A DNA stretch of 64,000 nt. It comes from Muribaculaceae bacterium. Its GTDB lineage: Bacteria > Bacteroidota > Bacteroidia > Bacteroidales > Muribaculaceae. The notes beneath the pieces were generated by a model. The model saw only the letters and a program-made list of their open reading frames with translations, did no database searches and was not told where the DNA came from. This document shows positions 1-64,000 of the stretch, piece by piece; within the stretch, counting starts at the first letter, position 1; each line of letters begins with the position of its first letter. The DNA lies in assembly GCA_022484565.1 (NCBI GenBank), contig JAKVKZ010000002.1, positions 29,615-93,614 of the forward strand, given 5' to 3'. Made by a program: the position numbers and the translations under genes.

Positions 1-650
1 CCGGGAATTTGAGCCATGCGGTCGATAAGTTCAGGAAGCATCATTTTGCCATAAAGGTCAACGCCATAGGAAGACAAGTCCTGAGCAATCACATTGAATT
101 CCTTAACGCCTTTTGCCACAAGCGATTCCACTTCAGCGAGAAGCTGTTCCATCGGTACGGAAGTGTGGCGACCTGTGATTAAAGGAATTGCGCAGAAGGC
201 GCAAAAACGATTGCAACCTTCAGATATTTTAAGATAAGCGAAATGCGACGGGGTGGTGAGAATACGTTCGTAAGGTTTTGTGGGAGGGTTCTGCTTTTTC
301 AAATCCGAAATAAGGTTAGCCCAATCGAATTTGCCATAGAACTTGTCAACTTCAGGAATTTCCATCTTCAGCTCATCGAAATAGCGTTGTGAGAGGCATC
401 CCATTACATAAAGATGACGGATGCGGCCCTGCTTTTTCGCCTGAACATATTGCAGAATAGTATTTACAGATTCCTCTTTGGCATCGCCTATAAATCCACA
501 TGTGTTTATCACAACAATCTCGCCGCACACATTGTCGGAATCGTGAGCCACATCGTAACCTACGTCCTTGAAACGTTTCAGCAGACGTTCGGAGTCCACC
601 AGATTTTTTGAACAACCCAGTGTGATAACATCGATTCTATTTTTCTTCAT
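1..650 (-). CDS. rimO: Ribosomal protein S12 methylthiotransferase RimO (N-terminal part; runs off the window start)
   Basis: Reverse-strand translation begins MKKNRIDVITLGCSKNLVDSERLLKRF and contains a radical-SAM motif CNRFCAFCAIP; start ATG at 650. Confidence 0.93.
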   Translation of the reverse strand, partial: MKKNRIDVITLGCSKNLVDSERLLKRFKDVGYDVAHDSDNVCGEIVVINTCGFIGDAKEESVNTILQYVQAKKQGRIRHLYVMGCLSQRYFDELKMEIPEVDKFYGKFDWANLISDLKKQNPPTKPYERILTTPSHFAYLKISEGCNRFCAFCAIPLITGRHTSVPMEQLLAEVESLVAKGVKEFNVIAQDLSSYGVDLYGKMMLPELIDRMAQIP

Positions 651-674
651 CTTATTGATTGCGAAGCAAACTGA

Positions 675-1631
675 TTATTTGCCGAAGAGGGATTTAACAA
701 ATTCATCCTTGTGGAACACCTGAAGATCCTCCATGCCTTCGCCAAGTCCGATATATTTAACAGGAATCTTGAATTGGTCGCTTATGCCAATCACCACACC
801 GCCTTTGGCAGTGCCGTCGAGTTTTGTGACAGCAAGCTCATTGACATCGGTTGCGGCAACAAACTGCTTGGCCTGCTCAAACGCATTCTGCCCAGTGGAG
901 CCATCAAGAACGAGAAGGACTTCCTCAGGAGCATCGGGTATGACCTTGCGCATCACATTCTTAATCTTGGTGAGTTCGTCCATAAGTCCCTTTTTGTTGT
1001 GAAGACGTCCGGCAGTGTCGATAATGACAACATCGGCATTTTGAGCCTTAGCGGAAGAAACAGCATCGAAAGCCACAGACGCGGGGTCAGACCCCATTTG
1101 CTGCTTAACGACAGGCACTCCTACGCGTTCGCCCCAAATGTCGAGCTGCTCAACAGCAGCAGCCCTGAAAGTGTCGGCTGCACCAAGAATAACCTTGTTG
1201 CCAGCCTTTTTATATTGGTATGCAAGTTTGCCGATAGTAGTGGTCTTACCCACACCATTCACGCCAACCACCAAAATCACATAAGGCTTTTTATCGGCAG
1301 GAACCTGAAAATCATCGCTGCTGTCAGTGCTGTTTTCAGCAAGGAGTTCTGTGATTTCTTCGCAAAGGAGGTCGTTGAGTTCGGAAGCGCTAACGTATTT
1401 GTCGCGAGCCACACGTTCCTGAATGCGGTCGAGAATTTTCAGAGTGGTGTCGACGCCAACATCGGAAGAGATGAAAACCTCTTCAAGATTGTCGAGAACA
1501 TCATCATCAATTTTAGACTTTCCGGCAATGGCACGAGTAAGTTTGGAAAACAGTCCGCCCTTAGTTTTTGACAATCCTTTGTCGAGCGTTTCCTTCTTTT
1601 CCTTTGAGAACAAATTAAAAAAGCTCCCCAT
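675..1631 (-). CDS. ftsY: Signal recognition particle receptor FtsY
   Basis: SRP GTPase motifs GVNGVGKTTTIGKLA, DTFRAAAVEQL, DTAGR, TKLDGTAKGG. Confidence 0.97.
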   Translation of the reverse strand: MGSFFNLFSKEKKETLDKGLSKTKGGLFSKLTRAIAGKSKIDDDVLDNLEEVFISSDVGVDTTLKILDRIQERVARDKYVSASELNDLLCEEITELLAENSTDSSDDFQVPADKKPYVILVVGVNGVGKTTTIGKLAYQYKKAGNKVILGAADTFRAAAVEQLDIWGERVGVPVVKQQMGSDPASVAFDAVSSAKAQNADVVIIDTAGRLHNKKGLMDELTKIKNVMRKVIPDAPEEVLLVLDGSTGQNAFEQAKQFVAATDVNELAVTKLDGTAKGGVVIGISDQFKIPVKYIGLGEGMEDLQVFHKDEFVKSLFGK

Positions 1632-1744
1632 ATCGCAACAAATTAATTAATATGCAAAGTTACTAAAAAAAATCCGTAATAAACCTATGAGAGAAACTCA
1701 AATAAGGTAATGGTAATTAAATACGGCACATTCTATAGCTGCCA

Positions 1745-4189
1745 TCAGAATTCCACTACGGTGATACCTGCGCCTCCAAGCTGCACATGCTCATCGTGGA
1801 ATGACTTTACGCCTCTAATAGTGGAAAGATATTGGCGGATACATTCACGAAGCGCACCAGTGCCAGTGCCATGAAGGATGCGGACACGCTGCGAATTGAA
1901 TTGCAGAGCATCGTCGATGAAATAGGTGACTGCCTGAACAGCCTCGTCCGCCCGCATACCACGGACATCAATATCTTCCTTGAACTGAAGTTGGCGTGAA
2001 CGCAATTCATCGGAAGTTGACGAACTGACGAAAGATGCGGCCTTCTGCACAGCCTTAGGATGACGCAATGTGCGTTTAAGCCTTGAAACGCTGACGCGTG
2101 ACTTGAAATTGCCGAAAGTGACAGTAGCCGTCTTTCCGCTAAGTTCGGTAATCTGACCTACCGAATCGCCATCGTCGAGGGTGACGAAATCGCCTGCGGC
2201 AATCGGTGCTGATGAAAGTTGCGGCTGTGGCTTCTGCGGCTGTTTGCGCTTTCTTGGTGTGGCCAAAGGACGCAATTTGATGCCTTCCTCATCGGCTGAT
2301 GCAAGGCGCTGCTTGAACTCTTCAAGTTCCTGACGTACATCCTTAGTCTTTTCCTTTTCAGCCTGAGCCTTTTTTATCTCGCTGATGGTGCGCTCTATGC
2401 TTGAATTGCTGCTCGCTATAATTTCGGCAGCTTCCGTCTTTGCCGCCTTGATGATTTCTTTGCGCTCGGCTTTCAGCTTTTCGAGCGATTCATTGTACTG
2501 TTCGGCTATCGCATCGAGTTTCTTTTCCTTAGCATGAATGTCGCTGCGCTTGTTTTCCCAATAACGGCGGTCGCGGGCAATGTCGAGGAGATATTTGTCC
2601 ATGTTGATGTAATCGCTGCCCACAATGGATTCAGCTTCGGAAATAACATCCTGCGGCAGACCGATTTTACGTGCTATCTCCACAGCAAAAGAGCTGCCCG
2701 GATAGCCGATAGACAACTGGAACAATGGCCGCATACGCTGACGGTCGTAAAGCATAGCGCCGTTAACTATTCCATCAGTGGCATCGGCAAAATGCTTCAG
2801 ATTCTGATAATGCGTGGTAATCACACCGAAGACCTGCCTGGAATTAAGCCGGCCAAGCACCGACTGAGCTATTGCGCCACCAATCTGAGGCTCGGTGCCG
2901 CCACCGAACTCGTCGATAAGGACAAGCGACTTGGCACTGCCGTGATTAAGGAACATTTTCATGTTGGTGAGGTGAGAACTGTAGGTGCTGAGATCGTCCT
3001 CGATAGACTGCTCGTCGCCGATGTCGATGAAAAGGTCGGAGAAAACGCCTATGTGAGAATTTTCATAAACGGGCGGAATTATGCCGCATTGCGTCATGTA
3101 CTGGATTATTCCGACAGTTTTCAGACACACGGATTTGCCTCCGGCATTAGGGCCAGAAATAAGAAGAATCCTATCGGCAGAGGAGAGAGATATGTTAAGC
3201 GGCACAACCTGTTTGCCCTGCTCGCGCAACGAGAGCAGAAGGCCAGGATGAACAGCGTGATACCAATCAATTTGCGGTTCGCGCTCAATATGCGGCATTT
3301 TAGCATCAATGTCGGTGGCAAACAACGCCTTGGCGCGGACGAAATCAATAAGTCCGAGGATGCGGTAGGAATCGAGAAGATTATCAATGTCGGGACGGAC
3401 AGCGTCGGCAACAGTGACGAGAATCCTGATGATTTCCCTGCGTTCGTCGGATTGAAGTTCACGGATATTATTGTTGGCCTCTACAATTTCGGCAGGCTCG
3501 ATGAAAATAGTCTTGCCTGTGGCAGATTCATCATGTACAATTCCATGAAATTTGCGCTTGTTAGCGGGAGAAACAGGAATGACAAGACGACCGTCGCGCA
3601 TGGAAGGAGCAACATCCTTGTCAAGAATCCCGGACTGGCGTCCAGCACTCATGATTCGGCGGAGAATGCCGTTGATGCTGGCGGTGGTGGAAGCAATTGA
3701 GCGGCGAATGTCGTGAAGTTCAGGTGAGGCATTGTCCTTGATGTGTCCAAATTTGTCGAGGACACGGTCAATCTGGGCAATAATGGCAGGGAAAGCCTGC
3801 ATTGGCGCCACCATAGCCGTGAGAGCCGGAAATTGCGGTTTTGACTCGCCATCGGGGAGAGCAAAGAATTTGACAATATTCCCGATAGTGTCGAGAGAGC
3901 GGCGGAGATTGAAAAGGTCGTCCTCGGTCATGAAAGAACCTGCCGCACGGATTGCAGTGAGCGAAGGAGTAAGGTCGAAGAAATAGTTAAGCGGAAATTC
4001 CACGCTGCTTTGGATGATGGACAGAAATTCATTGGTCTGAGCGAGCAGCTTGGTCACCACATCAAAGTTAGGAGAAAATGTCATCGCCTCACATTGAGCC
4101 ACGCCAAGCGGACTCATGCAATGTGACTGGATGAGGTGCCTGACAGCCGAAAATCCGACTTTGTCTTCGAAATTACTGGGGTAAATCAT
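1745..4189 (-). CDS. mutS2: Endonuclease MutS2 (MutS ATPase plus C-terminal Smr domain)
   Basis: Walker A GPNAGGKSVCLKT, LIDEFGGGTEP, C-terminal Smr-like DVRGMRADEA...HGTGTGALR. Confidence 0.95.
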   Translation of the reverse strand: MIYPSNFEDKVGFSAVRHLIQSHCMSPLGVAQCEAMTFSPNFDVVTKLLAQTNEFLSIIQSSVEFPLNYFFDLTPSLTAIRAAGSFMTEDDLFNLRRSLDTIGNIVKFFALPDGESKPQFPALTAMVAPMQAFPAIIAQIDRVLDKFGHIKDNASPELHDIRRSIASTTASINGILRRIMSAGRQSGILDKDVAPSMRDGRLVIPVSPANKRKFHGIVHDESATGKTIFIEPAEIVEANNNIRELQSDERREIIRILVTVADAVRPDIDNLLDSYRILGLIDFVRAKALFATDIDAKMPHIEREPQIDWYHAVHPGLLLSLREQGKQVVPLNISLSSADRILLISGPNAGGKSVCLKTVGIIQYMTQCGIIPPVYENSHIGVFSDLFIDIGDEQSIEDDLSTYSSHLTNMKMFLNHGSAKSLVLIDEFGGGTEPQIGGAIAQSVLGRLNSRQVFGVITTHYQNLKHFADATDGIVNGAMLYDRQRMRPLFQLSIGYPGSSFAVEIARKIGLPQDVISEAESIVGSDYINMDKYLLDIARDRRYWENKRSDIHAKEKKLDAIAEQYNESLEKLKAERKEIIKAAKTEAAEIIASSNSSIERTISEIKKAQAEKEKTKDVRQELEEFKQRLASADEEGIKLRPLATPRKRKQPQKPQPQLSSAPIAAGDFVTLDDGDSVGQITELSGKTATVTFGNFKSRVSVSRLKRTLRHPKAVQKAASFVSSSTSDELRSRQLQFKEDIDVRGMRADEAVQAVTYFIDDALQFNSQRVRILHGTGTGALRECIRQYLSTIRGVKSFHDEHVQLGGAGITVVEF

Positions 4190-4337
4190 AGCGCAAAGTT
4201 AGCGAGTTTCAGCGTCATAGCCAATATTAAAGAATTATTTTTATGCTGATGAAGAAAAGGCTGATTTCGCAAGCAGGCGGTAACAGAGGAGAAAAAGAAG
4301 TTTTGCCGCAGATATTGCGGAGTAAGCAGAAATGGAG

Positions 4338-4345
4338 TAAATTTG
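4338..4345 (+). promoter_or_regulatory. Putative Bacteroidetes -7 box (TAAATTTG)
   Basis: TAnnTTTG match 18 bp upstream of ATG 4364; TTTG-like ATTG 20 nt further upstream. Confidence 0.5.
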
Positions 4346-4363
4346 CAGTGTAAAACCACAATA

Positions 4364-5092
4364 ATGAGAGAAAGAGATAAAAAAGGAGATTCTTTAGAGG
4401 ACCTGAATGCAGTGAAGCCACTAAAGGCGAATGAAATCGAGCCAAAGACCAAGATAAAGGACATTGTCAGCTCATTTCCTGAAACGGCAACGATTTTTGC
4501 CAATTACGGGGGCATAGGCGACGGTGAACAGTCGGTGGAATCGTTTTGCTTCGCCAGAGGGATCGACGTGCTTTCAGTGTGGAACGATATAACCGCAAAG
4601 GTGAAAATTGAAGCCGCACGGCCAGTGAGCAATCCGCAATTCACAGTTGAACCGAAATCCACAGAGCCAAAATGCTGGTTTTGCGGAACAGGCAAACCTC
4701 AAAAGGCATTCTGTTATGACGTGAATCTTGTGAAGGTGATAGGCAAACAGGAAAGTGCAGACAGAGAAATAACGACAATACAGAAAACGACAGTATTTAT
4801 ACCACGTTGCGAGCAATGCGCGAGGACACATGATGTGCGCCATTCGGTGGCATTGGGTTTGGCGATAGTGATTTGCGTGCTGACACTTGCCGGAAGTATG
4901 CTGGCAGCCGAGGCAATCACCGCATGGAACATATTCATATCGCTTATTTTCAGCTTATTGCTCGCCATAGGAATATATTATGGCGTGAAGTGGGCGATAA
5001 GCAAGATATTCAAGACAAGGAACTACAGCGACGTGCATAATTACCCGGCAATTGTGGAATTGCTGACAAAAGGCTGGTCGCTGGAAGAATAA
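4364..5092 (+). CDS. Hypothetical membrane protein: DUF542/DUF1858-like N-terminal segment, CxxC pairs, two TM helices
   Basis: Start moved to the second Met because the -7 box overlaps the upstream Met; N-terminal IKDIVSSFPETATIFANYGG...SVESFCFARGID; CWFCG and CEQC; two hydrophobic helices. Confidence 0.6.
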   Translation: MRERDKKGDSLEDLNAVKPLKANEIEPKTKIKDIVSSFPETATIFANYGGIGDGEQSVESFCFARGIDVLSVWNDITAKVKIEAARPVSNPQFTVEPKSTEPKCWFCGTGKPQKAFCYDVNLVKVIGKQESADREITTIQKTTVFIPRCEQCARTHDVRHSVALGLAIVICVLTLAGSMLAAEAITAWNIFISLIFSLLLAIGIYYGVKWAISKIFKTRNYSDVHNYPAIVELLTKGWSLEE

Positions 5093-5169
5093 AAATAAGG
5101 CATGTGAATCAGAAATTATCCTGCTTCAACATGTCTAAATTATAAAGTATTCAGAAGCAAATGCCAGCA

Positions 5170-6372
5170 TCAATACAAGAAACCGAATAGCCAAAGAGGA
5201 ATGCGATTGTGATGCCCATATTCGATATTTCCTATTGCAAGATAGCTGTTGGGCAAATCTTTAATCTGATTAAAAGTTTTGTAATCGCCTCCAACCTCAA
5301 ATGTGAAGCTTTCATCAACAAGAAAATCTCCAGTGCCAGTGAAAGATAGCTCATGCTGCTGCTTCAACTGATTGGCAAAGAAAGTTTCACGAACATTGCC
5401 AATTTCGACATTTGATGATAGAGCGTACATCAAATTGGTGTTGTCGAAATAGATTTTTTCTGGTTTTGCCAACTGACTGAATTTTTTCTTGCCTGAATAC
5501 AGTACCGTGAGCAAAGCAGCATCGTTGAGCATGGAAAGCATCTTGATGACCATCTGGCGCGAAGTTTCGAGCAGGGTGCCCATTTTAGTGACATTCAGCT
5601 GAAATGGAACCGACGTGGAAATTATGGAGAGAAAACGTTTCATCTTCGCAATGGTGAGATGCTCGACATAGTTTACACTCGGTAAATCCACATCGAGGAT
5701 AGTGGAGATAATTTGCTGAAGTTCTATTGGGTAAGCCTCAAGAACATCCTTGTAAATAGGGTAATAGCCATGCCGCAAATATTCTTCGAATAAAGGAAGA
5801 ACTTTTATTTTTGAAACGATTTCCTTTTCTATGTCGGAATGTCCATCCAAAATATCCTGCAAAGGATAAGGTTTGAATTTTCCTTTGTCCTGAAATTCAA
5901 TGTACTCTCTGAATGAAAGTCCCGGCATATTATAGAACAGGCAACGGCGTGACAAATCGGCTTGACGCATATTGATGTTGAGCATAGAAGATCCAGAGAA
6001 AACTATATGCAGCAAGGGGTAGCCATCGTAAATGTTCTTGAGTTCCTGCGCCCAATTATCGTAAGGATAACGATGCACCTCGTCGATGAAAATATGCGTA
6101 CCACCATGGGTGTAGTGATATTCAACCAACTCAATAAGCCTGTGCTCGGAGAACCATAAATCATCAAGAGAAACATAAACTGCCTGCCCGGAATTGAAAT
6201 TCCGGATTTTCATTCGCTGCAACATCAGCGTCGTTTTCCCGACACCTCTTGCACCTTTTATGCAAATCATGCGGGAGTCCCAAAGAATTTTTTCATAAAG
6301 GAACCGGATACACGTCATATTCACAGCGGATACCAAGCGAGCTGATTTAATGTAAAGGTCGGATATTTCCAT
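5170..6372 (-). CDS. AAA family ATPase (AAA_14 / DUF4143-type)
   Basis: Walker A KGARGVGKTTLML, Walker B HIFIDEVHRYP, overall length and C-terminal domain typical of the family. Confidence 0.85.
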   Translation of the reverse strand: MEISDLYIKSARLVSAVNMTCIRFLYEKILWDSRMICIKGARGVGKTTLMLQRMKIRNFNSGQAVYVSLDDLWFSEHRLIELVEYHYTHGGTHIFIDEVHRYPYDNWAQELKNIYDGYPLLHIVFSGSSMLNINMRQADLSRRCLFYNMPGLSFREYIEFQDKGKFKPYPLQDILDGHSDIEKEIVSKIKVLPLFEEYLRHGYYPIYKDVLEAYPIELQQIISTILDVDLPSVNYVEHLTIAKMKRFLSIISTSVPFQLNVTKMGTLLETSRQMVIKMLSMLNDAALLTVLYSGKKKFSQLAKPEKIYFDNTNLMYALSSNVEIGNVRETFFANQLKQQHELSFTGTGDFLVDESFTFEVGGDYKTFNQIKDLPNSYLAIGNIEYGHHNRIPLWLFGFLY

Positions 6373-6396
6373 AATTCATGAATTAAATTGATGCTG

Positions 6397-6404
6397 CAAA
6401 TATA
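6397..6404 (-). promoter_or_regulatory. Putative -7 box of the AAA ATPase gene (TATATTTG)
   Basis: Minus-strand TAnnTTTG 25 bp upstream of the start codon at 6372. Confidence 0.45.
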
Positions 6405-6412
6405 CTAAAAAT

Positions 6413-6558
6413 GTTACTTACAAATAACAAAATAGGAGAAAATTGTTATTTACAGATAACAAAATCAGCTGAAAACGTTACTTGGAGATAACGTTTTTGG
6501 GGCATGAAAATAGATGAATTGGGCTGACTATGCTGGAAATCAGTTACTTGTAAATATG
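6413..6558. repeat. Phased imperfect-palindrome repeats GTTAyTTacaraTAAC (three full copies plus one degenerate)
   Basis: Copies at 6413-6428, 6445-6460, 6477-6492 (exact 32-bp period) and degenerate 6543-6558. Confidence 0.85.
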
Positions 6559-6574
6559 ATGGGTGAAGAATGAA

Positions 6575-7318
6575 TTAATCTTTGGAATTGCCAGTGCTTA
6601 CTGGAAAGACGCGCCAAAGAAAAGAAGGAATAAGACGCCAGAAAAGCACCAAGACGGAATAACGCCAATCAATAATCTTGACATGGCGACGATGAATTAT
6701 GGCACGATAGATTGAGTGCGCCACACGTTCGGGACGGAGCAGCATAGGGTAGTGGTTGCCGTCGTCGAGAAGCGGTGTGTCGACAAATCCTGGACGGATG
6801 TCGGTGACATGAATATTCAAGTGCTGCAAATGAACCAATTGGGCGAGGGCAGTGAGATATGTGGCCTGATAACTTTTTGAGGCACTATAGCTGGCCGCGA
6901 CACCAATGCCACGAGTAGCAGCGATTGATGAGATAGCAGCGATGTGACCTGAACCTCTTAATTTGAAATAATTGAGAGCGGCATTAATCATGGCGGTGAA
7001 GCCAGTGACATCAACGGAAATTGTGGACATTTCAACATCGAGGTCAACGTCGGGGTTCTGAAAGCCGACACCAGAGGCGAGGAAAAACACATCCATTCCA
7101 CCGATTTTGGTGATTAGGTCGTAGAGACGATTGTCAGCACCTTCCTCACAGACATCTATCTCTTGCATTTCCACCTGAAGCGGAGCTTCGGACTGAAGTT
7201 CACGCAATTTTTCCTCGTTACGCGAGGCAATGCCAACCCGCCAACCTGCCTTGATGAATTCACGGGCAACACAGCGGCCAATTCCTGAAGAAGCACCGAT
7301 GATGACTATTTTCTTCAT
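6575..7318 (-). CDS. SDR family NAD(P)-dependent oxidoreductase
   Basis: GASSGIG nucleotide-binding motif, YSASKSYQ active-site motif. Confidence 0.92.
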   Translation of the reverse strand: MKKIVIIGASSGIGRCVAREFIKAGWRVGIASRNEEKLRELQSEAPLQVEMQEIDVCEEGADNRLYDLITKIGGMDVFFLASGVGFQNPDVDLDVEMSTISVDVTGFTAMINAALNYFKLRGSGHIAAISSIAATRGIGVAASYSASKSYQATYLTALAQLVHLQHLNIHVTDIRPGFVDTPLLDDGNHYPMLLRPERVAHSIYRAIIHRRHVKIIDWRYSVLVLFWRLIPSFLWRVFPVSTGNSKD

Positions 7319-7331
7319 AGATTAAGACGGA

Positions 7332-8222
7332 TTATTTTGCAGTCTTTTCAGGTGGCGGAAGTGGAGGATTGCTGCCATCGGAGTTGTCGGGCGGAGGGAA
7401 TTTGGGCCAATGGCTCTTTGAAAGCGGAAGCGTGTAGAAAATAGAGAAAGTGCCATAGACACGCGAACCACGAGCGCCATATCCCGGAATGTACCAAGGA
7501 GACGAATTGTAATTGTCCTTGCACTTGAACATCATTCGATAGCGCACAGACCAACCCATGGAAACATTTCCGATGATTTTTGCGCGGACCGCAAACAACA
7601 ATTCGCCCCACAAAGCGTGGGAATGCTGATTAGTGATGTCGAAAGTGCCAGTCTCATTCCAATAGCCTGCCGTAGGCGTGATATTGGTGATGTCGTAGGT
7701 GAACTTGGAATAGCCAAGCCGGAATCCGAACATTGCCTTGTAATCGGGAATCTTTGAGTAGAGGAAATTATAGTTGGCACCAATTTTGGCATAAGGAGTG
7801 AGAGAAGTCTTGTAAGTGAAGTTCATGTCCTCCGGGGAACTGTTGGCACGGCCCATACCAATTTCGACAGTAGGGAACAAACGGTTCCAAAGGCTGATTT
7901 CAGCAGAGAAATCCACACCTCCATAAGATTGCTTGAAAGCCTGCAAAATAGGGTCGAAAACGTTAACTCCAATAGTGATACCGCTCATCAAAGGATAGAT
8001 GACGCGTTTGGCACGCTGCAAAGAGTCGGCACGCAAAGCGGAATCAGAGGGGACGGTGTCGCCAGTGACGAAAGAGTGGAAAAAACCGCCCTTTTTCTTT
8101 TCAGGAGGCAGAATCTTGTTAGTGGTTGGAGTGACAGGCGAAATGTGCCTTTCCTGCGCAAAAGCCGCAGAAGAAGAAAGAATCAGAACAGACAATATGG
8201 AGAAAAACAGACTTCGCATCAT
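7332..8222 (-). CDS. DUF6048-like outer-membrane beta-barrel protein
   Basis: Signal peptide; aromatic-rich barrel segments (VEIGMGRAN, FGFRLGYSKFTYDI, MGWSVRYR). Confidence 0.7.
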   Translation of the reverse strand: MMRSLFFSILSVLILSSSAAFAQERHISPVTPTTNKILPPEKKKGGFFHSFVTGDTVPSDSALRADSLQRAKRVIYPLMSGITIGVNVFDPILQAFKQSYGGVDFSAEISLWNRLFPTVEIGMGRANSSPEDMNFTYKTSLTPYAKIGANYNFLYSKIPDYKAMFGFRLGYSKFTYDITNITPTAGYWNETGTFDITNQHSHALWGELLFAVRAKIIGNVSMGWSVRYRMMFKCKDNYNSSPWYIPGYGARGSRVYGTFSIFYTLPLSKSHWPKFPPPDNSDGSNPPLPPPEKTAK

Positions 8223-8713
8223 TCCTTCATAAATATTTTGATAGACTCAACATCAACATTGGTGAACTTGGTGGCAGTGAAAACCACAGAATCCACACGA
8301 TGGGTGGTGCATGAAAAATCTTTCAGATCGAAATTATACATTGCTCCACATTCTGCGGAAACAAAATAAGGATAAGGCGTGTAATTGACAGTGAGAGTGT
8401 CGTTAACGCCATTAAACGAAGATTTGTTGTATTGCAGAACGAATTTAGAAGTCGTGGCTGAAGAGCGGAGCGGCAGATAAACCTTAGATACACTGCTCTC
8501 ATTGTCGAGAATGAGAGAGTCGCCAGGCGCACCGATGCCGAAAACAGTGAGCGAATCAAGCGATTGCGATGATTTTGCGGAACTTGAATAAAAGCCAGCC
8601 AAAGGCACACTGCTTTTGTTGTCGAGACAGTCGCCAGTGTTGCAGGCCTGCACAGCAACAATAAGGATAGCTGCGGCAGCAAAAAAAGCAATATAATTCA
8701 GAATTTTCCCCAT
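8219..8713 (-). CDS. DUF6452-like lipoprotein
   Basis: Lipobox-like VQACNTGDCLDNKSSVPLAGFY; overlaps the DUF6048-like gene by 4 nt. Confidence 0.65.
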   Translation of the reverse strand: MGKILNYIAFFAAAAILIVAVQACNTGDCLDNKSSVPLAGFYSSSAKSSQSLDSLTVFGIGAPGDSLILDNESSVSKVYLPLRSSATTSKFVLQYNKSSFNGVNDTLTVNYTPYPYFVSAECGAMYNFDLKDFSCTTHRVDSVVFTATKFTNVDVESIKIFMKE

Positions 8714-9231
8714 TTCACAATATCTTCAATCTGTTTGCGCGTTTTCTCAGGTTCTGAATCGGCAGGATAGCCGATTGGAATGACAACGATTGGTTCCCAA
8801 CCTTCGGGAATGTCAAGACCCTTAATCAAAATTGATTTCTGGAAGTTGCATACCCAGCAAGTGGCAAGCTTCAATGATGTGGCTGCGAGGCAAATGTGCT
8901 CGACAGCTATAGCGACATCAATATCAGTAGCGTCCTTGTCATCATAGTCGCGGTGCCAAGCCTCATTGTGGTTGCCGACGGCGATAATGAAAGTAGAAGC
9001 AGTGCATATCCAAGAGCGGTTGTAACACCCATAAACCACTTTGCAAAGTTCAGGAGAATCGATAACCAAAAACTTATAAGGTTGGCGATTGCAGGCCGAA
9101 GGGGCGACGCGGGCAGTTTCGAGAACTGCATTAATCACATCGCGGCTGACGGGAGCATCGCTGAAATTGCGGCATGAATAGCGGCGGTTGACAAGCTCAA
9201 AGAAATCAGGATAATCTATGTTTTGATTCAT
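8698..9231 (-). CDS. Nitroreductase family protein
   Basis: RRYSCRNFSDAPVSRDVINAVLETARVAPSACNRQPYKFLVI. Confidence 0.93.
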   Translation of the reverse strand: MNQNIDYPDFFELVNRRYSCRNFSDAPVSRDVINAVLETARVAPSACNRQPYKFLVIDSPELCKVVYGCYNRSWICTASTFIIAVGNHNEAWHRDYDDKDATDIDVAIAVEHICLAATSLKLATCWVCNFQKSILIKGLDIPEGWEPIVVIPIGYPADSEPEKTRKQIEDIVKWGKF

Positions 9232-9244
9232 AAAGCCAAAAAAA

Positions 9245-10201
9245 TTAGATTTCTTCCTCTACTTCATAATGATTACGCTCAGGAGCATTACGCGCGATAA
9301 GTTCTCCGACAAATCCCGCCAAGAACAGCTGCGTACCGATAATCATTGCGGTGAGAGCCAGATAGAAATAAGGCGACTGCGTGACGAGCGAATAATGGAC
9401 GCCTATGTGGAGATAATAAAGTTTGGTGGCTCCGACAATGATGATGGAAATCAGACCAAGCAGAAACATTAGGCTGCCAAGAAGACCAAAGAAATGCATT
9501 GGCTTGACACCGAACTTTGATTGAAACCAAAGAGTGCCGAGGTCGAGATAACCATTGACGAAACGGCTCATGCCGAACTTGCTGACACCATATTTGCGAG
9601 GCTGATGCTTGACAACTTTCTCGCCAATATTGGTGAAGCCAGCATTCTTAGCAATGTAAGGTATGTAGCGGTGCATGTCGCCATACACCTCAATATGCTT
9701 AACGACTGATTTTCGATAAGCTTTAAGACCACAGTTGAAATCGTGAAGATGAATTCCGCTCAGACGGCGCGCCGTGGCGTTGAACAGTTTGCTCGGAAGG
9801 TTCTTGCTCAAAATAGGGTCGTAACGCTTCTTTTTCCAGCCCGACACGAGGTCGTAGCCGTCATTTTTTATCATGTGGTAAAGGCTGGGTATTTCATCAG
9901 GAGAATCCTGCAAATCAGCATCCATAGTGATGACCACATCGCCCTCGACACGGCGGAAACCAGTGTTGAGAGCAGGAGACTTGCCATAATTACGGCGGAA
10001 ACAAATACCCTTTACGCATGGATTCTTCTGCTGAAGCTGCTTGATAATCTCCCAAGAATTGTCGGTACTACCGTCGTTAACGAAGAGAATCTCATAGGAA
10101 AAACCGTTCTCCTCCATGACGCGCTTAATCCACGCTTCAAGTTCGGGCAACGATTCAGCCTCATTATATAATGGCACAACAATCGAAATATCCATTGACA
10201 A
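9245..10201 (-). CDS. Family 2 glycosyltransferase (dolichol-phosphate-mannosyltransferase-like) with two C-terminal TM helices
   Basis: ISIVVPLYNEAESLPEL...VNDGSTDNSW...MDADLQDSPDEI. Confidence 0.93.
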   Translation of the reverse strand: MSMDISIVVPLYNEAESLPELEAWIKRVMEENGFSYEILFVNDGSTDNSWEIIKQLQQKNPCVKGICFRRNYGKSPALNTGFRRVEGDVVITMDADLQDSPDEIPSLYHMIKNDGYDLVSGWKKKRYDPILSKNLPSKLFNATARRLSGIHLHDFNCGLKAYRKSVVKHIEVYGDMHRYIPYIAKNAGFTNIGEKVVKHQPRKYGVSKFGMSRFVNGYLDLGTLWFQSKFGVKPMHFFGLLGSLMFLLGLISIIIVGATKLYYLHIGVHYSLVTQSPYFYLALTAMIIGTQLFLAGFVGELIARNAPERNHYEVEEEI

Positions 10202-10228
10202 ATATGATAATTAATATATAATCAAAAA

Positions 10229-10759
10229 TTACTTAACCTTCCACATCCGCACCATTCCTGAAATGAAGATTGAAATCAGAGAGCCGATAAAAGTAGTGAC
10301 CCAAATCATGTTGAAAACGAACTGAATAGGGGTAGGCAGCATCTTCTGCTGAATGGCCATTGAAAGCATCTTAGTGATTTCAGAATTTTTCAATTCCGGC
10401 ATCGACTGGTAAGTGTGCAGAGCGAAGTTCGCCTGCTCATAGATGAACCCGGGCTTGAGATACTGGAGGCAAATGTAGGTGGTGACACCGCAAATCAGCG
10501 AGCCGTAGAGGAACAGAAGGATACCGAGCATCCAAAGGCTTGAAAAGCTTGATGTGCCCGCTTCCTGCACATAACACCGGCGAAGATACACATAAGCCAG
10601 TCCGGGCAACGAGAGCAGCAGAATGAATGAGAGCAACATGAGAAGAGGCGATTGGGCACCGTAGAACAGGCATATAGCCATCACCGACATGACAATGCCG
10701 AAAGGCAGGCCATTCTCGGCTCCACGCTTATAAATCGACTTCAATTCAAATTCAGGCAT
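10229..10759 (-). CDS. DUF4199-like membrane protein
   Basis: Four predicted TM helices; linked to a GT2 gene as commonly seen in Bacteroidetes. Confidence 0.65.
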   Translation of the reverse strand: MPEFELKSIYKRGAENGLPFGIVMSVMAICLFYGAQSPLLMLLSFILLLSLPGLAYVYLRRCYVQEAGTSSFSSLWMLGILLFLYGSLICGVTTYICLQYLKPGFIYEQANFALHTYQSMPELKNSEITKMLSMAIQQKMLPTPIQFVFNMIWVTTFIGSLISIFISGMVRMWKVK

Positions 10760-10805
10760 AAAGAGAATGCTATATTTTGTGCAAAGTTACCTCAAAAGAG
10801 TGAGA

Positions 10806-10852
10806 AAAAAAAACGGCATGACTGAAAAGTGATGACACGCCGTTTTTTATGC
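10806..10852 (-). terminator. Rho-independent terminator downstream of the GH13 gene
   Basis: Minus strand AAAAAACGGCGTG...CATGCCGTTTTTTTTT stem followed by a T-run. Confidence 0.75.
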
Positions 10853-10871
10853 GTAATGCGCGCGGACTTGC

Positions 10872-12734
10872 CTATTGCCAATAAGGAAGCACAAAAACCG
10901 CGCGTGCAGGGAAAGTCATGGAGGCATCAATTGAAACAGGTTTGTCTGAAAGGACATCAATGGAATGGAAACCGACAGGCATTATTTCGCTGTAAATGCT
11001 CATGTCGGCAGTGACAGGCTTGTCGTTGCCGTTCATTATGACAGTTACAGTTCTGCCTTGGTAGCTGCGTTGATAGACGTAAAGTCCATTTGTGGGCATA
11101 AAGTGCACCAGTTTGCCCTTTGCTATGACATCGTTGCCTTCAGTCTTCCTCCAATTGGCGAGGCGACTGAAGAAATCGACTGCCTCATTCTGGATGGCAG
11201 AGCGTCCGGCAGCTGAAAATTCATTATTGGTATCGCCTGCAAAACCACCCGGAACATCACGGCGGACATCACCATCGGATTTGGAGTGATTGCCATTCAT
11301 AAGCAATTCCGTGCCATAATATACTTGAGGAATGCCTCGTGAAGTCAGCAGGAAAGTGATGGCCTGTTTCCATGAGCCGAGGTCGGTAGGCATCGACTTA
11401 AGGAAGCGGTCGGAATCGTGATTATCGAGGAAAGTGAGCACATGCTGCGGATCCTCGTAAAGATAATCAAGCGAAAGGCGGTTGTAAACGTCATTGAGAC
11501 CGTCTGAGAAGCCTGTATTGCTTGTGAAAGCCTTTGAAGCGAGCAACATTGTGGGGAAATCCATCACTGTGGTAAGTCCAGTGTCGCAAATACGATTAAT
11601 GCGGCTGTGCTTTTGCCAGAACGCAGTGCTTGCAGCATCGGAAAACCAACATTCGCCAACAACATTGTAGCCCGGGTACTCCTTATCGACTGCCTTGAGC
11701 CATTCAGCCATTGGCTTGATGTCGGCATAAGGATAAGTGTCCATGCGAATACCGTCGATATGCGAAAATTCAATCCACCAAATCGAGTTTTGGATTAGAT
11801 AGCGCATGAGGTGAGGATTATTCTGATTCAAATCAGGCATTGCCTTTACAAACCAGCCTTTAATAGAGCGGTCGAGGTCGTGATGGCTTGCGTATGGGTC
11901 ACTGACCGTGGAAAGACGGAAATTAGTAGTCACATTGCCTTCGGGGAAATTGAGCCAATCGTGCGAAGGAAGGTCGCGAAGCCATTCGTGCTCGCTGCCG
12001 CAATGGTTGAAAATCATGTCCATCACCACCTTCAATCCGCGATTATGGGCCTTGCTGATAAGGTCGCGATACTGAATGTTAGTTCCAAGACGCGGGTCAA
12101 CGCGGTAATAATCAGTAGTGGCATAGCCATGATAAGAGCCATCGGGCATGTCATTCTCGAGGACTGGATTAAGCCAGATAGTGGTGACACCGAGGCTGTC
12201 GATATAGCCGAGATGCTGCGAGATACCAATCAAGTCGCCACCATGACGCGCATTGGGATTTTTACGGTCAACAGTTGCCTGAAAACGCATGGATTTCACC
12301 ACATCATTGCTGGCATCGCCATTGGCAAACCTGTCGGGCATTATAAGATAAAGCACATCGGAAGCATCGAATGTGGAATGCTGCGTGCCATCACGCTGCT
12401 GCAATTCGTAGGCGAAACTGAATGATTTGCCTTTACCTTTCAGGTCAACTTTGAATTTGCCGGCCTTGGTGCCTTGGGCAATATTGAGATAAAGGAACAG
12501 ATAGTTTGGACTGTCGAGACGTGCAACGCTGTCGATGGTAACGCCATCGTAAACTATCGTAGGCACAGCATCGCGTATGCCGTCGGCATGGAGCATAAGC
12601 TGAAGATGCGAATCAGCCATGCCAGTCCACCAAAATGGAGGCTGCACCTTCACGTTGGTTGACTTTGCGCCATAGGCTGCACTGATGGAGGCAGCGAACA
12701 AAAAAGCCAAAAATAATGCAAATGTTTTTCTCAT
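10872..12734 (-). CDS. GH13 alpha-glucan hydrolase (neopullulanase/cyclomaltodextrinase-like)
   Basis: Signal peptide, CMD-like N-terminal domain, GH13 motifs DMIFNHCGSEH, GIRMDTYPY, FLDNHDSDR. Confidence 0.92.
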   Translation of the reverse strand: MRKTFALFLAFLFAASISAAYGAKSTNVKVQPPFWWTGMADSHLQLMLHADGIRDAVPTIVYDGVTIDSVARLDSPNYLFLYLNIAQGTKAGKFKVDLKGKGKSFSFAYELQQRDGTQHSTFDASDVLYLIMPDRFANGDASNDVVKSMRFQATVDRKNPNARHGGDLIGISQHLGYIDSLGVTTIWLNPVLENDMPDGSYHGYATTDYYRVDPRLGTNIQYRDLISKAHNRGLKVVMDMIFNHCGSEHEWLRDLPSHDWLNFPEGNVTTNFRLSTVSDPYASHHDLDRSIKGWFVKAMPDLNQNNPHLMRYLIQNSIWWIEFSHIDGIRMDTYPYADIKPMAEWLKAVDKEYPGYNVVGECWFSDAASTAFWQKHSRINRICDTGLTTVMDFPTMLLASKAFTSNTGFSDGLNDVYNRLSLDYLYEDPQHVLTFLDNHDSDRFLKSMPTDLGSWKQAITFLLTSRGIPQVYYGTELLMNGNHSKSDGDVRRDVPGGFAGDTNNEFSAAGRSAIQNEAVDFFSRLANWRKTEGNDVIAKGKLVHFMPTNGLYVYQRSYQGRTVTVIMNGNDKPVTADMSIYSEIMPVGFHSIDVLSDKPVSIDASMTFPARAVFVLPYWQ

Positions 12735-12758
12735 AAAATTAAGCGAATCGAGTTAATA

Positions 12759-15425
12759 TTATTTTTTCTTGATAAGGCGGACATAATCAATCAAGGCAGT
12801 GTTGGTGGTGCCGTTCATGTTGATGTTCTGTGGAGTCACATACTTGATTTCAAGATTATTCTTGCCACGCACAAGTTCAACAATAAGCATATTGCTGAAG
12901 CCAGTGTTGAGCCACTCACCACTTCCGCGTTGAGGCATCACAATCGCTCCCTGCAAGTGACCGTTGGCAAAAAGTGAACGGATGGCGCAGCAATTGTCGG
13001 TGTTGATCGGGCCACAACCGTTGGCATAACGCACATCGACGAAATAAGAGCCGGGCTGGTCAACAATGACAGGAATGTTGATGTCGGTGTTCTTTGAAGT
13101 GGATATTTCAACAAAATTCTTTGATTTCGGACCTTTGATGAAATTAGTGCCGGCAACGGCAACCTTTTCGCACTGATAAATCTTCATGGCATCGGCAGGA
13201 ATGATTTCATGAGGACGTGCCATGAAGCCGCTCCATTGCTTATTCTGCGGAACGAGGAAAATGCGCGTGTAATTGCTGAAATCGTCGAGGACAAAATGAG
13301 GACTGTCGATATCCTGCTTCATTTCGCCATTGATGAACATGGAATATTTTGCACCGTCAACATAATTGGCGATATTGCCGTTCTTACCGTTCCAAGCGAT
13401 GGAAGGAGTGAGAGGCATGTCGCTGACAGGCATCAGATTCATAGCCTGCGACATGCTCTTGCCGTTCTTCAGCTTAATCACAATATTGTGATTGCCTGAA
13501 TTGTTTGCAGGGAAGAAATTATCCTCACATTCCTTGCCGTCGATAGTCATCACATCAATGTCGTTACCAGAACCTTGAATTGTGATATTCAGCACTGAAT
13601 TGCGATATTTGAATCCTGTAATAGTCTTTTTGCCGGCAAGGCAAGTGGGGACAAAAGGATTGAACTCAATGCCGTTGGTCTTAAAGTCCATTCCGGCATA
13701 AAGGCGGAAAATCATAGCCACATTACCGGCAGCGCTCCATAGTTGGCGGTCGTTGTTGACGGCTGAGCCACGATAATCGCCAGTGGAAGCCACAAGAAGT
13801 TCCTTGTTGGTCCCGAAAAAGGCGGCTGCACGGTACATGGCACCAAGACCGCGACGGACAGCATTCTCATTGCCCGCTTTAGCTGCGGCAAGATTCCAGA
13901 AAGCCTGAACGAAAGGCCATACGGCATCGTTGTGATATGGCTTTATGTTCTGTTGACGAGGAAAAATGGCAGGAATGCCGTAAGGGGTGAAAGGAGTGTT
14001 CTCAATCAGTTTCTCAGCCCTGTCATCATCGGCAATGTTCCAAATCACGCTAAGAGCCTGACCGAGATTATCGATGCCGGGAGATTGAACAGGATAAGCG
14101 CCACCATAGAGAAATTCACTGTAATAGCCTTTATCCTCACGCCAGAGATTTTGATTTAAAGCATCCTTAATATGATCGCCAAGTTCGGAATAATTGTTCT
14201 TTATCCCAAGTTCATCGCCCATTTCACCAAGAATGTAATAGGCATTAGCAAAAACCACATTTGTGCCGAGGCACATCGATTCAAAAATGTCCTTTGGTTG
14301 CATCCATTTGGCATACGACTGTTCGCGCCAGTCGAGGAACGACTGCTCGCCGTGCATAAGTCCGAGATACCTGTCCCACACAACATTACGGTCGTCGTCG
14401 ATACTTGCCTTGATGACATTGAAAGCATAATGCAGCCAATTCTTATCGCCAGTGACTTTATATATTTCCCATGCAGCAGTGGCCCAAACCTCGCGGTCGC
14501 TTGAAATTGGCCAAGAACCGCCAGTACCGGTGTCCTGAATGATTCGCCCATTTTTCACCTTCGCTTTAAGGCTATTCATTGAGCGGGTAGGATTAAGGAA
14601 GGCAAGAGAAAGATATTCAGAATACGACACGTCGCGCGTCCAAACTCCATCCCAGCTTGAGCCGGCACGGAAAGTGCCATCAGGGCGATAATCCTTGATG
14701 ATATTGTCGATTGACATGTTGTAGAGAGCATCGATTAGAGTCTGGTCGGAAGAATATTGCGGATAATCCTTGCTTGGCGCATTTATTTTCCACGACAGGT
14801 TGCCGTCGGCCTTTTCAGCCGGAGGATTAAGAAGCATAGTTATCTCGTAGATTCCAGCCTTTGCAGTGGGGTGCAACTTCATCGGGTCGGTGTGATAGAG
14901 ATTGTCGAAATCCCACGTCATAGGGGCAGCACTTCCAGCAATCCAAACGCCCTTAAATTCTTCCTTGAAAATGGAATCGCCTGTGGCAGTGACATAATAG
15001 CCTTTATCGGCAAAACTTTTCAGAACAGGCGACAAATCAACGCGAAGAGTCCATGGAGTGTTGTGCGCAAGAGGCTTGGCATTGGTGGAAGGCCTTTTTT
15101 GAGGAACACCAACTTTAATTATTGAATCAGTACCGACCACCGCGAAATGCGATTGACCGACAAGCAGTTCATTGTCGCGCGAATTGAACGATAAGCGGAA
15201 CTCAATAACAGGAGAGAAAGCAGCATCGGCAGGCGACACATAATTGCTTTTAATTTCGGTGGGCGACACAGCAGTCGCGACGAATTTTCCCTGAATCACA
15301 CTGTCGCCAGTAACGGTATAGAATTCGTTCTGTGAAATCACGTTATTGCTCATTTGTTTTTCGCCACAACTTGCAAAGAGAAAAGAAGCAGTGACAAATA
15401 TCGCTAATTTTAAAGAAATCCTCAT
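12759..15425 (-). CDS. Six-hairpin glycosidase-like lipoprotein
   Basis: Lipobox FLFASCGEK; catalytic-domain segments SSWDGVWTRDVSYSEY, GLMHGEQSFLDWREQSYAKW, YHNDAVWPFVQAFW. Confidence 0.75.
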   Translation of the reverse strand: MRISLKLAIFVTASFLFASCGEKQMSNNVISQNEFYTVTGDSVIQGKFVATAVSPTEIKSNYVSPADAAFSPVIEFRLSFNSRDNELLVGQSHFAVVGTDSIIKVGVPQKRPSTNAKPLAHNTPWTLRVDLSPVLKSFADKGYYVTATGDSIFKEEFKGVWIAGSAAPMTWDFDNLYHTDPMKLHPTAKAGIYEITMLLNPPAEKADGNLSWKINAPSKDYPQYSSDQTLIDALYNMSIDNIIKDYRPDGTFRAGSSWDGVWTRDVSYSEYLSLAFLNPTRSMNSLKAKVKNGRIIQDTGTGGSWPISSDREVWATAAWEIYKVTGDKNWLHYAFNVIKASIDDDRNVVWDRYLGLMHGEQSFLDWREQSYAKWMQPKDIFESMCLGTNVVFANAYYILGEMGDELGIKNNYSELGDHIKDALNQNLWREDKGYYSEFLYGGAYPVQSPGIDNLGQALSVIWNIADDDRAEKLIENTPFTPYGIPAIFPRQQNIKPYHNDAVWPFVQAFWNLAAAKAGNENAVRRGLGAMYRAAAFFGTNKELLVASTGDYRGSAVNNDRQLWSAAGNVAMIFRLYAGMDFKTNGIEFNPFVPTCLAGKKTITGFKYRNSVLNITIQGSGNDIDVMTIDGKECEDNFFPANNSGNHNIVIKLKNGKSMSQAMNLMPVSDMPLTPSIAWNGKNGNIANYVDGAKYSMFINGEMKQDIDSPHFVLDDFSNYTRIFLVPQNKQWSGFMARPHEIIPADAMKIYQCEKVAVAGTNFIKGPKSKNFVEISTSKNTDINIPVIVDQPGSYFVDVRYANGCGPINTDNCCAIRSLFANGHLQGAIVMPQRGSGEWLNTGFSNMLIVELVRGKNNLEIKYVTPQNINMNGTTNTALIDYVRLIKKK

Positions 15426-15600
15426 GATAATGGATGATTAGTTATCAACTTGCAAAATAAGCATATTTTTTTCGGTTTGAAAGGATAAACGGTGCTGATT
15501 TATGATATTTTTTCATTTAGTGAATACATATCTGAAAATCAATAAAATTGAAGTCAGTAATAAATTATTTCGGGCTATATCAAAAAAAATGTTGAAAAAA

Positions 15601-15632
15601 TTTGGTGAAATGAAAATAAAGGTTTATTTTTG
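15601..15632 (+). promoter_or_regulatory. Putative Bacteroidetes promoter TTTG-N20-TATTTTTG
   Basis: TTTG 15601-15604, 20-nt spacer, TATTTTTG 15625-15632. Confidence 0.55.
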
Positions 15633-15638
15633 GGATAG

Positions 15639-15760
15639 CAAAATCAAAAAACATGCTTTAAAACATGAAATAAACAAGATTTTTATTGAATTAGGAATAT
15701 ATATGTTTTTATAGATTGTAGATTTTAAGAAGCCGCTGTCGTGAGACAATGGCTTTTTTC
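15639..15760 (+). ncRNA. Candidate intergenic small RNA (~120 nt)
   Basis: Lies between the promoter at 15601-15632 and an intrinsic terminator at 15729-15759 on the same strand; no credible ORF inside. Confidence 0.45.
15729..15759 (+). terminator. Rho-independent terminator with GUGA tetraloop
   Basis: GAAGCCGCTGTC-GTGA-GACAATGGCTTTTTTC. Confidence 0.75.
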
Positions 15761-15845
15761 TTTAATGGCGACAATTGCGGAGGCAAAAGAATCTCGGGAC
15801 ATAAATTAAAAGCGCAATTTATTTCATTTTGCGCTCATCTTGCAG

Positions 15846-15853
15846 TATCTTTG
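15846..15853 (+). promoter_or_regulatory. Putative -7 box TATCTTTG
   Basis: TAnnTTTG match 20 bp upstream of ATG 15874. Confidence 0.55.
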
Positions 15854-15873
15854 TGAAAAACTATGATTTGATT

Positions 15874-17109
15874 ATGGAAATATCGCTAAAGGAGTTCATG
15901 GCATCACAGCCCAACAATCCCAATGTGACAGAATCGGATAAGTATTATTTGCTGCTTGCCAACAGATTGTGCAAAATTTGGGACAATGCGCGGATACTTC
16001 TCAACGTGGGTGATGATACGCGGAAGCGGGTAGTGCTTGCAGTGACAGGATATTATCAGGATATAATAGCCGATGCAGGTGTGTGGCGGTCGTTTTCAAC
16101 GATGTGCCAGCAACTTTATGGCCGTCCTGTACCTATTTACGACCGCCCAGAAGATTACATCGACAGCGAATTGAACGAGATAGACGTGAGGTTCATAATG
16201 TGGTACGTGCTCGAATGCTATTGTGCGGAGAACGGGACAATATCGCCCTACGATGAGGATTTGCTGGGACTTTCGCATAAATTCTTCAATGTGCTTGATG
16301 CGGTGTATGATGACGCACCCACACCAGTGGAATATAATATGATTATGGATGTGGAGCTTGACGATTCAGAGCAAACCAAGCAAATCTACGACCTTTCATA
16401 TTGGCTTTTTTGGAATTGCTATTTTCTGCGTCCTGCAGCCATGCCAACACTTCAGCGGGCCGCAGTGGAAGCACATAAGATTATTCATGAACATCCCGAG
16501 CGCAGTGATGCCGAGCCATTGCTGCTGGAACTGAATGAAAGAATCATGAGCGAGAATCCTACAGGGCCGCTTTCATTGAGCCTCGGTGAATGGATTGAAA
16601 TGATAGTGAACAATAAAATGCCGCAATTCGCGGAGGAGGAATTCAAGGGCGAGCCTCATAAATTTTATGCTGCCCTTACACATGCCACTGGCGGAATTCC
16701 GATAGCGTTCTGCGACAGCTACGAGGCACTTGAGGATTTTGTGAGCAACGCACTTGGATGGGGAACAAACAAGGAAGGACATCTGCCACAAATGAAGAAA
16801 TTCAGCAATTTTGTGCTTTATGCCGATCCCAAGAAAGGACTGCTGATAGCGCATGATGTGGCGCAATTCATCAAGCATCCCGACAATCCAGCATACGATG
16901 CCGAAAAGGCAAAGACAGCAGGACATTCAATGCTGACGCGCCAAGGGGTGTGCCCGATTGATCTTGTGAAATACGTGTTCGAGAATGGATATGCACCTGA
17001 TGTGCGCATGCCATTTGAGAGCGATGACACAGGAAAATCGAGCATTCTCAACGACCATTGGGATTTCTTCGCAAGGCTTTATCTGCAATCGTTCTACCAG
17101 CCCGATTGA
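15874..17109 (+). CDS. Hypothetical protein (possibly DUF3843-like)
   Basis: ORF 15829-17109; start moved to MEISLKEFMASQPNN because the -7 box lies inside the longer ORF; family assignment is tentative. Confidence 0.6.
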   Translation: MEISLKEFMASQPNNPNVTESDKYYLLLANRLCKIWDNARILLNVGDDTRKRVVLAVTGYYQDIIADAGVWRSFSTMCQQLYGRPVPIYDRPEDYIDSELNEIDVRFIMWYVLECYCAENGTISPYDEDLLGLSHKFFNVLDAVYDDAPTPVEYNMIMDVELDDSEQTKQIYDLSYWLFWNCYFLRPAAMPTLQRAAVEAHKIIHEHPERSDAEPLLLELNERIMSENPTGPLSLSLGEWIEMIVNNKMPQFAEEEFKGEPHKFYAALTHATGGIPIAFCDSYEALEDFVSNALGWGTNKEGHLPQMKKFSNFVLYADPKKGLLIAHDVAQFIKHPDNPAYDAEKAKTAGHSMLTRQGVCPIDLVKYVFENGYAPDVRMPFESDDTGKSSILNDHWDFFARLYLQSFYQPD

Positions 17110-17195
17110 GAGGATTTTGGGCAGAGTAATCCGGTGAATGATGAAATATGCTTAAATATTTTCAGAAAGCCTATCGATACGAAGATTATTCTAAT

Positions 17196-17203
17196 TATAT
17201 TTG
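17196..17203 (+). promoter_or_regulatory. Putative -7 box TATATTTG upstream of the vWA/tubulin-like/Hsp70-like operon
   Basis: TAnnTTTG match 35 bp upstream of ATG 17239; no clear -33 box. Confidence 0.4.
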
Positions 17204-17238
17204 CAAAAAATATATGTTATAATTTTTAGAACTCATAC

Positions 17239-18741
17239 ATGGAAAAAAAGACAATAATTACAGCTGTCGCATCCATTATAGCGATTGTGATATTGGTGTG
17301 CATAATAACCTTTAGCAGTTGCCGGAGAAATTCCGCTCTTGACAAAGAAATAAAAATAGCCTTAGTGAAGGGAGATACAACTAAAGCGGAATATAACAAG
17401 ATTTGCGACATAATCATGAAGGACCAGAGGGCATACTCTGAATACCTGAATGCAGACAAGCAAATCAATGCCGATGCTTTGGCAGAACACATCAACGAAA
17501 TAGGACAATCCATGCGCCCGCCACGCACGTGGAATATAAAAAATTACGGGTCGGCAGCACTGACGCTCAACCTATATCTTGAACGTAGCGGAAGCATGAC
17601 GCCATACGATGCAGCGCAAACATCAGGCGAGCTGAAAAAGGCCATCAACGATCTTATCAACAGTTTCCCGAATAAAAGCGAGAAGAACATGGTGTACATC
17701 GTGAACAGCAGCGTCTATCCTTATAATAAGTCATTACAGGATTTTATGAGAGAGAAAGACATATTTGCTGCCACGGCAGGAATCGGCGACCCTAAATTTA
17801 CTGACTTCTCGCAAATATTCAGCGACATACTCAAGCGGCAGGGCAGCAATGCAATAAGCATACTTGTGACAGATATGATTTATTCGCCTGCCAATACCGA
17901 AAATGAAAATCCGCAAAGGATATTCAATGAGGAAAGCAGTCTTGCGACAAACGTTTTCAAGAACTATCCCGGAAAAGCCGTGATAGTCGTAAAGTTAAAG
18001 GGCAGTTTCAGCGGATTATACTATCCGTACAACCAAAAGCCACAAAAATACACAGGGGCACGTCCGTTCTATGTATTCATTATCGGAGATGCTGAAAACA
18101 TAGATGCATTATACGCTAATGCCTCATATTCAAATTTCCTGAATTTCCAGGCACTTACGGGATTTGAGAATTTCTACGTGTTCAACGGAAAAGAGCGCGG
18201 CGTGAATTATACGGTGGTGCCAGAGTATAAAGACAACATAGGAAGATTCCGCTCGGAAAAAGGCGAAAGCTACTGCGTGCATACTCTTGAAAACTGCGAG
18301 AGTGACCGCGACGCAAACGTGATTCAGTTTACGGTTGCCGCTGATTTGAGTACAACCCATGCAGAAGCCGCTTACCTGAACAATGCAAAAAATTATGAGA
18401 TTGTCAGTTCAGTGAAGGGGTGCAAGATAACCAATATCCGACCAATCGAGCAGGGAGAGGTAACGGGGAACTCAAAAATGTACCTTGAAGGGAAAACGCA
18501 TTTAATAACAATACAATGTCCGCTCGAGCAGCCTGAGCAGAATATCAAAATAGCGCTGAAAAATCATTTCCCTGACTGGATATTGAATTCATCGAGCGAT
18601 AATGACACAAATATAGGCTCAGCAGAGTTCGGTGGAACGACTTTCGGATTGAAATACTTCCTGCAGGGCATCTACAGCGCATGTTCAGCCACATCTGTCA
18701 TGCCAAATTACACGACAATTGAAATAACACTTAAAAAATAA
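17239..18741 (+). CDS. Putative vWA-like lipoprotein/membrane-anchored protein
   Basis: N-terminal hydrophobic segment ending ITFSSCRR; MIDAS-like LNLYLERSGSMTPYD and SILVTDMIYS. Confidence 0.65.
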   Translation: MEKKTIITAVASIIAIVILVCIITFSSCRRNSALDKEIKIALVKGDTTKAEYNKICDIIMKDQRAYSEYLNADKQINADALAEHINEIGQSMRPPRTWNIKNYGSAALTLNLYLERSGSMTPYDAAQTSGELKKAINDLINSFPNKSEKNMVYIVNSSVYPYNKSLQDFMREKDIFAATAGIGDPKFTDFSQIFSDILKRQGSNAISILVTDMIYSPANTENENPQRIFNEESSLATNVFKNYPGKAVIVVKLKGSFSGLYYPYNQKPQKYTGARPFYVFIIGDAENIDALYANASYSNFLNFQALTGFENFYVFNGKERGVNYTVVPEYKDNIGRFRSEKGESYCVHTLENCESDRDANVIQFTVAADLSTTHAEAAYLNNAKNYEIVSSVKGCKITNIRPIEQGEVTGNSKMYLEGKTHLITIQCPLEQPEQNIKIALKNHFPDWILNSSSDNDTNIGSAEFGGTTFGLKYFLQGIYSACSATSVMPNYTTIEITLKK

Positions 18742-18745
18742 TTAT

Positions 18746-19189
18746 ATGCGAAATTTGATTCTTTTGGCATTTGGAATTGTGTTTACAATTCTGTTTCTCA
18801 TCTTTCCGACACAAGTGTACGAAAATTTTTATTTTTCACAAGGATTCTCAGATGCGATGTATAATGGGAGCATGTACATTGTAGTGGCAATCATAACAGC
18901 CGCAATAGCATGGGTGGCGGCAGTAATTTACTACTATGTAATCAATTCGGTGAAATTCGACCGCTGGTGGCATTGGCTTATCATACTTGTGATAACCATT
19001 CTGCTGGCACCGACAGTAAGTTGGGCATACACTGACTACGACATGGCCCAACAAAATTATATGTACGACAAAGAGACATTCTATTTTGAATTACTCAATA
19101 TGTGCGTAGCAGCAGTGCTATTCATAATAGCATCATTTTCAATACGCTGGTGGAGCAGCAATTGCCGGCATACACCAATACCACAATAA
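18746..19189 (+). CDS. Small integral membrane protein (about four TM helices)
   Basis: Four hydrophobic stretches; 4-nt gap from the upstream gene. Confidence 0.75.
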   Translation: MRNLILLAFGIVFTILFLIFPTQVYENFYFSQGFSDAMYNGSMYIVVAIITAAIAWVAAVIYYYVINSVKFDRWWHWLIILVITILLAPTVSWAYTDYDMAQQNYMYDKETFYFELLNMCVAAVLFIIASFSIRWWSSNCRHTPIPQ

Positions 19190-19213
19190 TAAAAAACGAC
19201 AGAATACATAAAA

Positions 19214-20731
19214 ATGAGACTATTTATATTTGCCATAGGCGGTACAGGTTCGCGGGTGCTGAAATCACTGATAATGCTTTCGGCAGCCGGAGTGAAGCCT
19301 CTTGATGAAAGTGGACAAAAAATAAAGGCATTTGAAATAATACCTATCATAGTGGACCCTCATAAATCGAATGAGGACTTGAAACGCACCGATGTGCTGC
19401 TGTCGAATTACAGCACCATAAGAAGACGCCTCTACGGCGATTCGGATGAGGCAGAAGGATTCTTTGCGACCAAGATTTCCACTTTGCGCAGCATAATGAA
19501 GGACACGTCGGTAAACCTGACTGATACCTTTATATTCAATCTGTCGACAGTAGAGAAATGCAAATTCCGCGATTTCATCAACTACGATACGATGAGTGAG
19601 AGCAACCATGCGCTCACATCACTGCTTTTTGCCGACTATCAGCTTGAGAACAAGATGAACATAGGATTTGTCGGTTCACCTAATATCGGAAGTATAGCCT
19701 TGAACCAAATAAAGGACAGCGATGAATTCAAGGCATTCGCCAACATACTGACGAATGACGACCGAATATTCTTCATAAGCTCAATATTCGGCGGAACAGG
19801 AGCATCAGGCTTCCCGATACTGGTGAAGAATATCCGCAATGCCCAAAACCTGAACGTGGCGAATAAAGAATTTCTGCGCAGGGCACCAATCGGAGCATTG
19901 ACTGTGTTGCCGTATTTCAACATTCAGCACACTGACGACGGAAGAATCGACAAGGCGGATTTCATAGTAAAGACGCAGTCGGCACTGCAATATTACAATG
20001 AGACGCTGACCAACGATACTGATGCTCAAATCAACGAGCTTTATTATCTTGGCGATTCCATAAGCTCCTTGCCATATCAGTACGACCCTGGAGAGAACGG
20101 GCAAAAGAACAATGCACATCTTATAGAAATGATAGGCGCACTCGCACCGCTGAAATTTGCCGGAACACCCGACTATAAGCTGCGTGACCAAAATGGATAT
20201 CCATTGAAGACGGCAGCCTACGAATACGGCTTGGAAACTGACACGAATGAAGTGACGTTCAAGGCGTTTGGGGCTTCGACAAGGCATCTTTTATATAATG
20301 ATATGGTGAAATTCCATTTGCTTTATATGTATCTCAAAAACGGTTTTGAGAAGAATATCGGAAAAGGATACACTCAGGATGCGCCAGAGATAAGGAATGA
20401 ATTCACCGCGACAGATTTCTACAGGACACTCGACACGCAATTCTTCACAGCATACGTGGATTGGCTTGGAGAAATGCGCAACAACAACCGCAGCGTGAAC
20501 CTTTTCGATTATCTCAGCGCTGACATGAACAATGTGATTAGCGGAGTGGGAACGAAAAAGACATGGGTAGGGCACAAGAGCATAAGTTGCGACTCATTCT
20601 TGAGCGAGATGAACCGGCTCAGCCGTGACAACAAGAGCTATTCGGCAGGCCACGAGGAGTTCAAACTGTTTGACCTGTTCAACCGTGCCGCCGACAATCT
20701 TCTGCCTGACAAATATGAAAACATCAATTAA
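19214..20731 (+). CDS. Tubulin/FtsZ-like (Tubulin_2-type) protein
   Basis: N-terminal FAIGGTGSRVLKSL, IIPIIVDPHKSNEDLKR, and tubulin-signature-like SSIFGGTGASGFPIL. Confidence 0.72.
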   Translation: MRLFIFAIGGTGSRVLKSLIMLSAAGVKPLDESGQKIKAFEIIPIIVDPHKSNEDLKRTDVLLSNYSTIRRRLYGDSDEAEGFFATKISTLRSIMKDTSVNLTDTFIFNLSTVEKCKFRDFINYDTMSESNHALTSLLFADYQLENKMNIGFVGSPNIGSIALNQIKDSDEFKAFANILTNDDRIFFISSIFGGTGASGFPILVKNIRNAQNLNVANKEFLRRAPIGALTVLPYFNIQHTDDGRIDKADFIVKTQSALQYYNETLTNDTDAQINELYYLGDSISSLPYQYDPGENGQKNNAHLIEMIGALAPLKFAGTPDYKLRDQNGYPLKTAAYEYGLETDTNEVTFKAFGASTRHLLYNDMVKFHLLYMYLKNGFEKNIGKGYTQDAPEIRNEFTATDFYRTLDTQFFTAYVDWLGEMRNNNRSVNLFDYLSADMNNVISGVGTKKTWVGHKSISCDSFLSEMNRLSRDNKSYSAGHEEFKLFDLFNRAADNLLPDKYENIN

Positions 20732-20743
20732 AGGATTATCATT

Positions 20744-23700
20744 ATGAGCAATATACTGTCGTACAACAATAGCACAAACAAAACGGGCGCTGAGGACTGG
20801 ATTCCGGTCACGCCCTATACTGATGATGACATCAAAAAGATAAAAGATCCGAACGGCGGGCTGTCGGAAAGTCCGCGCACAGCCATACCAAGTCCGTTCG
20901 CGCAGCTCGATTTGGTGAAAAACGCTTTTGCACATCTCGGCGCAAGCGATAAATTGCGGGGTGCAGTTATGGATATGCGTCTGGTGTCGAATGCGCTTGA
21001 CATAGCACAATTGTTTTTCTGTTTTGAGAACCATAAGGACTATCTGCGGGTGGTGCGCTGGAACTGCGAATCGGATTTGCAGGCACTAAAAGCGTCGCCG
21101 GCACACAGGTTGTATGGTGAAACGCTTGAATTATTCCTCAATTCGGACAAGAACGCATATAATTTTGACGGATTCACTGATTGGTATATACTGATAAATG
21201 ACGTCACAGTAATTGGAGCTACATCCCCTGCCTCGTTGACTATGGCTGCTCCAATCAATCATCAGATAGACAGCATCATGGTGGAGCAGGGAGTAAGCCT
21301 ATTCTCTTCGGTGCGCCAATTATGGGAACGTGATGAGGATTTTGTGCTCTATATGTTCCTGCTTTTCAACGCATTTCCGATGCTGCGCCAAAGATTGGGC
21401 GGAATTTACACATATATGCTCCGCAATCTTGATGTGATAAGGGAAAAGCGCACAGATTTGTATAAACGAATCAGCGACGACATCACTAATCCTACAGCAC
21501 TCGACATGAGCGCTGCCGATGTTCTCCGTCAGAAACTTGACGAATACTACACGCCATTTAATGGCGATGTCACCATATCGGTGCTTGGAGCACAATTCTA
21601 CAAGAAACGCAGTTCAGTGATACGCGCGAATGTGGAGGAGAGCGATTTTCAGCTTAAACCGTCCCGCCAGCAGGCTGACGGAGATGTGCTGCCACTTGTG
21701 CTTCGCAGCAACTTTGACGGTTCGGTTGACAATATGAAGTATATTGACAAGATGTGGAACAGCACAACTGAGGTACTGACCGGTGGAGTGCCAGTAGAGT
21801 CAAGGAAACTGCCGGATTCCTCAATATATTATCCATTTGTAACCACGAACGATTTTTTGTCGGATACAATCATCCAGCTCAGCGGCCCGATTGATAATTC
21901 GCACTATTTCGACGGAAATCTGAAGAGCCGCAGCGTTGAGCCGGAGAACGGATATTTGTTGCCGTTGACCCCATTGTTCTTCAAGTATTTCAATTCAGAG
22001 GATCTGCTGCATGAAGTGTTCGGCAGGAAAATGATTGAGATAACCGAGGGAAAAGATGAGGTGAAGGTGCTGCTGCGCATACCGATGAAAAAGAAATACA
22101 TGGAACTTTTCCGCATATACCGATTGGCACCCGAGGCAGACTGGAGATTCAACGAGAAAATCAATATCGGGCGGATGATTCCGCAAGTGCGCATTTCCAC
22201 CGCTGTTTTCCCGTTTGTCAAGACAGGCGTGTCCGACAGCTATTCGGTGCAATTGTTCTCGATGGTACAGACAGCGACGACATCGCTGCAATTTTATGCC
22301 AATGGCAACAAACCCGTAGGGAATGACGCCAATGGAGGAATAAGGTCGGAATCATTATTCACAACACGTTATTATGACATTGATGCTACGTTCGATTATT
22401 TTGAAGTGATGATGGCAAGCGATTTCGGCACTCAAAGCGGAGTGGTTCTGCCATTGTGGAAGCCTTATACCGCATCGAGCAAAGAATTGATTTTTGCAGT
22501 GGATTTCGGAACAACCAATTCGCATGTGGAATATGCCGAAAAGGGGCAGTTGCCTGAAACAATAACATTCAATGACAATACGGAGCAGGAACTCGTTGCC
22601 ACTTTGCTGAAAAAGGGAGCACTTGACCAGGCCGAAACGCTGATGCGTGTGGAATTTTTGCCGCGTGACATCGACAACATCTATGGCTTCCCGCTGCGCA
22701 CGGCACTTGCAATTAATGACGATAACAATGGCGATACAAAACTGTTCAAGGACTTAAACATCCCATTCCTTTATGAGAGGAAATATTTTGCTGGCTATAA
22801 TGTGATAACGAGTCTGAAATGGACCGGCAATCAAATGCTGTCGCAAGAATTTCTGCGGGAGATAGTACTGCTGATAAAGGCAAAGGTGCTTCTTGAAAAC
22901 GCAAGTCTTGCAAATACGCATATCGTGTATTTTTATCCAGTCAGCATGAGCGGAAACAAACGGGCGCAATTCAATGAATTGTGGGAACGCCTGTTCTCAA
23001 CCTACATCGGCGGTGATGCCAAGAACCTGTATTTCTACCCCGAATCAATTGCTCCAGCTTATTATTACAAGAATTCCGCTGTGGCAGGCAGTTGCTACGT
23101 GTCGATTGATATTGGCGGCGGCACAAGCGATGTGGTGGTGTACACTCCGACAGCCGATAAACTGAAAAGCGAGCCGAACATAATTTCATCATTCCGCTTT
23201 GCCGGAAATGCCATATTCGGTGACGGTTTCACCCAGAATGATGCTGACAATAATCCGCTGCTCGACCATTACACGGAATATTTCAAGAAACTCATCAATA
23301 AGAATGATGACCTTGCATATCTTAACAGCATACTGAATGAGGTGATGAACCAGAAAAGGTCGGAGGACATCAATGCGTTCCTGTTCTCAATAGAGAACGT
23401 AGAGGAACTGCGTAAACTTCGGGAGATAGACCGTCAGCTTTATTCATACAATGCACTGCTCCGCAATGATGAACACAGGAAGCTGATATTCCTGTACTTC
23501 TATTCGGCAATCATCTATTATATCTGCTGCATGATGAAGCATCGCGGATTGATAATGCCGAAACAGGTTTATTTCAGCGGAACAGGTTCGAAGATATTGA
23601 ATATAATAGGAAATATCGAACAGATTGAAAGCTTGACAAAGACTATAATTGAAAGAGTGTTCGGCCAAAGTTACACTGAAAAGTTCGAGATAAAGATTGA

Positions 23701-24172
23701 GAAGGACAAGCCGAAACAAATAACCTGCAAAGGCGGAATCCAACTTGAAAATGAAAGGCTTGCAGGGAATGTTGACAACGATTGGTTCAAGCCCGCAAAT
23801 GTGAACAAGCTGAAATACTGCTATTCAATGACGAAGGATGAGACGTTGACATTCGGAAAAGTCAATGAGCTTGACACCCGTCATGAAATAGAGAAGCAAG
23901 TGAATGACTTCAATGAATTCTTCATGTCGCTTTGCACGAATGAAGTGAAAGATGAGTTTGGCATCGACAACAAGGTGCTGCACGTTTTCCATGATGCTCT
24001 TTCCGACAACATTTTCAATTATCTTACGGCTGGCATCAACAGCTATCTGAATGGTAACTATGATGGGCCAGAGGAAGTGATTGAGGATGTGCCGTTCTTC
24101 TATCCGATAATCGGAATTATTCGTAACAATCTGCTTAAGCAACTTTGTCACGAGGTGATAAGCAAGCTTTAA
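20744..24172 (+). CDS. Large Hsp70/actin-like ATPase with a ~580-aa N-terminal extension
   Basis: Phosphate-1 LIFAVDFGTTNSHVEYA, phosphate-2 YVSIDIGGGTSDVVVY, adenosine-like KQVYFSGTGSKIL. Confidence 0.82.
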   Translation: MSNILSYNNSTNKTGAEDWIPVTPYTDDDIKKIKDPNGGLSESPRTAIPSPFAQLDLVKNAFAHLGASDKLRGAVMDMRLVSNALDIAQLFFCFENHKDYLRVVRWNCESDLQALKASPAHRLYGETLELFLNSDKNAYNFDGFTDWYILINDVTVIGATSPASLTMAAPINHQIDSIMVEQGVSLFSSVRQLWERDEDFVLYMFLLFNAFPMLRQRLGGIYTYMLRNLDVIREKRTDLYKRISDDITNPTALDMSAADVLRQKLDEYYTPFNGDVTISVLGAQFYKKRSSVIRANVEESDFQLKPSRQQADGDVLPLVLRSNFDGSVDNMKYIDKMWNSTTEVLTGGVPVESRKLPDSSIYYPFVTTNDFLSDTIIQLSGPIDNSHYFDGNLKSRSVEPENGYLLPLTPLFFKYFNSEDLLHEVFGRKMIEITEGKDEVKVLLRIPMKKKYMELFRIYRLAPEADWRFNEKINIGRMIPQVRISTAVFPFVKTGVSDSYSVQLFSMVQTATTSLQFYANGNKPVGNDANGGIRSESLFTTRYYDIDATFDYFEVMMASDFGTQSGVVLPLWKPYTASSKELIFAVDFGTTNSHVEYAEKGQLPETITFNDNTEQELVATLLKKGALDQAETLMRVEFLPRDIDNIYGFPLRTALAINDDNNGDTKLFKDLNIPFLYERKYFAGYNVITSLKWTGNQMLSQEFLREIVLLIKAKVLLENASLANTHIVYFYPVSMSGNKRAQFNELWERLFSTYIGGDAKNLYFYPESIAPAYYYKNSAVAGSCYVSIDIGGGTSDVVVYTPTADKLKSEPNIISSFRFAGNAIFGDGFTQNDADNNPLLDHYTEYFKKLINKNDDLAYLNSILNEVMNQKRSEDINAFLFSIENVEELRKLREIDRQLYSYNALLRNDEHRKLIFLYFYSAIIYYICCMMKHRGLIMPKQVYFSGTGSKILNIIGNIEQIESLTKTIIERVFGQSYTEKFEIKIEKDKPKQITCKGGIQLENERLAGNVDNDWFKPANVNKLKYCYSMTKDETLTFGKVNELDTRHEIEKQVNDFNEFFMSLCTNEVKDEFGIDNKVLHVFHDALSDNIFNYLTAGINSYLNGNYDGPEEVIEDVPFFYPIIGIIRNNLLKQLCHEVISKL

Positions 24173-24202
24173 AAATAATTCATTAATAAGATTTCTGCTA
24201 TT

Positions 24203-25357
24203 ATGAAGAAGATTATGATGATTGCCTTTTGCGCCTTGACTTTCATGGCGGCAATGGCGGCGGGACAGACTGCAAGTCAGGCCCCTGCGAAGGAAGCATA
24301 TTCAGATACGACGGTGATGACTGATGCCCAATGGGACCATGCTTTGGCAATAGTAGCCATCACGGCAGTGAACCAGACCGATAGCGACCCGAACCTTACG
24401 ATGCAAACGGCAAGCGGTAAATATGGCGACAATCCATTGTGGGGAGAAATCACTGATAAGTTAGGGCAGTTGGCAAATGCCCCCAAGACTTTAAAGGCGT
24501 TGGAACCCGTTGCAATGGACGTGTTTAAACTTGCAAAAGTTCAAGACAATACCATAAATGAAAAGGATTGCTGGACTGCGGCCAAAGATGCTATAATCAA
24601 GTCGAATACGGCTGTTCAGAAACCAGCAAACCAGCCATCGCAAGTGTTGCCGCAGAATGTTCAAACTGAGGAACAAGAACATCCGCACGGATTAGACATG
24701 AATAATTTAATCAACATTGTCATCAATGTCCTTATGCTGGCACTTGCAGTGTTTGCCGTGATAACCGCGATGCGGGCAAAAAATCAGGTGGATAATTTGA
24801 AAGATAAATTTAAGGGTGACATTGACGCATTGATGAATGAAATCAAAAAGCGTGAAGATGAACTCAAACGCTCACTGGGACAATTAAACAACTATTTGAA
24901 TAATCAACAGCATGCAGAAAGCGATGATGAGCCAATAAGGAACGATACGCAATATAATAATGTCCAATATCCGGTTCAAACGCCGCAAAGGCCACAGCAG
25001 CAACCGCCGCAATCACCTTATAGCCAAGCTCAACCGCCACGCAAACTGTTTCTCTCGAAAGCTGACAGAAATGGCCAATTCATAAAAGCTACGGATAAAT
25101 ATGATTTAGGAAATTCGATTTTTGAACTCAGCACTTCTGACGGAAAAAACGGCACTTTCAGAGTGGTTGACTCACAAAGCGTACACGAGATGGCACTTAT
25201 GATGCCAACTGATTATCTGACACGAGTATGCAGCGGCGATAATATACAGCTTTCACAGGGAAAGCATTGCATAGTTACCGATACTCCGGGCACCGCACGC
25301 TATGAATCAGGCCATTGGGTAATGGTTACAAAAGCTGCCATTCATTATGAAGCTTAG
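24203..25357 (+). CDS. Membrane protein with signal peptide, central TM, coiled coil and Pro/Gln-rich linker
   Basis: Signal-like MKKIMMIAFCALTFMAAMAAG; TM INIVINVLMLALAVFAVITAM; coiled coil; PQRPQQQPPQSPYSQAQPP linker; C-terminal globular domain. Confidence 0.65.
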   Translation: MKKIMMIAFCALTFMAAMAAGQTASQAPAKEAYSDTTVMTDAQWDHALAIVAITAVNQTDSDPNLTMQTASGKYGDNPLWGEITDKLGQLANAPKTLKALEPVAMDVFKLAKVQDNTINEKDCWTAAKDAIIKSNTAVQKPANQPSQVLPQNVQTEEQEHPHGLDMNNLINIVINVLMLALAVFAVITAMRAKNQVDNLKDKFKGDIDALMNEIKKREDELKRSLGQLNNYLNNQQHAESDDEPIRNDTQYNNVQYPVQTPQRPQQQPPQSPYSQAQPPRKLFLSKADRNGQFIKATDKYDLGNSIFELSTSDGKNGTFRVVDSQSVHEMALMMPTDYLTRVCSGDNIQLSQGKHCIVTDTPGTARYESGHWVMVTKAAIHYEA

Positions 25358-25883
25358 CATCAGTTGGTTTGTGGCATTAGTCGTTGTCTTGATGATTGGG
25401 CTGACTTTTTCATCATGCCGTGTGCGTCATCACACGGTTAATGGCAAAAGAAGTGAGCGGGTAAGCGGAAATGATGGTGGCGACAGTCGCCATGTAGGGA
25501 AGCAAATCATCAAGATGCGGGAGGAAAATGGCGTGTACTATATTCCTGTAAAGATAGATGATGTGCCGATGGAATTCATCTACGACACTGGTGCTGCCAT
25601 TGTTTCCATTTCGGTGGTTGAAGCAGAATTTCTGTATCGACAAGGAAAACTCAGCGACGCTGACGTGGTGGGCGAGGGTGATTTTGGCGATGCAAACGGC
25701 ACTGTGACTAAAAATACCATTGTGATTCTGCATAATGTTACTGTCGGCGATTACACAATTCATGACGTGCAGGCGGCAGTTTCGGAAAATCAGAATGCGC
25801 CTTTACTGTTTGGTCAGACGGCCATGAAGCGATTCGGCAAGGTCACTTTTGATTATGAGAACGATGAATTGATAATAGAATGA
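25347..25883 (+). CDS. Retropepsin-like aspartic protease lipoprotein
   Basis: Lipobox-like LTFSSCRVR; active-site-like MEFIYDTGAAIVSIS; LLFGQTAMKRFGKVTFDYENDELII. Confidence 0.78.
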   Translation: MKLSISWFVALVVVLMIGLTFSSCRVRHHTVNGKRSERVSGNDGGDSRHVGKQIIKMREENGVYYIPVKIDDVPMEFIYDTGAAIVSISVVEAEFLYRQGKLSDADVVGEGDFGDANGTVTKNTIVILHNVTVGDYTIHDVQAAVSENQNAPLLFGQTAMKRFGKVTFDYENDELIIE

Positions 25884-25906
25884 CAAAAAAGGAAGAGTTG
25901 TAGGTT

Positions 25907-26599
25907 ATGAAGTTGAAATGCCCAGAATGCGGTAAGGAAATAGAAGTTTCAGAAGAAATACTTAAGAAAGTAGGAGGCTCTGTGACTTGTCCAAGTTGCC
26001 TGACCGATTTCGTAGTAGATGGATTCGCTTCATTGCCTTCGGCGCAGAATGATTCGCAACAGAAGGAAAAAGCAAAGTCAGAACCAGAAAAGGAAGAAAC
26101 CCAATTCTGTCCAAAGTGCGGGAAGAAAATTCCGCGCAATGTGCATTATTGTCCTAATTGTGCTTATAGCTTCATTGCGCCCGACCTTCCTAAAACGGTA
26201 GCTCCGCCACCAATAACGTATTCTGTGCAGCAGCCAATGGATCCACCTCAAATTGTTCAATCTCAACCGCAACAACCATTGGCACCTCAATTTCCGTCGA
26301 ATATGACCAAATGGAACTGGGGGGCATTCTTGTTCACACCAATCTGGGGATTGTTCAATGGCATATATTGGCTATTGTGGATGTTTGTATTTTACTGTAT
26401 TCCTGGTGGTATACTAATCAATCTTATAATAAGTTTTTCATTTGGAAGTTCGGGAAATAGAAAAGCTTGGGCTAAATATAATGGTACAGTTGAGGACTTT
26501 GAGAATAAACAACACGGATGGAATGTGGCTGGAATATTGGTTTTTCTGTTGGGAATACTATTTATAGTTATTGAATTGATAAGTATCTATTATCACTAA
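25907..26599 (+). CDS. Zinc-ribbon membrane protein (two zinc ribbons, C-terminal DUF2628-like TM region)
   Basis: CPECGKEI...CPSC and CPKCGKKIPRNVHYCPNC; WNWGAFLFTPIWGLFNGIYWLLW. Confidence 0.75.
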   Translation: MKLKCPECGKEIEVSEEILKKVGGSVTCPSCLTDFVVDGFASLPSAQNDSQQKEKAKSEPEKEETQFCPKCGKKIPRNVHYCPNCAYSFIAPDLPKTVAPPPITYSVQQPMDPPQIVQSQPQQPLAPQFPSNMTKWNWGAFLFTPIWGLFNGIYWLLWMFVFYCIPGGILINLIISFSFGSSGNRKAWAKYNGTVEDFENKQHGWNVAGILVFLLGILFIVIELISIYYH

Positions 26600-26605
26600 A
26601 GGAAT

Positions 26606-26654
26606 AAAGCAAAAACAAGTAAACTTGATTTGCATTTCCATTCGCCTTGCACTA
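26606..26654 (+). repeat. 49-bp direct repeat, copy 1 (promoter module)
   Basis: AAAGCAAAAACAAGTAAACTTGATTTGCATTTCCATTCGCCTTGCACTA, identical to 26691-26739. Confidence 0.95.
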
Positions 26655-26660
26655 AATTTG
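26629..26660 (+). promoter_or_regulatory. Putative promoter TTTG-N20-TAAATTTG
   Basis: TTTG 26629-26632, 20-nt spacer, TAAATTTG 26653-26660. Confidence 0.7.
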
Positions 26661-26690
26661 ACTGGCGTCGAAGATAGGCTGCGGCTCAGG

Positions 26691-26739
26691 AAAGCAAAAA
26701 CAAGTAAACTTGATTTGCATTTCCATTCGCCTTGCACTA
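26691..26739 (+). repeat. 49-bp direct repeat, copy 2 (promoter module)
   Basis: Perfect copy of 26606-26654, offset 85 bp. Confidence 0.95.
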
Positions 26740-26745
26740 TCTTTG
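26714..26745 (+). promoter_or_regulatory. Putative promoter TTTG-N20-TATCTTTG for the antiporter gene
   Basis: TTTG 26714-26717, 20-nt spacer, TATCTTTG 26738-26745; ATG at 26764. Confidence 0.8.
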
Positions 26746-26763
26746 CAAAACAAACCTTAGGCA

Positions 26764-28956
26764 ATGGACGCTACTATTACACATGCTCTTATTACCAACC
26801 CCGTTTTGATATTCTTCACGGTGCTGGTGATAATCCTCATGGCGCCATTGCTGTTGACACGGTTGAAAATTCCGCAGGTAGTGGGCCTGATTATTGCGGG
26901 CGTGATTGTTGGCCCTTATGGGCTGAATCTATTGGAGCGCGACAGCAGTTTTGAGATATTCGGGCAGGTGGGATTGCTCTATTTGATGTTCCTTGCCGGA
27001 CTTGAAATTGACATGTTCCACTTAAAGAAGAATATCCGCAAGGGACTTGGATTTGGACTTCTCACATTTCTAATACCGTTAATTCTCGGAACTTTAGCAA
27101 GCGTTACAATGCTGCATCTCGGATGGATTACAGCAATCCTTGTGGCATCAATGTACGCTTCCCATACTTTGATAGCATATCCTGTGGTGACTCGATTCGG
27201 AATTACAAAATCGCCTGCGGTGCTGATTACAATTGTAGGCACCATTGTGGCAGTACTTGGGTCATTGCTCGTTCTTGGCGTTGTGGTCGGGATACAGAGC
27301 CAAGGAGAATTTGCAATAAGCAACATTTTGCGGCTTTTGCTGAATGTGGCAATTTATTGTGCCGCTATTCTATATCTCTACCCACGAATAATGCGGTGGT
27401 TCTTCAAGACTTTCAGTGACAGTGTTACCCAGTTTGTGTTTGTTCTTGCATTGGTGTTCCTTGCTTCATGGCTTGCTAAGGTGGTAGGACTTGAATCAGT
27501 GCTTGGAGCATTCTTCGCTGGACTTGTTCTTAATAGATACGTGCCGAACATTTCACCGCTGATGAACAGAATTGAATTTGTGGGAAACGCACTGTTCATA
27601 CCCTATTTCCTGATAGGCGTGGGAATGATGATAAACATTAGGGTGATGTCGAGCACCGACACTATGGTCGTGGCGGGAAATATGCTGCTTGTGGCAATAT
27701 CCACAAAATGGATTGCAGCATATATAGCACAGAAGATAAACAGATTCACAAGGAACGACAGAAGCATAATGTTTGGTCTTAGTTCGGCGCATACAGCAGT
27801 CGCCCTTGCCGTGGTGACACTTGGCTACAACATGCTTTTGCCTGATGGAAGCCATGCATTGAGCGAGGCCGTGATGAACGGGACTATCGTGATGATACTC
27901 GTGACCTGCACTATGGCACCAATTGTCACTTCAGGAGCGGCAGCCAAGATGAAAATAAGGATGATGGAACATCCCGAAGACTATGACGAGGAGAAGAGGA
28001 CGGAGAAGAAACAGATGCGGACGTTGATTCCAGTTGCTAATCCAGTGACGGCATCAAGCCTGGTGACTTTGGCACTGCTGATGAAGCGCAAGACAACCGA
28101 TGATTCAATTTTTGCTCTGCATGTGAGGAATGATAATTCGTCATCATCGGTGGCAATAGGGCGGAATGCCCTAAAACTCGCAGGCGAAACTGCCGCCGCG
28201 GTGAACGTGACGATGCAGACAATTGAGAGGTACGACCTTAACACTTCCACTGGAATAATCAATACCGTGAAAGAACGCAATATAACCGACATTGTAGTAG
28301 GAATGCATCAACATTCCAATATTGTGGACAGTTTCTTCGGCAGCAAAATTGAACAGCTATTGAAAGAACTGAACAATATGGTGATTATTTCACGATGCTT
28401 CATTCCAATCAATACGATAACGCGAATAGTGGTGGTGGTTCCCGAAAAGGCGGAATTCGAGACTGGATTCGAGGCTTGGATAATCCGAGTGACAAATCTT
28501 GCAATGCGGATAGGGTGCAGAATAATATTCTGTGCTTATCAGACTACGATACAGATGATTCACAGCGCATTCAAGGCTGAAAACATAGAAGTGCGGAGCG
28601 AATTCAGGGAAGTGAAGGAATGGGGCGACTTGGTGCTTATAGCCAATAACCTGCTTGACGACGACTTGATGATATTAATCGGGGCACGCCGAGCTTCAGT
28701 GTCGTTCAACCTTGAGATGGACACATTGCCGAATTTCCTTGCCAAATATTTTGCAAGAAACAATTTGCTGGTGATATTTCCTGAGCAATTCGGTGAAACG
28801 CCGAAACTTACCAGACTCAGCAACCAGCTTTCAGCCGACATCACTGCAACGCCTTCCGGTGCATGGCTTCGCCTGCGTGCATGGTTCCGCTGGCTGAACA
28901 CCCAAAAGAAGCGCATCACGCACCGCAACCGCAAGAAACGCACTTTCGACCTATAG
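26764..28956 (+). CDS. CPA2-type cation:proton antiporter with C-terminal Usp-like region
   Basis: Polytopic N-terminal half with KIPQVVGLIIAGVIVGPYGLNLL and FLAGLEIDM; soluble C-terminal half. Confidence 0.9.
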   Translation: MDATITHALITNPVLIFFTVLVIILMAPLLLTRLKIPQVVGLIIAGVIVGPYGLNLLERDSSFEIFGQVGLLYLMFLAGLEIDMFHLKKNIRKGLGFGLLTFLIPLILGTLASVTMLHLGWITAILVASMYASHTLIAYPVVTRFGITKSPAVLITIVGTIVAVLGSLLVLGVVVGIQSQGEFAISNILRLLLNVAIYCAAILYLYPRIMRWFFKTFSDSVTQFVFVLALVFLASWLAKVVGLESVLGAFFAGLVLNRYVPNISPLMNRIEFVGNALFIPYFLIGVGMMINIRVMSSTDTMVVAGNMLLVAISTKWIAAYIAQKINRFTRNDRSIMFGLSSAHTAVALAVVTLGYNMLLPDGSHALSEAVMNGTIVMILVTCTMAPIVTSGAAAKMKIRMMEHPEDYDEEKRTEKKQMRTLIPVANPVTASSLVTLALLMKRKTTDDSIFALHVRNDNSSSSVAIGRNALKLAGETAAAVNVTMQTIERYDLNTSTGIINTVKERNITDIVVGMHQHSNIVDSFFGSKIEQLLKELNNMVIISRCFIPINTITRIVVVVPEKAEFETGFEAWIIRVTNLAMRIGCRIIFCAYQTTIQMIHSAFKAENIEVRSEFREVKEWGDLVLIANNLLDDDLMILIGARRASVSFNLEMDTLPNFLAKYFARNNLLVIFPEQFGETPKLTRLSNQLSADITATPSGAWLRLRAWFRWLNTQKKRITHRNRKKRTFDL

Positions 28957-28969
28957 CGGCAGGCAATTA

Positions 28970-29719
28970 TTATTGCACAGCACGCACTGAAAAGCCAAAA
29001 CAACGTATGCTCATGCTCAAGTCGGGGCATCCGTCAAGTTCAAAATGAATTCGATAGGCGAAACCAGAATCTTCTGTGCAATGAGTTCCACTCCAATAAA
29101 ATCCGACTTCATTCTGAACGCCAACATCAGGACCACAGCGCCATCCCGACATCGGCAGGAAAATGCTGTTACCATTTTTGCCGGTTACCATTGCGCCTTT
29201 CACTCCCTTGTAGCTTATGATTTTCCATGTGCATTTGTCGATTAGCTCCTGCTCTTCTTCGCGAGTAGGCATCCGCCAATCTCCACCCATATTTACGCGG
29301 GCAATGTCGAACTTACTGCCACTGATTTCCTTTAGTGGCTTTTTCCCGCCATACAATGACGACGTCCACTTGTCGTTTGAATCGGTGACATCCTGGTCAA
29401 TTTCTTTTCCTGTAGGGTCAGCCCAGCCAAAGTAATCGCCAAAATCTTCAGGTGCCTTTGCACCCACATTGCATGAGGCCCACTTTACACTCAGGCCGAG
29501 GTCAATAAGTTCTCCTTTTGTGGGAGCGACTTCAACAGCCACTTCAGCTTTCGGCTTCGGAACAGGTGCAGGCTTTGGGGCAGCTTTTGCCGAATTCTTG
29601 TTTGTACTCGAACAATCAATCATGATAATAAAAAATACAATCATTGCTACTATTGCGAGTGTGCGGCTAAGCCTTGAACCTAAAAAGATGGAATGTTTGT
29701 GATTAGAAGTTTTTTTCAT
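28970..29719 (-). CDS. Lipoprotein with C-terminal FISUMP/DUF1566-like domain
   Basis: DLGLSVKWASCNVGAKAPEDFGDYFGWAD...GGDWRMPTREEEQELIDKC...YWSGTH...FGFSVRAV; start chosen at MKKTSNHKH. Confidence 0.7.
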   Translation of the reverse strand: MKKTSNHKHSIFLGSRLSRTLAIVAMIVFFIIMIDCSSTNKNSAKAAPKPAPVPKPKAEVAVEVAPTKGELIDLGLSVKWASCNVGAKAPEDFGDYFGWADPTGKEIDQDVTDSNDKWTSSLYGGKKPLKEISGSKFDIARVNMGGDWRMPTREEEQELIDKCTWKIISYKGVKGAMVTGKNGNSIFLPMSGWRCGPDVGVQNEVGFYWSGTHCTEDSGFAYRIHFELDGCPDLSMSIRCFGFSVRAVQ

Positions 29720-29748
29720 ATTCTGGATAGTTTTTGGTTTTACTTCCG

Positions 29749-29756
29749 CAAAGATA
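29749..29756 (-). promoter_or_regulatory. Putative -7 box TATCTTTG
   Basis: Minus-strand TAnnTTTG 29 bp upstream of ATG 29719. Confidence 0.5.
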
Positions 29757-29837
29757 AGGGCTGGAAACTTAAAAGTCAATAGCCCGGATTGATTTTTTTG
29801 TATAAGGTAACGAATTATATCAAGGCGATAAATAAAA

Positions 29838-29868
29838 ATGTCCCCTGAAATCACATCAGGGAACATTT
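29838..29868 (-). terminator. Terminator-like hairpin downstream of the histidine phosphatase gene
   Basis: Minus strand AATGTTCCCTGA-TGTGATT-TCAGGGGACATTTTTATTT. Confidence 0.65.
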
Positions 29869-29926
29869 CCAATAAACCCTCTAACTTTCTTTTTTACATC
29901 CTTGCAATTTTATACTATTGGCAAAT

Positions 29927-31210
29927 TTAATTTGTTGCCTTGACATTCTTATTAATGATATTCGTGAAAAAACTGCGTACATCCTTCCAATGATAGAAGG
30001 GGTAGCAGTCCGTCTTTACAGGAACTGATTTTTCCTGCTCATTCAAGAGAAACTTGACGAGAATGTCGCCGGGACGGCTGGAATTACGGAAAAATATCAG
30101 TTGGACATTTCCTGCCATCGGAGCGATTTTGAAATCGCTGAAAAGTTTGTAGGTCTCAGCAGGAGAAGTAGCGGCGGCATAACAATTATTCAGTTGCATA
30201 ATGGCTGCAAGAGGAATGATGTTGCCGTCGTGACCGAAGCGCAAAGTAGCGCCATGGCCGTGCGCAGCAATAATAGAATCTGCCGATTCCACAATGTTGC
30301 TCAGCAAGTAGCGGGCATTGTCAACCATAAGCCCATGATTGCCTGCGTAATTGCCATTGGTGGAATACATACGGAAATTGAACACTTGCCAAAGATTGAA
30401 CAATTCATTTTTTGAAAATAAATCGTAAAAGCTGATGGGGCTATCAATATCTTGCATGTCCACAGCGAGCCAATATAGCGACCAAATAAGCTTATGGGTG
30501 TCGATATTGCGCTTGACGTAATCAGCGTTGCTGAACAATCTGGCTGCAATGCTGTCGCCATTTACTGAAATGGAGTCGAACTGCTTGTATTCTGCCTTAT
30601 ATTCCGCACTGTTGGAATAAGCTTCGGCCTCACGGCTGTAATGGCATAAATAATTCATGTCGTGATTGCTTGCATCACGTGAAATGCGGAGGTTGGGATT
30701 AAGTTCCTTCAGCCTTTCGCAAAACGCCGACATGCTCAGCACACAACGTACCACCATGGTGGAGCGTGCATCGACAGCAACGTTACCGGCAAACACTTGC
30801 GGATAGGCTTTAAACATACGTTCAGCTATTCCGCGGTGTTGGCGCACGCCAAGCGGGGAAAGATCACCGCCACGTCCTTTAGCTATCTTGTAAACGGAAA
30901 TCAGACGTTTGAGGGCATCTTTACCAAGGGGCGTAAGCACTCCATCATTTTGAGCCTTGACAAGCAGTTTATATGGCGATTCATAGTCGTTGTCACCTAT
31001 TAGGTAACGTGAACCATGGCGTCCATAATGGCTGATATAGAATGGTTCATATCCTTTGGGAGCCGGAGTGACCTTAACAGGAGCAGTGACAGGGTAGGCA
31101 TAATAAACGCCACCGGCTTTGTTGAGGTCAGAATATATTTCCTTGCGTGACGTTTGAGCCATCACAAGCAAAGGCAACATAAGGAACAGCCAAATCGATA
31201 GATTTCGCAT
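29927..31210 (-). CDS. Histidine-acid phosphatase (MINPP/phytase-like)
   Basis: Signal peptide; YISHYGRHGSRYL (RHG) and LRFGHDGNIIPL (HD). Confidence 0.82.
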   Translation of the reverse strand: MRNLSIWLFLMLPLLVMAQTSRKEIYSDLNKAGGVYYAYPVTAPVKVTPAPKGYEPFYISHYGRHGSRYLIGDNDYESPYKLLVKAQNDGVLTPLGKDALKRLISVYKIAKGRGGDLSPLGVRQHRGIAERMFKAYPQVFAGNVAVDARSTMVVRCVLSMSAFCERLKELNPNLRISRDASNHDMNYLCHYSREAEAYSNSAEYKAEYKQFDSISVNGDSIAARLFSNADYVKRNIDTHKLIWSLYWLAVDMQDIDSPISFYDLFSKNELFNLWQVFNFRMYSTNGNYAGNHGLMVDNARYLLSNIVESADSIIAAHGHGATLRFGHDGNIIPLAAIMQLNNCYAAATSPAETYKLFSDFKIAPMAGNVQLIFFRNSSRPGDILVKFLLNEQEKSVPVKTDCYPFYHWKDVRSFFTNIINKNVKATN

Positions 31211-31231
31211 ATTGAAATTAATTAAGATGAA

Positions 31232-31271
31232 GGAATGTGCAAGGAATGCTTTGCGCAGCCTTGCACATTCC
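31232..31271 (-). terminator. Perfect 13-bp hairpin in the susD-phosphatase intergenic region (terminator or processing site)
   Basis: GGAATGTGCAAGG / CCTTGCACATTCC with a 14-nt loop; no T-run. Confidence 0.5.
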
Positions 31272-31281
31272 CATTAAGAAC

Positions 31282-32994
31282 TCAATAACCCGGATTCTGC
31301 ACGAGGTTTGGATTATTCGTCATTTCGCTCTCAGGAATAGGGAAGAGTTTGAAATGGTCGTCAACATCCGAGCCGAGGCGTACAGCATTCTTCCAATCCC
31401 AGTTATATCCTGTGGTGAATTTGCCAAAACGGATAAGGTCAGTACGACGGGTGATTTCAGAAGCAAGTTCACGCTGACGTTCACTTAGGATGAAGTCGAG
31501 TGTAAGCTGGCTGTCGGTAATGTCGCCAGAAACTGAAGAGTCAACGCCTGAAACGGCATATTTGCCGCTCATATAGGCACGTTCACGGATTTCATTGACG
31601 TAGGCGAGTGCTTGTGCACGGCTACCGCCCGTTGCACCGCGAAGAATTGCCTCAGCTGCCATCAAATATGCATCGCCAGTGCGGAACATCGGGAAATCAA
31701 TTGATGAATAAGTGATGCCCGAAGGACTAAGTTGGTTGTCTTTAGTGACATTGCGCCACTTGATATAGCCGTAACCGCAAGTGAAAGTGCCCGTCATGGC
31801 TTCTTTGCTGTCCCAAGTGTTCTTGGTCTGGTTAGGCAGTGCCGTCATGAACTGTGCGCGTTTGTCGTGTTTGGCATTTCCCCAAGTATCGGATGTGCTG
31901 AAAGGAACGTCCGATTCATTGAAGGCATCGACGAGAGTGGTTTTGGCACGTACATTGCCCCAGCCTTTAGCACCCACACCAGTGGTGTAGAGAGCATCCA
32001 TCGGGCCATTGACGAAAGCCTTGACATAGAAATTGGTGCCGGCTGAACTTTGGGCTTTCAAACCATCCTGAACAAGCGGCCAAATAATTTCAGAGCAGGT
32101 GTTGTTGTCAGCAAGGAAAATATGGCGATAATCAGATGCAAGCGGATATTTACCGCAGTCGATAACCTTCTTGGCATAAGTAAGGCAATCATTGTAGTGG
32201 TTAACGCCAGTCCAAGTGGCTGAATTGAGATACATGCGGGCGAGAAGGAACCATGCTGCTACCTTATCGACACGTGCATACACATTAGCGCCCGGGTCCT
32301 TCAGCAGGTCGGTGCTGCCGGAAGTTTCACCTGAAATCAGTTTCAATTCACTCTCAGCATAATCGAAAATCTGCTGGCGTGTCATCTGTACAGGAATATC
32401 CTTCACGCCTGTGTTTTCGTCAACGAAAGGTACAGGACCGAAAAGGTCGCATAGAGTGGCATAGCAATAAGCGCGGATGAACCGAGCTTCGGCACGATAA
32501 GCCGGACACTCACTGCCCATGGCATCCCATAAGCCGCGGCTCCTGAGTTTTGCTTCAGTGCATTCGCGGAGGAACTCATCGCAATAAGCGATTGACATGT
32601 AAAGGCGCTGATAAGTCCATGTGATTACGGAAGCGTTTGAAGCGCTCCATTGTAAATTCAGACATTTGCGAAGTCCGTTGGAAGAAGAAGGCATGATAAA
32701 GTTATCAGTGTTGAGTTCCTCGAGATAGAACATCAAGCGGACATAACCAGAATATCCTTCATTGGCACCTTCAAGGTCGCCGTCGCCGCCATCGCCACCT
32801 TTTTGCCCAGTGAGGACAAGGGAGCCATAGCATTTGGCAAGAACACCCATATAGCCATCGGAAGTGGCATACACCTGTTCGCTGACAAGCTGGTTATCAT
32901 CGAGCGGCATGGTGTCGAGGTCGCCTGTGCATGATGTAAGGCACAGAACGCTCAAAAACAAAGCATAAATATATTTTTTCATTGCAGAATTCAA
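31282..32994 (-). CDS. SusD/RagB family nutrient-binding outer-membrane lipoprotein
   Basis: Lipobox CLTSCTGDLDTMPLDDN; SusD-like helical repeats; C-terminal LFPIPESEMTNNPNLVQNPGY. Confidence 0.95.
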   Translation of the reverse strand: MNSAMKKYIYALFLSVLCLTSCTGDLDTMPLDDNQLVSEQVYATSDGYMGVLAKCYGSLVLTGQKGGDGGDGDLEGANEGYSGYVRLMFYLEELNTDNFIMPSSSNGLRKCLNLQWSASNASVITWTYQRLYMSIAYCDEFLRECTEAKLRSRGLWDAMGSECPAYRAEARFIRAYCYATLCDLFGPVPFVDENTGVKDIPVQMTRQQIFDYAESELKLISGETSGSTDLLKDPGANVYARVDKVAAWFLLARMYLNSATWTGVNHYNDCLTYAKKVIDCGKYPLASDYRHIFLADNNTCSEIIWPLVQDGLKAQSSAGTNFYVKAFVNGPMDALYTTGVGAKGWGNVRAKTTLVDAFNESDVPFSTSDTWGNAKHDKRAQFMTALPNQTKNTWDSKEAMTGTFTCGYGYIKWRNVTKDNQLSPSGITYSSIDFPMFRTGDAYLMAAEAILRGATGGSRAQALAYVNEIRERAYMSGKYAVSGVDSSVSGDITDSQLTLDFILSERQRELASEITRRTDLIRFGKFTTGYNWDWKNAVRLGSDVDDHFKLFPIPESEMTNNPNLVQNPGY

Positions 32995-33006
32995 TTAATG
33001 AGTTAG

Positions 33007-35979
33007 TTAAAAGGTTAAGTTCAGGCCCAAGTTGAAAGTACGTGGACGTGGATAGACATTACGGTCGATACCATTGTAGATTTCAGGGTCAACACCGTCG
33101 TAACCTGTGATTGTGGCGAGATTAGTCACACCAAAAGTGACGCGCAATGTGCTTGAGTTGTCCCAAAGATGCTTGAAGTTGTAGCCGAGGGTAACATTGT
33201 CGAAACGGAAGAAGTTACCTTTTTCAAGCCAATAATCGGAATAAAGCTGCTGGAGCTGGAAGCCACTGTCGCGGGTGCTGCGGAGGATATTTGAGAAATA
33301 TCCCTGGTCGCTGTAAACGCTCTGAACATAGTCGTTGGCGCGAACATAATTGTAAACGTAGAATCCGAAGGAACCGTGGCCACTTGCCGATAAATCCCAG
33401 TTCTTATAAGTGAAGCGGGTGTTGAAACCGAGATAAGTCTTAGGCAGGGCACTGCGGCCATCGGCATATTTGGTCTCGGTGGATGACACTGACCCATCAG
33501 GCTGAATGTATTTGCCTTCAAGAGGTTTGCCATCATCGCCATAAGCCTGTTTGCAGAGATAGAAGTTGTAAGGGCGTTTGCCAACCATGAACACCTGAAC
33601 CGTCTTGCCGGTTTCGGATATGTAGCCAGTAAGCACAAAGTTTTGACCAGTGTCGATGGTGTTGAGTTTGGTAATCTTTGAAGTGTTCCAAGTGAAGTTG
33701 AAGCCCAAATCCCATTGAAAATCACGGGTGCGGACAGGAACAGTGTTGAGGGTGAATTCAAGACCCTTATTCTCCATCTTACCGATATTGGTGGTGATTA
33801 TAGAGGAATAGTTCGTTCCTGAAATCACATTGATGGTGTTGAGCAAATTCTTTGTGTAACGCTTATATAGGTCGATACTACCATTGATGCGATTGCCGAG
33901 GAATCCGAAATCGAGGCCGGCATTCCATGTTGTAGTGGTTTCCCACTTGATGTCGCGGTCGTATCCATTTGGACGATAGGTGTTGTACCAAACATCGCCA
34001 AATTCGTACATTGACTCTGGATATGAAACGCTGAAGGTGGTCATGTAAGGATAATCATTGAGAATATCCTGTTGGCCGGTAGCACCATAACCGAGGCGAA
34101 GTTTAAGATCGGAAAGTACACTGTTGTCCTTCAGAAAATCCTCTTGGGAAATGTGCCATGCGAGAGCTGCCGAAGGGAACAGTCCCCAGCGATTACCCTT
34201 TGCAAACCTTGATGAGGCATCGGAACGCAAAGTGGCTGTAACCAGATAGCGGTTGTCGTAGGAATAGTTGGCACGGCCATAATATGAGAGGAGATAATAT
34301 TCAGATTCTGAATGTGAAGGTGAAGAAAGCTGTTTGCCTTCAGGGTCGAGAGTCGTGGCATCGAACTTCTTCCAGAAATGCTGCCATCCATAGCCGGCCA
34401 TTAATCCGATTGTGTGTTTGCCGAACGAATGGTCGTAGTTGGCATAGGCATCAAGCAGATAGTTGTGCTTCTTTTGTGTGGAAGTATATACAAGTCCTGT
34501 TCCATCCTTCTGGTTGCCAGTGTACATCATTCCTGCAAGAGCCGGTACATTTCTGTTGTACTTGCTTTTCAGAACATCATAGCCAAGGCTGAGATTGAGT
34601 TTCAGATCCTCAAAGCCATGGATTTTGTAGATAAAGGATGCATTGCCGATGGAACGTGTGACTTTGTTCATGTCATTCTCAAGGTCAATCATCGCTACAG
34701 GATTGTCAGGCTGAATAGCCATTGGAGAGCCGCTGCTGCTGGTCCAGATGTAATATCCAAGGCCCGGGTCGGTTGCAGCGGTGGAGCTGCCAGTGTGTAC
34801 AGGGCGGGTAGGGTCGTAGCTTAAAGCTGAATTAGCTACGCTGCCGCTGACTACGCGATTCTTTTCGTAGGAAGCCTTCAAATTCAAGTTGGCGGTCAAG
34901 TGATTGTCAAGGAACGAAGGATTGAGGTTGCCGCCAAACGACAGACGTTTATAATTGCTCGTCTTGATAGTACCGTCCTGATTGGTGTAGCCAACAGAAA
35001 CGCGGTAAGGACTTGTTACGAAATTTGTGGCGAATTTGCCTCCGACGGAAACGTTGTTTTCTGTACCGAAGGCTGTGCGGTAGATTTCATCCTGCCAGTC
35101 GGTGTTGCTGGTTCCGTAAACTGCATTGGCAGGCACGCCAGTCACTGTAGGAACAAATGTGCGGAATTCATCAGCAGTAAGCACGTCAAGACGCTTGGCA
35201 GTGGAACTGACAGAAAAATTGCCAGTGTAGTTAACTGTAAGTTTGTCAGTACCTTTCTTAGTGGTGATGACAATTACACCATTAGAAGCACGTGAACCGT
35301 AGATGGCTGTTGCGGAAGCATCCTTGAGGACAGTGAAAGTCTCAATATCTTCAGGATTGATGGAACCGATAAGGTTGGAAGAGCCATTGATTGAAGAGTT
35401 GTCGACAGGAACTCCATCGATAACTATGAGTGGGTCGTTGCTTGCAGAAAGGGATGACCCGCTGCGGACACGGATAGTAGCGCCAGAACCAGGAGCACCA
35501 GAACCGGGCACCACATTCACACCGGCTATTTTGCCGATAAGGGCATCCTGAGCCGTGACGCGGTTACCTTTGTTAAGTTCATCAGGCTTGATGGCGACTA
35601 CAGAGCCGGTGGCATCATTCTTTTTGACTGTGCCGTAACCAATGACGACAACTTCATCAAGATTGTTGGAACTTTCCTTCATTACAATTCCGGAGTTGAA
35701 AGTAGCGGAATTGGCAGCAATTTCCACCTTATTAAATCCTACATAGGAAATAACAAGAACGGAATTGGCCGAAGGGACTTTAAGTGAGAACTGCCCATCA
35801 GCATCTGTGGCTGTTCCCGTCTGAGTGCCCTTGACGAAAACCGACGCACCGATAATAGGCTCGTTATTTCCATCAACGACACGGCCAGAGACAGGAATCT
35901 GAGCGTAGGCCGTGAGTCCAAGAAGTAAAGCAACAGCAATTGCCAAACTTCTCAAAGAGATAGTAATTAAGTGTTTCAT
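33007..35979 (-). CDS. SusC/RagA family TonB-linked outer-membrane protein
   Basis: Carboxypeptidase-D-like N-terminal domain, VVIGYGTVKKNDATGSV, plug and barrel. Confidence 0.97.
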   Translation of the reverse strand: MKHLITISLRSLAIAVALLLGLTAYAQIPVSGRVVDGNNEPIIGASVFVKGTQTGTATDADGQFSLKVPSANSVLVISYVGFNKVEIAANSATFNSGIVMKESSNNLDEVVVIGYGTVKKNDATGSVVAIKPDELNKGNRVTAQDALIGKIAGVNVVPGSGAPGSGATIRVRSGSSLSASNDPLIVIDGVPVDNSSINGSSNLIGSINPEDIETFTVLKDASATAIYGSRASNGVIVITTKKGTDKLTVNYTGNFSVSSTAKRLDVLTADEFRTFVPTVTGVPANAVYGTSNTDWQDEIYRTAFGTENNVSVGGKFATNFVTSPYRVSVGYTNQDGTIKTSNYKRLSFGGNLNPSFLDNHLTANLNLKASYEKNRVVSGSVANSALSYDPTRPVHTGSSTAATDPGLGYYIWTSSSGSPMAIQPDNPVAMIDLENDMNKVTRSIGNASFIYKIHGFEDLKLNLSLGYDVLKSKYNRNVPALAGMMYTGNQKDGTGLVYTSTQKKHNYLLDAYANYDHSFGKHTIGLMAGYGWQHFWKKFDATTLDPEGKQLSSPSHSESEYYLLSYYGRANYSYDNRYLVTATLRSDASSRFAKGNRWGLFPSAALAWHISQEDFLKDNSVLSDLKLRLGYGATGQQDILNDYPYMTTFSVSYPESMYEFGDVWYNTYRPNGYDRDIKWETTTTWNAGLDFGFLGNRINGSIDLYKRYTKNLLNTINVISGTNYSSIITTNIGKMENKGLEFTLNTVPVRTRDFQWDLGFNFTWNTSKITKLNTIDTGQNFVLTGYISETGKTVQVFMVGKRPYNFYLCKQAYGDDGKPLEGKYIQPDGSVSSTETKYADGRSALPKTYLGFNTRFTYKNWDLSASGHGSFGFYVYNYVRANDYVQSVYSDQGYFSNILRSTRDSGFQLQQLYSDYWLEKGNFFRFDNVTLGYNFKHLWDNSSTLRVTFGVTNLATITGYDGVDPEIYNGIDRNVYPRPRTFNLGLNLTF

Positions 35980-36233
35980 TTACGATTGGTTTAAAAGTAA
36001 GTTGGTCTATGTTAATAAAAAGAGAAGAAAAACATTTGCTCAAACATGGAAGAGAAGAATGTTTTTAGCCTCCAAAATACATCATAAAAAATTACAGAAA
36101 TAGAAAGGTATTAAAAATGAAAGTAAACATGAAAAGTAAGTTGAAAATTGCGTAAATACCAACTGTTTAATGAATTGCAGTTTGCATAAAGTAAATAAAA
36201 AGGGTATATATAGGAAACCGAAAACAGCAAAAA

Positions 36234-37853
36234 TCAGAGCGATTGAACGGCTTCAACAAATTGGTCCTTCGGAATGACAGATTTGTTGCGGACTCGAAGC
36301 CTATAATTATAAACCGTCTGCGAAGAATAGTGCAGGAAACTGGCTATTTTGGTGCTGTCGTTGATTCCGAGCCTTACAAGCGCATAAATTCTCAATTCAG
36401 GAGTGAGCAGTTCATTATCCTTAGGAATTATTTGTTCATCGGGTTGAAGCAATTTATTGAATGATTCAATGAAATTAGGGAACAGGTCGAGGAAAATAAT
36501 ATCGAAATTGTGAAAGAAAGAGCGCAAATTTTCGGTGGAAACGGATTTTCCAAGTTCTATCTTTAAGTCATCGATTTGCCCAGTTTTGAGTTTGCGCATT
36601 AAGCCGACACGGTATTTTTCCATCTCGTCGATGTAGCCGGAACAAAGATTGAAAAGTTGGGCAATATATTCCTCCTTGATTTTGTTTGACTCGCTTAGCT
36701 GCAAGTTAAGGCAATTGAGGCTGCTGTTCATGGCGATAAGCTGCTCATTCTTTGCATCGAGAGCCTTACGGGTTTCAAACAACTTACGATTACGCTTGAA
36801 AATAATGAAGAGCATTCCGGCAAGAACGACCAGCATGGATGAAACGATGAAGATAAAAGCCAAAGAGCGATGGCGGTCCTTTTCGAGCTGTTTATTATAG
36901 GCAGTGGTGATGATAGGCATATATTCAGCCACTTGAGTAAGGCGGCTTCGGGCATTGCAGTCGATAATATCTTCCATTGCGCAGGTGATGTAGCGATAAG
37001 CCCGTTCTGTGTCACCCCTTTTATAAAGCAGCATGGCAAGATTCTGAAGTGAAGTGTAAGTCTTGTTGCATTTTCGCTTATCAATGATGGCCGAGAGTGT
37101 AAGATAATATTCCTGTGCATCAAAATTGCCGAGAGCGCGATAGGTGTCGGCAAGGGTGTAGCAGAAAGTAGCGTTATTATTGGCTTCAGCGGGATGCTTG
37201 TGCATGAAATTGAGCATGAAATTAAGCGATTCACGGAATTTACCATCCAGTTTCATGATTTCTCCCTCGTTGATGGTATAGCCTATGGAGCCTACGGGAT
37301 TCACCATGTTGATGGTGTCGCGATAGGTGCGGAGTTCCTGTTTATACATTTGCCGTTCCGCTTCATTATCGGCAATATTTGAGAGCGAGAGAGTGATTGA
37401 AAAATAGAGGTAATAATAATTGTAGCAATGCCTTACGAATTTGCTATAAGGAATTGTCTTCAATATGCTGAGTCCTTCCGAAAATTTTCCAAGCCCTTTC
37501 AATCCGTCGGCGCAATTCATCATGGCTACCGAAACTGAATCCGTTATTCCCATTCGTTTAGCCACGGCCAGACGTTGCTGCGCATAAAAATAGGCACTGT
37601 CAAGGCGATAGGTGCGGTAGCGATAGAACAGATTTCCAAGTTCGCGGAAGCGGGCATTGTCGGAATTTGCATTGCGAAGTGCATATAGATGGCGCTGAAT
37701 GCTCTGCTGCTTTTTCGATTCTATGTTGGCCTTGTCGCTAATGATTCCGTCGAGGACATGAATCAGTGAGTCGGTGTTGTAATGCACTGAGGCATGCACC
37801 ATCGGCAGAAATAGCAAGGAAAAGAAGCAAAAAAGTAAAAGTGAGCGTTTCAT
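36234..37853 (-). CDS. DUF6377-type putative regulator (TPR-like repeats, TM, C-terminal HTH)
   Basis: Signal peptide, TM region, LGINDSTKIASFLHYSSQTVYNYRLRVRNKS HTH-like C-terminus; located upstream of susCD. Confidence 0.8.
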   Translation of the reverse strand: MKRSLLLFCFFSLLFLPMVHASVHYNTDSLIHVLDGIISDKANIESKKQQSIQRHLYALRNANSDNARFRELGNLFYRYRTYRLDSAYFYAQQRLAVAKRMGITDSVSVAMMNCADGLKGLGKFSEGLSILKTIPYSKFVRHCYNYYYLYFSITLSLSNIADNEAERQMYKQELRTYRDTINMVNPVGSIGYTINEGEIMKLDGKFRESLNFMLNFMHKHPAEANNNATFCYTLADTYRALGNFDAQEYYLTLSAIIDKRKCNKTYTSLQNLAMLLYKRGDTERAYRYITCAMEDIIDCNARSRLTQVAEYMPIITTAYNKQLEKDRHRSLAFIFIVSSMLVVLAGMLFIIFKRNRKLFETRKALDAKNEQLIAMNSSLNCLNLQLSESNKIKEEYIAQLFNLCSGYIDEMEKYRVGLMRKLKTGQIDDLKIELGKSVSTENLRSFFHNFDIIFLDLFPNFIESFNKLLQPDEQIIPKDNELLTPELRIYALVRLGINDSTKIASFLHYSSQTVYNYRLRVRNKSVIPKDQFVEAVQSL

Positions 37854-37875
37854 GGGGATGTAGGCAATTGGAAAC

Positions 37876-38754
37876 CTATTTTTTGCTGTTCCCGCTTTCG
37901 GGGAACTTATTCGGGAAAGTCATCTCCAATGGAGGCTTGCGGTAAGCATAGATTATCAGGCAAATGCCAAGAATGATGAAAGGTATGCTTAGGATTTGAC
38001 CTATATCCATTCCGCAAGAATTGCGTAGACCTATTTCCCAAGGTTCCTGAACATTCTTGATGAATTCTATGAAGAACCGTGCCGTGAAAATGCCGAGCAT
38101 GGCAACTCCGAAGAGCAGCCCGGGACGGCGTTCTGAATTTTTGCGCCAGTACATCCACATCATAAGGCCAAACAGCGCAAAATAGCAAAGGGCCTCATAT
38201 ATTTGAGTAGGGTGGCATGGCTGGGTGAAAACAGGAGCAGAACCGTGCATCCATGCGCCAAGGTTGTCAACAAAACGGAATCCCCAAGGCATGGTGGTGA
38301 CACTGCCGTAGATTTCATGATTCATGAGATTGCCGAGGCGGATAAGTCCGGCTACGAAAGCCGTAGGAACCACAAGGCGGTCGAAAGTCCAAAGAGGACT
38401 CTTGTGGGTGACATAATGCGAATATAGTAAAATGGCAATCAGCAGGCCGATTGTGCCGCCATGGCTTGCAAGTCCGCCTTCCCATATTTTGAAAATATCC
38501 ATAAGATGATGGGAATAATATTCCCAGTCGTAGAAGAAAACATGACCGAGACGCGCACCGACTACCATGGCAATGACAACATAAATGAACAGGCTTCCAA
38601 TCCACTTTTCAGGCGCTCCCTCATGACGGAACATCCGTGTGACTATTTCATAACCAATCCATAGGCCGACTGCAAAGGCAAGACCATACCAGCGGACAGT
38701 GACGAAGCCACTGAATATATTGGGATTGACAGTCCAAGTAACAAAATTCAACAT
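37876..38754 (-). CDS. lgt: Prolipoprotein diacylglyceryl transferase
   Basis: VRWYGLAFAVGLWIGY, GGLASHGGTIG, RLGNLMNHEIYG. Confidence 0.96.
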   Translation of the reverse strand: MLNFVTWTVNPNIFSGFVTVRWYGLAFAVGLWIGYEIVTRMFRHEGAPEKWIGSLFIYVVIAMVVGARLGHVFFYDWEYYSHHLMDIFKIWEGGLASHGGTIGLLIAILLYSHYVTHKSPLWTFDRLVVPTAFVAGLIRLGNLMNHEIYGSVTTMPWGFRFVDNLGAWMHGSAPVFTQPCHPTQIYEALCYFALFGLMMWMYWRKNSERRPGLLFGVAMLGIFTARFFIEFIKNVQEPWEIGLRNSCGMDIGQILSIPFIILGICLIIYAYRKPPLEMTFPNKFPESGNSKK

Positions 38755-38985
38755 ATACTTATAAAATTAGGGGAAACGGCATTGACCGATTAAGCCCCAT
38801 ATTGAATATGCAAAGATACTAAAAAGAAATAAGAAATAGTACGTAAAATGGCACAAGTGAATAATATGCTTATGAAATATGCAAAGAGCCGTCGCACTTC
38901 ACAGTGTGGCGGCTCGGCAGAAGTTTTCTTATAAAACTTATGTTACTATTGTCGTTACTTATTTGTTATGGCAATAACAAATATA

Positions 38986-40041
38986 TTATTTTGTGATTTT
39001 CAGCGTTTGGCCAGCACTCTTCACGATGTAGAGACCATCGGCGAGAGATGCAAGGGAAACGTGTGAACCAGTGGCCGAGAGAACCAGTTGGCCCTGCATA
39101 TTGAATATGTTTACCTGAGCGCCATCGGCTGCAACTACTTCCTGAGCTGCGCGGTCGAAATAGATGCGGACAGCATTTTCGTCAACCTTGTTCACACCAG
39201 TTGTAGGAATAACCTTTACCTGCAACTTGTCCATGCAGAAATAAGTGGAAGTGTTGATGCCCCATTCACCACTGTCGGTTGACGAAAGTGTGAAGAAGAT
39301 GGAAGATACGTTGCCAAGAGAGCTGAGATTGAAAAATTTCCAATCGGTCACTTGATTGAGAGTACCATTATTATAACTGTCCAATTCAAGGGAATCCGTC
39401 TTGGTTTCAACGCCACGAAGCACTCCGTGGGCTATTACCTTGAAGCTATCGCCTTCCTTATTGAAAGCACGCGCGAAACTGTCGCCATTCTTCATTTCAT
39501 AATATGGCCAAGGATGATTGGAAACATAAACGCCAACTGCTTCAAAAACAGAGTCACCATTCACTTTGGCAAACTTGACTACATTTGGAGCGCCTCCGAA
39601 TGCCGACCAATAGCCGACAAGATAAGGATTACCCTTAGTGGATGCAGCAGTAGTGCCTGATAATTTTGTGATGGTTCCGTTGGCATTGACGGCTACACCG
39701 CCACCAGCCATGCAGCCGTCCTGATGCTGTGACCATGTCGTGCTGTTGCCATTGCCTGCATCGGAAGTGTCGCCACTGTTGGCAAGTGTGAATCCATCCC
39801 AATATGAACTGCCGTAATAGGCATTGCCTGTGCAGTCGTGAGAAATTTTGAACACTTGAAACTGTAGCCATTGATTAGCAGTGCTGGCATCATGAGTGTT
39901 TTCCCAAATTCCTGAGCTGAATGTGTAGGAAGCTGGGGAGGTGGGTTTGGTTAAATCGAGAGTGATTGTGTCGCCACCTACATAGGCAAAAGCATTGGCA
40001 GCCATAAAAAGAGCTGCGAAAAGCGTAAAGGACTTTTTCAT
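38986..40041 (-). CDS. DUF4465-like secreted protein with T9SS-like C-terminal domain
   Basis: Signal peptide; C-terminal VNIFNMQGQLVLSATGSHVSLASLADGLYIVKSAGQTLKITK. Confidence 0.72.
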   Translation of the reverse strand: MKKSFTLFAALFMAANAFAYVGGDTITLDLTKPTSPASYTFSSGIWENTHDASTANQWLQFQVFKISHDCTGNAYYGSSYWDGFTLANSGDTSDAGNGNSTTWSQHQDGCMAGGGVAVNANGTITKLSGTTAASTKGNPYLVGYWSAFGGAPNVVKFAKVNGDSVFEAVGVYVSNHPWPYYEMKNGDSFARAFNKEGDSFKVIAHGVLRGVETKTDSLELDSYNNGTLNQVTDWKFFNLSSLGNVSSIFFTLSSTDSGEWGINTSTYFCMDKLQVKVIPTTGVNKVDENAVRIYFDRAAQEVVAADGAQVNIFNMQGQLVLSATGSHVSLASLADGLYIVKSAGQTLKITK

Positions 40042-40065
40042 AATGATTTATATTAAAATAATATG

Positions 40066-41229
40066 TTATTTAGTGAATTTCACTGTAATCCCGTTATTGC
40101 GGACAATATAGATGCCATTGGCAATATTCTGCAATGAAACGTGCTGAGAATTGCCGCTAAGCACTTTCATGCCTTGAAGATTGAATACTGAGAAATTGCC
40201 GCCATCGGGTATGACGAGTTCATCGGCCGTGTGGTCGAAGTATGGCTTTATTTGGCCTTCTTCAGTGGCTGAAGTGACTGCCGAAGCATCTACGTGGAGG
40301 TCAGCAGCGCCGGTGACTTCGGTGGAAGTCTCACCAATCCAGCCGCAATATTGATTGAGAGCAGTGTAAACTTTTACGAAATTAATTCCCGGAAGATTTA
40401 CGGAATTGCCGTTGGCATCGACAGCCCAATCGATTTTCAGCCCAGGGTCCATCTTGTTTGGAAGATTGTCAACGTAGCCCCAATCAAGCATACGAAGCAC
40501 ATAACTATAGGCTGTGCCTACTGACCTGTTCTCGGCATTGTCGGCAAGTTTCGTGCCTGTGAACGATAAAGTGTCGGTGGAAAGCCATAGCGGAAAATAT
40601 GATTGTGCGTGTGCGCTGTTGCGGTAAATATGCCCTGAATTTCCCTGATTATCGCTCCACGGAGTGTAAGTGGTATCGGTTATTTCCTTGTTTACTGGGT
40701 CGGCAATTTTAGGCTGATTCTCATTGGAACGTACATAAGTGATGGAATAATTGTGGACAGTTGACGATTTGGAATAGTCGCTGCCGGCAATCTCATACCA
40801 AGCATCATCAGGTTCGCCATTGGCATTTGCATCGAATGAAACCATCAAGATGCCAGGTTCGCAGCTGCCTCCAGGATAGCCAAGAGTGGCATCGGCGGAT
40901 GCGAAAGCATTACCCAATATCTTGAAATCGTAATTGTGGGTGTTGACCACAGTGTGGTCGAAGCCGAAAACTATGTAGCCGCCATAAGCTCCGAGAGAAA
41001 CGGTGGTGGCATCGGCTGTGTCGCAGCAAAGGCGGGTGGACACTTTAGCAATTATGCTTTCCTTTGTGTCGCCCGATTCATATTTCGGCAAAACATTGAC
41101 GAACTGTCCAGGAGCAGGACAAAAATCATAAATCTTGCTGATGAACGGAGATTTAGCCGAAGCAATGCATGAAACAGCAATTGCAGCGACAATCAAAACT
41201 GATTTTAATGACAAAATGAATCTGTTCAT
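40066..41229 (-). CDS. Secreted surface protein with T9SS-like C-terminal domain, in B12 locus
   Basis: Signal peptide; FSVFNLQGMKVLSGNSQHVSLQNIANGIYIVRNNGITVKFTK. Confidence 0.68.
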   Translation of the reverse strand: MNRFILSLKSVLIVAAIAVSCIASAKSPFISKIYDFCPAPGQFVNVLPKYESGDTKESIIAKVSTRLCCDTADATTVSLGAYGGYIVFGFDHTVVNTHNYDFKILGNAFASADATLGYPGGSCEPGILMVSFDANANGEPDDAWYEIAGSDYSKSSTVHNYSITYVRSNENQPKIADPVNKEITDTTYTPWSDNQGNSGHIYRNSAHAQSYFPLWLSTDTLSFTGTKLADNAENRSVGTAYSYVLRMLDWGYVDNLPNKMDPGLKIDWAVDANGNSVNLPGINFVKVYTALNQYCGWIGETSTEVTGAADLHVDASAVTSATEEGQIKPYFDHTADELVIPDGGNFSVFNLQGMKVLSGNSQHVSLQNIANGIYIVRNNGITVKFTK

Positions 41230-41248
41230 ATCGTTTGTATTTTTATTA

Positions 41249-42397
41249 TCATCTCACAGTGCCCAAAAAGGCAAAATGTGCTGGAATATCGCCAGTGCGA
41301 ACACTCCATTTTTTCTTGCCTGTAGCCGAGAAGCAATAGAGAGTGCCCGGGTCGATGCAATTGTCGGCATCGGTGACATAAATATCCTGGGTGAAAGGAT
41401 TCACGGCAATGCCATAGGGCTTGACGATGGAAGCATCAGTGCCATCGGTGATGAAATTGTCGCTGACCTTTTCATGTGTGAGAGTGTTGACAATGGCATA
41501 ACTGGTGACATTGCTCATGGTGACATTGCTCCAAGCTGTGCTGACAATGTAGATGGAATCGCCGTCGATGCACATTGAGGACACTGGGACGTCGAGCGAG
41601 GCAATCATACGCTGCTTGCGCACGTCGTAGCAATAAAGGCGTGAAGGAGTGTCGTAATAGTCTCCGCGCGAGGAAATCCAAAGCCCGCCGTGACGGTCGG
41701 CGCAAAGGAATTCAAGATTGATGGCTACTGTGATGTTGCTTTCAACCTTAAACGATGCGAGGTCGATTACTGAGACCGTATTCTCATAGTTGGGCACCAT
41801 GTAGCCGCCTGAATTGGCGACGTATATCTTGTCGTCGATTATCTCAATGCCATCGGGCTGAAAACCTACCACACAGGTGTCGACAACGGCAAACGATGCC
41901 GTGTCAACTTTAGCCACATAGCCATGCTGCTTGTAATCGGGCGTAATCACCACTGGGCCGGCATACGACGTGACATAAGCATAACCGTCCTTGAAACGTA
42001 GAAAACGGCAATTAGGAATATTTATCTGCCCGATGCGTTTTGTGGTGCATGCGTCCATCACTTCAACCTTATTGGAACAATTGATGACCGCATAAAGGCG
42101 GTTGCCATACACGGCAATGTCGTTGCCCACATCGCCAAGTTCTTTCGGCACGTTAGGATTGGCATAGCCATAAATATTGCGCTTGTAAACTCCTGTTGAG
42201 TAATCATAATAGTCGAGAGTGCATTTGTTGCTGCCCATGTTGCCCTCGTTGAGAAGATAAAATCCGCTGAGTGAGGAATATTCAGGCGTGGCAACGTTCA
42301 CCGTCTCAGGTATGAAGATTTCCTCATCGTGACGGCAGGCACTGAACGTAATGGCCAATGCAAACAGAGATAATATGTAGAATATCCGGCGATACAT
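41249..42397 (-). CDS. BtuG-like beta-propeller surface lipoprotein (DUF5074/YncE-like)
   Basis: Lipobox ITFSACRHDEE; repeated propeller-type segments; adjacent to a BtuB-like gene under a cobalamin riboswitch. Confidence 0.78.
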   Translation of the reverse strand: MYRRIFYILSLFALAITFSACRHDEEIFIPETVNVATPEYSSLSGFYLLNEGNMGSNKCTLDYYDYSTGVYKRNIYGYANPNVPKELGDVGNDIAVYGNRLYAVINCSNKVEVMDACTTKRIGQINIPNCRFLRFKDGYAYVTSYAGPVVITPDYKQHGYVAKVDTASFAVVDTCVVGFQPDGIEIIDDKIYVANSGGYMVPNYENTVSVIDLASFKVESNITVAINLEFLCADRHGGLWISSRGDYYDTPSRLYCYDVRKQRMIASLDVPVSSMCIDGDSIYIVSTAWSNVTMSNVTSYAIVNTLTHEKVSDNFITDGTDASIVKPYGIAVNPFTQDIYVTDADNCIDPGTLYCFSATGKKKWSVRTGDIPAHFAFLGTVR

Positions 42398-42400
42398 CGT

Positions 42401-44437
42401 TTAGATATTGATTTTGAAAGTTAATTTATAGTTACGGCCTGGCATAGGATAATTCAGAATCACGTCGTACTGCTGATTCAAAAGATTATTAACCTCGGCA
42501 ATCACCTTAATTGCAGCAGCGCCTATCTTGAAATCGTAACCGGCAGAAATGTCGTGGGTGTACCATGGTTGCTCGTAATTCTCGCGGATGTTGGCGGAAT
42601 TGTGGTAACGCTCACCCACATAGATGAAGCTGTAGTTGAGGTCGAAATGGCGATATGAGCCATGAACGACGGCAGAACCGCTGTTCCATGGAATATAGGC
42701 AATCTGACCCTTGTAAGAGCCTGCACCCGGTTCGTTGTCGGCTGGATTGGTGTAATCCTGCGCTTTTTGATAAGTGTAGTTCAGATTGGCGTTGAGTAGA
42801 ATGCCTTCAGGTAAATGGAAATCAACCTGTGCAGTGACATCGATGCCACGAATTTTCACTTTGCCGATGTTCATCATCATCCAGCGGTATTGGCCAGTGC
42901 CTTTTGGCACGGCGATAATCTTGTCGGTTACGCGGTTGTAATAGGCATCGGCACGCAGACTGAGCGCACTGACCAATGACGAGGCGAAATCAACGTGATA
43001 CTGGAATCCGAGATTGTATTGCGTGGCAAATTCAGGATTTAGCTTGGCATTGCCGATGTCGGTGTAATAAAGGTCGTTGAACGTAGGCATTCGGAAAATG
43101 CGCTTATAGAAGGCGCGGACTGTGAACGCATAGCGTGTGAACGGTTGATAGGAGAGAAATATGGCTGGGGTGTATTCGTGGCGGTCGCTTGATTGATGCG
43201 TGACGGAAGAGCCGTTGGTGACACGGCTGCGGTCGAACACATAAGTGCCGAGAATACTTGCCTGACCTTTGAGTTTCCACCATTGATATGCAGTGGCAAG
43301 AGCCACAAGAGCTGTGTGGCGGGTAGGATAGGCAAATTCGGTGAGGGTGGAACTGAGATAGTTCCATTGATAGTCGGCACTGAGGTCAACATCCCAGTTC
43401 TTGGCAATTGTGAACTTGTTGGCGGTGGAAATATAGGCTTCCTGTTGCCAGAACTTATTGTTGATGTACATCAATGTAGTGTCGGGATTAAGATAGCGCA
43501 TATAGTCCTTGGCATACTTTGCATTGATGAGAAGCTGATAATTGCCGGTTATCTGTTTCTGTAAACTGCCCTGTGCAAAGAAATTGCGGTCCCACTGACG
43601 CTGCGACGCTTTCCACACGTTATTGACAATTGCGCCTGGAATGCCCTTTTCTGAATCGTAGAAATACGCTTTCGCATTCCAGCGTCCGCCAGAAATCAAG
43701 CCAAACAGTCCGGCTTCGGCGCGAAAAGAGGTGATGTCGCCATTATGGCGTGTGGCAGTTGTGTCCCAAGCCACAGTGCCGTCAGAAAATATCTTTTTGT
43801 AGCGGAACTTGTATCGTCCCGTGGCGTAAATGAATTCTGTGCTTATTGATGCGCTGACTGAATTGCTTATTTTCTGCTCCCAGCGGAGAGATGGGTTTAC
43901 AAGCCCGAATGAGCCAGTGCGGAATGTGGCTTGCAGATTAGTATTTTTAGTGCCTTCAAAGTGCGGATAACGTGTGCGGAGATATATTGTGCCGGCAGAA
44001 CCGAAATCCTTGGCCGACTGGAATATCTCGCTTTTCTGACCGTTATAGAGCGAAATTTCTTCAATGTTGTCGAGTGAGAATTTGCCGAGGTTAATTTGGC
44101 CGTTCTGCGCATTGCCAAGTTGGATGCCATCGTAGAACACTCCCATGTGATTAGTGCCCATGCTGCGGATGTCAACAGTCTTGATGCCGCCCACACCGCC
44201 ATAGTCCTTGATTTGCACGCCTGAAAAATAGCGTATTGCATCGGCGACTGAGAAACTGTTAAGCCGCTCAAGTTGCTTTCCTGTTAACTTTTGAGCAGGT
44301 ATGACTTCGGCATAGGGAGCAACGTAGCCCACAACTTTCACTTCATTAAGATGCACGCTGTCGGGCTTAGCCTCGGCGTTAGCGGCGAGGTAAGTAGCGA
44401 TTGCAGCCATCAATGTGAGAATAAAGCGAAAGTGCAT
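42401..44437 (-). CDS. btuB: TonB-dependent receptor, BtuB-like (cobalamin uptake)
   Basis: Plug domain LNSFSVADAIRYFSGVQIKDYGGVGGIKTVDIRSMG; barrel; C-terminal aromatic residue pattern; riboswitch upstream. Confidence 0.87.
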   Translation of the reverse strand: MHFRFILTLMAAIATYLAANAEAKPDSVHLNEVKVVGYVAPYAEVIPAQKLTGKQLERLNSFSVADAIRYFSGVQIKDYGGVGGIKTVDIRSMGTNHMGVFYDGIQLGNAQNGQINLGKFSLDNIEEISLYNGQKSEIFQSAKDFGSAGTIYLRTRYPHFEGTKNTNLQATFRTGSFGLVNPSLRWEQKISNSVSASISTEFIYATGRYKFRYKKIFSDGTVAWDTTATRHNGDITSFRAEAGLFGLISGGRWNAKAYFYDSEKGIPGAIVNNVWKASQRQWDRNFFAQGSLQKQITGNYQLLINAKYAKDYMRYLNPDTTLMYINNKFWQQEAYISTANKFTIAKNWDVDLSADYQWNYLSSTLTEFAYPTRHTALVALATAYQWWKLKGQASILGTYVFDRSRVTNGSSVTHQSSDRHEYTPAIFLSYQPFTRYAFTVRAFYKRIFRMPTFNDLYYTDIGNAKLNPEFATQYNLGFQYHVDFASSLVSALSLRADAYYNRVTDKIIAVPKGTGQYRWMMMNIGKVKIRGIDVTAQVDFHLPEGILLNANLNYTYQKAQDYTNPADNEPGAGSYKGQIAYIPWNSGSAVVHGSYRHFDLNYSFIYVGERYHNSANIRENYEQPWYTHDISAGYDFKIGAAAIKVIAEVNNLLNQQYDVILNYPMPGRNYKLTFKINI

Positions 44438-44442
44438 AAAAA

Positions 44443-44475
44443 AAGCCGATTAATTAAACAATTAATAATCAGCTT
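44443..44475 (-). terminator. Terminator-like hairpin of the riboswitch expression platform
   Basis: Minus strand AAGCTGATTATTAATTGTTTAATTAATCGGCTTTTTTTATG; the T-run abuts the btuB start codon. Confidence 0.65.
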
Positions 44476-44569
44476 CGGACTTCTATGATTGGGATAAACT
44501 CACCCACCTTGTGCAGCTATGCTGCCAGCCGGTCGGCAAAGATGTCTCAAGCCTTATAACCCGAAAGCT

Positions 44570-44766
44570 TTTAACTGGCATCTTGGCAGGTCTTCTGACT
44601 TGCTCCGGCGATGTTGAACATTCCTTCCCGTCCTCCAATTGAGGATAGTGGAAATTGATTTGAAAGTCGTTCAACGCCGTTAATGAGCTTACAGCAGCGG
44701 ATACTGTTCAGGCATTTCACCTGATTCCCTTTTCACCTGCCAAGCGAGAAACGCCCGCAGGCACCA
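44570..44766 (-). ncRNA. Cobalamin (AdoCbl) riboswitch
   Basis: Minus-strand core GGGAATCAGGTGAAATGCCTGAACAGTATCCGCTGCTGTAAGC and B12-box region GACCTGCCAAGATGCCAGTT. Confidence 0.92.
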
Positions 44767-44776
44767 AAATCCATTG

Positions 44777-44808
44777 CAAAGATAGCACATTAGATTGGTT
44801 CGTGCAAA
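44777..44808 (-). promoter_or_regulatory. Promoter of riboswitch/btuB operon (TTTG-N20-TATCTTTG)
   Basis: TTTG at 44805-44808, 20-nt spacer, TATCTTTG at 44777-44784 on the minus strand. Confidence 0.75.
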
Positions 44809-44923
44809 TAATATGTGATAGATGCAAAAAACATTTAAGATAGGCTTGGGATGGTTTGAAGGTTAAACTATGTAAAAGGCGATGATGGCTTAATCATAAT
44901 CAGTACTTTAGTTTAAAAATAAA

Positions 44924-46600
44924 ATGTTAGGTTTGCAACTGAAAATAAAAGGAACTGACAAGATGAGAAGAATATTAATTATATCGGCTTTGATGCTGAC
45001 TATGTGCATGGCAAGTGCGCGGGTGTTTACTTTCAATTCAAGTGATAAAAGATATTTCCAGAATGGGTGGTTCGGAAAGAAGATTGACGTATTTCTCGAC
45101 AAGAATGTAAGGACTACCGACACAGTGGTGATAAATCTGAAAAATGGTACATATCGCCCCGACACACTGCTTATTGTCAGATGCAACGTGATAATGAAAG
45201 GGGAGAGCATATCGAAAACAATTATAGAAGTGCCGAGCGACTTGAGGTTCGGTGATGACAATATCTTTGGCTTTGAAGGAAATCCTGGAAGATATATCAG
45301 TGTGACAGTGTGTAATTTGAGTGCCAACGTGACGAGACTCAAAAATGTGGGAAGCGGCAGGCATCTGTTTAAGTTCAAGTATGCCAAATCGGTTAGCTTC
45401 CATGGTGTGAACACAACGCTGAATAAATCAAAATGCACGAATCTTGACATGCGCCAATGTTCGAACATTGATGTGCATGATTGCTTGTTCACAAATTACA
45501 ACGATGAGGCGATAGAGGGTGGTTGCCTGTGGATAGAGGGCACAACGCATAACGTGAACATCTACAATAACACATTCAGAAAGCATGGTAATGATGAAGT
45601 GATAGCGGTGTTCAACCGTAACACGCCAATTGACGAAAAGCCTTTGATTGAGAAGAGAGGCATAAAGATATACGGCAACAAATTCTATTATGGAGAAGCA
45701 AATGAAATAGAACGTACAAACGATATGCTGATTTCGTGCATAACAAGCGATGATTACATACAATATTTGGGACAAAAGACGGCTGTGCATTATAAAATTA
45801 GTGATTTTGAGGTGAGTGACAATGACTTCTACATTAACGATTTGGTTAGACGATGCTTCTGGTTAGGTTTTAGGAACCATACTGAAGTGAATAGGTTTAA
45901 GATAACTGGCAATCGCTTTAATTATGGAGAATTTGCCTTTGCAGGGAAAGAGTATGTTAGCGATGTCTGCATCACCGATTCCACGCTAAACAAGAATGAA
46001 TTTGAGGTAAGCAACAATATATTCAAGAGCAACGACAAAATATGCATTAACGGGATGCACTCATGCCTGATGGTGAATGATGCGAAAGTGGATTTCAGCG
46101 GCAATCAACTGATTGCAAAATATGGGCTGACGCTGCTTCTTGCAGGACATGCCGGAGGCGCGGTGACGATGAACAGCAATATGTGCAGTAACCTGTACTA
46201 CCTGGGAAACGTATCGCAATGGAATGGAGTGGAATATTTGAAACTTACAGCCACTGGCAACAGTTTCAGCGGCAATACAAGAATATATTGCAACAAACTT
46301 AAAAAAGCTGATTTCGATTTCAGAAACAATACTTTCAACAGCGACAAGGTGGAATTTTTCCTGCAAAACTCTGCTGCCAACGGAAACCTTATATTTAAGG
46401 ACAATATAGTGAATGTGAACGCAAAGGCCGGATACGGTAAACTCTATGTGAGCTATGATGAAAAGCCTAAGTATTCATTTGGCAATGTTCAAGTCGAGAA
46501 TAACACATTCAATGTGAAGCAATCGGACCTTTTCAATTCGTTTCCAGCTGGAACTCGCGCTGTAGTCAGCGGAAATAAATATGAAGGAGCGATTGATTGA
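44924..46600 (+). CDS. Right-handed parallel beta-helix repeat secreted protein
   Basis: Repeated VSDNDFYIND, ITGNRFNYG, VSNNIFKSND, ATGNSFSGN-type rungs. Confidence 0.8.
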   Translation: MLGLQLKIKGTDKMRRILIISALMLTMCMASARVFTFNSSDKRYFQNGWFGKKIDVFLDKNVRTTDTVVINLKNGTYRPDTLLIVRCNVIMKGESISKTIIEVPSDLRFGDDNIFGFEGNPGRYISVTVCNLSANVTRLKNVGSGRHLFKFKYAKSVSFHGVNTTLNKSKCTNLDMRQCSNIDVHDCLFTNYNDEAIEGGCLWIEGTTHNVNIYNNTFRKHGNDEVIAVFNRNTPIDEKPLIEKRGIKIYGNKFYYGEANEIERTNDMLISCITSDDYIQYLGQKTAVHYKISDFEVSDNDFYINDLVRRCFWLGFRNHTEVNRFKITGNRFNYGEFAFAGKEYVSDVCITDSTLNKNEFEVSNNIFKSNDKICINGMHSCLMVNDAKVDFSGNQLIAKYGLTLLLAGHAGGAVTMNSNMCSNLYYLGNVSQWNGVEYLKLTATGNSFSGNTRIYCNKLKKADFDFRNNTFNSDKVEFFLQNSAANGNLIFKDNIVNVNAKAGYGKLYVSYDEKPKYSFGNVQVENNTFNVKQSDLFNSFPAGTRAVVSGNKYEGAID

Positions 46601-46682
46601 CAGAATTGGCATGAAAGGCAGTTTGGCATTATTGTTGAACTATAAAAATAAACGATTAACGAATCTTTAATAACAAAGGACT

Positions 46683-47102
46683 ATGAGGGCAATATTAAGT
46701 TATCAGGAGCTTGAGGAATATATCCTCAAAAAGTATGAAAGGAAAGTGAAGTTTGCTTATGTGAACGGGAATAGCGTGAAATTGACGGCAGTTGTGAAAA
46801 AAGTGGCTGGCATAGCATTGACCGCTTCTGCAAACATCACAGTGAATAGTGTGGAAGATGGAATAGTAAAGTTCAGTTACGATGGTGGAACTGCAATGAA
46901 CATGATGATAACCGGGGCATTGCTGTTCATGAAAGAAAAGCAACCTAAGACTGATGCATTCGACATCAGAACTGAGGATAGGCTTGCAATGCTGAATCTG
47001 AACATGATTGACCCGCTGCAGAAGGCTCTTGAAGTTGTGGATTTGAAGAATGTGATTTTCACACAGGATGAGATGGTGCTGAATATGGCATTTAAGGAAT
47101 AA
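46683..47102 (+). CDS. Hypothetical protein (139 aa)
   Basis: Intact ORF with a bidirectional terminator downstream. Confidence 0.55.
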   Translation: MRAILSYQELEEYILKKYERKVKFAYVNGNSVKLTAVVKKVAGIALTASANITVNSVEDGIVKFSYDGGTAMNMMITGALLFMKEKQPKTDAFDIRTEDRLAMLNLNMIDPLQKALEVVDLKNVIFTQDEMVLNMAFKE

Positions 47103-47128
47103 CGACAACCATCAAATGATAGAAATAG

Positions 47129-47161
47129 GAGAGCCGTCTTGCATGAAGCAGGGCGGCTCTC
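47129..47161. terminator. Terminator between convergent 46683-47102(+) and rpoC(-)
   Basis: GAGAGCCGTCTTGCATGAAGCAGGGCGGCTCTC. Confidence 0.7.
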
Positions 47162-47189
47162 TCGTTATCTGTGTAATTGAATGGATGCG

Positions 47190-50100
47190 TTATTTTTCAA
47201 CGCTTTCTTCAACTTCTTCATCATCAGTAATGCGGTTGAAAGTATCAGGATTGAAATTATCCTTGCTTCCGACGATTATGCGTTCGTATTCGCGCAGACC
47301 TGTACCGGCAGGAATCAAGTGACCGCAAATGACGTTCTCTTTCATGCCTTCAAGTCCATCAACCTTGCCATTGATGGCAGCCTCATTGAGCACCTTGGTG
47401 GTCTCCTGGAATGAAGCAGCTGACATGAAGCTTGAAGTCTGGAGTGCAGCCTTGGTGATACCTTGCAGAATCTGCTCGGAAGTGGCAGGAACGGCATCGC
47501 GTACCTGTACAATCTTCTGGTCGCGGCGTTTCAGCATGGAATTTTCATCGCGGAGCTTGCGTGCCGTGATAATCTGACCTTTCTGAAGGTTGAGGCTATC
47601 GCCTGCATCGGTGATGACCTTCTTGCCCCAAATACGGTCGTTCTCATCCATGAATTCGCGCTTATCAACAATCTGCTGCTCAAGGAAGCGGGTGTCGCCC
47701 GGATCGACGATGTTAACCTTGCGCATCATCTGACGGACAATAACTTCAAAGTGCTTATCGTTGATTTTAACGCCCTGCAGACGGTAAACGTCCTGAACTT
47801 CGTTGACGATGTAATCCTGAACTGCTGTCGGGCCTTTGATGTTGAGGATGTCGCTTGGAGTGATGGCACCGTCGGAAAGCGGCGTGCCGGCACGTACATA
47901 ATCGTTCTCCTGAACAAGAATCTGCTTGGATAGCGGAACAAGATATTTCTTGACTTCACCAATCTTGGATGTTACCGATATTTCACGGTTACCACGCTTG
48001 ATTTTGCCGAAGTTTACTTCACCGTCGATTTCACTGACGATTGCTGGGTTCGATGGGTTGCGGGCCTCGAAGAGTTCCGTGACACGTGGAAGACCACCGG
48101 TGATATCACCGGCATTGCCAGCAGCACGCGGAATCTTCACGAATACCAAGCCAGGCTTAACTTCGCTGCCGTCGTCGAGCATAAGATGCGCGTTGACAGG
48201 GATTGAATAAGTCTTGACGAGTTGCCCGTTCTTATCGAGAATTTGAGCCTCAGGCACTTTAGTGTGGTCCTTCGATTCAGTGATAATCTTTTCACGCAGT
48301 CCGGAGTTCTCATCAGCTTCCTCACGATAGGTAACGCCTTCGATGAGGTTGACATAATTGATTTTACCTGCAACTTCGGAAACTATGACTGCATTGAATG
48401 GGTCCCATTCGCAAATCACATCGCCCTTCTTTACTGTGTCGCCATTATGCTTGAACAGTTTGGAACCGTAAACGATGTTGGCGTTGGTGAGAACCATCTT
48501 GGTGGTAGGCTCGATAATACGCATTTCTGCCATACGGCCTACGACAACCTGATAAGCACTTCCCTTTTCATCAGTAGCATCAACAGTGTGAAGCTCCTCG
48601 ATGACAAGAGTACCATCGTAACGTGAAGTAATGTTTGACACGGCTGCGATGTTGGATGCAACACCACCGACGTGGAATGTACGAAGAGTAAGCTGTGTAC
48701 CAGGCTCGCCGATTGACTGTGCAGCAATAACGCCGACGGCCTCGCCTTTCTGGACCATGCGGTTGGTGGCAAGGTTACGTCCGTAGCACTTGGCACAAAC
48801 GCCTTTCTTGGCTTCGCAGGTGAGCACTGAACGTATTTCTACTGACTCGATAGGGGAGTCGTTGATTCGCTGAGCAGCGTCATCGGTGATTTCCTCACCG
48901 CTCTTGACGATAAGTTCACCTGAAATCGGGTCAACCACATCATGCACTGAAACACGTCCAAGAATACGTTCGCCAAGAGTGGCAACGACATCCTCATTGT
49001 TCTTAACCTCGGTGCAGACAAGTCCGCGGAGTGTACCGCAGTCCTCCTCAGTAATGATGACATCGTGAGCGACATCAACAAGACGACGGGTAAGATAACC
49101 TGCATCGGCAGTCTTCAATGCTGTGTCGGCAAGACCCTTACGGGCACCGTGAGTGGAAATGAAGTATTCCAACACCGAAAGACCCTCCTTGAAGTTCGCA
49201 AGAATAGGGTTCTCGATGATTTGGCCGCCTTCGGCACCGCTCTTCTGAGGCTTGGCCATCAGTCCACGCATACCGCAGAGCTGACGAATCTGGTCCTTAG
49301 AACCACGGGCACCTGAGTCAAGCATCATATAGATGGAGTTGAATCCCTGATTGTCGGAGGCAATCTGTTTCATCAGAGTGTCGGTCAATCGGCTGTTGAC
49401 GTGTGTCCAAATATCAATAATCTGGTTGTAACGTTCATTATTGGTGATGAAGCCCATGCTGTAGTTGTTCATCACTTCCTCAACCTGGTCGTAACCTTCC
49501 TGAACCAAAGCGTCCTTTTCTGGTGGAATGAGCACTTCGGCAAGGTTGAACGAAAGGCCGCCCTTGAACGCCATGTAATAACCTAAGTTCTTGATGTCGT
49601 CGAGGAACTGCGCTGAACGCGGAATACCGCATTTCTTAATTACCTTACCGATAATGGTACGCAGTGACTTTTTGGAAATGATTTCGTTGACGTAGCCAAT
49701 TTCTTTAGGTACATATTGGTTGAAGAGCACACGACCTACGGAAGTGTTGTCCTTCAGCACCTTAATTGGATTGCCGTTTTCGTCAATGTCATCAACCACA
49801 ACGGAGACGATGGCATGCAGTGTGCATTTGCCTTCGTTGTAAGCTATTTGTGCCTCTTCAGGTCCGTAGAATTTCAATCCTTGGCCTTTGTCATCCTTGC
49901 GGAGCTTGGTGATATAGTAAAGACCAAGAACCATATCCTGTGAAGGCACTGTGATAGGTGCGCCGTTGGCAGGATTAAGAATGTTGTGTGAGCCAAGCAT
50001 AAGAATTTGGGCCTCAGCGATAGCTTCGTTGCCGAGTGGAAGGTGGACTGCCATCTGGTCACCATCGAAGTCGGCGTTGAATGCCGTACAAGCGAGCGGG

Positions 50101-51479
50101 TGGAGCTGAATGGCCATACCTTCAATCATCTTAGGCTGGAATGCCTGGATGCCAAGTCGGTGAAGTGTAGGGGCACGGTTGAGAAGAACTGGATGTCCTT
50201 TCATTACATATTCAAGGATGTCCCAAACGACTGGTTCCTTGCGGTCAACAATCTTCTTTGCGCTCTTCACCGTCTTGACGATGCCGCGCTCAATAAGTTT
50301 GCGGATAATGAAAGGCTTATAAAGTTCGGCTGCCATATATTTTGGCAGGCCACATTCGTGCATTTTAAGTTCAGGGCCGACAACGATGACTGAACGGGCA
50401 GAGTAGTCAACACGTTTACCGAGCAGATTCTGACGGAAACGTCCCTGCTTGCCTTTCAAACTGTCGGAAAGTGACTTCAACGGACGGTTCGACTCGCTCT
50501 TCACAGCGCTTGATTTGCGCGAGTTGTCGAGGAGTGAATCCACGGCTTCCTGAAGCATACGTTTCTCGTTGCGGAGAATCACTTCAGGCGCCTTGATTTC
50601 GATGAGGCGTTTCAGACGGTTGTTGCGGATGATTACACGACGGTAAAGGTCGTTGAGGTCACTTGTGGCGAAACGTCCGCCATCGAGCGGAACGAGAGGG
50701 CGCAATTCCGGTGGAATCACCGGAATGACCTTGAGAATCATCCATTCAGGTTTGTTGCGGTTGCGTGAAGCGCGGAACGACTCAACCACCTGAAGGCGCT
50801 TGAGTGCTTCGGTCTTACGCTGCTGTGAGCCGCTTGTGTGAGCGGTGTCGCGGAGTTCATACGACAGTTTGTCGAGGTCAAGTTCGATGAGAAGGTCATA
50901 AATAGCCTCGGCACCCATCTTGGCGATGAACTTATTAGGGTCGGAGTCCTCCAGCATGGAGTTCTCCTTAGGAAGCTTTTCTGCGATTTCGAGGTATTCA
51001 TCTTCGCTGAGGAGGTCGTATTTCTCGTGCCCCTCAACATTACCCGGTTGGATAATGATGTAACGCTCATAATAAATCACAGAGTCAAGTTTCTTTGAAG
51101 GAAGTCCGAGCAAATAACCTATTTTATTAGGCAAAGAACGGAAATACCAGATATGGGCAACAGGAACGACAAGCTGAATGTGTCCGGAACGTTCACGGCG
51201 CACTTTTTTCTCGGTGACTTCAACACCGCAACGGTCGCAGACAATGCCCTTGTAACGAATCCGCTTGTACTTGCCGCAATGGCACTCATAATCCTTGACC
51301 GGGCCGAATATGCGTTCGCAGAAAAGGCCGTCGCGTTCAGGCTTGTAAGTGCGGTAGTTGATAGTTTCCGGTTTCAAGACTTCACCGTAGGAGTGCTCGA
51401 GAATTTCGTCGGGCGACGCAAGACCGATGGAAATCTTGGAGAAACTGGTTTGCTTGTTGTTATCTTTTCTAAAAGCCAT
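47190..51479 (-). CDS. rpoC: DNA-directed RNA polymerase subunit beta'
   Basis: [12 protein letters not shown] catalytic motif; full-length RpoC. Confidence 0.99.
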
Positions 51480-51509
51480 ATTAAATTATCCTTTTATAAA
51501 GAGTTGTTT

Positions 51510-54500
51510 TTATTCTAAGTTGATGCTGAGACCGAGACCACGAAGCTCGTGAAGGAGCACGTTGAGCGACTCGGGAATGCCTGGAGTAGGCATTGAATCA
51601 CCTTTGACGATGGCTTCGTAGGCTTTGCTGCGGCCAACGACGTCGTCACTCTTGATGGTGAGGATTTCCTGAAGCACATGCGAAGCGCCGAACGCCTCAA
51701 GTGCCCAAACCTCCATTTCGCCGAAGCGCTGACCACCAAACTGAGCTTTACCTCCAAGAGGCTGCTGAGTGATGAGGGAGTACGGGCCGATGCTGCGTGC
51801 GTGCATCTTATCTTCGACCATGTGGCCGAGTTTAAGCATATATGTCACGCCGACAGTTGCCATCTGGTCGAAACGCTCGCCTGTACCGCCATCGTAGAGC
51901 CAAGTCTTGCCGTTGCGCGGTAGGCCTGCCTTGTCGGTCCATTCGTTGAGCTGGTCCATGCTTGCGCCATCGAAAATAGGAGTGGCGAATTTCACATCGA
52001 GCACCTTGCCGGCCCATCCGAGCACAGCTTCGAAAATCTGTCCGAGGTTCATACGGGAAGGCACACCCATAGGGTTGAGAACAATGTCAACCGGAGTGCC
52101 ATCGGCGAGGAACGGCATGTCCTCCTGACGGACAACGCGGGAAACAATACCCTTGTTGCCGTGGCGGCCTGCCATCTTATCACCGACGCCAATCTTACGC
52201 TTTTTAGCGACGTAAACTTTGGCAATCTGCATGATGCCTGAAGGAAGCTCATCGCCGATGGAAATGTCGAACTTCTTACGGCGTGCTTCAGCATCGTATT
52301 CCTTGAACTTGCGCAGATAATTCATCACGCAAGCGCGTATAAGGTCATTCTTGTGAGTGTCGCTTGTCCATTTGCTCAGATTCACTGTCTCGTACTCAAT
52401 GTTGCTGAGTACTTCAGGTGTGAACTTGGTGCCTTTGGCTACAACCTCAGTACCGATGAAATCCTTGATGCCCTGTGAAGTTTTGCCTTCGGTGAGAACT
52501 GTTAGCTTCTCAATGAGTTTGGCTTTCAATTCATCCTTCAGTGCATCGTATTCCTCATCAATCTTTGGAAGCTGGGCATTAGCTGCCTTGCCTCTCTTCT
52601 TCTTTGCAGCGCGTGCAAAGAGGTTTGTGGCAATGATAACTCCCTTGAGGGAAGGTGAAGCCTTGAGTGAAGCGTCCTTTACATCGCCGGCTTTATCGCC
52701 GAAGATGGCGCGGAGGAGTTTCTCCTCAGGCGTCGGGTCGGATTCACCTTTAGGTGTGATTTTACCGATAAGGATATCGCCAGGAACGACGTGTGCGCCG
52801 ACACGGATAATGCCGCGTTCGTCAAGGTCCTTGGTAGCATCCTCGCTTACGTTAGGAATATCGGAAGTGAGTTCCTCAAGTCCGCGTTTTGTTTCACGCA
52901 CTTCAAGGTCGTATTCGTCAACGTGCACTGAAGTGAGAATATCCTCGCGGACCATGCGCTCGTTGAGCACAATTGCATCCTCATAGTTGTAACCTTTCCA
53001 AGGAATGTATGCAACTTTGAGGTTGCGTCCAAGGGCGAGTTCACCATTTTCAGTGGAATAACCTTCAGTAAGTATATCGCCTTTTTCCACTCTCTGACCC
53101 TTGTCGCAGATAGGGCGGAGGTCGATAGTGGTGCTTTGGTTCGTTTTGCGGAACTTAGGCAGTCTGTATTCTTTTAATGAATCCTCGAAATTCACGAATT
53201 CCTCTTCCTCGGTGCGGTCGTAGCGGATGCGGATTACATCGGCATCTACATATTCAACCACTCCGGCACCTTCAGCCTGAATCTGAGTGCGTGAGTCGTA
53301 GGCAAGACGCTGCTCGATGCCTGTACCCACAATAGGAGCCTCAGAGCGGAGAAGCGGAACTGCCTGGCGCATCATGTTCGATCCCATCAGCGCACGGTTG
53401 GCATCATCGTGCTCAAGGAACGGAATCATCGTTGCGGCGATAGAGGCAATCTGCACTGGAGATACGTCCATGAGCTGCACCTCTTCCGGCGGAACGACTG
53501 GGAAGTCGGCGTCGAGACGTGATTTCACCTTGTCGCGGATGAATGTGCCGTCGTCGTTGAGTGGCGCATTACCTTGGGCGATAATCTTGCCTTCCTCGCC
53601 TTCAGCGGTGAGGTAAACAATGTCGTCGTTGTTGAGGTCAACTTTTGAGTTGGCGACTTTGCGGTAAGGGGTCTCGATGAATCCGAGATTATTGATTTTT
53701 GCATAGACGCAGAGCGATGAGATAAGGCCGATGTTAGGACCTTCAGGAGTCTCAATAGGGCAAAGGCGTCCATAATGGGTGTAGTGCACATCACGCACCT
53801 CGAAGCCTGCGCGCTCACGCGACAGACCGCCAGGGCCGAGGGCCGACATACGGCGCTTGTGGGTTAGTTCGGCAAGCGGGTTGGTCTGGTCCATGAATTG
53901 TGAAAGTGCATTCGTGCCGAAGAAAGTGTTGATGACCGACGAAATCGTCTTGGCATTAATCAAGTCGATAGGGGTGAACACTTCGTTGTCGCGCACGTTC
54001 ATACGTTCGCGAATGGTGCGTGACATACGTGTCAAGCCCACTCCGAACTGGTTGTAGAGCTGTTCGCCTACGGTGCGTACGCGTCGGTTGCTCAAGTGGT
54101 CGATGTCGTCAACATCCGACTTTGAGTTGATAAGCTCAATGAGGTATTTGATGATGGCGATAATGTCTTCTTTTGTAAGCACCTTGACATCCATAGAGGT
54201 GTCGAGGCCTAACTTCTTGTTGATGCGGAAACGCCCCACGTCGCCAAGGTCGTAACGCTTCTCTGAGAAGAAAAGGTTGGTGATGACTTCGCGTGCGCTT
54301 GCGTCATCCGGTGGCTCGGTGTTGCGCAACTGGCGATAGATGTAGCGGATTGCGTCCTTCTCGCTGTTGCACTGGTCCTTGACAAGAGTATTAAAAATGA
54401 TGGCGTAGTCGCTGGTGTTCACATCCTCCTTGTGAAGCAGGATGGTCTGCACGCCTGAATCGATGATGTCCTGGATGTTCTCCTCGGCAATCACCGTCTC

Positions 54501-55319
54501 ACGGTCGAGTACCACGTCGTTACGTTCGATTGACACAACTTCGCCAGTGTCCTCATCGGCGAAATCCTCAATCCACGATTTCAGCACGCGGGCTGCAAGT
54601 TTGCGGCCAACGGCTTTTTTAAGATTGGTTTTAGTTACTTTGAGTTCTTCAGCAAGGCCGAAAGTTTCAATGATGTCCTTATCGCTTTCGAGACCGATAG
54701 AACGCAGCAATGTGGTGACCGGCAATTTCTTCTTGCGGTCGATGTATGCGTACATCACATTGTTGATGTCGGTGGCAAATTCAATCCACGAACCGCGGAA
54801 AGGAATGATACGCGCCGAATAGAGCTTCGTTCCGTTGGCGTGGGTGCTTTGTCCGAAGAACACACCCGGTGAACGGTGAAGCTGTGACACGACGACGCGT
54901 TCGGCTCCGTTGATTACGAATGTGCCTTTTTCGGTCATATACGGGATAGGGCCGAGGTACACATCCTGAATCACTGTGTCGAAATCCTCGTGGTCGGGGT
55001 CAGTGCAATAAAGTTTCAGCTTTGCTTTTAAAGGTACACTATATGTGAGGCCACGCTCAAGACATTCCTCTATGGAATAACGGGGCGGGTCAATATAGTA
55101 ATCGAGGAATTCAAGGACAAAATTATTACGGGTGTCGGCGATAGGAAAATTCTCCGCGAACACCTTGTAGAGTCCCTCGTTTTTTCTTTTTTCAGTAGGA
55201 GTATCTAATTGCAGAAAGTCTCTGAAAGACTGTAATTGCACGTCTAAGAAATCCGGATATGGCATCGGATTCTTGACCCGTGCAAAATTGATTCGTTTTT
55301 GTTTTGAAGAAACTGACAT
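51510..55319 (-). CDS. rpoB: DNA-directed RNA polymerase subunit beta
   Basis: Full-length Rpo[48 protein letters not shown]. Confidence 0.99.
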
Positions 55320-55369
55320 TGAAAAATAAATTAAATGAACTTGAACTCAAAATACAAATAGCACAAAAA

Positions 55370-55403
55370 GGTTAAGAATCGACATGATAGGGGATTCTTA
55401 ACC
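55370..55403 (-). terminator. Attenuator-like perfect hairpin in rplL-rpoB intergenic region
   Basis: Minus strand GGTTAAGAATC-N12-GATTCTTAACC followed by TTTTT. Confidence 0.65.
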
Positions 55404-55405
55404 TA

Positions 55406-55425
55406 ATTACCTGAGGACAGGTAAT
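55406..55425 (-). terminator. Second perfect hairpin just after the rplL stop codon
   Basis: Minus strand ATTACCTG-TCCT-CAGGTAAT. Confidence 0.5.
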
Positions 55426-55426
55426 A

Positions 55427-55807
55427 TTATTTAAGTTCAACTTCAGCGCCAGCGTCTTCAAGCTGTTTCTTAAGACCCTCGGCCTCAGCCTTAGCTAAAC
55501 CTTCTTTAACTGCCTTAGGAGCACTGTCAACTAATTCCTTAGCTTCTTTCAAGCCAAGACCTGTCAATTCCTTAACGAGTTTCACAACAGCGAGCTTGCT
55601 TGTGCCAGCAGCTTTGAGCACTACGTCGAAAGTTGACTTTTCTTCAGCAGCAGCACCATCGGCTGCAGCGGCAGGACCAGCGGCAACTGCAACAGCTGCG
55701 GCAGCAGGTTCAATACCATATTCGTCCTTTAAAATTTGAGCAAGTTCGTTTACTTCCTTAACTGAGAGGTTAACTAATTGTTCTGCAAAAGCTTTTAAAT
55801 CTGCCAT
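55427..55807 (-). CDS. rplL: 50S ribosomal protein L7/L12
   Basis: Sequence typical of bL12; operon position. Confidence 0.98.
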
Positions 55808-55839
55808 TTTTGTATGATTTAATTTGTTTGTTTTTTATT

Positions 55840-56364
55840 TTATTGTTCTTTTTTTGATAGAGTTTCAAGAATACCATGCAACTTGTTGCCTGAAGACTGG
55901 AGAGCGGAAACAACGTTCTTGGCCGGAGATTGCAGAAGTGCGATAACTTCGGCGATAAGTTCGTTCTTGCTCTTGAGGCTTGACAGGAAGTCGAGCTGTT
56001 CGGCACCCATGTAAACACTTTCCTCAACCAAAGCTGCCTTCAGTACAGGAAGCTTGTCGCCTTTCTTGACGAATTTCTTGAGGAGCTTTGCGGGAGCATT
56101 ACCGGTGTTGCAGAGCATCAGTGAGGTTGCACCCTTCAAAGCTGGGTAGAGACCGGAATAGTCAACGTCGGAAGCATCCATTGCCTTTTTCAGCAATGTG
56201 TTCTTGCAGACGAGCAATTTGATGTCGGATTTGAAACATGCACGACGGAAATCGCTGGTCTTTTCAGCGTCCATTCCAGTGGTTTCGGCGAGGTATACGC
56301 AGGTGTACTGCTTAAGGGTTTCGCCGATACTAACGATTATTTTGTCTTTATCTTCCTTTCTCAT
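55840..56364 (-). CDS. rplJ: 50S ribosomal protein L10
   Basis: Sequence typical of uL10; operon position. Confidence 0.97.
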   Translation of the reverse strand: MRKEDKDKIIVSIGETLKQYTCVYLAETTGMDAEKTSDFRRACFKSDIKLLVCKNTLLKKAMDASDVDYSGLYPALKGATSLMLCNTGNAPAKLLKKFVKKGDKLPVLKAALVEESVYMGAEQLDFLSSLKSKNELIAEVIALLQSPAKNVVSALQSSGNKLHGILETLSKKEQ

Positions 56365-56377
56365 TTTGCTTAATCAT

Positions 56378-57079
56378 TTAATTTTCATCAACGGCTTTAG
56401 CGTCGATTTTTATTCCTTCGCTCATAGTACTTGAAAGATAAACACTCTTCATGTAAGTACCTTTAGCGGTAGCAGGTCTCAGTTTCTCGATAGTGTCGAG
56501 GAATGCGCGGGCATTCTCGGCTATCTGTTCAGCTGAGAAAGACATTTTACCGATAGAGGTGTGAACAATGCCGCCTTTGTCAACTTTGAAGTCGATTTTT
56601 CCTTGTTTTACTTCCTTGACTGCCTTACCGACATCTTGGGTGACAGTGCCGCTCTTTGGGTTTGGCATCAAGTGACGCGGTCCGAGGATACGGCCCAGAG
56701 CACCGATTTTACCCATCATAGCAGGCAGAGTGATGATTACATCAACGTCTGTCCAGCCACCTTTGATTTTTTCGATATATTCGTCAAGACCGACATAGTC
56801 AGCACCTGCCTCTTTGGCAGCTGCGACATCGGCTTCGGCATTGCAGAGACACAGTACGCGAACCACTTTTCCAGTTCCGTGAGGAAGTGAAACAGTGCCG
56901 CGAACCATTTGGTTTGCCTTGCGGGGATCAACGCCAAGACGCACGTCGATATCGACCGAAGCGTCAAACTTCGTGAAGGTGATTTCCTTCAGCAGCTTGG
57001 ATGCCTCAGCAATAGAATACGATTTCCCGGCTTCAATCTTCCCGTTGGTCAACTTCTGATTCTTAGTTAGTTTACTCAT
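56378..57079 (-). CDS. rplA: 50S ribosomal protein L1
   Basis: [15 protein letters not shown] motif. Confidence 0.98.
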
Positions 57080-57091
57080 GTCAATTGAAGT

Positions 57092-57535
57092 TTAAATGTT
57101 CTCAGGAAATGCGCCCTTAACAGTGATACCCATGCTTCTAGCGGTACCAGCAACCATTCTCATAGCTGATGCTACGGTGAAACAGTTCAAGTCAGGCATC
57201 TTGTCTTCCGCAATCTTTTTAACGTCGTCCCATGTGATTTCAGCCACCTTTGTGCGGTTAGGCTCAGCGGAGCCGCTCTTCACCTTGCTTGCAGCAAGAA
57301 TCTGTACGGCTGCCGGTGGTGTCTTAACCACGAAGTCAAAGCTCTTGTCGGTGTAGTAAGAGATTACTACTGGCAGAACTTTGCCGGCTTTGTCTTGGGT
57401 ACGGGCGTTGAATTGCTTGCAAAAATCCATGATGTTTATACCCTTAGAACCGAGTGCCGGTCCTACTGGTGGTGAAGGATTTGCCGCTCCACCTTTAATC
57501 TGCAATTTGATCTGTCCAGCAATTTCTTTAGCCAT
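57092..57535 (-). CDS. rplK: 50S ribosomal protein L11
   Basis: [25 protein letters not shown]. Confidence 0.98.
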
Positions 57536-57598
57536 TTCTTTTCTGTTTTGATAATTTAATTAGCTGGGGATGCGCAACAGTGCGTAACCGCTCTTGTG

Positions 57599-58150
57599 CT
57601 ATTCCCGTTCTACTTGCGAATTGTCCAATTCCAATGGCGTCTTACGCCCAAACACCTTCACCATGACTTTCAGCTTGCGGTGCTCACGGTTCACTTCTTC
57701 TATTTCACCGGTAAATCCGTTGAAAGGTCCGTAGTTCACCTTAACCGTTTCGCCAACTATGAAGTCATTTACGACTCCATTCTCGTCGGCCTGCTGATCG
57801 TCGGCTGCACCCAACATGCGTGCAACTTCCGATTCGCGGATTGGCTCAGGCTTTGAGTCCTTGCCTCTTCCGTGCAGGAAGTCGATGACGTTGGTCGTGT
57901 TGCGAAGCACATTGGCTACTTCGCCGTTGAGTTGAGCTTCGACAAAGACATAGCCGGAAAACAGGTTCTTTTCTTTAAGCACCTTTTTCCCGCCGCGCGT
58001 GATATAAACTTTTTCGGTAGGTATCAGTATTTGAGAAACGTATTTACCAAGATCGGTGTTCTTGATAGCTGCATCCAGTATCTCCTTCACCTTACCTTCT
58101 TTACCAGAAATGGCACGCAGAACGTACCAACTTTTCTTTCCTTCAGCCAT
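57599..58150 (-). CDS. nusG: Transcription termination/antitermination protein NusG
   Basis: NGN and KOW regions; VNYGPFNGFTGEIEEVN. Confidence 0.96.
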   Translation of the reverse strand: MAEGKKSWYVLRAISGKEGKVKEILDAAIKNTDLGKYVSQILIPTEKVYITRGGKKVLKEKNLFSGYVFVEAQLNGEVANVLRNTTNVIDFLHGRGKDSKPEPIRESEVARMLGAADDQQADENGVVNDFIVGETVKVNYGPFNGFTGEIEEVNREHRKLKVMVKVFGRKTPLELDNSQVERE

Positions 58151-58185
58151 TGATATTACTACTTAATAAGTTTAAACATTTGCAT

Positions 58186-58386
58186 CTACATACCAAGGTT
58201 GTAGATGTTGCGCATGACAAAGTCGATAACTTGGTCCATAACAAGAATGATAATAGCAATGATGATGGAAGCTATCATCACTACCACACTGCTATTGGCA
58301 AGTTGCCCTTTCGTTGGCCAGGAAACCTTATAAACGAGTTCGTTATAGGATTCCTGAAGATCCGTAATTAGTTTTGGTTTCTTCAT
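58186..58386 (-). CDS. secE: Preprotein translocase subunit SecE
   Basis: Short single-TM protein ESYNELVYKVSWPTKGQL, between nusG and tRNA-Trp. Confidence 0.95.
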   Translation of the reverse strand: MKKPKLITDLQESYNELVYKVSWPTKGQLANSSVVVMIASIIIAIIILVMDQVIDFVMRNIYNLGM

Positions 58387-58404
58387 TTTTTATAATAAAG
58401 TAAG

Positions 58405-58477
58405 CACGGGAAGAGAGACTCGAACTCCCGACCCTTGGTTTTGGAGACCAATGCTCTACCAACTGAGCCATTCCCGT
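58405..58477 (-). tRNA. tRNA-Trp (CCA)
   Basis: Complete cloverleaf ACGGGAA...TTCCCGT; anticodon loop CTCCAAA. Confidence 0.96.
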
Positions 58478-58548
58478 GTATTAACCGGCTGGGTTATTGG
58501 CCCAGCCGGCCATTGTTCTATTCTAATCTTGCCTAAACCCTGACGGGA

Positions 58549-59742
<1,194 letters not shown>

Positions 59743-59817
59743 AATTAGTTATTTTTTTGATTAAATGATTAACTATATTGATTTTATATATTCTTCCTGT
59801 CCGTTGCCGAACCTTTG

Positions 59818-59889
<72 letters not shown>

Positions 59890-59898
59890 AAAAATTGG

Positions 59899-59971
59899 AG
59901 CGGAAGACGAGGCTCAAACTCGCGACCCTCAGCTTGGAAGGCTGATGCTCTATCAACTGAGCTACTTCCGC
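59899..59971 (-). tRNA. tRNA-Gly (TCC), with A19/T56
   Basis: GCGGAAG...CTTCCGC; anticodon loop CTTCCAA; D-loop AGTTGATA, T-loop TTTGAGC. Confidence 0.92.
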
Positions 59972-59979
59972 AAATGTAG

Positions 59980-60061
59980 TGGGTGGTGATGGATTCGAAC
60001 CACCGAAGTCAGAGACAGCAGATTTACAGTCTGCCCCATTTGGCCACTCTGGAAACCACCC
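59980..60061 (-). tRNA. tRNA-Tyr (GTA), class II with long variable arm
   Basis: GGGTGGT...ACCACCC; anticodon loop CTGTAAA. Confidence 0.95.
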
Positions 60062-60074
60062 TTACATTACCTTG

Positions 60075-60148
60075 AGCCTCTTGTCGGATTCGAACCAACG
60101 ACCCCGAGATTACAAATCACGTGCTCTGGCCAACTGAGCTAAAGAGGC
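60075..60148 (-). tRNA. tRNA-Thr (TGT)
   Basis: GCCTCTT...AAGAGGC; anticodon loop TTTGTAA. Confidence 0.95.
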
Positions 60149-60189
60149 ATTTTGTGCCACACTCCTATCCAATGAAGTGTAAGTGGGTG

Positions 60190-60197
60190 CAAAGTTA
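60190..60197 (-). promoter_or_regulatory. Putative -7 box (TAACTTTG) of the tRNA-tuf operon
   Basis: Minus-strand TAnnTTTG upstream of tRNA-Thr(TGT). Confidence 0.5.
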
Positions 60198-60353
60198 CGG
60201 ATAATTTTCAATTAAAAAAACTTTCCCTGCTTTTTTTTGAAATTTTTATTGTCTGGTTTTATTCCGTAATCATGCATGGCTTTGCAAATTAAATTGTTAT
60301 AGCTTGTGCAAACCTATTATTTTTTCGTTCCGTTTATTTCGTTTCTGAAATGA

Positions 60354-60386
60354 GGTGCGCTTCTCGGAAGTTTCGGGAAGCGCACC
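60354..60386 (-). terminator. Hairpin downstream of hpf
   Basis: Perfect 10-bp stem GGTGCGCTTC/GAAGCGCACC. Confidence 0.55.
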
Positions 60387-60412
60387 CACACATTATTATT
60401 TATTGTTTTGAT

Positions 60413-60709
60413 TTACTTCTTGTCCTTTTTGGTTTTCTCAAGTTGGCGTTTCAGAGCGTCAATTGCCAAGTCGATTGCCTCCTCAAAAGTGTCGGCAGTT
60501 TTCGACGCGAACAGATCCTCGTGTGTGGGAAGAATAAGCTTGATGCCAGCCTCCTTGTTCATAGCCGTTTCCGGTTTCACTACTTTCAGTGTCACGTCGG
60601 CGACGCTGATTTCCTCGTGGTGACGGCAGAGTTTTTCCACCTTTTTACTAATGAATTCTTCAAGCTTCTCCGATACATCGAAGTGAATGGCTTTGATTTT
60701 AACTTCCAT
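60413..60709 (-). CDS. hpf: Ribosome hibernation promoting factor / RaiA family
   Basis: MEVKIKAIHFDVSEKLEEFISKKVEKLCRHHEEI. Confidence 0.93.
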   Translation of the reverse strand: MEVKIKAIHFDVSEKLEEFISKKVEKLCRHHEEISVADVTLKVVKPETAMNKEAGIKLILPTHEDLFASKTADTFEEAIDLAIDALKRQLEKTKKDKK

Positions 60710-61607
60710 AGTAATCCTCCTTTTTTTGTGCCCTTGGATGGGCGAGTTTGTAATTGTTTTTTAGCTCACTAAAAGTGATATGCGTATACACTTGCGTTGC
60801 CGCAAGCGATTCATGTCCCAATAATTCCTTCACGCTGTCGATTCCTGCTCCGCCGTTCAGCATTGCCGAGGCGAATGTGTGGCGCAGCACATGCGGGCTG
60901 AGTTTCTGGCCACCGCCCACTGTGAGCAGTGCATTATGCACGGTGTTATATACCAGCGACGGATATAGTGGCTCTCCGTTTGGCCTTACGAACAGTGTTG
61001 TGCAGGCTTTTCCTACTTCTTTGTCGCGCAATTTGCGGTAATGCTCTATCGCATCTCTCAATTCATCGCCGAATGGCACTATTCTGTCCTTGTCGCGCTT
61101 ACCGTGCACCTTCATCTCGCAGCTATCGGTGTCAACATTGCTGTCGAGCAGCCCGATTAGTTCTGCACGCCGTATGCCGGTGGAGTAGAGTGTCAGCACA
61201 ATCAGCCTGTCGCGCACGGCTATGAAGTCGTTCTCGTCGATTGGCTCTGCAAGAAGTGTGTCCATGCTGCTTTGGCGTATGTAGCTTGGCAGTTTCTTTG
61301 GTATCTTTGCCAATTCTATGTCGGCTGCGGGGTCGGCGTCAACTTCACCGTGCTTCATCAGGTATTTATAAAGTGCGCGTACCGCCTGCACCTTACGGCG
61401 CACCGTGCGTGCCACATCGCCTGAATTTGCAAGCTGAACCATCCATGCCCGCACATCGTTCTGGGTGACGCCTTTAGGCTCGAATTTCTCCTCTCCGCCC
61501 GCTATGAAGTCGGTGAATTGCCGTAAATCGTTCTTATACGACAAAACGGTATAAGTTGAAAGATTCAACTCATACCGCAGATATTTTAAGAATGATTCGA
61601 TTAGCAT
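60699..61607 (-). CDS. XerC/XerD-like tyrosine recombinase
   Basis: TGIRRAELIGL, HVLRHTFASAMLNGGAGIDSVKELLGHESLAATQVYTH. Confidence 0.95.
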   Translation of the reverse strand: MLIESFLKYLRYELNLSTYTVLSYKNDLRQFTDFIAGGEEKFEPKGVTQNDVRAWMVQLANSGDVARTVRRKVQAVRALYKYLMKHGEVDADPAADIELAKIPKKLPSYIRQSSMDTLLAEPIDENDFIAVRDRLIVLTLYSTGIRRAELIGLLDSNVDTDSCEMKVHGKRDKDRIVPFGDELRDAIEHYRKLRDKEVGKACTTLFVRPNGEPLYPSLVYNTVHNALLTVGGGQKLSPHVLRHTFASAMLNGGAGIDSVKELLGHESLAATQVYTHITFSELKNNYKLAHPRAQKKEDYYGS

Positions 61608-61680
61608 TGTAGCGCACCTTTTAATTCTTACGCTACGAATATAAGCTAATTTTTTATATCTTCCAAATAAATTCGGACTT

Positions 61681-61872
61681 TTATTCTTCCTTTGAATGAA
61701 GTTTTTCTACATAAATAGCCTTCATTATTTTCTTGCGATTCGTAACTGACGGCTTTTCAAATGCTTGACGATTGCGGAGTTCCTTCACAATACCTGTCTT
61801 CTCGAATTTTCTTTTGAACTTTTTCAAAGCCCTTTCAATGTTTTCGCCTTCTTTTACTTGTACGATAATCAT
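61681..61872 (-). CDS. rpsU: 30S ribosomal protein S21
   Basis: MIIVQVKEGENIERALKKFKRKFEKTGIVKELRNRQAFEKPS. Confidence 0.97.
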   Translation of the reverse strand: MIIVQVKEGENIERALKKFKRKFEKTGIVKELRNRQAFEKPSVTNRKKIMKAIYVEKLHSKEE

Positions 61873-61914
61873 TTCTTTATGTTTGTTATTAATTTATTTT
61901 TTTGTTTAGCGGTG

Positions 61915-61945
61915 CAAAATTATTCATTCTTTTTCATTCTGCAAA
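61915..61945 (-). promoter_or_regulatory. Putative rpsU promoter (TTTG-N19-TAATTTTG)
   Basis: Minus-strand TTTG 61942-61945, 19-nt spacer, TAATTTTG 61915-61922. Confidence 0.6.
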
Positions 61946-62074
61946 ACTTTTATAGATATTTTTCAAAATAATTCTGTCTTATCGATTTTATTGTGCGATT
62001 ATACTCATTGCGTGCGTTACATATAATATAGGTGTGGCGATTTTTCATGTTATGGTGATTGGCGGCTTTCATAT

Positions 62075-62677
62075 CTATTGCTTTTCATGCTGTTTTTCCC
62101 ATTCCCATTCTTTGCGCGTCATTTGGAAGCATTCCATGTCCATGACGGCTCCATCGTAACGTGTCTCTGCCTTTTGAAGTGTCACCTGAAAATTGAAGCC
62201 GCATTTCAGAATTACCCTTCGTGAACTGGCATTGTGCGGGTAGCAGCTTACTGTGATGCTCTCAAGATTTGCTGCGTTGAACCCGTAATCGATAATCGCA
62301 TTTACGGCTTCCGTCATAATTCCCTGATTCCAGTAATCCTTATTGAGCGAATATCCGAGTTCGAGTGAGCCTTTGATTATTCTTAATGGATTTTGAGTTA
62401 AGCCTATTGTCCCGATGAATTTGTCTGATTCTTTTAAGATTATGCCGAAAGCAAGGTCTTTCCCAAGAAAATAGTTGTTGATTATATTCTTTGTCTCCTC
62501 AATGCTTTCATGTGGTCGCCATCCTGCATTACGTCCAACTTCATCGTCGGAAGCATAGGCAAAGAAGGCTGCCGCATCGTCGATTGTTACATGGCGTAGT
62601 AAAAGTCGGGGAGTGTCCAATAATATTTCAGAGTCATTCATAAGGGAAAGAAAATAAAAAAGAAATGGCGGAATCAC
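62075..62677 (-). CDS. GNAT family N-acetyltransferase (RimJ/RimL-like)
   Basis: ILLDTPRLLLRHVTIDDA...GYSLNKDYWNQGIMTEAV...CYPHNASSRRVILKCGF. Confidence 0.92.
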   Translation of the reverse strand: MIPPFLFYFLSLMNDSEILLDTPRLLLRHVTIDDAAAFFAYASDDEVGRNAGWRPHESIEETKNIINNYFLGKDLAFGIILKESDKFIGTIGLTQNPLRIIKGSLELGYSLNKDYWNQGIMTEAVNAIIDYGFNAANLESITVSCYPHNASSRRVILKCGFNFQVTLQKAETRYDGAVMDMECFQMTRKEWEWEKQHEKQ

Positions 62678-62712
62678 TTTGCTGTGAGCGATGCCGCCAT
62701 TATGATAATCTG

Positions 62713-64000
62713 TTAGAATTCTGCATTCTTAGGTGTGCGCGGGAACGGAATCACGTCGCGGATGTTGTTCATGCCTGTAACGAACAGCACGAGGCGCTCA
62801 AATCCAAGTCCGAAGCCGGAGTGTGGCACTGTGCCGAATTTGCGTGTGTCGAGATACCACCACATGTCCTTCATAGGAATGTGTAGCTCTTCGATGCGCT
62901 GGTTCAGTTTCTCAAAGTTCTCTTCACGTTCTGAACCGCCGATGATTTCACCTATTTGCGGGAATAGCACGTCCATGGCGCGGACGGTTTTGCCGTCGTC
63001 GTTCTGCTTCATATAGAAAGCCTTGATTTCCTTAGGATAATCGGTAAGGATTACAGGGCGCTTGAAATGGTCCTCAACGAGGAAACGCTCATGCTCACTC
63101 TGCAGGTCGATACCCCATGAAACTGGGAATTCAAATTTCTTGCCGGATGCCTCAAGAATCTTTATTCCTTCAGTGTAAGGCAGGCGTACAAATTCGCAGT
63201 TGATTACATCTTGAAGACGCTTTGGCAGATTTTCGTCGTACATTTTAGCGAGGAAATCAATGTCGTCCTTGCAATGCTCAAGTGCGTAGCTTATACAATA
63301 TTTGATGAACTCCTCAGCGAGGTCCATATTGTCCTTGATATCGTTGAAAGCCACTTCAGGTTCTACCATCCAGAATTCAGCGAGATGGCGTGGAGTGTTG
63401 GAGTTTTCGGCACGGAACGTTGGGCCGAAAGTGTAGATGGCGCCAAGTGCAGTGGCTCCAAGCTCGCCTTCAAGTTGTCCTGATACGGTAAGGCTTGTCT
63501 GCTTGCCGAAGAAATCTTCTGAATAGTCAATCTTTCCTTCATCTGTAAGGGGCGGTTTCTTCATGTCGAGGGTTGTGACCTGGAACATTTCGCCTGCTCC
63601 TTCGCAATCGCTTGCTGTGATTAGAGGGGTGTTGAGATAGAAAAATCCGCGGTCGTTGAAGAATTTGTGTATGGCAAACGCCAGATTGTGGCGAATGCGG
63701 AGCACTGCGCTGAATGTGTTTGTGCGTGGGCGCAAATGAGCCTTTTCACGCAAAAACTCCAATGAGTGTCCTTTTTTCTGCAATGGGTATTCTTCTGGGT
63801 CGGCTGTGCCGTACACGCCGAATGTGTTGGCTTGTATTTCACAGGTCTGGCCTTTGCCTTGCGATGCCACAAGCAGTCCTTCCACGTGAAGGCTTGAGCC
63901 TGTGGTGATAAGTTTCAGGTCGTCATCGCTGAACTTGCTCAGGTCGAACACGATTTGTATGTTTTTTATAGTCGAGCCATCGTTGAGCGCCACAAATTGT
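62713..64000 (-). CDS. asnS: Asparagine--tRNA ligase (C-terminal part; N-terminus beyond window end)
   Basis: Class II aaRS motifs [53 protein letters not shown] stays open to the window edge. Confidence 0.96.

What the first reader, a model, noticed from the sequence alone, without database searches (positions are those of the whole stretch)
17239..26599. Candidate undescribed operon combining a tubulin/FtsZ-like protein with a giant Hsp70/actin-like ATPase, a vWA-like lipoprotein and membrane partners
Seen in sequence: seven same-strand ORFs with gaps of about 4-66 nt and one 11-nt overlap. They encode a vWA-like lipoprotein, a 4-TM protein, an FtsZ/tubulin-like protein (FAIGGTGSR, FGGTGASGFP), a 1142-aa Hsp70/actin-like protein (VDFGTTNSH, IDIGGGTSDVVV, FSGTGSK), a TM-coiled-coil protein, a retropepsin-like lipoprotein and a double zinc-ribbon TM protein. 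Established: Makarova and Koonin described FtsZ-like families in putative membrane-remodelling systems that include vWA proteins, a distinct GTPase and OmpA-family proteins. Inference: this operon pairs both cytoskeletal NTPase folds with a membrane sensor module, suggesting an envelope-remodelling, stress or defence machine not covered by that description.
Basis: partly seen in the sequence, partly recalled or inferred. Interest (0 to 1): 0.9.

Follow-up and report, generated by a model that had tools for sequence, protein, structure and literature searches.

The report
Tubulin–Hsp70-like envelope machine operon
A gut bacterium carries a conserved, patchily distributed gene cassette in which a tubulin-like and a giant Hsp70/actin-like protein always sit side by side with a von-Willebrand-type lipoprotein and membrane partners; it looks like an undescribed machine that links the cell envelope to the cell interior, possibly for defence, but its function is untested.

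Summary
The seven ORFs are real. AlphaFold and Foldseek confirm both NTPase folds: the 505-aa protein has a divergent tubulin GTPase domain and the 1142-aa protein has an actin/Hsp70/MreB ATPase domain in its C-terminal half. Of 111 loci with a full Hsp-like gene, 109 have Tub beside it, 101 the vWA lipoprotein and 91 each the 4-TM and TM-coiled-coil proteins, in one fixed order. Tub and Hsp distances correlate at r = 0.97, so the genes travel together. In species-level samples the cassette is patchy (35/198 Muribaculaceae, 9/398 Bacteroidota); deep relatives sit on cyanobacterial plasmids. Two features were not in the finding. Many deep relatives also carry a ZorA/ZorB-like (MotAB) ion motor, absent from the window's clade. 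The retropepsin lipoprotein fills a slot held elsewhere by a trypsin-like protease, never both. Canonical FtsZl1 (Tubulin_2) loci lack the Hsp partner (0 of 5). Published relatives are FtsZl1–vWA systems (Makarova & Koonin 2010) and GTPase conflict systems, where tubulin and HSP70 are non-overlapping themes (Kaur et al. 2020). I call it a new variant: an envelope-anchored sensor–effector machine, defence or envelope stress being likeliest. No function is demonstrated.

The parts
17239..18741 (+). vWA-like lipoprotein (500 aa), periplasmic by lipobox (Cys28); ExSGS MIDAS-like motif E115/S117/S119 with T188 and D212
   Evidence: present in 101 of 111 loci
18746..19189 (+). Small 4-TM inner-membrane protein (147 aa)
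   Evidence: present in 91 of 111 loci
19214..20731 (+). Tub: tubulin/FtsZ-superfamily GTPase-like protein (505 aa); T1 IGGTGSR and T4 FGGTGAS; no coiled-coil
20744..24172 (+). Hsp: giant Hsp70/actin-superfamily ATPase-like protein (1142 aa); ATPase domain about 580-1040, unique beta-rich N-terminal half
24203..25357 (+). TMcc: signal/TM + coiled-coil protein with conserved ~90-aa C-terminal domain (384 aa)
   Evidence: present in 91 of 111 loci
25347..25883 (+). Retropepsin-like aspartic protease lipoprotein (178 aa, DTGA motif, Cys24 lipobox); accessory protease slot
   Evidence: PF13975 E 6.9e-14; 9 of 111 loci
25907..26599 (+). Double zinc-ribbon membrane protein (230 aa); accessory gene of the window's clade
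   Evidence: zinc-ribbon protein in 57 of 111 loci

Best explanation
The operon encodes one envelope-anchored, two-nucleotide machine that senses a change at the cell envelope and triggers a response. Shown by computation: a lipoprotein with a vWA-like domain outside the inner membrane, two inner-membrane proteins, a cytosolic tubulin-like GTPase and a cytosolic giant Hsp70/actin-like ATPase are inherited as one unit, and an exported protease is a recurrent accessory. Inferred: the vWA lipoprotein binds a ligand or damaged envelope component; the membrane proteins pass this inward; the tubulin-like and Hsp70/actin-like proteins, always encoded side by side, form a joint membrane-bound assembly driven by GTP and ATP; the assembly licenses an effector, here the retropepsin lipoprotein. 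In many deep relatives a ZorA/ZorB-like ion motor is added to the same operon, so ion flow may power or trigger the assembly there, as proposed for Zorya. The likeliest purpose is conditional protection of the cell: anti-phage or other conflict, or acute envelope stress.
For: Folds: Tub model pLDDT 85.8, top PDB hits tubulins; Hsp model pLDDT 83.7, DnaK/MreB/actin/ParM E about 1e-8. Motifs kept: Tub T1 119/122 and T4 119/122; Hsp phosphate-1 108/110, phosphate-2 84/110. One unit: 109/111 loci with Tub near Hsp on the same strand; in a sample of 247 Bacteroidales genomes all 11 full-length Hsp loci have Tub immediately upstream; distance correlation Hsp-Tub 0.967, Hsp-vWA 0.911, permutation p = 0.001. 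Patchy and mobile-looking: 35/198 species in the family, 9/398 in the phylum; two unlike copies in the same genome; Muribaculaceae loci scattered over the tree; varied flanks; cyanobacterial plasmid relatives. Envelope link: lipoboxes and TM segments; ZorB-like gene E 2e-15 and ZorA-like E 1e-7 in 15 loci; protease slot of retropepsin (9) or trypsin-like (8), never both, sometimes followed by an SNase-type nuclease. Conflict-system link: one relative (L018) carries a ParA-like/DO-GTPase1-like gene, below Pfam cut-off.
Against: No experiment of any kind. None of the window proteins convincingly matches a known defence component (the PD-T4-6 hit on TMcc, 3e-5, covers its TM/coiled-coil region). 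The window copy lies in a chromosomal region without compositional signs of an island, and no empty site was found. It is frequent in one genus of the family (g18), so it is not purely sporadic. The motor is absent from the window's clade. GTP or ATP hydrolysis and a Tub-Hsp interaction are inferred. The vWA fold was not modelled.
Confidence: 0.5

Rival explanations
1. Constitutive envelope-remodelling or vesicle cytoskeleton, as proposed for FtsZl1 systems: Tub and Hsp polymerise on the inner membrane and shape or traffic envelope material, without a trigger or effector.
For: Tub belongs to the FtsZl1/Tubulin_2 neighbourhood, the operon holds vWA, and OmpA-type proteins occur in relatives, matching the published FtsZl1 context.
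Against: Patchy presence, several unlike copies per genome and exchangeable protease/nuclease genes fit a conditional system better; canonical FtsZl1 loci lack the Hsp partner.
Confidence: 0.25
2. Envelope proteostasis device: the Hsp70-like ATPase is a membrane-tethered chaperone that hands substrates to the exported protease, the vWA domain acting as adaptor.
For: Hsp70 NBD fold; protease slot directly downstream; vWA domains are known chaperone adaptors in MoxR systems (PMC7159879).
Against: Foldseek matches are to the nucleotide-binding domain and equally to MreB/actin; no GrpE or DnaJ gene in the operon; the protease is present in a minority of loci; chaperone and protease are predicted on opposite sides of the membrane.
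Confidence: 0.12
3. A cytomotive DNA-segregation system, like TubZ or ParM.
For: Both a tubulin-like and an actin-like NTPase; some relatives lie on plasmids.
Against: No DNA-binding adaptor gene among the seven; mostly chromosomal; several membrane and exported partners.
Confidence: 0.03

Closest known systems
FtsZl1 (Pfam Tubulin_2, PF13809)-vWA predicted membrane-remodelling systems, Makarova & Koonin 2010 (PMC2875224)
   Same: Tubulin-superfamily protein encoded with a vWA protein and membrane proteins; OmpA-family protein in some loci; relatives of Tub reach PF13809 (L018 above cut-off).
   Different: Tub is 505 aa without the coiled-coil that typifies FtsZl1; the constant giant Hsp70/actin-like partner is not mentioned in the parts of their text read here (their unnamed B families could not be checked); no P-loop GTPase in the window; five canonical FtsZl1 loci lack the Hsp partner.
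GTPase-centric (DO-GTPase/GAP1-N2) conflict systems with tubulin or HSP70 themes, Kaur et al. 2020 (PMC7159879)
   Same: Tubulin, HSP70-family, vWA, zinc-ribbon, trypsin and TM components near the membrane.
   Different: There the tubulin and HSP70 themes are described as non-overlapping and centre on DO-GTPase plus GAP1, mainly Actinobacteria and Firmicutes. Here tubulin-like and Hsp70-like are always together, without GTPase or GAP1 in the window.
Zorya anti-phage system (ZorAB motor; PMC11890865)
   Same: Many deep relatives carry a MotA-like protein with long cytoplasmic tail and a MotB/OmpA-like protein scoring as ZorA/ZorB.
   Different: No ZorC/D, E or F/G partner found among the proteins scanned; the window copy has no motor at all.
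TerD-associated tubulin/Hsp loci (L020, L023, L162, L171, L172)
   Same: Short Tub plus giant Hsp-like neighbour, preceded by lipoprotein-like and TM genes.
   Different: Hsp only distantly similar (E 1e-12 to 1e-25), downstream genes are TerD proteins; a sister type.

Membership tests
Tubulin/FtsZ superfamily (Tub) | GTP-binding N-domain with T1 and T4 (GGTG) loops | tested here: met
   Motifs in 119/122 members; 26/27 members hit PF00091; Foldseek tubulin hits, prob 0.99, TM 0.2-0.28 only
FtsZl1 family (Makarova & Koonin) | FtsZ domain followed by extended coiled-coil and helical C-terminal domain | tested here: not met
   505 aa, no long coiled-coil segment in the model; canonical loci encode about 1000-1200 aa proteins
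FtsZl1 family (Makarova & Koonin) | PF13809 profile above cut-off | tested here: inconclusive
   Window Tub does not reach it; relative L018 does, 30.8 bits vs 27; 23/27 members hit weakly
FtsZl2 family (Makarova & Koonin) | No coiled-coil, ~300-aa alpha/beta C-terminal region; Proteobacteria; no conserved neighbours | tested here: not met
   Architecture is similar, but strong conserved neighbours and Bacteroidota/Cyanobacteriota hosts; sequence comparison to PFL_1302 not done
Actin/Hsp70 ATPase superfamily (Hsp) | Actin/Hsp70 ATPase fold with phosphate-1, phosphate-2 and adenosine motifs | tested here: met
   Foldseek E 1.6e-8, prob 1.0; invariant D587, G589, D789, G791, G792, D796, G946, G948
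Hsp70 chaperone (DnaK type) | Substrate-binding domain and DnaJ/GrpE partners | tested here: not met
   PDB matches cover the NBD; no DnaJ or GrpE in the operon
vWA domain (lipoprotein) | MIDAS DxSxS...T...D in a vWA fold | tested here: inconclusive
   ExSxS plus T and D conserved, DxSxS in cyanobacterial relatives; hhalign E 1.6e-4 to true vWA; no Pfam hit; fold not modelled
DO-GTPase/GAP1 conflict systems | TRAFAC DO-GTPase and GAP1 proteins | tested here: not met
   No Pfam GTPase or GAP1 hit in the seven proteins; only L018 has a sub-threshold DO-GTPase1 match
Zorya | ZorA and ZorB with ZorC/D, ZorE or ZorF/G | tested here: not met
   Window has no ZorAB; relatives have ZorAB-like genes but none of the tested proteins hit other Zor models
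Retropepsin-like protease | Clan AA D-S/T-G motif | tested here: met
   PF13975 E 6.9e-14; DTGA in all 10 members

The most novel reading that the evidence does not exclude
A previously undescribed bacterial immune or conflict machine, spread from Bacteroidota to Cyanobacteriota, in which a tubulin-like GTPase and an Hsp70/actin-like ATPase co-assemble at the membrane under control of a vWA lipoprotein, powered in its fuller form by a Zorya-like ion motor and acting through exchangeable exported proteases and nucleases.
Probability: 0.35. Interest if true: 0.88.

Novelty: new variant of a known kind. Interest (0 to 1): 0.72.

Why it matters
I know of no characterised bacterial system that couples a tubulin-fold and an actin/Hsp70-fold NTPase in one dedicated operon (own knowledge; the paper searches found none). 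If they assemble together, this would be a new cytoskeletal principle in bacteria. It would give the FtsZ-like families of 2010, still without a function in the papers found here, a constant ATPase partner to test, and would tie ZorAB-like motors to a second kind of cytosolic machinery. Culturable hosts of the family exist (for example Cryomorpha ignava, Halomarinibacterium sedimenti, Picosynechococcus sp. PCC 8807), so it is testable.

Tried and rejected
DUF3843 (15874-17109) and the Na+/H+ exchanger (26764-28956) as operon members: rejected, as relatives' loci almost never contain them and the two are not linked to each other in relatives. Empty-site search through those flanks: none found. 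PDB profile search for the vWA protein: no hit. Pfam by members for the vWA protein and its cyanobacterial relatives: no vWA hit. PDB profile search with TMcc: only coiled-coil-type matches. MscL hit of TMcc (3.6e-4, below cut-off): rejected as TM/coiled-coil similarity. Weak Hsp-profile hits across Bacteroidales (mostly E 0.0001-0.001, profile 806-848): open frames of roughly 420-490 aa, read as FtsA-like proteins and not counted. Promoter: a TAnnTTTG motif lies at 17196-17203, but the motif is not enriched in the window, so no claim. Phage genomes: no match. No paper describing the gene set; the 2012 Ter-systems paper was not held.
Full report
OBSERVATION. The seven ORFs are where the finding places them, all on the + strand, with spacings of 4, 24, 12, 30, -11 and 23 nt. 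The window comes from a draft Bacteroidales genome whose relatives are Muribaculaceae. Base composition of the operon is ordinary for the window.

THE TWO NTPases. From single sequences the family databases say little: Tub has a sub-threshold PF00091 hit (E = 0.01) and Hsp nothing relevant. With relatives the picture is clear. In a 27-member alignment 26 members hit PF00091 and 23 hit PF13809 Tubulin_2, best 2.4e-7; one relative, L018, passes the PF13809 cut-off. AlphaFold gives Tub pLDDT 85.8 and pTM 0.89, and nearly all leading PDB matches are tubulins, best E = 2.6e-3, probability 0.99, but TM-score only 0.2-0.28. It is therefore a tubulin GTPase domain with a divergent remainder. Hsp gives pLDDT 83.7, and the leading PDB matches are DnaK, MreB, actin and ParM, E about 1e-8, probability 1.0. 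The actin/Hsp70 domain lies in the C-terminal half; the N-terminal half is beta-rich with no Pfam match. Nucleotide-binding motifs are retained in nearly all family members: Tub T1 119/122 and T4 119/122, Hsp phosphate-1 108/110, phosphate-2 84/110 and adenosine motif 105/110. Hydrolysis itself is inferred.

THE OTHER PRODUCTS. The first protein has a lipobox at Cys28, invariant in the alignment, and an ExSxS motif with a downstream T and D at MIDAS positions. Profile comparison with genuine vWA proteins gives hhalign E = 1.6e-4 with all three MIDAS elements aligned; of the eleven control comparisons, ten fall at 0.014 or worse and one reaches 0.006. Cyanobacterial relatives have the canonical DxSGSM. 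No Pfam vWA model hits, so I call it vWA-like. The 147-aa protein has about four TM segments, TMcc one TM plus coiled-coil and a conserved C-terminal domain of about 90 aa. The retropepsin (PF13975, 6.9e-14) is a lipoprotein, and the last gene has zinc ribbons and TM segments.

CONSERVATION. A scan of one genome per species found at least 567 Tub relatives; the 80 best loci plus neighbourhoods from whole genomes gave 111 loci with a full Hsp gene. Tub accompanies it in 109, the vWA lipoprotein in 101, 4TM and TMcc in 91 each, in the order vWA - 4TM - Tub - Hsp - TMcc with short gaps. Missing genes are often at contig ends or lost to my mechanical ORF picking. The 80-locus set is biased to close relatives, so the fair test is the sample of 247 Bacteroidales genomes: 11 full-length Hsp loci in 9 genomes, all 11 with Tub immediately upstream. 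Pairwise distances of Hsp and Tub correlate at 0.967, Hsp and vWA at 0.911 (50 dereplicated loci, p = 0.001 by permutation).

DISTRIBUTION. 35 of 198 sampled Muribaculaceae species and 9 of 398 sampled Bacteroidota species carry it, the window's genome counted in both. Some genomes have two unlike copies, including the window's own. Muribaculaceae loci are scattered over the tree and flanking genes differ, which fits repeated horizontal transfer, although one genus carries it often. Relatives with the same gene order, all annotated as hypothetical or unknown, lie on two cyanobacterial plasmids.

ACCESSORY GENES, NOT IN THE FINDING. Fifteen loci, mostly deep branches, carry directly after TMcc or Hsp a MotA-like protein with a long cytoplasmic tail and a MotB/OmpA-like protein; representatives score as ZorA (about 1e-7) and ZorB (2e-15). 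None of these loci has the zinc-ribbon protein found in 57 others. On the tree motor-bearing loci occupy several deep branches while the zinc-ribbon type is nested around the window, so the simplest reading is an older motor form with loss in the window's clade; the tree is unrooted and this is an inference. After the motor, or after TMcc where there is none, comes in many loci a protease: retropepsin in 9 or trypsin-like in 8, never both, followed in three loci by an SNase-type nuclease. The window's retropepsin is thus one occupant of a recurrent slot.

RELATION TO KNOWN SYSTEMS. Makarova & Koonin (PMC2875224) described FtsZl1 with vWA, a GTPase and OmpA proteins, and FtsZl2 without conserved neighbours. 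Window Tub lacks the FtsZl1 coiled-coil, and five loci of canonical FtsZl1 (about 1000-1200 aa) have no Hsp partner, whereas short-Tub loci generally do, including two further TerD-type loci. Kaur et al. (PMC7159879) described DO-GTPase systems in which tubulin and HSP70 are separate, non-overlapping themes. The window has neither DO-GTPase nor GAP1; one relative, L018, carries a sub-threshold DO-GTPase1 match next to the module. Zorya (PMC11890865) shares the motor type with deep relatives only. Hence 'new variant of a known kind'. One published gap remains: the unnamed B families of 2010 may include this Hsp protein.

MECHANISM. Shown by computation: gene linkage, folds, conserved motifs, envelope topology signals, accessory-gene pattern. 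Inferred: joint Tub-Hsp assembly at the membrane, signal from the vWA lipoprotein, effector role of the protease, ion-motor input in relatives, and a protective purpose. Patchiness, multiple unlike copies, exchangeable hydrolases and the ZorAB-like and DO-GTPase-like links lean towards a conflict or defence role, but envelope stress or remodelling is not excluded.

Noticed in passing
window:26606-26660 and 26691-26745: A 55-nt direct repeat (96% identical) lies between the zinc-ribbon gene and the Na+/H+ exchanger; both copies end in a TAnnTTTG motif, so it may be a duplicated promoter region of the exchanger.
   Followed up: partly
L162:2941-16869; also L020, L023, L171, L172: A sister type pairs a short tubulin-like protein and giant Hsp-like protein with TerD genes; in L162 it lies beside a relaxase-like gene and an excisionase-like gene, suggesting a mobilizable element.
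   Followed up: partly
L018:10487-11998: ParA-like protein with a sub-threshold DO-GTPase1 domain (PF19975, 20.1 bits vs 27) directly after the vWA-Tub-Hsp module.
   Followed up: partly
L131 and L132 (G717:C319): The Hsp gene of this relative is split: its first and second parts lie about 41 kb apart on one contig, as if a large element had inserted.
   Followed up: no
L015:14393-17122 and L102 (second Hsp, 908 aa): Two loci carry a second, shorter Hsp paralogue that lacks about 290 N-terminal residues, directly after the full-length one.
   Followed up: no
L163:4294-13460 and L164:4200-14766: Cyanobacterial plasmids carry the same vWA-TM-Tub-Hsp-TMcc order with these genes annotated as hypothetical or unknown, followed by a further membrane-protein gene (annotated TM2 domain in L164).
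   Followed up: partly
L017 (G000:C42): The window's own genome holds a second, diverged copy (Tub 36% identical) without retropepsin or close zinc-ribbon gene, followed by a 427-aa protein with weak zinc-ribbon and DUF533 matches.
   Followed up: partly
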